This document shows positions 1-24,093 of a DNA stretch of 24,093 nt, piece by piece. Source of the DNA: a virus; IMG/VR virus record IMGVR_UViG_3300044732_001176, positions 1 through 24,093 of that record. The stretch is one strand, 5' to 3'. The translations under genes were made by a program, and so were the position numbers. How positions within the stretch are numbered: position 1 is the first letter of the stretch; every line of letters starts with the position of its first letter. The notes below the pieces were generated by a model. The model saw only the letters and a list, made by a program, of their open reading frames with translations. It was not told the origin of the DNA and made no database searches.

Positions 1-647
1 TCCAGACGACCCATGTGGTCACCCAGATGCCAGCGCGTCCCGATCAAAACTATCGGCGTGTCCTTGTTCTTCCGGCGCGTGAAAAAATCGGCGCCATACC
101 AAGACCACAACTTGTTACGCTCACCCTCACTCTCCGCCGCCTGAATCCCAGACAGCAAATCGTCCCCAATCAATATGTCCCCACGGCGACCCGTCACGTT
201 CGCGCCAACAGCCGTCGCGTGATAACCACCCGCACCCGTCGTCATCCACTCCCCAGCCGCCGTCTTATCCGCACTGATCCCAACCCCCGGGAACAGCCGG
301 CGGTGCTCGTCACCCTTGATGACGTTGCGCACCTTCAAACCAAACGAATCCGACAACTCTTGTTTATGAGTGGCGAATATGACGTTCCGGTCAGGGTTCT
401 TCGACAGGTAATACGCCGGGAAATAGTGCGACGCCGCAAACGACTTCCCATGACCCGGAGGCATGCTAATCATCAAACGGCGGATCTCACCGCGCGCAAC
501 CGCGTCCAGCTTGTCACACACCAGCTTCAAGTGCGGCGGCGGCGCCAACCCACTCACATACTCAACATACTTCGCAAACGACGATATCGCCTCCTCGCGG
601 GAAACCAACTCCGCCAGCAATTCGTCCAGCGTCAGGTCGTCGTTCAT
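1..647 (-). CDS. terL: Terminase large subunit, N-terminal part (cut by window edge)
   Basis: This is the ATPase motor that packages phage DNA into the prohead. Only the first 215 residues are in the window; the rest of the ATPase domain and the C-terminal nuclease lie beyond position 1. Visible motifs are the Walker A-type loop PPGHGKS (residues 63-69), an FATHKQELSDSF segment (91-102), a Walker B with acidic pair ILIGDD (158-163), and the coupling-type motif IGTRWH (202-207) followed by GDHMGRL. This order is typical of phage TerL ATPase domains. The ATG overlaps the stop of the upstream acetyltransferase-like gene as ATGA, so the two are translationally coupled. The family call is secure. 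I cannot see whether the nuclease domain is intact. Confidence 0.95.
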   Translation of the reverse strand, partial: MNDDLTLDELLAELVSREEAISSFAKYVEYVSGLAPPPHLKLVCDKLDAVARGEIRRLMISMPPGHGKSFAASHYFPAYYLSKNPDRNVIFATHKQELSDSFGLKVRNVIKGDEHRRLFPGVGISADKTAAGEWMTTGAGGYHATAVGANVTGRRGDILIGDDLLSGIQAAESEGERNKLWSWYGADFFTRRKNKDTPIVLIGTRWHLGDHMGRL

Positions 648-1123
648 GCCGTGATGTCCCACAGAACGCGCTGAACACCGCCGGAACCAACAGGGTCCCT
701 CATCAACTTCAATCTATCGTCAGCAGTGCTGTCGCCCCAAGACCCACGCGCCGCCAAATCCTTAACCCTCTTCCAACCAACAGCCCGCAAAGACGACCCA
801 CACTCATCGTGCTGCGTGTACGTAACACAACGCCTGTAACCCATTGCCTTCGCCGCCCGCCAAATCGCGCCATACAACAACGAATTCGCATTCCGCGTCC
901 CGTCCGTGCATGTGCGATTTACCTCCAGCGTCAGACCATCATCGAAGTGGCGCGCCACCGGACGCCCGGCAATCGCAACCCCAACCAGATCGTCGCCCAA
1001 ATACGCAGCAACGCTAAACTTATGCCCACGAGGCGGCTTGTTATGCCGATGATGCTCAGCAACAAACGCACACGCAGCACGCAGCGTAATCGGACGAATC
1101 GCCAGCGTCACGTCATCGTTCAC
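644..1123 (-). CDS. GNAT-like acyltransferase, XF1762-type phage protein
   Basis: A 159-residue protein coupled on both sides by ATGA overlaps to terS (upstream) and terL (downstream). Recognisable blocks are HHRHNKPPRGHKFSV (residues 24-38), VGVAIAGRPVAR (47-58), LEVNRTCTDGTRNANS (65-80), and LYGAIWRAAKAMGYRRCVTYT followed by DECGSSLRA. I recall this pattern from the XF1762 family, a GNAT-fold group common in phages and often near the terminase. The fold is acyltransferase-like, but the usual acyl-CoA loop is atypical, so the reaction is unknown. A relation to the Mu Mom DNA-modifying enzyme is possible but is only a hypothesis. The position between the terminase subunits suggests late expression and a role around packaging or modification of progeny DNA. 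Confidence 0.75.
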   Translation of the reverse strand: MNDDVTLAIRPITLRAACAFVAEHHRHNKPPRGHKFSVAAYLGDDLVGVAIAGRPVARHFDDGLTLEVNRTCTDGTRNANSLLYGAIWRAAKAMGYRRCVTYTQHDECGSSLRAVGWKRVKDLAARGSWGDSTADDRLKLMRDPVGSGGVQRVLWDITA

Positions 1124-1632
1124 TCGGCGTCATCCCCAATACCCCGGACCAACGTCCCCTCGATCACATTCACCGGCCTCGCCCGATCCGCAACCATCGC
1201 CCGCAACGTCGCCAAATCCAAATCCTTCGCACTCACACTGTGGTTCACATTCACCGTCTGATCCAACATCCCCAGCAACTGCGCCTGCGTCTTCACCGCA
1301 CTAATCGCACTCGGATACGCACCCTTGTCCATCGCCGCCTGAACCACAGCCTGCAACTCATCCAAAAACAAATCCCGCGTATACTCCCGCCGCTCAACCT
1401 CAACCCCCGAAGCCTCAGCAACCATAATCAAACGCTGAACCTCAGGACGCGCCAGTTGCCTCGACGCGACAATCGACATGTTCAACTCAGGACTCGTAAT
1501 CCCAGCCCGAACACAAGCAATCTCAGCCGCATTCCCCTTCTTCAGGGCCCGCTGCTCAACGTAAACCCGAGCAAAAATCTCATCCCGCTCAGCAGGACCT
1601 ACCACACTCAATTCACCCATGTCATCAAACAT
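1120..1632 (-). CDS. terS: Terminase small subunit
   Basis: A 170-residue protein that should recognise phage DNA and load TerL. The N-terminal third carries a helix-turn-helix-like stretch (AAEIACVRAGITSPELNMS). A helical region around EYTRDLFLDELQAVVQAAMD and ISAVKTQAQLLGMLD has the look of the oligomerisation helices of terminase small subunits, which often end with such an A..tqaqLLGmld segment. I chose the ATG at 1632 because a GGGGA Shine-Dalgarno-like run lies about 8 nt upstream; an in-frame TTG at 1650 would add six residues. It is the first gene of the leftward packaging operon, and its stop overlaps the next start (ATGA). Sequence similarity among TerS proteins is low, so the call rests on helical pattern and context. 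Confidence 0.75.
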   Translation of the reverse strand: MFDDMGELSVVGPAERDEIFARVYVEQRALKKGNAAEIACVRAGITSPELNMSIVASRQLARPEVQRLIMVAEASGVEVERREYTRDLFLDELQAVVQAAMDKGAYPSAISAVKTQAQLLGMLDQTVNVNHSVSAKDLDLATLRAMVADRARPVNVIEGTLVRGIGDDAE

Positions 1633-1690
1633 ATTCAGCGTCCCCGGCAAAACTATAAAATAAACATAATGGAACCGCAGCTAAAAACAA

Positions 1691-1821
1691 AGGGGGGTGT
1701 TTTCGGGGGTGGGGGGTCGGAATATGGCCGGGACGGATTTGAAACGAAATGTGGGTGAGAGTGGGTATATATAGGATAAAAGCTGCGCCAAGCCGGCATT
1801 TCTGGGTGGGTGGGGGGTCGG
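1691..1821 (+). repeat. Direct repeat of a G-rich element with G-quadruplex potential
   Basis: The 14-mer GGGTGGGGGGTCGG occurs exactly at 1707-1720 and 1808-1821. The first copy follows another G6 run (1692-1697). The second lies in a GGGTGGGTGGGGGG run (1804-1817) that matches the G3-N1 intramolecular quadruplex pattern. Both sit between the divergent starts. For leftward transcription the G-rich strand is the template strand. Confidence 0.6.
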
Positions 1822-1916
1822 CAGCTGCGCCAGACAGGGCGCCAGCCGGGAACAGGCAGGGCCGCACCGCCAGCGCCACCGCTGCACCGTCATCGCCAGC
1901 CATAACCCTATTACAT

Positions 1917-1965
1917 TTGACAGGTCGCCGATTGTTGACGCGACTGTTGACAGCCGCCATATGTG
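1917..1965 (+). promoter_or_regulatory. Candidate rightward promoter/operator cluster with three TTGAC boxes
   Basis: TTGACA at 1917-1922, TTGACG at 1935-1940 and TTGACA at 1947-1952 stand upstream of the first rightward gene. The middle box has a weak -10-like CATATG at 1958-1963 with 17-bp spacing. The 12-mer TGTTGACGCGAC in this cluster (1934-1945) recurs at 3236-3247. The precise promoter is uncertain; the repeated TTGAC may instead be protein-binding sites. Confidence 0.35.
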
Positions 1966-2003
1966 AAGCCCCATCAACAACAAACAAACAAGGAAAGAAA
2001 AAC

Positions 2004-2351
2004 ATGACATTCCACATCGCACCGTTCGCCGGCCAGACATACGCCAGCCGCTACGCCAGCCACCACGATATCCGCGCCTACTTGGGATGGGGCAAACTGG
2101 TGGAGCGTTCGTTCGGCGGCAACACGCCTTACACGACAGTCGAAAGCAAGCGGTTGCCGCTGGACTTTTGCGAGTCGGGGATTTGGGTGCCGCTGACCGA
2201 TGGCCGCAGCGCCTTGCTTTACTGCAAGCCCGGCAATCCATCAGTTGATGGCCGGCGCGGCAAGAGCAGCGCCCACCGCTGCTTTGTGACATGCCCGGAT
2301 TGCGGCGCATCAGTGCCAGCCGGGCGCACCCACCAGCACAAGTGCAAGTAA
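2004..2351 (+). CDS. Small protein with C-terminal zinc-finger-like motif
   Basis: A 115-residue protein of unknown function. The C-terminus reads RCFVTCPDCGASVPAG then RTHQHKC, a Cys/His cluster (C-x2-C plus H-x-H-x-C) that looks able to bind zinc. The N-terminal part is rich in aromatic residues, with no motif I recognise. The chosen ATG at 2004 has an AAGGAAAG ribosome-binding site just upstream; the reading frame extends further 5' but without a comparable site and into the promoter region. It is the first gene of a four-gene rightward cluster ending at the terminator at 3057-3087. A zinc-binding regulator or adaptor is a guess only. Confidence 0.7.
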   Translation: MTFHIAPFAGQTYASRYASHHDIRAYLGWGKLVERSFGGNTPYTTVESKRLPLDFCESGIWVPLTDGRSALLYCKPGNPSVDGRRGKSSAHRCFVTCPDCGASVPAGRTHQHKCK

Positions 2352-2402
2352 CCACCACGGGGCCGGCCCAGCGCCGGCCCACCACCACAGGGAGCAACAG
2401 AC

Positions 2403-2576
2403 ATGCACAGTTTCAACCTACGCCGCGAAGTGATCCAGCTTCTGGGCCGGCCCATGACGGAAGCGGAAGCGGAAGCCTACGTTTACTTGCGCGACTTCGG
2501 GTTCGCCAATCCGTTTGACCTAGTGGCGGAATTGCCGCGCTTCATTGAACGCAACGAAAAGGGAGTCACGAAATGA
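2403..2576 (+). CDS. Hypothetical protein, 57 aa
   Basis: Encodes 57 residues beginning MHSFNLRREVIQ and ending NEKGVTK. A GGGAG ribosome-binding site precedes the ATG at good spacing, and the stop overlaps the next start as ATGA, which supports a real gene. The middle is an acidic helix-like stretch (MTEAEAEAYVYLRDFG) encoded partly by a GCGGAA triplication. No known domain is recognised. It probably forms a soluble helical protein co-translated with its neighbour. Confidence 0.6.
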   Translation: MHSFNLRREVIQLLGRPMTEAEAEAYVYLRDFGFANPFDLVAELPRFIERNEKGVTK

Positions 2577-2800
2577 CACGCAAAGATTATGTGATGATTG
2601 CCGAGACGCTGCGCCAGACGCTGGCAGATATCGCCCGCGATGCGTCTAGCGATTTGCTGACAGATACCGGGCGAACCCATTTGAACGGGGAGCGTGCTGG
2701 TGTTCGTCACGCCGCGCTGCGGGTGATGGAGGCGCTGGCGAGTGATAACCCCCGCTTCGAACGCGAGACGTTCCTGAAGGCTTGCGGCTTCTACGCCTAA
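2573..2800 (+). CDS. Hypothetical protein, 75 aa
   Basis: A 75-residue, mostly helical, charged protein that starts in an ATGA overlap with the preceding gene. The stretch RKDYVMIAETLRQTLAD followed by RHAALRVMEALASDNPRF resembles small phage proteins that begin with a 'DY..IA..L' pattern. The function of those is unknown to me. No cysteine cluster, signal peptide or membrane segment is present. It is followed by a 69-bp gap holding a hairpin and a perfect 20-bp palindrome. Confidence 0.65.
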   Translation: MTRKDYVMIAETLRQTLADIARDASSDLLTDTGRTHLNGERAGVRHAALRVMEALASDNPRFERETFLKACGFYA

Positions 2801-2808
2801 TCACACCG

Positions 2809-2847
2809 GGGGAGGCTTAGGCTTCCCCATCACATTGCAATGTGATG
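2809..2847 (+). promoter_or_regulatory. Hairpin abutting a perfect 20-bp palindrome (operator candidate)
   Basis: The hairpin has arms GGGGAGGC (2809-2816) and GCTTCCCC (2821-2828) around a TTAG loop. It is directly followed by the perfect palindrome CATCACATTGCAATGTGATG (2828-2847). The palindrome has two TCACA/TGTGA half-sites with a 6-bp centre, a layout typical of dimeric repressor or activator sites. No U-run follows the hairpin, so a simple terminator is unlikely. The next start codon lies 22 nt downstream, so either DNA binding or RNA folding could control that gene. Confidence 0.5.
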
Positions 2848-2869
2848 CAACACACTGGGAGCAAGAGAC

Positions 2870-3034
2870 ATGCAGCCTGATGACGTTTTTGCCGTGATCG
2901 ATCCCCGCGACGGGCATGAGCTGGAATATTTCCACACCCGCGACAGGGCGGCGGATTATGCCGATTGGCTGAAACGCAGCGCCTGTCACCCGTATCGCGA
3001 TATTGATATGATCGTGAGGCAGGTTCGGCCCTGA
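2870..3034 (+). CDS. Hypothetical protein, 54 aa
   Basis: Encodes 54 residues starting MQPDDVFAVIDPRDG and containing HTRDRAADYADWLKRSA. It resembles small phage proteins in which a short strand region is followed by a helix, but no family is identified. A GGGAG ribosome-binding site precedes the ATG. It is the last gene before the terminator at 3057-3087. Its coding sequence contains one copy of the CAGCGCCTGT repeat (2977-2986) found three more times in the downstream non-coding region. Confidence 0.6.
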   Translation: MQPDDVFAVIDPRDGHELEYFHTRDRAADYADWLKRSACHPYRDIDMIVRQVRP

Positions 3035-3346
3035 TCCACATCCCCCAGCCCCACCTAGCCCGCCCTAACCCGGCGGGCTTTTTCTTTGCCCTGCCACAGT
3101 CCGCCAGAGACACCGCACAGCGCCTGTCCGGCGTTGAACCGCATAGGCAGGCCCGGACGCCGCGAACGGCGTTCAGCGGGCTTTAAAATCGGCCATGCCG
3201 ACAGAGCATGTCTGGCAACCCGGCTGTTGCAGCGCCTGTTGACGCGACAGACAGAGCCTATCTGCTGTGTCACGGGCCAAGAGCCTGTTTTTGCTGCATA
3301 AAAAGGCGTTTTGAAACAGAAAAACGGCGTTTGTCACAGCGCCTGT
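2977..3346 (+). repeat. Four dispersed copies of CAGCGCCTGT
   Basis: Exact copies begin at 2977, 3118, 3230 and 3337, spaced 141, 112 and 107 bp apart, all in the same orientation. Two copies are preceded by A, giving ACAG-CGC-CTGT, which has internal dyad symmetry. The last copy is inside the left arm of the large inverted repeat. The clustering resembles iterons or repeated operator sites. Confidence 0.55.
3057..3087 (+). terminator. Rho-independent terminator of the 2004-3034 cluster
   Basis: The stem AGCCCGCC (3057-3064) pairs with GGCGGGCT (3072-3079) around a 7-nt loop and runs into TTTTTCTTT. It stands 22 nt after the stop of the last gene in the cluster. It separates these genes from the region that follows. 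Confidence 0.85.
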
Positions 3347-3638
3347 TTCACTCCAAGCCATTGAAAAATCACTTCTTTCTTTATTATTATTATAAATGAA
3401 ACAAGAAAAATATTAATAGCCCCTCTGGAACTTAGTGCAGTAGTTGACCAATACAGTGGGGGGGTATGAAATCCCCTTTAGGGTTATATATCTCGAAATC
3501 CTGTTTCATTTTCATTTTTGCCCCGATTTCGTTAATGTTATCAGTATGTTGGAGTGAAACAGCCAACCGTCACAGGGCCGTTTCACCCGTTTCAAAACGC
3601 CGTTTTATCGTTTGTTATCAGGCGCTTGGCCCGTGACA
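3268..3638. repeat. Large interrupted inverted repeat (arms of about 88 bp)
   Basis: The left arm 3268-3355 and right arm 3550-3638 are inverted copies. Exact matching blocks are TGTCACGGGCCAAG / CTTGGCCCGTGACA at the outer ends, GGCGTTTTGAAAC / GTTTCAAAACGCC in the middle and CTGTTTCACTCCA / TGGAGTGAAACAG at the inner ends. Inside the 194-bp AT-rich core, AAATGAAACA (3394-3403) and TGTTTCATTT (3502-3511) continue the symmetry around the same centre (about 3453). GTTTCA or its complement occurs at least eight times in the region. Confidence 0.85.
3444..3472 (+). promoter_or_regulatory. Candidate rightward promoter at the centre of the inverted repeat
   Basis: TTGACC (3444-3449) and TGAAAT (3467-3472) are spaced 17 bp apart, matching 5 of 6 and 4 of 6 bases of the sigma-70 consensus. 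A leftward -10-like TATAAT also exists on the minus strand at 3389-3394 but lacks a convincing -35. If the rightward promoter is used, its transcript would have a leader of about 350 nt including the right arm before the first gene at 3837. Confidence 0.3.
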
Positions 3639-3836
3639 TTTTGTTTCATGAGCATTATCAGGGACTTAGGCCGATTGCGCGGGCGTTTGAGCGTGATCTG
3701 GGGCTATTTTCCGATCGATCCGATTATGGATGAAAGTTAATCCGACTTTGGTGCTGTTTGCTGTTGTGAGAAATGTCAGACGGAATTATGTGTTGCGTGA
3801 CGGTTCTGACGGGCCGTTTGATGAGGGAGACGTTAT

Positions 3837-4040
3837 ATGTCTGTTGGATTGTTCGTCGTTTACGAGGCATCCGGGGTTGCGCGGCGCACCCCTCGCGGCA
3901 CGTTTGAGACGTTCGAGGCCGCCTGCGATTTCGTGCAGGCGCTGCACCCGATCTGTTTTGAGGTGGACGTTGATCATCCCGGCTGCGCGGATGCGTTCCT
4001 GCCGGGTGGTGTGATCTATGCGATTGAGGCGCGGGCATGA
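3837..4040 (+). CDS. Hypothetical protein, 67 aa
   Basis: First gene of the long accessory cluster. It encodes 67 residues starting MSVGLFVVYEASGVARR, with GTFETFEAACDFVQAL after it, giving a strand-strand-helix-like pattern. The ATG has a GAGGGAGA ribosome-binding site, and the stop overlaps the next start (ATGA). A longer reading frame from 3730 covers the same DNA in another frame but has poor composition at its end, so I prefer this frame. Function unknown. Confidence 0.65.
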   Translation: MSVGLFVVYEASGVARRTPRGTFETFEAACDFVQALHPICFEVDVDHPGCADAFLPGGVIYAIEARA

Positions 4041-4324
4041 TCGGGAGCCACACACCGGGGCCGTGGATGGCCGGGCCGATGGTTGGCGAGTCGGACACGA
4101 TATGGATTGGCAATGGCGACGGCTACGTGGCGCAGGTGACGCGCATTGACGGGCTGGAGCCTATCGACTGGGCGGACGCCCACCTGATTGCCGCTGCGCC
4201 TGATCTGGCGCGGGCGCTGGCTGATCTGCTGGCGGATGCGGTGGAGATGGGGCTGGACGAAAGCCCGGTTTCGGGTTCGCTGATTGAGGCGCGCGAGGCG
4301 CTGCGGAAGGCGGGTGTGCTGTGA
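4037..4324 (+). CDS. Phage protein of the 'HTPGPW...LIAAAPDL' family
   Basis: A 95-residue protein with the two hallmark blocks of a very common phage family: HTPGPW near the N-terminus (residues 5-10) and ADAHLIAAAPDLARAL (46-61), followed by a helical C-terminus that includes SLIEAREALRKAG. The function of this family is not known to me; many phages and prophages carry a copy in their early regions. It starts in an ATGA overlap with the previous gene and ends overlapping a GTG start of a 25-residue membrane peptide. Confidence 0.85.
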   Translation: MIGSHTPGPWMAGPMVGESDTIWIGNGDGYVAQVTRIDGLEPIDWADAHLIAAAPDLARALADLLADAVEMGLDESPVSGSLIEAREALRKAGVL

Positions 4325-4398
4325 CCGAGAGCCGCCTGCACTCTGCGCTGGCCGTTGCCGCGCTTGTTATCATCTTGGCCGTTCTGGCCGCTGTTTGA
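4321..4398 (+). CDS. 25-aa single-pass membrane peptide
   Basis: A GTG start overlaps the stop of the previous gene (GTGA). The frame encodes a short polar N-terminus (MTESRLH) followed by one hydrophobic helix, SALAVAALVIILAVLAAV, that reaches the stop. The next gene begins 11 nt later, so the frame fills an otherwise unexplained gap. Such micro-membrane proteins can modulate host membrane functions, but the role here is unknown. The main doubt is its size and the lack of a strong ribosome-binding site, offset by likely coupling. Confidence 0.5.
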   Translation: MTESRLHSALAVAALVIILAVLAAV

Positions 4399-4409
4399 GG
4401 GAGATTGTG

Positions 4410-4742
4410 ATGCTGAATCTGGATTATGCCCGCAAGGGTGAGGGCCATTACTATGGCCACGGTGCCGCGCTGATTGCTGAGAAGGTGGCGCTGGCCGCCA
4501 GCAAGCGCAAGGGCTGCAAGGGGCAGGCGAAGGCCGCCTATGACGCGATGTGCAAGTTCGCGGCTGACATCGGCTGCGACCCGGAGCGCGAATGCTTCAT
4601 CAGGCAAGAGGATGGCCACTGGCGCATATCGTTCGAGGCTGGCCCCTATCAGTGGGCCATCGTGGCCAGTGAGGCGCTGTGCCAGTGCGGGATTTTCGCA
4701 GAGCCGCACTACAGTTTCGACCTGTGTTTTTATCCGGAGTGA
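4410..4742 (+). CDS. Hypothetical protein, 110 aa
   Basis: A 110-residue protein starting MLNLDYARKGEGHYYGHG. It has an alanine/lysine-rich basic helix (ALAASKRKGCKGQAKAAYD) and then a strand-rich, aromatic C-terminal half (GHWRISFEAGPYQWAIVAS). It contains six cysteines without a clear zinc-binding spacing. I chose the ATG at 4410 because GAGGGAG stands about 6 nt upstream; the frame is open further 5' but overlaps the preceding genes. No family recognised. Confidence 0.7.
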   Translation: MLNLDYARKGEGHYYGHGAALIAEKVALAASKRKGCKGQAKAAYDAMCKFAADIGCDPERECFIRQEDGHWRISFEAGPYQWAIVASEALCQCGIFAEPHYSFDLCFYPE

Positions 4743-4747
4743 AGGGC

Positions 4748-4999
4748 ATGATCACACCCACGTTGAACCACAACGGCAGCAGCGCCAGCGATTTGATCGA
4801 TCCGCGCATCGCCGCCTATGACGCCGTGCAGGACGCCATCAAGGCGTTGCAACAGGTGACGCCGCATGGCCGGGATTATCCGGGCGACATTGACCGCTGC
4901 ACCACCGACCGCAACGCGCACTATGACCGGCTGAACACGCTGCACCTCATTGCGACTGAGATTGTCGCCGAGGCTATTGCCATCAAGGAGCAGGGCTGA
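4748..4999 (+). CDS. Conserved phage protein of the 'LNHNG...PHGRDYPGD' type, 83 aa
   Basis: An 83-residue helical protein with the blocks PTLNHNGSSASDLIDPRIAA and TPHGRDYPGDIDRC, followed by a long helix ending EIVAEAIAIKEQG. I recall this arrangement (L-N-NG-S near the start, then GRDY) from many small phage and prophage proteins. Their function is unknown to me. GAAGG precedes the ATG closely. The start is 5 nt after the previous stop, and its own stop overlaps the next ATG (TGATG). Confidence 0.8.
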   Translation: MITPTLNHNGSSASDLIDPRIAAYDAVQDAIKALQQVTPHGRDYPGDIDRCTTDRNAHYDRLNTLHLIATEIVAEAIAIKEQG

Positions 5000-5280
5000 T
5001 GCTGGATAACATTCTGGCCAAGGAAGGCTTTGAAGTCGAACACACGGGTGGCGGGTGCCATCTGCTGTCCCTGTATCTGCCGTCTGGAGCCTATGTGTGG
5101 GTGTCGTCGCAGGCTGGCTCTGATGTGCCGACATGGAAGGATTGGCGCGTTGGCGTTTATCCCGCCGACTGGGACAGGGACGGGGACGCGATGCTGTTTG
5201 ACGCATGGGCTGATGATTGCATGTTTGGGCTGAGGGATGCTGTCGCGATTGCGATTGCTAGGGCGAAGGGAGAGGCGTGA
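4999..5280 (+). CDS. Hypothetical protein, 93 aa
   Basis: Encodes 93 residues that look like a small mixed fold: EGFEVEHTGGGCHLLSLYL, then YVWVSSQAGSDVPTWKDW, then VGVYPADWDRDGDAM and a C-terminal helix rich in alanine. The pattern suggests a compact beta-sheet with one helix, but no family is recognised. It begins in a TGATG overlap and ends in an ATG overlap with the next gene, so it is embedded in a coupled run of genes. Confidence 0.7.
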   Translation: MLDNILAKEGFEVEHTGGGCHLLSLYLPSGAYVWVSSQAGSDVPTWKDWRVGVYPADWDRDGDAMLFDAWADDCMFGLRDAVAIAIARAKGEA

Positions 5281-5447
5281 TGTTCACATACACGGATGCG
5301 ATGTTGGATGCGCTTCGGCTGCTGCGCGATGCGGGGTTCGCGGTGTGCGCCTTTGACCCGGAGGAATTGGGCGAGGTTGACCCCGACAAGGTTGAGCAGC
5401 GCATGTGCGCGACGGGCTGGGACTTCATTGAGGAGCAGGGACAGTGA
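5280..5447 (+). CDS. Hypothetical acidic protein, 55 aa
   Basis: A 55-residue acidic protein beginning MFTYTDAMLDALRLL, with a predicted helix, then a short strand (FAVCAFDPEEL) and a second helix (DPDKVEQRMCATGWDFIEE). Both ends overlap neighbouring genes (ATG within the previous TGA region, and a downstream GTGA). The helix-strand-helix pattern, 'LR.AGFAV..F.PEEL', resembles small phage proteins that I cannot name more precisely. Confidence 0.6.
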   Translation: MFTYTDAMLDALRLLRDAGFAVCAFDPEELGEVDPDKVEQRMCATGWDFIEEQGQ

Positions 5448-5794
5448 CTGTCTGGGAACTGATTGACTTTCGGGAGCGTGACGGCTTCACGCTGGAACTG
5501 CACTTCACGCCGGAGGATGATGCGCCGGAGGATCACTTCGCCACGGGCGATGACGCTGCGGACGCATACTTGTGCGAAAGCATCCGCTGCGGTGATCTGC
5601 TGTGGTTCGTGGCGCGGGTGACCGCCAGCAAGCGGGGTGTGCCGCTTGGCACGTCTTATCTGGGCGGGTGCTGCTATGACAGCGCCGACCAGTTCATCGA
5701 CAACAGTTACGATGACATGGCGGATGACGCCATCGCTGAGGCGCGGGCTATGCTGGCCAAGCTGGCCAGTGATTATCAGGAAGGGGAAAAGTAA
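5444..5794 (+). CDS. Hypothetical acidic protein, 116 aa
   Basis: A strongly acidic 116-residue protein with a GTG start overlapping the previous stop (GTGA) and a GAGGAGCAGGGA ribosome-binding region. The N-terminal half is strand-rich (VWELIDFRERDGFTLELHF), and the acidic centre contains PEDDAPEDHFATGDDAADAY. Net negative charge and small size are features shared by many phage DNA-mimic or anti-restriction proteins, but no such family is recognised and this is only a possibility. Confidence 0.65.
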   Translation: MTVWELIDFRERDGFTLELHFTPEDDAPEDHFATGDDAADAYLCESIRCGDLLWFVARVTASKRGVPLGTSYLGGCCYDSADQFIDNSYDDMADDAIAEARAMLAKLASDYQEGEK

Positions 5795-5952
5795 TGACGG
5801 GACAGGAAGCATTGGCCGCGCTGGATGCGGCGATTGTGGAGCGGGAGCGTGAGCGGTGGGCGATGGCTTGCCGGGTGCGCGATGAGGCCGCGCAGGTGGC
5901 GCGGGATGCGCTGGCGCGGTGGGCGAAGGCTGAGAGGGAGCGGGGAAAATGA
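5794..5952 (+). CDS. Hypothetical helical protein, 52 aa
   Basis: Encodes a 52-residue charged, all-helical peptide rich in Ala, Glu and Arg (ALDAAIVERERERWAMACRV, then DEAAQVARDALARW). It may form a coiled coil. The start overlaps the previous stop (TAATG) after GGAAGGGG, and the stop overlaps the next start (ATGA). No family is recognised. Confidence 0.55.
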   Translation: MTGQEALAALDAAIVERERERWAMACRVRDEAAQVARDALARWAKAERERGK

Positions 5953-6134
5953 TGACGTTTATCGTTACCGCTCACTACGCGACATGGACGGGCCACATGG
6001 CGTCCTGCCGCCGGGTCGTGAGCGCCGTTGACCACAGCCATGCTCTGGACATTGTCCGGGAGCGGGTGCGCGGGTTCAAGCGGTTCATGGGCAAGCTGTC
6101 GATGGATTGCGTGGAGGAGAGGGCTGTTTCATGA
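5949..6134 (+). CDS. Hypothetical protein, 61 aa
   Basis: A 61-residue protein starting MMTFIVTAHYATWTG (ATG ATG; the second codon at 5952 is an equally good start). It has a strand-like start, a conserved-looking VVSAVDHSHALDIVRERV segment and a basic region (RGFKRFMGKL). CGGGG before the start is a weak ribosome-binding site, but the ATGA overlaps at both ends suggest translational coupling. Function unknown. Confidence 0.6.
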   Translation: MMTFIVTAHYATWTGHMASCRRVVSAVDHSHALDIVRERVRGFKRFMGKLSMDCVEERAVS

Positions 6135-6295
6135 TCGAAGAACTGTTGGATATGCTGGCCGAGTGCGCGGAATTCTTGGATCGGTATGCCGATTACGAAT
6201 CCGATGGCTACGGCGGCATGGAGCCGAATGGCGCGGCGCGCCTGCTGTATGACGTGCAGCAGCTGATTAACAAGGCAGAGGGCGCGGCGAATTAA
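6131..6295 (+). CDS. Hypothetical acidic protein, 54 aa
   Basis: Encodes 54 residues beginning MIEELLDMLAECAEFLDRY and ending VQQLINKAEGAAN, mostly helical and acidic. I chose the ATG at 6131, which overlaps the previous stop (ATGA) and follows GAGGAGAGG; the frame is open further 5' to 6107. Its last codons and stop are part of the tandem repeat at 6286-6346, so the gene end appears to have been duplicated. Confidence 0.6.
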   Translation: MIEELLDMLAECAEFLDRYADYESDGYGGMEPNGAARLLYDVQQLINKAEGAAN

Positions 6296-6346
6296 TTTCG
6301 AGGCGCGGCGAATTAATGGCGAGTTAATGGCGAATTAATTTCGAGG
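6286..6346 (+). repeat. Four copies of an 11-bp unit, GGCGAATTAAT
   Basis: Copies begin at 6286, 6307, 6318 (with G for A at the sixth base) and 6329; the last three are directly tandem. An 18-bp version, GGCGAATTAATTTCGAGG, occurs at 6286-6303 and 6329-6346. The first copy overlaps the end of the preceding gene and the last abuts the ribosome-binding site of the next. It could be simple replication slippage or a binding array. Confidence 0.8.
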
Positions 6347-6355
6347 GGAAATGAG

Positions 6356-6715
6356 ATGGGCTATCGAAGCGATGTGGTTTTTGCGTTCTATCCGAGCGCG
6401 ACGGGTGACGGGCAGGCGGTTTCGTCTTGGCTGATGCAGCACTGGCCGCAGGCGTGGTGCGAGATCGATGAGGGCGAGGAGATGGTGCTTGTCAGGTATT
6501 CGGATGTGAAATGGTATGATGATTACGAATTCGTCAGGACGGCGCGGGCTGCGGCTCTGGCGTTCGAGCAGGCGTTCGAGGCGGACGAGGATCGGACGGC
6601 GCGGGCGCACTGGGAGATGGCGCGGATAGGCGAGGATGAAGCTGACATTGAGCGCGATGGTTCGCCGTTCATGGATTACCGGCTATCGATCCGCCGCGAC
6701 ATTGAAGTGATGTGA
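6356..6715 (+). CDS. Conserved phage protein of the 'MGYRSDVVFA' type, 119 aa
   Basis: A 119-residue protein starting MGYRSDVVFAFYP, a beginning I recognise from many small phage and bacterial proteins of unknown function. The centre holds DEGEEMVLVRYSDVKWYDDY, and the C-terminal third is a charged helix. A strong GAGGGGAAATGAG ribosome-binding region precedes the ATG and follows directly on the tandem repeat. The MGYRS family's typical pattern of a strand, a variable part and a W-Y motif (VKWY) is present. The biochemical role is unknown. Confidence 0.75.
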   Translation: MGYRSDVVFAFYPSATGDGQAVSSWLMQHWPQAWCEIDEGEEMVLVRYSDVKWYDDYEFVRTARAAALAFEQAFEADEDRTARAHWEMARIGEDEADIERDGSPFMDYRLSIRRDIEVM

Positions 6716-6725
6716 GGAAGCGGTG

Positions 6726-7193
6726 ATGTCGGCTAGGCGTGTTGTTATCCATGACCGTAGGTTCATGTGGTGGGACGGGCAGAAGCTGACGCCTGTGCGC
6801 CTGTCTGAGCGGGCGCGGTCGCACCTGTCACAGGTGAATTCGCTCGTGGCAAAGGGCCACCCTGTGCCGCATGACTTCGCGACATTCGCGGGGCGCAACA
6901 ACGACGATCTGGCGGCGCATTATGGCGTTGACGTGCGGAAGGTCAGGGAATGGCGCCACAGCACCGGGCTGCACTATCGGTCTGCCACATCGCGGACGCT
7001 GCCGGTTGAGGGCCAATATGATGAGACCCTGACACTGGCTGAGCTTGGGCGCGCCTGTGGTTACGGCTGCGGATCGCGGTTCAGCATGGCACTACGGAAG
7101 CACCGGCCAGAGATACACGCGCGGGCTGTGGCGAATGGCCGAGCGCGGAGTATGGCGCATTTGAAGCAGAGGAAGAAGGAGAAGGGGGAATGA
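6726..7193 (+). CDS. Helix-turn-helix-like DNA-binding protein
   Basis: A 155-residue basic protein (an in-frame GTG at 6723 would add one residue; GAGG lies upstream). Two segments look like helix-turn-helix units: DDLAAHYGVDVRKVREWRHS in the middle and LAELGRACGYGCGSRFSMAL later, the first followed by a basic TGLHYR. The N-terminus contains FMWWDGQKLTPVRLSERARSH, and the C-terminus is a Lys/Arg tail (LKQRKKEKGE). It probably binds DNA, perhaps regulating early phage genes. The target is unknown. Its stop overlaps the next start (ATGA). Confidence 0.65.
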   Translation: MSARRVVIHDRRFMWWDGQKLTPVRLSERARSHLSQVNSLVAKGHPVPHDFATFAGRNNDDLAAHYGVDVRKVREWRHSTGLHYRSATSRTLPVEGQYDETLTLAELGRACGYGCGSRFSMALRKHRPEIHARAVANGRARSMAHLKQRKKEKGE

Positions 7194-7381
7194 CTAAGAT
7201 TGACCCATCTACCGGACGCGCATTCGGCGACCACGGCAAAGGCCATGACGCCATCGAATACGCACTGTGCCACATCGCAGACGACGGTGAAAAGATTGAT
7301 TTTCTCACCGAATGGATGGTCGGCGGCGCGCAGGACGAATGGCCTGAGTTTTACGAGTGGCTCGAGAAGGAGGGCCGCTGA
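7190..7381 (+). CDS. Hypothetical acidic protein, 63 aa
   Basis: A 63-residue acidic protein beginning MTKIDPSTGRAFGDHGKGHD, with a tryptophan-rich C-terminus (EWMVGGAQDEWPEFYEWLEKEG). It starts in an ATGA overlap with the HTH-like gene and has GAAGGGGGA as ribosome-binding site. No family recognised. Confidence 0.65.
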   Translation: MTKIDPSTGRAFGDHGKGHDAIEYALCHIADDGEKIDFLTEWMVGGAQDEWPEFYEWLEKEGR

Positions 7382-7422
7382 CATGACTACGCAGGAGGCC
7401 GCAATGCAGGATGATGTGACCG

Positions 7423-7845
7423 ATGCCGGGTAGACCCGTCTATGAAAGCGATGCGGATCGCAGCAATCAGGCGGGCGTCATCGTCAAGCTGGAGCGCGCC
7501 TTCGGGCTGCCTGCCACTGCGCCGCGAGACCCGTTCGCGCCATACGATGCCGTTTTCCGCTGCCAGCCGCGACCGCGTGTCGTTGAGATCAAGGTGCGTA
7601 GGAATGAGCGCGCGCGATACGAAACCTATCTGCTGAGTGAGCATAAATACAATGCGCTATGCGCCATCGACGCGAGGGGCGCTGACGCCCTGCTGGCGGT
7701 GCAGTGGACGGATGAACTGGGCATCGTGCAGGTGCCTGTCGAACACACGGTATCCACCGGGGGCCGCTATGACCGGGGCGACAGCCGCGATGTCGAGCGC
7801 GTGGTGCTGATACCGACGAGCAGCTTTACCACTGTGACGGAGTGA
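7423..7845 (+). CDS. Predicted PD-(D/E)XK-type nuclease, 140 aa
   Basis: A 140-residue protein whose core reads YDAVFRC (D42) ... VVEIKVRR (E55, K57), the D...ExK signature of the PD-(D/E)XK nuclease fold. It is followed by a helix with YETYLLSEHKYNAL and a strand DALLAVQW, and preceded by a helix containing DRSNQAGVIVKLERAFG. Order and spacing fit small restriction-like or Holliday junction resolvase-like nucleases. AGGA lies about 11 nt upstream of the ATG. It could process recombination intermediates or host DNA. The fold call is inference from motif pattern; substrate unknown. Confidence 0.6.
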   Translation: MPGRPVYESDADRSNQAGVIVKLERAFGLPATAPRDPFAPYDAVFRCQPRPRVVEIKVRRNERARYETYLLSEHKYNALCAIDARGADALLAVQWTDELGIVQVPVEHTVSTGGRYDRGDSRDVERVVLIPTSSFTTVTE

Positions 7846-7850
7846 ATGAG

Positions 7851-8093
7851 ATGATTGCGACAGCTACATACGAGAGCGACGACCTGCGGGTGACGTTCGT
7901 CTGCCAGATGGAGCGCGCCGACTACGGTGTGCCGCGCTCACCATCATGGTGGGAGCCTGTGCAGGAGACCGCTGAGATAGATGAGCTTGAGATACTGGGC
8001 GTGTCTGTGGATGCGGCGGCGCTGCCGAAGGATTTGCGTGACGCGATTTACGGACTGACTGACGGACTGGATTGGCAAGGGGAGGTAGAATGA
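7851..8093 (+). CDS. Hypothetical acidic protein, 80 aa
   Basis: Starts at ATG 7851 because GGAG (7839-7842) lies 8 nt upstream; a GTG at 7842 overlapping the previous stop would add three residues. The N-terminal part is strand-like (TYESDDLRVTFVCQMERAD), with an aromatic YGVPRSPSWWEPVQE stretch in the middle and an acidic C-terminal helix ending in DWQGEVE. The stop overlaps the next ATG. Families with a similar 'strand plus W-W-P' centre exist in phages, but I cannot name one. Confidence 0.65.
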   Translation: MIATATYESDDLRVTFVCQMERADYGVPRSPSWWEPVQETAEIDELEILGVSVDAAALPKDLRDAIYGLTDGLDWQGEVE

Positions 8094-8398
8094 AACACCA
8101 TGAATTTAATTTGTGCTTCGGCATCAGGGCCGAGGATGAGACTGAGGCGTGGGCGCAGTTGAGTGATTTGCTAACGTCGATCTCTCGGGATCAGTTGATC
8201 AGCGCGATGCACTTGGAGAAGCCGGGCGACCTGACGGCGCGCGATGCTGGCCGGGCGCTGCGTGTGCTAGACAATCTGGTGGATGCGTTCGACGCCTTCA
8301 CGGATGACAGCATCATACCGGGGCGCCTGTATGCCGAGATGGAGCGGGCGCTGGACTTGCTCCGGGAATACGGCATGCGGCCAGCCGCGAAGCACTGA
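8090..8398 (+). CDS. Hypothetical helical protein, 102 aa
   Basis: Encodes 102 residues starting MKHHEFNLCFGIRAED after a strong GGGGAGGTAG ribosome-binding site, with an ATGA overlap to the previous stop. The sequence is mostly helical and acidic (ETEAWAQLSDLLTSI, then RALRVLDNLVDAFDAF). No motif is recognised. The start could be read further 5' at 8072, but the coupled ATG with its ribosome-binding site is much better. Confidence 0.65.
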   Translation: MKHHEFNLCFGIRAEDETEAWAQLSDLLTSISRDQLISAMHLEKPGDLTARDAGRALRVLDNLVDAFDAFTDDSIIPGRLYAEMERALDLLREYGMRPAAKH

Positions 8399-8411
8399 GG
8401 GGAGGGGGAGC

Positions 8412-8609
8412 ATGACTGAGAATGAAACGATTGCGGCTGCGGCTGGGGCGTTCGACAGGCGCGATGCGCTGAAGGCGCAGATGGATGCCGTTGACGCGGA
8501 GATTGCCGAGTTGGTGAAGCACTACAGCGTGGCGATGCGGATGTGGGGATTTACCCCGCTGATGCTGCGCCGTGCGGTGGAGGCGCGGCTGGGCCGGAGG
8601 GCAGGCTGA
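8412..8609 (+). CDS. Hypothetical coiled-coil-like protein, 65 aa
   Basis: A 65-residue helical protein starting MTENETIAAAAGAFDRRDAL. A heptad-like stretch (LKAQMDAVDAEIAELVKHYS) suggests a coiled coil, followed by a basic C-terminal helix (LRRAVEARLGRRAG). GGGGAGGGGGAG precedes the ATG. Its stop overlaps the next start (TGATG). No family recognised. Confidence 0.6.
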   Translation: MTENETIAAAAGAFDRRDALKAQMDAVDAEIAELVKHYSVAMRMWGFTPLMLRRAVEARLGRRAG

Positions 8610-8977
8610 TGGCTATTTCTGATGGCACATATCTAGACGAGCTCGATCTCAGTGAGCGCCTTAAAAACACGCTCCGCCTGATCATCTGCCTCGACAAAGA
8701 ATATGAGGGGCGCAGAGAGATGACGTTTGGCAACCTTAGAACCATACCTCTTGAGAAAATAGAGTCGTCGTCCTTCGACATGGAGGAATGCCTACGCGAA
8801 TGGGAAATCTTCCTGAATGCGCGCAGCAATGCAGAGGCGGCTCACGCTTGGGCCAAGCTCAAGCTGGGCGAGGAGATTCAAAAGCAGGAGAAGGCGCTGG
8901 CAAGCATGCTTAAGGGGGTCTCGACGCAAACGACAAAGCTGAACGCGCTTCGCGGCCAGCTTGCGAGCTTCGGTTGA
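8609..8977 (+). CDS. Hypothetical protein with weak resemblance to RNA polymerase alpha C-terminal domain
   Basis: A 122-residue protein. Residues about 9-23, LDELDLSERLKNTLR, and 38-50, MTFGNLRTIPLEK, recall the LELSvR.yNcLk / TvgeLl pattern of the bacterial RNA polymerase alpha-subunit C-terminal domain, with about 15 extra residues between the two blocks. The C-terminal half is a charged coiled-coil-like helix (GEEIQKQEKALASML). Start ATG in a TGATG overlap; GGAGGGCAGG upstream. If the likeness is real it could act in transcription or host takeover, but it may be a plain helix-hairpin-helix. No assignment is secure. Confidence 0.6.
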   Translation: MAISDGTYLDELDLSERLKNTLRLIICLDKEYEGRREMTFGNLRTIPLEKIESSSFDMEECLREWEIFLNARSNAEAAHAWAKLKLGEEIQKQEKALASMLKGVSTQTTKLNALRGQLASFG

Positions 8978-8983
8978 TCAACT

Positions 8984-9325
8984 ATGGCAAAGAAATATGC
9001 GAACCGCCGCGCCGACGACGGGAGCATTCTGCCCTTTCAGGTGCTGGAGCCTGTCAGTCCGACCGAGATGATCATTTGCGAGATGGATTGCACCCTGCGT
9101 AAAGGCTGGAAGCCGGTCATGCTGTTGGGTAACTGCACGAACGAGCAGGATCAGCAGTGGGACATCGAGGTCGATCCAGAGGCGCTGATGTTTCGCATCC
9201 GGATGATGAAGTCTGGGGAGTGGAAGGACGCGCAGGGTCACACCTATGTGTTGTCGGAAATCCCTGAGCGTTTCCATAGGTTTAGCTTTGTCAGCGGCAT
9301 TTATGATGCTGACGTTGAGGAATAA
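8984..9325 (+). CDS. Hypothetical protein, 113 aa
   Basis: Encodes 113 residues starting MAKKYANRRADDGS, with a strand-rich pattern: PTEMIICEMDCTL, VMLLGNCTNE, DPEALMFRIRMM and TYVLSEIPERF. This suggests a compact beta-rich domain. The ribosome-binding site is weak. It is the last gene of the accessory cluster; a 90-bp gap with a promoter-like sequence and a small dyad follows. No family recognised. Confidence 0.65.
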   Translation: MAKKYANRRADDGSILPFQVLEPVSPTEMIICEMDCTLRKGWKPVMLLGNCTNEQDQQWDIEVDPEALMFRIRMMKSGEWKDAQGHTYVLSEIPERFHRFSFVSGIYDADVEE

Positions 9326-9339
9326 TTTTGCTGATGGGC

Positions 9340-9369
9340 TTGTCAGTTTAATTTGAAACTGTGTAGCAT
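9340..9369 (+). promoter_or_regulatory. Candidate promoter with overlapping dyad, upstream of the primase genes
   Basis: TTGTCA (9340-9345) and TAGCAT (9364-9369) with an 18-bp spacer fit a sigma-70-type promoter (5 of 6 and 4 of 6). The spacer contains the inverted repeat CAGTTT (9344-9349) / AAACTG (9356-9361), an arrangement typical of repressor-controlled promoters. The dyad includes TTTGAAAC, a sequence also found in the arms of the large inverted repeat at 3268-3638. Confidence 0.45.
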
Positions 9370-9415
9370 TGGCACCCCGCGTTTGACGGCGCGGATACAG
9401 AGGGATAAAATCGAA

Positions 9416-9808
9416 ATGACCGGGAACTGTGGCGATGTCCAAGGCTTGCCTAAAAACCACAGGAGCGGCGGGAGGCGTGCTCCCCCCTCTGCACCCGCTG
9501 CATCCGTCAAGTCCCGGTCATACTCAATTCGTGACATCAAGGATCGCCTGAGCCCGTCTCACATCGAGGCGCTGTGCCGAGACTGGTTGCCGGGTGGCAA
9601 GCGGCAGGGCGGTTGGTATCTGGCATGTGCGCCGTGGCGTGACGACCGGAACCCCTCGCTGGGCGTATCGTTCAGCACCGGGCGCTGGAAGGACTTCGCG
9701 ACGGGCGAGAAGGGCGACATGATTGACCTGTCCATGAAACTGTTTGGCGACAGCCTGCAGGAAACGATTGCCGGATTCGCCGAGATGCTGGGCCTGACCC
9801 ATGCGTAA
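9416..9808 (+). CDS. CHC2-like primase N-terminal protein with degenerate zinc site
   Basis: A 130-residue protein. Residues 67-107 match the layout of the DnaG-type zinc-binding (CHC2) domain: WYLACAPWRDDRNPSLGVS followed by GRWKDFATGEKGDMIDL. Of the four usual ligands only the first cysteine (C71) is kept; the others appear to be R, D and T. The domain would therefore fold without zinc, as I recall for related 'W.DFATGEKGD' proteins of phages and plasmids. It overlaps the TOPRIM-helicase gene by 8 nt and likely works with it to recognise template DNA. ATG 9416 follows AGAGGGA; a TTG at 9353 is a weaker alternative. Confidence 0.8.
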   Translation: MTGNCGDVQGLPKNHRSGGRRAPPSAPAASVKSRSYSIRDIKDRLSPSHIEALCRDWLPGGKRQGGWYLACAPWRDDRNPSLGVSFSTGRWKDFATGEKGDMIDLSMKLFGDSLQETIAGFAEMLGLTHA

Positions 9809-12203
9809 GGTAGACCTGAAGGCGCTGGCGATTGCTGAGGACATCACGGCGAAGGCGCAGATTGTCACGCCGATGCCTGAGCCTGTGGTGATCCCTGATT
9901 CGCTGCGGAAGTCACTGGGCCCGGAGCCTGATGCGATGTGGATTTACCGCATGGCTGACGGCGCGGCGTTCGGGGCGGTGGCGCGGTGGAATCCGCCGGG
10001 TGCGCGCAAGGAGATCAGGCCGATTGTCTGGGATGGGAAGAAGTTTCTCACATCCGGGTTCGGCAAGGGACGCCCGCTGTATAACGGCGACCTGCTGGCG
10101 GCATCGCCGACTGCGCCTGTCCTGATCGTCGAGGGCGAGAAGGCCGCCGATGGTGCAGCGCAATATGTGCCTGAGGGCTGGGTCATTACGACGTGGCAGG
10201 GCGGGGCGAAGGCTGTCGATCAGACGGACTGGAGCCTGCTTGATGGGCATAGCTGCGTGGTGTGGCCGGACAATGACACGCCGGGGATCGAGGCGGCGCT
10301 GGAGATTCAGAAGATACTGGGCCAGCACCGTGTGCCGGTGTCGATTGTCACGCTGAGTGTGGTGTTCCCGGACGGCTGGGATTTGGCCGATGCGCTGCCG
10401 CTGAAGGTGAAGGCGCAGCAGATCACGGACATCTTGCGCCGGGAACTGAAGCGCGCGGCGGTGCCAGAGATGGTTGTCGATGTCACGCCGCTGGAGGGGG
10501 CCGACCCTGACGAGGAAGCGGCGCGTGAGTGGCGACCACTGGGGCATGACCACAACAAATATATGTTGATGCTGCAGAACCAGCAGCAGGTGATCGTGTT
10601 CGATCCTGACCGCCTGATGAGCCAGAAGGGGTGCATGAACGTCTATGGTGACGTCAATCACTGGGGTCGGCTGCAGGGCAAAGAAGACGGCAAGGGTGTG
10701 GACTGGGTTACATCTGGCGTGATGCTGATGGAGCAGTGCCACAAGGCCGGGGTGTATGATCCGACCAAGCTGCGCGGGCGCGGCATCTGGCTTGACGAAA
10801 GGGATGGGCCGAGGGCGATCCTCAATTCTGGGAACAAGCTCTTGGTCAGCCGCCCTGAAGCGCCGACGCGCGAGGTGTCTCACGTTCGCCTGAAGAGCGG
10901 TTGGATTTACGAGAAGGGCCGCGACCTGATCCTGAACGTCGATAACTTCGAGACGATGGCGAGCGACGACGATGGCCGCATGATCCGCGAACTGTGCGGC
11001 AAGGTGCGGTGGGATGCGCCGATCTATGGCGATCTGCTGGCTGGCTGGATTGCGACGGCGGTGGTGTGTGGCGGGCTGGACTGGCGCACCCACGCATGGG
11101 TCACGGGGAACCAAGGGTCAGGAAAGTCCACGGTCGTGAACACGGTGGCAGGCGCATGCCTTGGCGATCTGGCGATCTATCCGCTGGGCGCCACGACCGA
11201 AGCCGGCATCCGGCAGGTGGTGCAGAACGACGCCATGCCGGTTGTGTTCGACGAGGCGGAGAGCGACGAGAAAGAGAACAAGATGGCGGCTGCCGCGCGG
11301 CGCAAGGCCGTGATGGATCTGATGCGACAGGCGTCGAGCGAAGGGCGTGGGCGCATCCTGAAGGGGTCAGCGAACCACCAAGCGCGGGCGTTCACGATGC
11401 GGTCGTCGTTCCTGATGTCATCGATTGGCGTGGGCCTGAAGGAAGCCGCCGATCTGACGCGCACGGCGGTGCTGACGATCAAGCCGCTGGATTCGTTCAC
11501 GCTGCAGGAGCGGCGCAAGAAGGAGGAGGAGTTCAAGGACTTCGTGGCGCTGGCCTCTTCGATCCCGAGGGACATGCCGCAGCGCCTGCTGGGTCGTCAA
11601 CTGCACAACCTGTTCACGCTGCGCCACAACATCTTGGTCTTCAAGGAAACGATTGCCACCGTTCTAGCCAATCGCCGTATCGGCGACCAGTTGGGGACGC
11701 TGATGGCTGGATGCTACAGCCTCTATTCGACGAAGCGTTTGGACATGAAGCAGTGCGAGAAGTATCTGAACACGGTGAACCTCGACGAGTTCCTGCAGGT
11801 GAAGGCAGAGCGCGAAGATCGGGTGCTGCTCGATCACATCGTCCAGAGCGCGATCCGCGTTGAGACCCTGCACGGCGTGCAAGACCGGACGATTGGTGAG
11901 CTTCTGGTGATCTGCTTCACCCGGCAAGAGAACGCAGACGTGGGCCTGAAGATTGCGGACGAGTCACTGGCGCGCGTCGGCTTGAAGGTTGAGATCGAGC
12001 ATGGGCTGGCGGTCGGAGTATGGATTGGTCAGAGCATCGCTGCCCTGAACAAGATCATGCAGACGTCGGTCTATTACGAAGGCTGGTCGGGCGTGTTGCT
12101 GCGCCACCCGAGTGCGCGGAAGAGCGACAACTCGCTTCGCTTCAAGGGGTCGATGTCGCGTGGGATTTTTCTACCAAAGCATGAGTGGCCAGTAGGATTA
12201 TGA
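9801..12203 (+). CDS. TOPRIM primase-helicase (bifunctional replication protein)
   Basis: An 800-residue replication protein. A TOPRIM domain covers about residues 40-215, with VLIVEGEKAADG (catalytic-type E111) and VVWPDNDTPG (D157, D159). After a linker there is a P-loop ATPase: GNQGSGKST (436-444) as Walker A and VVFDEAE (481-487) as Walker B, followed by conserved-looking segments around SSEGRGRILKGSA and FLMSSIGVG. The order primase then helicase is that of phage primase-helicases. With the preceding CHC2-like protein it would form a two-part priming and unwinding system. The C-terminal about 200 residues carry no motif I can name. Confidence 0.9.
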   Translation: MRKVDLKALAIAEDITAKAQIVTPMPEPVVIPDSLRKSLGPEPDAMWIYRMADGAAFGAVARWNPPGARKEIRPIVWDGKKFLTSGFGKGRPLYNGDLLAASPTAPVLIVEGEKAADGAAQYVPEGWVITTWQGGAKAVDQTDWSLLDGHSCVVWPDNDTPGIEAALEIQKILGQHRVPVSIVTLSVVFPDGWDLADALPLKVKAQQITDILRRELKRAAVPEMVVDVTPLEGADPDEEAAREWRPLGHDHNKYMLMLQNQQQVIVFDPDRLMSQKGCMNVYGDVNHWGRLQGKEDGKGVDWVTSGVMLMEQCHKAGVYDPTKLRGRGIWLDERDGPRAILNSGNKLLVSRPEAPTREVSHVRLKSGWIYEKGRDLILNVDNFETMASDDDGRMIRELCGKVRWDAPIYGDLLAGWIATAVVCGGLDWRTHAWVTGNQGSGKSTVVNTVAGACLGDLAIYPLGATTEAGIRQVVQNDAMPVVFDEAESDEKENKMAAAARRKAVMDLMRQASSEGRGRILKGSANHQARAFTMRSSFLMSSIGVGLKEAADLTRTAVLTIKPLDSFTLQERRKKEEEFKDFVALASSIPRDMPQRLLGRQLHNLFTLRHNILVFKETIATVLANRRIGDQLGTLMAGCYSLYSTKRLDMKQCEKYLNTVNLDEFLQVKAEREDRVLLDHIVQSAIRVETLHGVQDRTIGELLVICFTRQENADVGLKIADESLARVGLKVEIEHGLAVGVWIGQSIAALNKIMQTSVYYEGWSGVLLRHPSARKSDNSLRFKGSMSRGIFLPKHEWPVGL

Positions 12204-12373
12204 GACTGACGAAGAGATCGAAGGGCTACGAGCTTGCGCTCCAGACAGTGCGTGGATGGTCTGATGCAACACTGATGGAACGTGAGCCGCGCGAGTTGAC
12301 ATACACGTTTGGTGTTAGCGTAGCTGAAGCAAATGTGATATTTAAGGACGAGCGGCATCGCCGTGACTTGTAA
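12200..12373 (+). CDS. Hypothetical basic protein, 57 aa
   Basis: A 57-residue basic protein that starts in an ATGA overlap with the primase-helicase stop. It contains RLTKRSKGYELALQTVRGWS and a helix-turn-helix-like end, LTYTFGVSVAEANVIFKDE. It may be a small DNA-binding protein, but this is weak. The coding sequence includes a promoter-like TTGACA at 12296-12301. Confidence 0.55.
   Translation: MRLTKRSKGYELALQTVRGWSDATLMEREPRELTYTFGVSVAEANVIFKDERHRRDL
12296..12326 (+). promoter_or_regulatory. Possible internal promoter
   Basis: TTGACA (12296-12301), with a -10-like TAGCTG at 12321-12326 after a 19-bp spacer, stands about 70 nt before the next gene. The first eight bases, TTGACATA, are identical to the promoter at 15579. 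The spacing is longer than ideal and the -10 poor. Confidence 0.25.
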
Positions 12374-12395
12374 GTTTAAAAAACCGGAGGACAGA

Positions 12396-12623
12396 ATGGC
12401 ATTTGAAGTTGAAGATGGTTTCGCAATCCCGGCGGCACGCCAGCCGAGCAGCCGGCGTCCGAAGTATCCGTGGACGAAGCTGGAGGTAGGGCAGAGCTTC
12501 TTCGTCGAGGGCGCACCGCTCCGCTCGATGACCAGCACTGCGTCGCATGCTGGCCGGCGCTACAAGAAGAAGTTCATCGTCCGCTTGGCCGATGGCGGTG
12601 TGCGTGTGTGGCGTTACGAGTAA
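12396..12623 (+). CDS. Conserved small phage protein of the 'YPW..L.VGqSFFV' type, 75 aa
   Basis: A 75-residue protein with the blocks KYPWTKLEVGQSFFVEG and RRYKKKFIVRLADGGVRVWR. The two blocks form a recognisable family that I recall as common in phage replication regions. A typical member has 70-90 residues, so this looks full length. Predicted fold: short strands with a basic patch, possibly nucleic-acid binding. CCGGAGGACAGA gives a strong ribosome-binding site before the ATG. Confidence 0.8.
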   Translation: MAFEVEDGFAIPAARQPSSRRPKYPWTKLEVGQSFFVEGAPLRSMTSTASHAGRRYKKKFIVRLADGGVRVWRYE

Positions 12624-12644
12624 GCCGAGAAACAGGAGAGTATC

Positions 12645-12821
12645 ATGAAGAAGTTGATCATCGCTGCCGTGATTGCAGTGACTGCCGCCACCCCGGCGCT
12701 GGCTCTGTCGAGCTACCTCGTTGCGGAATGGTATGCCAACGGCAACCACTTCTGCCGCTATGACAACGGCACCGTGCTGAACGTGGGCTATCGCATCTGC
12801 CCGCTGAAGATCGAAGCCTGA
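12645..12821 (+). CDS. Small secreted (periplasmic) protein, 58 aa
   Basis: The 58-residue product begins with a classical Sec signal peptide: MKK, a hydrophobic core (LIIAAVIAVTAATPALA) and a likely cleavage after ALA at residue 20. The mature part of about 38 residues has two cysteines (HFCRYDNG and YRICPLK) that could form a disulphide. AGGAGAG stands 9 nt before the ATG. Export to the periplasm suggests a role in the envelope, such as exclusion of other phages or interaction with host surface, but there is no direct evidence. It is followed by a small membrane protein. Confidence 0.7.
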   Translation: MKKLIIAAVIAVTAATPALALSSYLVAEWYANGNHFCRYDNGTVLNVGYRICPLKIEA

Positions 12822-12823
12822 AG

Positions 12824-12949
12824 ATGGGGGGTCTAACCCTGATGACCGTCATGGTGGCGACGTTCGCACTGGCGTTCTACCTGATCGTTCGCAACAAAGC
12901 GACTGAGCAGGAAACGAACGCCATGCTTCGCGAAGACCTGTGGTCATGA
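12824..12949 (+). CDS. Small membrane protein, 41 aa
   Basis: A 41-residue peptide with one N-terminal hydrophobic helix (LTLMTVMVATFALAFYLIV) followed by a charged tail (RNKATEQETNAMLREDLWS), probably inner-membrane with a cytosolic C-terminus. An in-frame ATG at 12842 is preceded by a G6 run and could be the true start (35 residues). The gene stands 2 nt after the secreted protein gene and overlaps the next gene (ATGA). Role unknown; topology resembles small phage membrane accessory proteins. Confidence 0.55.
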   Translation: MGGLTLMTVMVATFALAFYLIVRNKATEQETNAMLREDLWS

Positions 12950-13482
12950 GTAGTTCCAGCGGATCTTTGCCGCGTCACTACTACGTCTGGGTGGACTCCT
13001 CCTTCCTGCGCGAACAGGGCACCGGGTATGAACCGGCAGTATGGTTCGGCCTGCACAGCCATCCGGGCCGCGCATGGGGCTGTCACGTCATGCTGGAGTG
13101 CGGCGCGTTCTATCGTGGTTTGCCGCCGCACTCCATCGCGTTCAGCCCCGAGCCGGCCTGCACTGATTGGACACTGCCGCAGGCGCAGGTGTGGGACTGC
13201 TACGGCAGGGACTTCTCGCTTTTGGTGTATGACTATCTGGACGGGCTACGGGTGCGGGTGAAGAGCGGGGAGGCCGGTGAGTATCTGTTCACGGCGGTGC
13301 CGCAGGGCGATGCGTTCACGCACGACCCGTCACAGGGCAAGGAGTTTATGTTCATCCGCACAACGGGCGACAGGCTGACCATCGTGCCAACGAACAACCT
13401 GTTGTTCGAGGAGCGGTCATTCACCGTTGACAAGGGCTGGCCACGCCTCAAGAAATCCACAGAAGTGTGGTCATGCGAATGA
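12946..13482 (+). CDS. Conserved phage protein, 178 aa ('YYVWVDSSFLREQG' type)
   Basis: Encodes 178 residues starting MSSSSGSLPRHYYVWVDSS. The blocks SFLREQGTGYEPAVWFGL, HPGRAWGCHVMLECGA, YRGLPPHSIAF and a later TIVPTNNLLFEE match a phage family I remember in replication regions. Its function is not known to me. Aromatic and strand-rich, with no catalytic motif. ATG 12946 overlaps the previous stop; a GTG at 12940 is an alternative. The 129 bp after it lead to the helicase gene and contain a strong hairpin. Confidence 0.75.
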   Translation: MSSSSGSLPRHYYVWVDSSFLREQGTGYEPAVWFGLHSHPGRAWGCHVMLECGAFYRGLPPHSIAFSPEPACTDWTLPQAQVWDCYGRDFSLLVYDYLDGLRVRVKSGEAGEYLFTAVPQGDAFTHDPSQGKEFMFIRTTGDRLTIVPTNNLLFEERSFTVDKGWPRLKKSTEVWSCE

Positions 13483-13520
13483 CGAATAAGGATGTGCGCG
13501 ATCCGCGCGACTGACTTGGG

Positions 13521-13559
13521 TGTGCCGGGAAGACTTTCCAATATTGGGGAGTCGGCACA
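13521..13559 (+). promoter_or_regulatory. Strong RNA hairpin upstream of the helicase gene
   Basis: The outer stem TGTGCC (13521-13526) / GGCACA (13554-13559) encloses an inner stem of ten pairs (13532-13541 with 13544-13553, two of them G-U) on a minimal TA loop, with a GGGAA bulge on the 5' side. A second small hairpin, GCGCG-ATC-CGCGC, lies just upstream (about 13496-13508). There is no U-run, so a terminator is unlikely. It could stabilise the mRNA, act as an RNase site or control the helicase gene starting 53 nt downstream. Confidence 0.5.
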
Positions 13560-13611
13560 TCGCCCCCCGCTGGCAGACCGGGCCAAGATGTCTGCCAAAC
13601 AAGGACATACA

Positions 13612-15099
13612 ATGCAGCTTCGAGATTATCAGGAATCCGCCGTGCAGGCGGTGCGCGATAGCTTTCGCGCTGGTCACAAGCGCACCCTGCTGGTCAGCCC
13701 GACCGGCAGCGGGAAGACGGTGATCTTTTCATACATTGCCGCCGGCATGGCGCGGAACAACAAGCGCATCCTGATCGTGGCCCACCGCCGCGAACTGCTG
13801 AAGCAGATCAGCAACGCCTTGAAGAAGGTCGGCGTGGCGCATGCGGTGATGGCAGGCGGGTATCGCGGCGTGCCTACGGCGAACGTCGTCGTGGCCTCCG
13901 TGTTCACGCTCGTGAAGCGAATCAAAGGCATGCAGCCGTTCGATCTCATCATCGGCGACGAGGCCCACCACTTCACGCCTGACTCCAGCTGGGGCAAGGT
14001 CGTCATCGGCTTCCCGGGCGCCCGCGTATTAGGCGTCACAGCCACGCCTGAGCGCCTCGATGGCAAAGGGCTGGGGCAGATGTTCGAAGACATGGTGATG
14101 GGCCCTACGGTGGCTGAATTGACCGCTCAGGGGTTCCTATCCCATGCCGTGGTCTATGCGCCGAGTGCGCCGAATCTGGACGGTGTCGGCACCCGCATGG
14201 GCGACTACGTGCAGAAGCAGCTTGAGGAGGCGATGGTTAAGACCGTCATCACCGGGAGCGCGGTCAAGCACTACGGGAAGTATGCGCCGGGCAAGAAGGC
14301 TATCGCGTTCTGCGTGAGCGTGAGGCACGCTAAGGATGTGGCTGCAGAATTCCGGGAAGCAGGATTCACCGCGAGCCACATCGACGGGGGCATGAAAGAA
14401 GAGGAACGCGACGGCGTCCTGAAGGCGTTCGAGGAAGGCCGGGTGCAAGTGCTGACCAGCTGCGATCTGGTGAGCGAGGGCTTCGATCTACCAGCGGTGG
14501 AGGTGGCAATCCTGCTGCGCCCGACGAAGTCTCTGGGCCTATACCTGCAGCAGTGCGGGCGCGCTATCAGGCCGCACCCTGACAAGGAGAAGACCATCAT
14601 CCTCGATCACGCCGGCAACACGGCGCGGCACGGGTTCATCGACGACGACCGCGAGTGGACGCTGGCCGATGGGTTCGTTCAGGGGCGTGGCAACGGCGAC
14701 AAGGCGGAGACGGTGCGGACATGCACTGCCTGCTTCGCCATGCACAAGCCGAGCCCGACCTGCCCGGTGTGTGGTTACGTCTATCCGGTCAAGCCGCGCG
14801 TTGTGAAGCACGTCGATGGCGATCTGGTGATGATGGCCCGCGAGGGTGAACAGGACATCACGACCGACGAGGGCATGCTCCAGAACAAGTTCAAGGTGCT
14901 GATCAGCGTCGGGCGCAAGCGTGGATATAAGAACCCAACGCTCTGGGCATATAATGTCATCTGCGGTCAGGAGGCCGCGCGGATTGCGAAGAAAGTGGGA
15001 ACACGAAACATTCCGACCACGAATGGGCTTACTCAGGAAGAGAGGGTATCGATATGGAAGACGATAAATGGAACGGGTCAGAGTGCGACGCGGTATTGA
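13612..15099 (+). CDS. SF2 DEAD/DEAH-box helicase with zinc-ribbon
   Basis: A 495-residue ATP-dependent helicase. It starts MQLRDYQESAV (Q-motif-like), followed by Walker A SPTGSGKT (residues 29-36), motif II DEAH (116-119), motif III TATP (143-146) and motif VI QQCGRAIR (313-320). A four-cysteine zinc finger (C371, C374, C384, C387) and a C-terminal domain complete it. This resembles RecG/UvsW-like restart or strand-exchange helicases common in phage replication modules. The frame is open to 13492, but AAGGACAT six nt before ATG 13612 and the canonical MQLRDYQ start decide the choice. It would unwind or remodel DNA for recombination-dependent replication. Confidence 0.92.
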   Translation: MQLRDYQESAVQAVRDSFRAGHKRTLLVSPTGSGKTVIFSYIAAGMARNNKRILIVAHRRELLKQISNALKKVGVAHAVMAGGYRGVPTANVVVASVFTLVKRIKGMQPFDLIIGDEAHHFTPDSSWGKVVIGFPGARVLGVTATPERLDGKGLGQMFEDMVMGPTVAELTAQGFLSHAVVYAPSAPNLDGVGTRMGDYVQKQLEEAMVKTVITGSAVKHYGKYAPGKKAIAFCVSVRHAKDVAAEFREAGFTASHIDGGMKEEERDGVLKAFEEGRVQVLTSCDLVSEGFDLPAVEVAILLRPTKSLGLYLQQCGRAIRPHPDKEKTIILDHAGNTARHGFIDDDREWTLADGFVQGRGNGDKAETVRTCTACFAMHKPSPTCPVCGYVYPVKPRVVKHVDGDLVMMAREGEQDITTDEGMLQNKFKVLISVGRKRGYKNPTLWAYNVICGQEAARIAKKVGTRNIPTTNGLTQEERVSIWKTINGTGQSATRY

Positions 15100-15278
15100 T
15101 TCCTCTGTCGCTGATACACGCGCTGTCAGTTGGGCTGCTGAGGGCGCTGGACGAATGGCAGGAAGAGCGCGGCATTGAGGAGATGGACGCGGACAAGTGT
15201 GTCGTTGCGATGGCCGCCGCTGTCAGCGCCGCAATGGAAATGCTGACCAGCGAGAACGAAGGGTTTACGATCCAGTGA
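15054..15278 (+). CDS. Hypothetical acidic protein, 74 aa
   Basis: A 74-residue acidic helical protein starting MEDDKWNGSECDAVLIPLS, with HALSVGLLRALDEWQEERG and an Ala/Met-rich helix towards the C-terminus. It lies in a different frame and overlaps the helicase end by 46 nt, more than the usual 4 nt. AGAGAGGG stands about 7 nt upstream of its ATG. The stop overlaps a GTG start of the next gene. Its position suggests a helper of the helicase or of the nuclease that follows. No family recognised. Confidence 0.65.
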   Translation: MEDDKWNGSECDAVLIPLSLIHALSVGLLRALDEWQEERGIEEMDADKCVVAMAAAVSAAMEMLTSENEGFTIQ

Positions 15279-15595
15279 AGGAGGCCGTTCTCCAGCAGGA
15301 GATTCGCCTCGCTCTGGGCCAGCGCCAAGACATCATGATGTTCCGCATCAACGTGGGCAAGTTCCGACCGCTGGACGGTGGGCCCCGCGTTATCCAGTCG
15401 GCGCCGGAGGGAACGCCCGATCTGCTGGGGGTCATCTCCCCCGGGCGCGCGTTCGCAATCGAGGTCAAGGCCCCGCGCGGCACACAGCGCACCGTGCAGA
15501 TTGCATGGCAGGCTGCGTGGGAAAAACGTGGCGGAATCTACATCTTAGCCCGTTCTCTCGACGATGTTTACAGGGGGCTTGACATAAATCCGTAG
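15275..15595 (+). CDS. VRR-NUC domain nuclease
   Basis: A 106-residue single-domain nuclease of the VRR-NUC type. The motifs GTPDLLGV (P48, D49), AIEVKAP (E63, K65) and VQIAWQAAWEKRGGIYILA are in order and span almost the whole protein, as in other stand-alone phage members. The fold belongs to the PD-(D/E)XK superfamily and cleaves structured or branched DNA in known members. The start is GTG 15275 overlapping the previous stop (GTGA); GGAGG inside the coding region excludes a later start. Together with RecT and the exonuclease downstream it fits a recombination role. Confidence 0.88.
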   Translation: MKEAVLQQEIRLALGQRQDIMMFRINVGKFRPLDGGPRVIQSAPEGTPDLLGVISPGRAFAIEVKAPRGTQRTVQIAWQAAWEKRGGIYILARSLDDVYRGLDINP

Positions 15596-15608
15596 ACAGC
15601 CGTATGCT
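15579..15608 (+). promoter_or_regulatory. Sigma-70-type promoter for the exonuclease-RecT operon
   Basis: A perfect -35 TTGACA (15579-15584), 18-bp spacer and -10 TATGCT (15603-15608, 4 of 6) lie about 35-60 nt before the exonuclease start. The -35 is within the end of the preceding nuclease gene. This separates the recombination genes from upstream genes in expression. Confidence 0.65.
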
Positions 15609-15641
15609 ACAAGCCTTACAACAACAAGACCGGAGGTATAC

Positions 15642-16580
15642 ATGGTAGCAGTATCTGTGCGTGACCAGATTCACTGGCACGAGTTGAGATTAAAACACAT
15701 CGGCGCAAGCGAAGTCGCCGCGCTCTTCGACATGTCCCCGTTCACGACGCTCTGGCAGTTGTGGATGGAGAAGTCTGGCAAGCTGCCGCCCGAAGATCTC
15801 TCGGGCAACAAGTTTATTCAGGCAGGCACCTTCCTTGAAAGCGGCATCGCTAACTGGGCGGCGCACCGTTGGGACATGAAGATCGATAAGGTCGTCGATT
15901 ACTTCACGGCGGACGACTGCCTCGGCATGGGCGCATCGCTGGACTTCCAGACGGACGGTGGTCACCCGGTCGAGATCAAGTGGTCGGCCTACGGTGACGG
16001 CTGGGAATACGAAGGTGAGACGATCACCTGCGCTCCCGACAATTACGTCCTGCAGGTTCAGCACCAGATGGCATGCACTGGCGCTGAGTATGGCTGGCTG
16101 ATTGCGCTGCTCCGTAACGAGCCGCGCCGCATGAAGATCCCTCGCAGTGAGGAGATAATTTTTAAAATTAAATCCGAGGTTGCGAATTTCTGGGACAGCA
16201 TCCGGGCAGGCCAAGAGCCCCCGGTGGACTTCGATAAGGACGGGGACGCCGTTGTGCGCCTGCTGGACTTCGTGCCCATGTCTGAGGTGACGCTCACCAC
16301 GGAGCATGCCCACTTGTTCCAGACGTATCTGGAGAACGCTGCGATTGAGAAGGAGGCCAAGGCCAAGAAGGAGGCAGCGAAGACCGAGCTTCTGACCCTC
16401 AGCATTGAGGCGATGGGGAAGATGAACACGTCGCAGGAGAAGGCCGTCGTTAAGTGCGGCGACCACAAGCTGTCGATCAGCACCGTGAAGGCGTCGGTTG
16501 GCACGGAGATCACGGAGCAGATGATCGGCGAGTTCTACGGCGCTCGTTCTGGCTACAAGAAAGTAACGGTGTCTAAATGA
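15642..16580 (+). CDS. YqaJ-type 5'-3' exonuclease (phage recombinase partner)
   Basis: A 312-residue nuclease of the YqaJ/lambda exonuclease fold. It starts with WHELRLKHIGASEVAAL (the W-x-R...GaSe motif), then FLESG (E66), SLDFQTDG (D101), VEIKW (E111, K113) and QVQHQM (Q138-M143), the ordered active-site set of this fold. The C-terminal third is a charged coiled coil and a strand-rich tail. It resects double-stranded ends, providing single strands to the annealing protein RecT two genes downstream. CCGGAGGTATAC is an excellent ribosome-binding site. Pairing with RecT confirms the functional call. Confidence 0.92.
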   Translation: MVAVSVRDQIHWHELRLKHIGASEVAALFDMSPFTTLWQLWMEKSGKLPPEDLSGNKFIQAGTFLESGIANWAAHRWDMKIDKVVDYFTADDCLGMGASLDFQTDGGHPVEIKWSAYGDGWEYEGETITCAPDNYVLQVQHQMACTGAEYGWLIALLRNEPRRMKIPRSEEIIFKIKSEVANFWDSIRAGQEPPVDFDKDGDAVVRLLDFVPMSEVTLTTEHAHLFQTYLENAAIEKEAKAKKEAAKTELLTLSIEAMGKMNTSQEKAVVKCGDHKLSISTVKASVGTEITEQMIGEFYGARSGYKKVTVSK

Positions 16581-16762
16581 TAAGGTACACTACGATTAGA
16601 AAAGACAGCGTGATGATGCGGGTCGACCGTATGTTGCTGGCACAGCTTCGCTCACTGGCTGGGCGTCACCCATTGAAACCCACCCTGCGCGCCACGGTCG
16701 AGCGCGCCATCGAACTCATGATTGAAGATCTTGAAGAGGAACTGAGCAATGCAAACAAGTAA
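16577..16762 (+). CDS. Small ribbon-helix-helix-like protein, 61 aa
   Basis: A 61-residue protein starting MIRYTTIRKDSVMMRVDR, with a strand-like DSVMMRVDR and two helices (MLLAQLRSLAG and LRATVERAIELMIEDLEEEL). The layout suggests the ribbon-helix-helix fold of Arc/CopG-type repressors. It lies between the exonuclease and RecT, overlapping both (ATGA before, 14 nt after). If it binds DNA it may regulate its own operon promoter at 15579. The assignment is inferred from pattern only. Confidence 0.55.
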   Translation: MIRYTTIRKDSVMMRVDRMLLAQLRSLAGRHPLKPTLRATVERAIELMIEDLEEELSNANK

Positions 16763-17789
16763 TCTTCCCGCCAAGCCGATGGATCGGTTCAAGCAGGAAC
16801 TCGCCATGCGCGAGAGCCACCTGCGCAGCCTCCTGCCGCAGTCCATGACCGTCGATAAGTTCCAAGGCATCGTCGTGGCCGCCGTGGCTGACAACATGGA
16901 CCTGCTGGAGTGTGATCGCGGCTCGCTCCTGAAGGCGTGCCTGAGCGCCGCAGAACTGGGCCTGAGCCTCAACAAGAGCATGGGTGAGGCTGACATCCTG
17001 AAGGTGTGGGACAACCGCCTGAAGAAGAACGTGGCGCAATTCCGGCCCCGCTATAAGGGCCTGATGAAGCTGGCCATGCAGTCGGGTGAAGTGCTGAAGA
17101 TCGAGAGCCGGCTGGTCCACGAGAACGATGTGTTCGAGGTGGAAGAAGGACTGGACTCGCGCATCGTTCACAAGCACGGCCTGTCCAATCGCGGCGCGAT
17201 GGTCGGTGCCTACTGCGTGTGGAAGCTGAAGAACGGCGAGACCCAGTTCGAGGTGATGAACAAGGAGCAGATCCTTGCCATCCGTGACCGCTCATCGGCC
17301 AAGACTAAGGACGGCAACATCGTCGGCCCGTGGAAGACGGACGAAGCCGAGATGTGGCGCAAGACCGTGGTTCGCCGGGCCAGCAAGTATATGCCGCTCT
17401 CGACCGAAGCGCAGCGCGCCGTGGCCGTGGACAATCAGGCGGAAGGCGTGATCGAAGCTGACGAGTATGCCGGCAGCGAGGTCGACATCACGGACTTCGA
17501 TGAGACCCCGGCTGCGGAAGTGCAGGTGCAGAACCTCGAAGAGAAGCTGGCCGCCAAGACAACGGCAGCGCCACGCCAGAAGAAGGAACTTCACATCGAC
17601 ATTCTGGAGCCGCAGGAAGAAGGCGACATGGTCGATTGGGATGGCTGGTGCGAAGCCGCATGCGACATCGTCGCGAAGCTGACACCGGAAGAGCGCGGCG
17701 AGTGGCGGGAACTGCACAACGGCTATCTCGACGAAGCCGAACTGATGGCACCGCGCGGCGCCTTGAAGCTGCGCAAACTGTTTAACTGA
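16749..17789 (+). CDS. recT: RecT family single-strand annealing protein
   Basis: A 346-residue RecT-type recombinase. The typical core is present: FQGIVVAAVADNMDLLECDR, GSLLKACLSAAELGLSLN, FRPRYKGLMKLAMQSGEV, VGAYCVWKLKNGE, and EMWRKTVVRRASKYMPLS. The last 110 residues are an acidic, less conserved tail. It anneals complementary single strands produced by the upstream exonuclease. The pairing of a YqaJ exonuclease and RecT is a well-known phage two-gene recombination system, with one small gene inserted between them here. AGAGGAAC lies before the ATG. The length is somewhat above the family's usual 270-300 residues because of the tail. Confidence 0.93.
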   Translation: MQTSNLPAKPMDRFKQELAMRESHLRSLLPQSMTVDKFQGIVVAAVADNMDLLECDRGSLLKACLSAAELGLSLNKSMGEADILKVWDNRLKKNVAQFRPRYKGLMKLAMQSGEVLKIESRLVHENDVFEVEEGLDSRIVHKHGLSNRGAMVGAYCVWKLKNGETQFEVMNKEQILAIRDRSSAKTKDGNIVGPWKTDEAEMWRKTVVRRASKYMPLSTEAQRAVAVDNQAEGVIEADEYAGSEVDITDFDETPAAEVQVQNLEEKLAAKTTAAPRQKKELHIDILEPQEEGDMVDWDGWCEAACDIVAKLTPEERGEWRELHNGYLDEAELMAPRGALKLRKLFN

Positions 17790-17800
17790 GGAGAGAAGAC

Positions 17801-18094
17801 ATGGCTAAGAAATACGATCTGGTCGTCAAGGTTGGCGAATACACTGACGGCCAAGGCCAGACCAAGGGCCGCTTCAAGAACGTCGGCGTTGTGATGGACG
17901 GGAAGAACGGCCCCTACATCCTGCTCGACCGCACGTTCAATCCTGCTGGCGTCGGCGGCAACGATAGCCGCGAGAGCATCATCATCTCGATGTATGAGCC
18001 GAAGCAGGAAGGTGGTCAGCCCACCCAGCAGCGGTCGGGAGGGCCCTCGCAGCGCCCCGCTCCGGCCCCGCTGGACGACGACGTCCCGTTCTGA
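17801..18094 (+). CDS. SSB-like protein with acidic C-terminal tip
   Basis: A 97-residue protein with a strand-rich core (YDLVVKVGEYTDGQGQTKGR, then FKNVGVVMDGKNGPYILL), a Gly/Gln/Pro-rich linker (about residues 68-90) and the terminal tip LDDDVPF. That tip matches the DDDIPF-like end of single-strand DNA-binding proteins that recruits replication and repair partners. The core is too short for a classical OB-fold SSB but resembles small phage replication proteins starting MAKKYDLVVK. GGAGAGAAG precedes the ATG. It is the last gene of the rightward block, 18 nt before the convergent giant gene. Confidence 0.75.
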   Translation: MAKKYDLVVKVGEYTDGQGQTKGRFKNVGVVMDGKNGPYILLDRTFNPAGVGGNDSRESIIISMYEPKQEGGQPTQQRSGGPSQRPAPAPLDDDVPF

Positions 18095-18101
18095 ATGATG
18101 A

Positions 18102-18129
18102 AGCAGGCGGCCTTAACGGGTCGCCTGCT
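18102..18129. terminator. Convergent stem-loop, putative bidirectional terminator
   Basis: AGCAGGCG (18102-18109) and CGCCTGCT (18122-18129) form an eight-base-pair stem around a 12-nt loop that contains the stop codon of the leftward giant gene. It lies 7 nt after the stop of the rightward SSB-like gene. No long U-run follows on either side, so termination efficiency is uncertain. Confidence 0.45.
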
Positions 18130-21100
18130 CCACCTGATTATAGACCCGGTTGAAGCGCACGAACTCACCGTCGATCCGCTCCCGAAGAACCTCAAGCCGC
18201 TCCGCCTTCGTGCCCTCATCTATGTCCAGATTTTGAATGCGCTTGCGCTCTTCGTTCAGCTTTTTAACCGCCGCGCGCGTCGAAGTCAGGGCCGACTGAA
18301 TCCGCGGGCTGGTTTCCGTCGGAAACTTTTCAATCAGCGCCCGACGCTCAGCCCCGGTCGAATCCTTCAACTGCTGGTTCACAACGCGCGCCTTCTCTTC
18401 GCGCTCGTAATACTCACCGACGTTCCTGCCCTTGCCCGGCTGACCGACAAGGCGCCGGACCACAGGGGCCGCCACAGCGTCGCCTTCGCTTCCCGTCCGG
18501 TAGAGAGACTTGGCGAGGTTGGTCACGCCACCAAGGGAGAACTCTAGGAGATACTCGAAGCTCTCGGCGGGCACGTTTAGGTTGCCCTTAACCTTGCCCT
18601 CACCGCCGGTTATGTCATTCAAGAACTGAGAGAATTCCTTGTAGCCTTCGGGCGTGTTGTATCGAGCCACGGAGGCGTATGACTGCCCCTTGTCGAACGG
18701 CTCATTGTAGATCGGCTTGCCCATGAAGTTCTCATTCAAGGCGAGTTCCGTCAGCGGTTTGAACACGGTCGGCGTTGCCGCCCGGGCAACGGAGCTTGTG
18801 GCATTGCCGGCACTGAACTGCACTGGAGAGAAGTTCCCGAGCGCAGCGGTCACGATATCGATCCCAGCGGCGCCAAGGTCGTCACCGCGGCGGGCCGCGT
18901 CCATTGTCCGGGTGGCCAGATACGGGAAGAAGCCGAAGCCATAGGGCATCGGGATCTTCACGTAGGTCTTACCGTCGACGGGGTTCATAATGATAAGGTT
19001 GCGCTCTTTCTCGTAGTCCGGGATCTTATCCCAGAAGAGTTTGCCGTCATCGTCTTCGTCGGACATCGCCGCGTTGGCAGCCGCGAGTGTGGCAGCCGTG
19101 GCCATCATACCAAGCAGCGCCGCCTGAGTGCTCGACAGCTTGCCGGTCTTGAACGGGTTGTTCGACAGCGCCCGCGCCGTGCGGACACTACCCTGAACCC
19201 CTGCATTGAAGAAGGCGTAAAGCGCATTAAGCAGGGCGCCAGCCTCGCCGCGCCGGTTGAAATCCACGGTCGCCTCACGGGAAAGCATGGCCGCCTGTTC
19301 GCGGCTCATGTTGAGTTCGAGCGCGGCACGGTAAGCGGCGAAGCGGATACCGTTCTCGAAGATGGCGTTGGTGTTTTCCAGAGCCCCGACCATAGCGCGG
19401 AAGCTCTTACTCGTGGGCTTCCACAGAGCGTCAATGGTCTGCTTAGCGCCCTTGGCATCCTTGATGTCCTTCAGCCTTTCGTCGAGCGTCTTCAGATCAT
19501 CCTGAATGCGGGCGGCAGCCTCTTGCGGAGTCTCACGCTGTGCCCACGACACTGATCCACCGTCCAGTTTGAACTGCTCATACTGCTTGCGCAGGTTGGG
19601 ATCCCCGCCTGCGCGGCCATACTCGAAAGCCGCGATAGTGCGGAACGCCTTCCTGTCCCTCGCGAACTTTCTGAAAGCCTTGGACAGCCCCGGAGCATCA
19701 GCTGCAAGGTTCAGCGCCGCAGACTGCAGATCGCGGAAGATGTTAGGCACAAAGAAGTCCGGGTTCGCCGTGGTGAACGAGCGCGACAGCAGGCGCGTCA
19801 CCTTGTTTGAGAACTCTAGGAACGCATTCATCTGCGTCGGGTTCAGGTTCTTCGCAGCCTTCGCAAGCAGGGGATCGTTGATACGCACATAGAACGTATC
19901 GCCGCCGCGCTTCACGATCATGAAGTTCGGATCGAAGGGCGATGGACGCTGGGGGTTCCCGTTCTTATCGCGCGGAGGATTGCGGTCACTGAAGACGCGC
20001 CATTCATTGGACGGATTGCCGATGAAGAAATCCATCATCTTCTGGCCGACGCGATTGCGCTCGCCGCGAATGATGCGAGCGCCGACGTCAGAGACGAACG
20101 TGCCATACGGGGAGAAGGGCAAAGTCTTGCGACCGCGACGCTGACGCCACTCGTTCTTGGTGATGGAGAAGCCAGCGCCGCCGGACATCATCTGCTCATA
20201 AGCATCCCCCTGATCGTCCATCAAAGCGAAGTCGGCGTCAGAGAGGGATTGCCCCGGTTTGGTGGCACCCTTTACCGGAACATAATGAGGGATTGCCTTG
20301 AACATTTCGTCGGCAATCTTGCGCGACTTCACGCCGCGAGCAACGTCGTTGTCCAACGTCCACTTCACGGAGTCCCGATGCACCTTGGCAATGTCTTTCC
20401 AAGCCTGCCCCTTGGTTCCGTTCTCCAACTGATCCGTTTCTTCAAAGGCATCCTTGTTGGAAATGCCAGACGCGGACAGCAGCGGCGAGCCCGTCTTTTG
20501 ATATTCAGCGAGGATGGCCGCATCAATCGCCGGGTCAGGGTGTGACCAGCGCGGCTGATCCGGGGTCCAGTCCCGCTCACGCTGGTTCATGTCGAAGTTT
20601 GGATTCGTGCCATTGACCTTGACCATGAGGGTCGGGTCGCCGTCCTTCTTCCTGACAAGACGACTGATTTCCCGCATCTCAAAGTCGGCGTTTATTTCCG
20701 GAGCCGCCTTGGAGTAGAGATACAGATCGATGTCGTTCATCCCGAAGCCGGCCTCGCGGGCGATCTCCTTGATCTTCTTACCGAAGTCCCGCTCGAACTT
20801 TTGCATCAGTTCGCCGGCACGGCTGTCGAACTTACGTGCCGCCTCGTAGAAACCCTCAAAGCCAGCGGCCAGTTGGCCAAGGCTCTGCACAACGCGCAGG
20901 CGCTCAAAGCGGTCAACCAGCTTGCGAGAGTAGCGTTGAGCGCGCGTTTCTTTTGGCAGCACGACGCCGGGCTGCGGCGCTGATGGAGGCTGCTGCGGCG
21001 GAGGCGGAGGCGTTGGGGTTTTTGGCGGCGGGGGCGGCGCGGGCGGAGGCGTCGGAGGTTTTGGCGCAGGGGGCTGTTGCGGCAGCGGAGGCGAGGGAGG

Positions 21101-24034
21101 CGCCGGGGGCTGCTGCGGAGGTGTTGGCGGTGCGGGCGGAGGCGTCGGGGGCTGCTGCGGAGGGGGCGTTCCAACACCAACACCGGGCGCCCCAAGGACG
21201 CGCGCCGCACCAGTGGTCACATCGGCAACGTCTTGCTGACCTTCAGGAATAACCCTGTCGGAAATTTCAATCAGTCGAGCCAGCGCATTCTGGTCCTTGG
21301 GCCCAACACCGAGCAGCTTGCCGATGTAGCGCACAAAGTCGGTGAACGCATTACCCGTCTTGGTCGGGATGGTCTTCAGATAGTTCTGGAAGTTGCTATC
21401 AGTCAGGCCCCATGCGAGAATCTCGTTGGGGTCTTGACGATAAATCCTGTACTTCTTACTCCATCCGAGCGTTCCTGCTTTCTCGTCTTCACGCATTCTC
21501 TTTGCGATTACTTTAGACAGAGATTTTAAATCTTCAACCGCCTTGCTTATATTGGAATCAGGCGGAAGCCTATCCTGATACGTGATGCCAAGAGCGGTCA
21601 CAGCATGAATAAGTTCATGCGCCAGAAACCGCTCAGAGACACCGGGGTTCTTAAAATCCATACCACCAACAACGACACTCATAGATGTGTTCGATGGACT
21701 CCATGCAGCTACGCCGCTCCAAGTTGGATTAAGATAGACTCCGGGAACACCCTCCTTGTTCTTAGTCGCAACGCCAATGCCGAGCCGTATCCCGGCCTTC
21801 TCGAACTCATCCAAAATGTTTGCAACGCGCGGCATGATGGTGCGAGTGGTGTCGAGGACCGCAGTCTTACCCAATTGGCGAGCCACCTGCGGCATCGTCT
21901 TGCCGCCGATCATCTTCTGAATTTTGGCAGTCGCAGTCTCTGCAGCGGCAAACTGCTCAGGCGTAATCGGCCCGACGTCATCAATCGGAGTGGCGGATAT
22001 AGCCCCACTCGGAGGTGTTATATTAATTGGACCGGACGGCGTCTCGACAGACGAAGGCGCAACGGCAGCGCGCGCGGCAGGCGCAGATACAACCGGAATA
22101 GATTTGCCCTGAAAAAACGCCTCAGTGAAGTTATCCGACGACGCGCGCCCGCCTTCGCTGACGAGGCTCGAACCAAAATCAAGAATCTTTCCGTCATTCA
22201 AAGATCTTGCCCGCTGGCCACTGCTACCAAAGACATGAACTGGAACGGGTTGATCGCCATTGAGCTCCCGAATCACCATCATGCGATGGCGACCGTCGTG
22301 ACCGCTGACCTTGCCCGTCTCAAAATCTACATTTAAGAATGGGGAGCCTACAGGTTTCCCTGAAGAGATCTCCTTGGTGAGATAATCAAGGCTACTCTGC
22401 TTCGGCGCCTCCAGATCGGCGGCAAGTTCAAGAAACTTGGACGGCCTCATCATCGCTGTGAACCCTCTGTAGTCCACATTCTGATTTAAAGGCACCTGAC
22501 CAATGCCGGATTCCTGATCGAACGTAACAACGCCAACCTGCGAACGCTTCTCTGTGTTATCGGGAGCCGGCGCAGCGGGAACCACAGGTGCGGGCTCAGT
22601 CTCCGCCGCCCGCGCAGATTCGCCACCCTGACGTCGAGCAAACTCAGCCTCGATCTCAGGCCCAAAGTTTGCCGCATACTGCTGCATCTCAAGATCGCCG
22701 GGCGTGTCACCGCGACCTTCGCCAGCAAGATAACGCTCAACGTAAGACTGAGGCGTCAACCCGGCAGGCGTTTCAACCGGCGGCGTAGGCGTTCCCCGCG
22801 TCGCATCCCACTCCTCACGGGGGACGTACCGAATGCTGCCATCCGGGCTTTCAATGATTACCAGATCATCTTCAATGATGACGGTATCTTCAGGGCCTGC
22901 GATAACAGGGGTGGGGCTGGGGCCAGCCGTAGGCTCAGTAGGAGCGCCGAAAGGCGTAACCGGGACGCCGGGCTCAGGCTCAGGCTCTCCAGTCGGCGGC
23001 GGCGGCTCTGCTCCCGGCTCTGCTTCCGGCCCACGCAGGCCGCTAATACCACCAGCCCCGCCGCCCATCGTACCGCCAAGGATCAGACCAGCAGCCGCGC
23101 GACCACCGAGACCCTCCGTCAGAGCGACGTTCGGATCGATGGCCTGAGCGCCAACATTCTCAGCAACGCCCTGACCAGTTTCCTGAACCAGTTCGGTGCC
23201 GCCTTCACGGATAGCGCCCTCAGCACCGCCGCGAACAACGCCACGGCGCAGGCCGCCTGTCAGCAGCGCGGCTTCAAGACCAAGCGGGCCAGTGGCGGCT
23301 GCAATCGGAGCGGCGATGGCGGCAGCGCGGCGGGCTGCGGAAACAGCGGCAGCCTCAATAGCCTCTTCCGGCGTTGCGCCAGCGGCAATCGCCTCGCGAT
23401 AAGCAGTGGACCGCGCGACAGCCTCCGGGGGCATCTGCTTCACACGATCATAGGTGGTCTGCGCCGCGTCGCCACCAACGATGGCAGCTTCGCCAGTGGC
23501 GGCGCCCGCCAGAGCGCCACGCTTTGCTGCCTGCTGGCCAATCAGACGCCCAGCCAGAGCGCGACCAGCGAGACCGGCGCCGCCCGTACCAATCATAGCC
23601 GGCACCGTCTGAGCAATGCCAGCGGCCAGCGACAGGGGATCGGTGAGCAGTTCTTTGGCCTGTTGCCCGAAGGCCGCAAGCTGACCTTCCTTCTCGGCCT
23701 CTGCCACGCGCTCTGCCTGCTGACGCTGGCGCTCACGGAATGCTTCCGTCTGGAGCTCTTCGCCGAACTCCTCAACGGCTTTGCCGGCGCGCGTGGAGAT
23801 GTTATCCATGTCGCCGGTAGCGAGCCCGTAAAGGACACCCGGAAGGCCAATGACTTGGCTACCGACGCCGCGAACGGCAGCGCCACCTACATCACGGAGG
23901 AAAGAGGTTTCAGCTTTCGGAATGCTCGCGGCATTTGCCTGCACGTATGCGATGGCGTCCTGTTGGGTTGCCCCTTCAGGTGCGTTCACCTCATACATTG
24001 TTCCATCTGGGGATTTAACGCGGAACCTAGGCAT
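18113..24034 (-). CDS. Giant polyvalent virion protein with ParB-like, HExxH and LPD-like regions
   Basis: A 1,973-residue protein of the phage polyvalent or internal-virion type. N-terminus: PDGTMYEVNAPEGATQQDAI (9-28), a short domain common on large phage proteins, then Ala/Gly-rich segments (about 130-330) that could enter membranes. Around 515-610: a ParB-like stretch with GHDGRHR (578-584). At 806-810: HELIH, a zinc metallopeptidase motif, with DPNEILAW (868-875) as a possible third-ligand region. At 957-1021: a proline-rich linker. The rest is helical, including NPDFFVPNIFRD (1424-1435), reminiscent of LPD38-type regions, and a hydrophobic helix near 1637-1657. It is probably packaged and ejected with the DNA, acting early in the new host. 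The start ATG has only a weak AGGG site. Confidence 0.85.
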   Translation of the reverse strand: MPRFRVKSPDGTMYEVNAPEGATQQDAIAYVQANAASIPKAETSFLRDVGGAAVRGVGSQVIGLPGVLYGLATGDMDNISTRAGKAVEEFGEELQTEAFRERQRQQAERVAEAEKEGQLAAFGQQAKELLTDPLSLAAGIAQTVPAMIGTGGAGLAGRALAGRLIGQQAAKRGALAGAATGEAAIVGGDAAQTTYDRVKQMPPEAVARSTAYREAIAAGATPEEAIEAAAVSAARRAAAIAAPIAAATGPLGLEAALLTGGLRRGVVRGGAEGAIREGGTELVQETGQGVAENVGAQAIDPNVALTEGLGGRAAAGLILGGTMGGGAGGISGLRGPEAEPGAEPPPPTGEPEPEPGVPVTPFGAPTEPTAGPSPTPVIAGPEDTVIIEDDLVIIESPDGSIRYVPREEWDATRGTPTPPVETPAGLTPQSYVERYLAGEGRGDTPGDLEMQQYAANFGPEIEAEFARRQGGESARAAETEPAPVVPAAPAPDNTEKRSQVGVVTFDQESGIGQVPLNQNVDYRGFTAMMRPSKFLELAADLEAPKQSSLDYLTKEISSGKPVGSPFLNVDFETGKVSGHDGRHRMMVIRELNGDQPVPVHVFGSSGQRARSLNDGKILDFGSSLVSEGGRASSDNFTEAFFQGKSIPVVSAPAARAAVAPSSVETPSGPINITPPSGAISATPIDDVGPITPEQFAAAETATAKIQKMIGGKTMPQVARQLGKTAVLDTTRTIMPRVANILDEFEKAGIRLGIGVATKNKEGVPGVYLNPTWSGVAAWSPSNTSMSVVVGGMDFKNPGVSERFLAHELIHAVTALGITYQDRLPPDSNISKAVEDLKSLSKVIAKRMREDEKAGTLGWSKKYRIYRQDPNEILAWGLTDSNFQNYLKTIPTKTGNAFTDFVRYIGKLLGVGPKDQNALARLIEISDRVIPEGQQDVADVTTGAARVLGAPGVGVGTPPPQQPPTPPPAPPTPPQQPPAPPSPPLPQQPPAPKPPTPPPAPPPPPKTPTPPPPPQQPPSAPQPGVVLPKETRAQRYSRKLVDRFERLRVVQSLGQLAAGFEGFYEAARKFDSRAGELMQKFERDFGKKIKEIAREAGFGMNDIDLYLYSKAAPEINADFEMREISRLVRKKDGDPTLMVKVNGTNPNFDMNQRERDWTPDQPRWSHPDPAIDAAILAEYQKTGSPLLSASGISNKDAFEETDQLENGTKGQAWKDIAKVHRDSVKWTLDNDVARGVKSRKIADEMFKAIPHYVPVKGATKPGQSLSDADFALMDDQGDAYEQMMSGGAGFSITKNEWRQRRGRKTLPFSPYGTFVSDVGARIIRGERNRVGQKMMDFFIGNPSNEWRVFSDRNPPRDKNGNPQRPSPFDPNFMIVKRGGDTFYVRINDPLLAKAAKNLNPTQMNAFLEFSNKVTRLLSRSFTTANPDFFVPNIFRDLQSAALNLAADAPGLSKAFRKFARDRKAFRTIAAFEYGRAGGDPNLRKQYEQFKLDGGSVSWAQRETPQEAAARIQDDLKTLDERLKDIKDAKGAKQTIDALWKPTSKSFRAMVGALENTNAIFENGIRFAAYRAALELNMSREQAAMLSREATVDFNRRGEAGALLNALYAFFNAGVQGSVRTARALSNNPFKTGKLSSTQAALLGMMATAATLAAANAAMSDEDDDGKLFWDKIPDYEKERNLIIMNPVDGKTYVKIPMPYGFGFFPYLATRTMDAARRGDDLGAAGIDIVTAALGNFSPVQFSAGNATSSVARAATPTVFKPLTELALNENFMGKPIYNEPFDKGQSYASVARYNTPEGYKEFSQFLNDITGGEGKVKGNLNVPAESFEYLLEFSLGGVTNLAKSLYRTGSEGDAVAAPVVRRLVGQPGKGRNVGEYYEREEKARVVNQQLKDSTGAERRALIEKFPTETSPRIQSALTSTRAAVKKLNEERKRIQNLDIDEGTKAERLEVLRERIDGEFVRFNRVYNQVEQATR

Positions 24035-24048
24035 GCCCGGACCCTATA

Positions 24049-24093
24049 TTAAAACTTAATGGCTGACCACCCTTTGCCGCCCTTCGTAGCCGA
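24049..24093 (-). CDS. C-terminal end of a leftward gene (partial)
   Basis: The last 14 codons of a leftward frame enter from the right edge and read SATKGGKGWSAIKF before TAA (24049-24051). The stop lies 14 nt upstream of the giant gene's start, and the composition looks coding. The other two frames give less plausible ends. It is probably another virion gene of the same late operon, but 14 residues do not allow identification. Confidence 0.4.
   Translation of the reverse strand, partial: SATKGGKGWSAIKF

Follow-up and report, generated by a model that had tools for sequence, protein, structure and literature searches.

An inverted repeat in the non-coding DNA of a 24,093-base virus record (IMGVR_UViG_3300044732_001176, hereafter the window, meaning the whole stretch analysed) is very probably the origin at which the phage starts its replication, opened by its own primase-helicase. 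This reading is drawn from sequence and from structural models, and several lines of evidence converge on it. The repeat consists of mirrored arrays of short sites, conserved among relatives, around a core of near-constant length, and the letters of these sites switch together with the primase-helicase gene. In distant relatives the array stands at the 3' end of the primase gene. The top PDB matches of the full protein model are initiator-type helicases, and its C-terminal domain modestly matches the C-terminus of SaPIbov1 Rep. SaPI Rep and P4 alpha offer precedents, both for iterons or origin repeats and for the 3' position. Finally, the cumulative GC skew reaches its minimum at the array in the window and in two large relatives.

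The repeat spans 3268-3638. Its arms (3268-3355 and 3550-3638) match at 75% identity over ~90 bp (E = 4e-9 in a gapped self-alignment of the window), and both are present as the initial annotation described them, with exact blocks at outer (TGTCACGGGCCAAG, 3268-3281), middle (GGCGTTTTGAAAC) and inner (TGTTTCACTCCAA) positions. The inner pair that it placed on the same centre, near 3453, is also there and extends over 3394-3406/3499-3511. The symmetry had been called non-random: in fact, the left arm scores 61 against the right, where dinucleotide shuffles (n=2000) average 17 and never exceed 30, and no other place in the window scores as high for such arm geometry. That the repeat arose by chance or through faulty assembly has a probability close to nil, given this shuffle test and the synteny kept in independent metagenome contigs; the relatives refute it.

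All blocks turn out to be copies of a single short word, TGAAAC, with the variant TGTCAC. TGAAAC occurs 8 times in 383 bp (0.18 expected), and 11 half-sites, or 12 counting CGTCAC at 3568, are packed into 382 bp of non-coding DNA. They are oriented >>><> core <><<<<, with extra copies bordering the core and one just beyond the right arm, at 3643 (Table 1). The core had been described as AT-rich, and it is (60% AT vs 40% in the whole window). A weak dyad lies in mid-core (3437-3456 in the window; TGTATTRGTTAACTAATACA in relatives) and is kept at the equivalent position across motif types A and B (L034, L008, L013 and L015). A further unit, GTTGAACCGCATAGGCAGGC, occurs once in the window (3134-3151), and ~4 variant copies of it stand left of the array in L045.

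Table 1. Coordinates of the repeat and of associated features in the window, with the half-site words of related arrays.
Feature	Position	Strand	Sequence or remarks
Intrinsic terminator	3057..3079	+	closes upstream mini-operon
Left arm	3268..3350		TGTCAC 3268(+), TGAAAC 3312(+), TGTCAC 3332(+), TGAAAC 3345(-)
Dyad within left arm	3332-3350		TGTCAC-N7-GTTTCA
Left core-border half-site	3397..3402	+	TGAAAC; preceded by AT tract 3377-3396
Core	3403..3502		~99 bp between innermost half-sites; candidate melting region
Right core-border half-site	3503..3508	-	TGAAAC
Right arm	3555..3648		TGAAAC 3555(+), CGTCAC 3568(+, variant), TGAAAC 3580(-), 3589(-), TGTCAC 3633(-), TGAAAC 3643(-)
CHC2 zinc ribbon protein gene	9353..9808	+	separately encoded primase part; Pfam PF01807
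Primase-helicase gene	9801..12203	+	800 aa; TOPRIM-like, AAA+ helicase, predicted winged-helix-like C-terminal domain from ~residue 672
Small protein gene	12185..12373	+	primase-linked, partial co-switch
Type A arrays			TGAAAC; window group, L008, L034
Type B arrays			TCATAC, with TAAAAC at core borders; L013, L015, L018, L020, L030
Type C arrays			TGTCAC; L021, L023, L024, L080, L084, L085
TGTTAC arrays			TGTTAC; L086, L091, L098

The claim that the region is gene-free and lies beside early genes is borne out. To the left, a rightward mini-operon ends at a terminator; to the right, a rightward early operon, with genes for the primase-helicase, a helicase, an exonuclease and RecT, runs from a first gene near 3837. 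The leftward terminase genes begin ~1.6 kb left of the repeat. Four functions had been offered for the symmetry: a replication origin, a divergent promoter pair, a cruciform and a structured RNA. The first is strongly supported here. A divergent promoter pair is not, as both flanking genes point rightward, with a terminator between them; promoter-like matches in the core are about as frequent as in shuffled sequence.

A change in strand composition had also been noticed at this place, and the cumulative GC skew of the window is indeed lowest at 3425, inside the repeat, in a flat trough. In G001 the minimum (12636) falls beside the array at 12643-12969, in G003 (20010) it falls within the array at 19899-20267, and in G002 the skew is lowest ~2 kb from the array, again in a flat trough. 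Since GC skew also follows gene direction, and the maximum in the window is not opposite the minimum, we count these values as supporting evidence only.

The 2 kb around the repeat have no nucleotide match in known phages, and the repeat has no Rfam match at the gathering threshold. A primase profile search of host genome contigs found no relative, so no host could be named. Elsewhere in the window, a Mom-like DNA modification gene (644-1123) is flanked by the gene for the large terminase and the probable gene for the small one. A protein of 1973 aa, encoded at 18113-24034 and probably a large internal virion protein, partially matches the DarB-like antirestriction, virion RNA polymerase and endolysin families.

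Relatives were collected by two scans of IMG/VR, which gave 67 loci, and by a third with a primase alignment, which gave 80, partly overlapping. The initial annotation held that a functional role would be doubtful if related phages lacked the symmetry; they retain it. An intergenic repeat is syntenic in ~15 distinct related phage sequences, with its centre of symmetry at the equivalent place, and the arm symmetry exceeds the shuffle mean, clearly in the majority of them, weakly in some few. The words themselves differ: types A, B and C carry different letters at equivalent positions in syntenic phages. Distant relatives, whose primases are 33-36% identical, use GTAAC, CTAAC, CTCAC or TGTTTAC. 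In these the half-site clusters stand mostly at the 3' end of the primase gene, and in 11 of the 12 distant loci tabulated the first half-site lies no more than 18 bp from the end of the primase match. The array adjoins the primase gene in 11 distant relatives but not in the window, where it lies 6 kb upstream of the primase-helicase. Adjacency to the initiator gene is the rule for SaPI/P4-type origins without being obligatory, as P4 shows with its distant ori.

The core measures 86-100 bp in 17 of 19 arrays, across 7 motif types. This constancy is weakened, though not explained away, by the choice of half-site words and largest gap once each array had been inspected. The two exceptions are L086, at 149 bp, and L015 (L060 is the identical phage), whose core comes to 98 bp once the TAAAAC pair counts as the border. 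In every array tabulated the core is enriched in AT. We saw no clear array in the available DNA of L087, L088, L092, L093, L095 and L097; for several relatives the contig stops before the place. Among cultured phages, similar clusters occur in Synechococcus S-H1, Pseudomonas ZRG1, Acinetobacter Acjo_20 and MQ-4, and more weakly in PBb002, at the primase gene or up to ~8 kb away; the annotations consulted for them contain no origin.

Other repeats were met along the way. Long direct runs of GCCGCA/ACGCCG are found in the early region of L008 (5716-6053), L013 (4785-5092) and L034 (7060-7431). In Bordetella phage BPP-1 (L140), which belongs to the pRN1-like group, TTTGCCTCG words form a small mirrored repeat at 6608-6706, ~0.5 kb past the 3' end of the primase gene. 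In type B (L015, L030), an extra dyad that carries the CATAC word, TGATACAGTGTATCA followed by CATACAGG, lies between the array and the first early gene, where it may couple replication and early transcription.

Which protein would read the half-sites? For each gene, we counted the alignment columns in which types A and B have no residue in common, in 12 phages. This was done for 23 window genes, among them 21 early genes that had sufficient orthologues. A clean separation of A from B is seen in the primase-helicase alone, with 79 such columns, and the true division ranks 1 of 792 splits; 15 of its columns tell apart A, B and C. Much of the A/B difference falls at residues 225-330, a segment that is also variable within type A. 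The two genes directly downstream of the primase-helicase have 6 and 8 columns (rank 2). The 18 other early genes, including those between the array and the primase, have none. The exception is informative precisely because most early genes ignore the A/B division.

The neighbours of the primase-helicase can be set apart from it by way of the distant loci. Neither the small protein gene at 12185-12373 nor the gene at 8984-9325 was found in the distant array-bearing loci, from which the neighbour genes are absent save for one weak match of 12363-12623 in L132; the primase-helicase is thus the sole candidate common to them. The 8984-9325 gene (113 aa, no assigned function) was found in those phages of types A and C that were tested; every type B phage lacks it at that place. 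As a reader of the half-sites it was rejected, owing to its absence from the distant array-bearing loci. We conclude from these sequence comparisons that the primase-helicase is likely the initiator that acts on the array.

The same comparisons bear on two other uses of the array. A packaging site (pac/cos) or a partition site could be imagined, as the terminase genes lie ~1.6 kb off and partition sites can be repeat arrays; we give such a site hardly any credence, for TerS and the part of TerL that was compared have no A/B columns (which also led us to reject the terminase as half-site reader), in distant relatives the array comes after the primase gene, and the window genes that were scanned include no recognisable partition gene. 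Alternatively, the array might be a set of operators through which a phage regulator controls the early operon, replication beginning elsewhere. The array does lie upstream of that operon, and in type B the stretch from the array to the first gene holds an additional site with the identical word; a dual role with an origin is possible. As an explanation in its own right, control by operators is improbable: the motif type is not mirrored in the HTH-like gene at 6723-7193, nor in the other early genes tested, the array of distant relatives stands where the primase gene ends and not ahead of an operon, and the core keeps a near-constant length across many motif types.

The primase-helicase, proposed as the initiator, has a weak TOPRIM-like match and an AAA+ helicase domain, and the CHC2 zinc ribbon gene lies immediately upstream of it. 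An AlphaFold model (mean pLDDT 82) has as its top PDB matches the NrS-1 CTR, SaPIbov1 Rep, SaPI5, the poxvirus D5/E5 proteins and AsfvPrimPol; in Foldseek, the matches to NrS-1, SaPIbov1 Rep, SaPI5 and D5 have probability 1.00 and E values of 2e-7 to 7e-5. On this model the phage encodes a helicase domain of SF3/AAA+ initiator type. Modelled by itself, the C-terminal stretch of 159 residues (pLDDT 89.5) aligns best with residues 452-558 of SaPIbov1 Rep, with a modest Z of 5.2 (rmsd 3.5 over 90 residues), and next with mainly other DNA-binding domains, several of them winged helices. Foldseek found nothing significant in the PDB for this domain alone; in BFVD it has two good matches, both to viral proteins that bear no functional name. 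A sequence search for solved relatives of the primase-helicase gave nothing useful. Membership of the P4 alpha family was rejected by profile comparison, as hhalign aligned the Walker A region only (probability 16%).

Arm pairing reaches ~95% inside the half-sites of types A and C and ~85% in type B, whose sites are degenerate; outside the half-sites it is 0.50-0.67, against 0.58 in shuffled sequence. RNA folding, proposed earlier as a check, gave strong folds in the window (z of -10.8 and -9.8), which any such inverted repeat would give, and weak ones (z of -1.5 to -3) in several of the relatives with a retained array. Concentrated pairing and weak folds in relatives fit protein sites better than a hairpin, and on these grounds a structured RNA or hairpin is unlikely to be the main function. 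Nor is a cruciform or structured RNA needed, complementarity being near-perfect only in the half-sites, whose letters switch with a protein gene. The arms may also extrude. An origin whose paired arms form a hairpin or cruciform that the initiator reads, as proposed for plasmid pRN1 and phage BIP-1, has a published model for a winged-helix primase-helicase (PMC4234260) and the strong window fold in its favour. It is nevertheless highly improbable here, with pairing near shuffle level outside the half-sites, the weak folds just mentioned, and many half-sites that are direct repeats within one arm.

An origin of iterons read by a primase-helicase has close parallels among known systems. In SaPI origins, two repeat sets flank an AT-rich stretch. 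The C-terminal domain of SaPI Rep reads iterons just downstream of rep, and the protein appears to bind as two hexamers (PMC7581432). The window would share with SaPIbov1 and SaPI5 the combination of iterons and a self-loading initiator helicase; in our models the helicase matches SaPI Rep structures and the C-terminal domain does so modestly, and the distant relatives would share the origin 3' of the gene. SaPIs differ in being satellites with a primase of archaeo-eukaryotic type (PMC7581432), whereas we have a phage-like genome and a TOPRIM-like protein, half-site arms that are inverted, and, for the lineage of the window, an array that precedes the gene by 6 kb. P4 alpha joins a TOPRIM primase, a helicase and a winged-helix origin binder, a combination also predicted here; it binds the origin repeats through its winged helix, then unwinds and primes (PMC4234260). 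In P4, crr is located at the 3' terminus of alpha; it contains 8-bp repeats in both orientations, TGTTCACC, with AC near the end as in the half-sites here. However, crr comprises two 120-bp direct repeats, P4 has a separate ori far from alpha, and alpha has no sequence relation to the phage protein beyond the Walker A region.

Two further systems are similar in part. SCCmec Cch2 is a helicase with a C-terminal iteron-binding domain and repeats downstream of its operon (PMC7581432), but it has just three direct AAGTG iterons and a separate primase-polymerase. In pRN1 and Bordetella phage BIP-1, a near twin of BPP-1, a primase-helicase with a C-terminal winged helix has its origin 3' of the gene (PMC4234260). 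Unlike the phages studied here, they have an archaeo-eukaryotic primase, and stem-loop recognition is proposed instead of iterons, for BIP-1 at a stem-loop origin 3' of the primase gene (PMC4234260). In the open-access papers searched, we found no description of the present lineage, of mirrored half-site arms, of a near-constant core or of motif switches linked to a TOPRIM-helicase.

To explain how the array might work, we propose that copies of the primase-helicase would bind the 6-bp half-sites through the winged-helix-like C-terminal domain, ~6 on each side, and assemble into two opposed ring helicases, or hexamers. These rings would melt the AT-rich core of ~99 bp lying between them, after which both strands could be primed and bidirectional forks set out. 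With ~6 sites per side and a meltable core, the anatomy fits a SaPI/P4-like working with two rings face to face, and this way of working is already known from P4 and SaPIs. The co-switching of motif and protein is an indirect sign of a possible pairing between initiator and iterons.

To our knowledge, the replication origins of most environmental phages are unknown. Here an origin could be proposed from the letters of the DNA alone, and its likely initiator named by co-evolution. The identical signature reveals arrays next to the primase-helicase gene, or not far from it, in many other phages, cultured ones included, and motif switches supply natural variants for mapping which protein residues read which bases. 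The near-constant core length leads to a testable prediction on the spacing of two helicases at an origin. We lean, by somewhat more than even chances, towards a widespread and apparently unannotated class of phage origin, in which two mirrored rows of ~6 half-sites flank a ~95 bp core in dozens of dsDNA phages whose initiator is a TOPRIM-helicase, the letters having switched repeatedly together with the initiator. If so, these phages would offer naturally occurring data from which to derive a protein-DNA recognition code and to learn how a pair of helicase rings comes to be placed a fixed distance apart on DNA.
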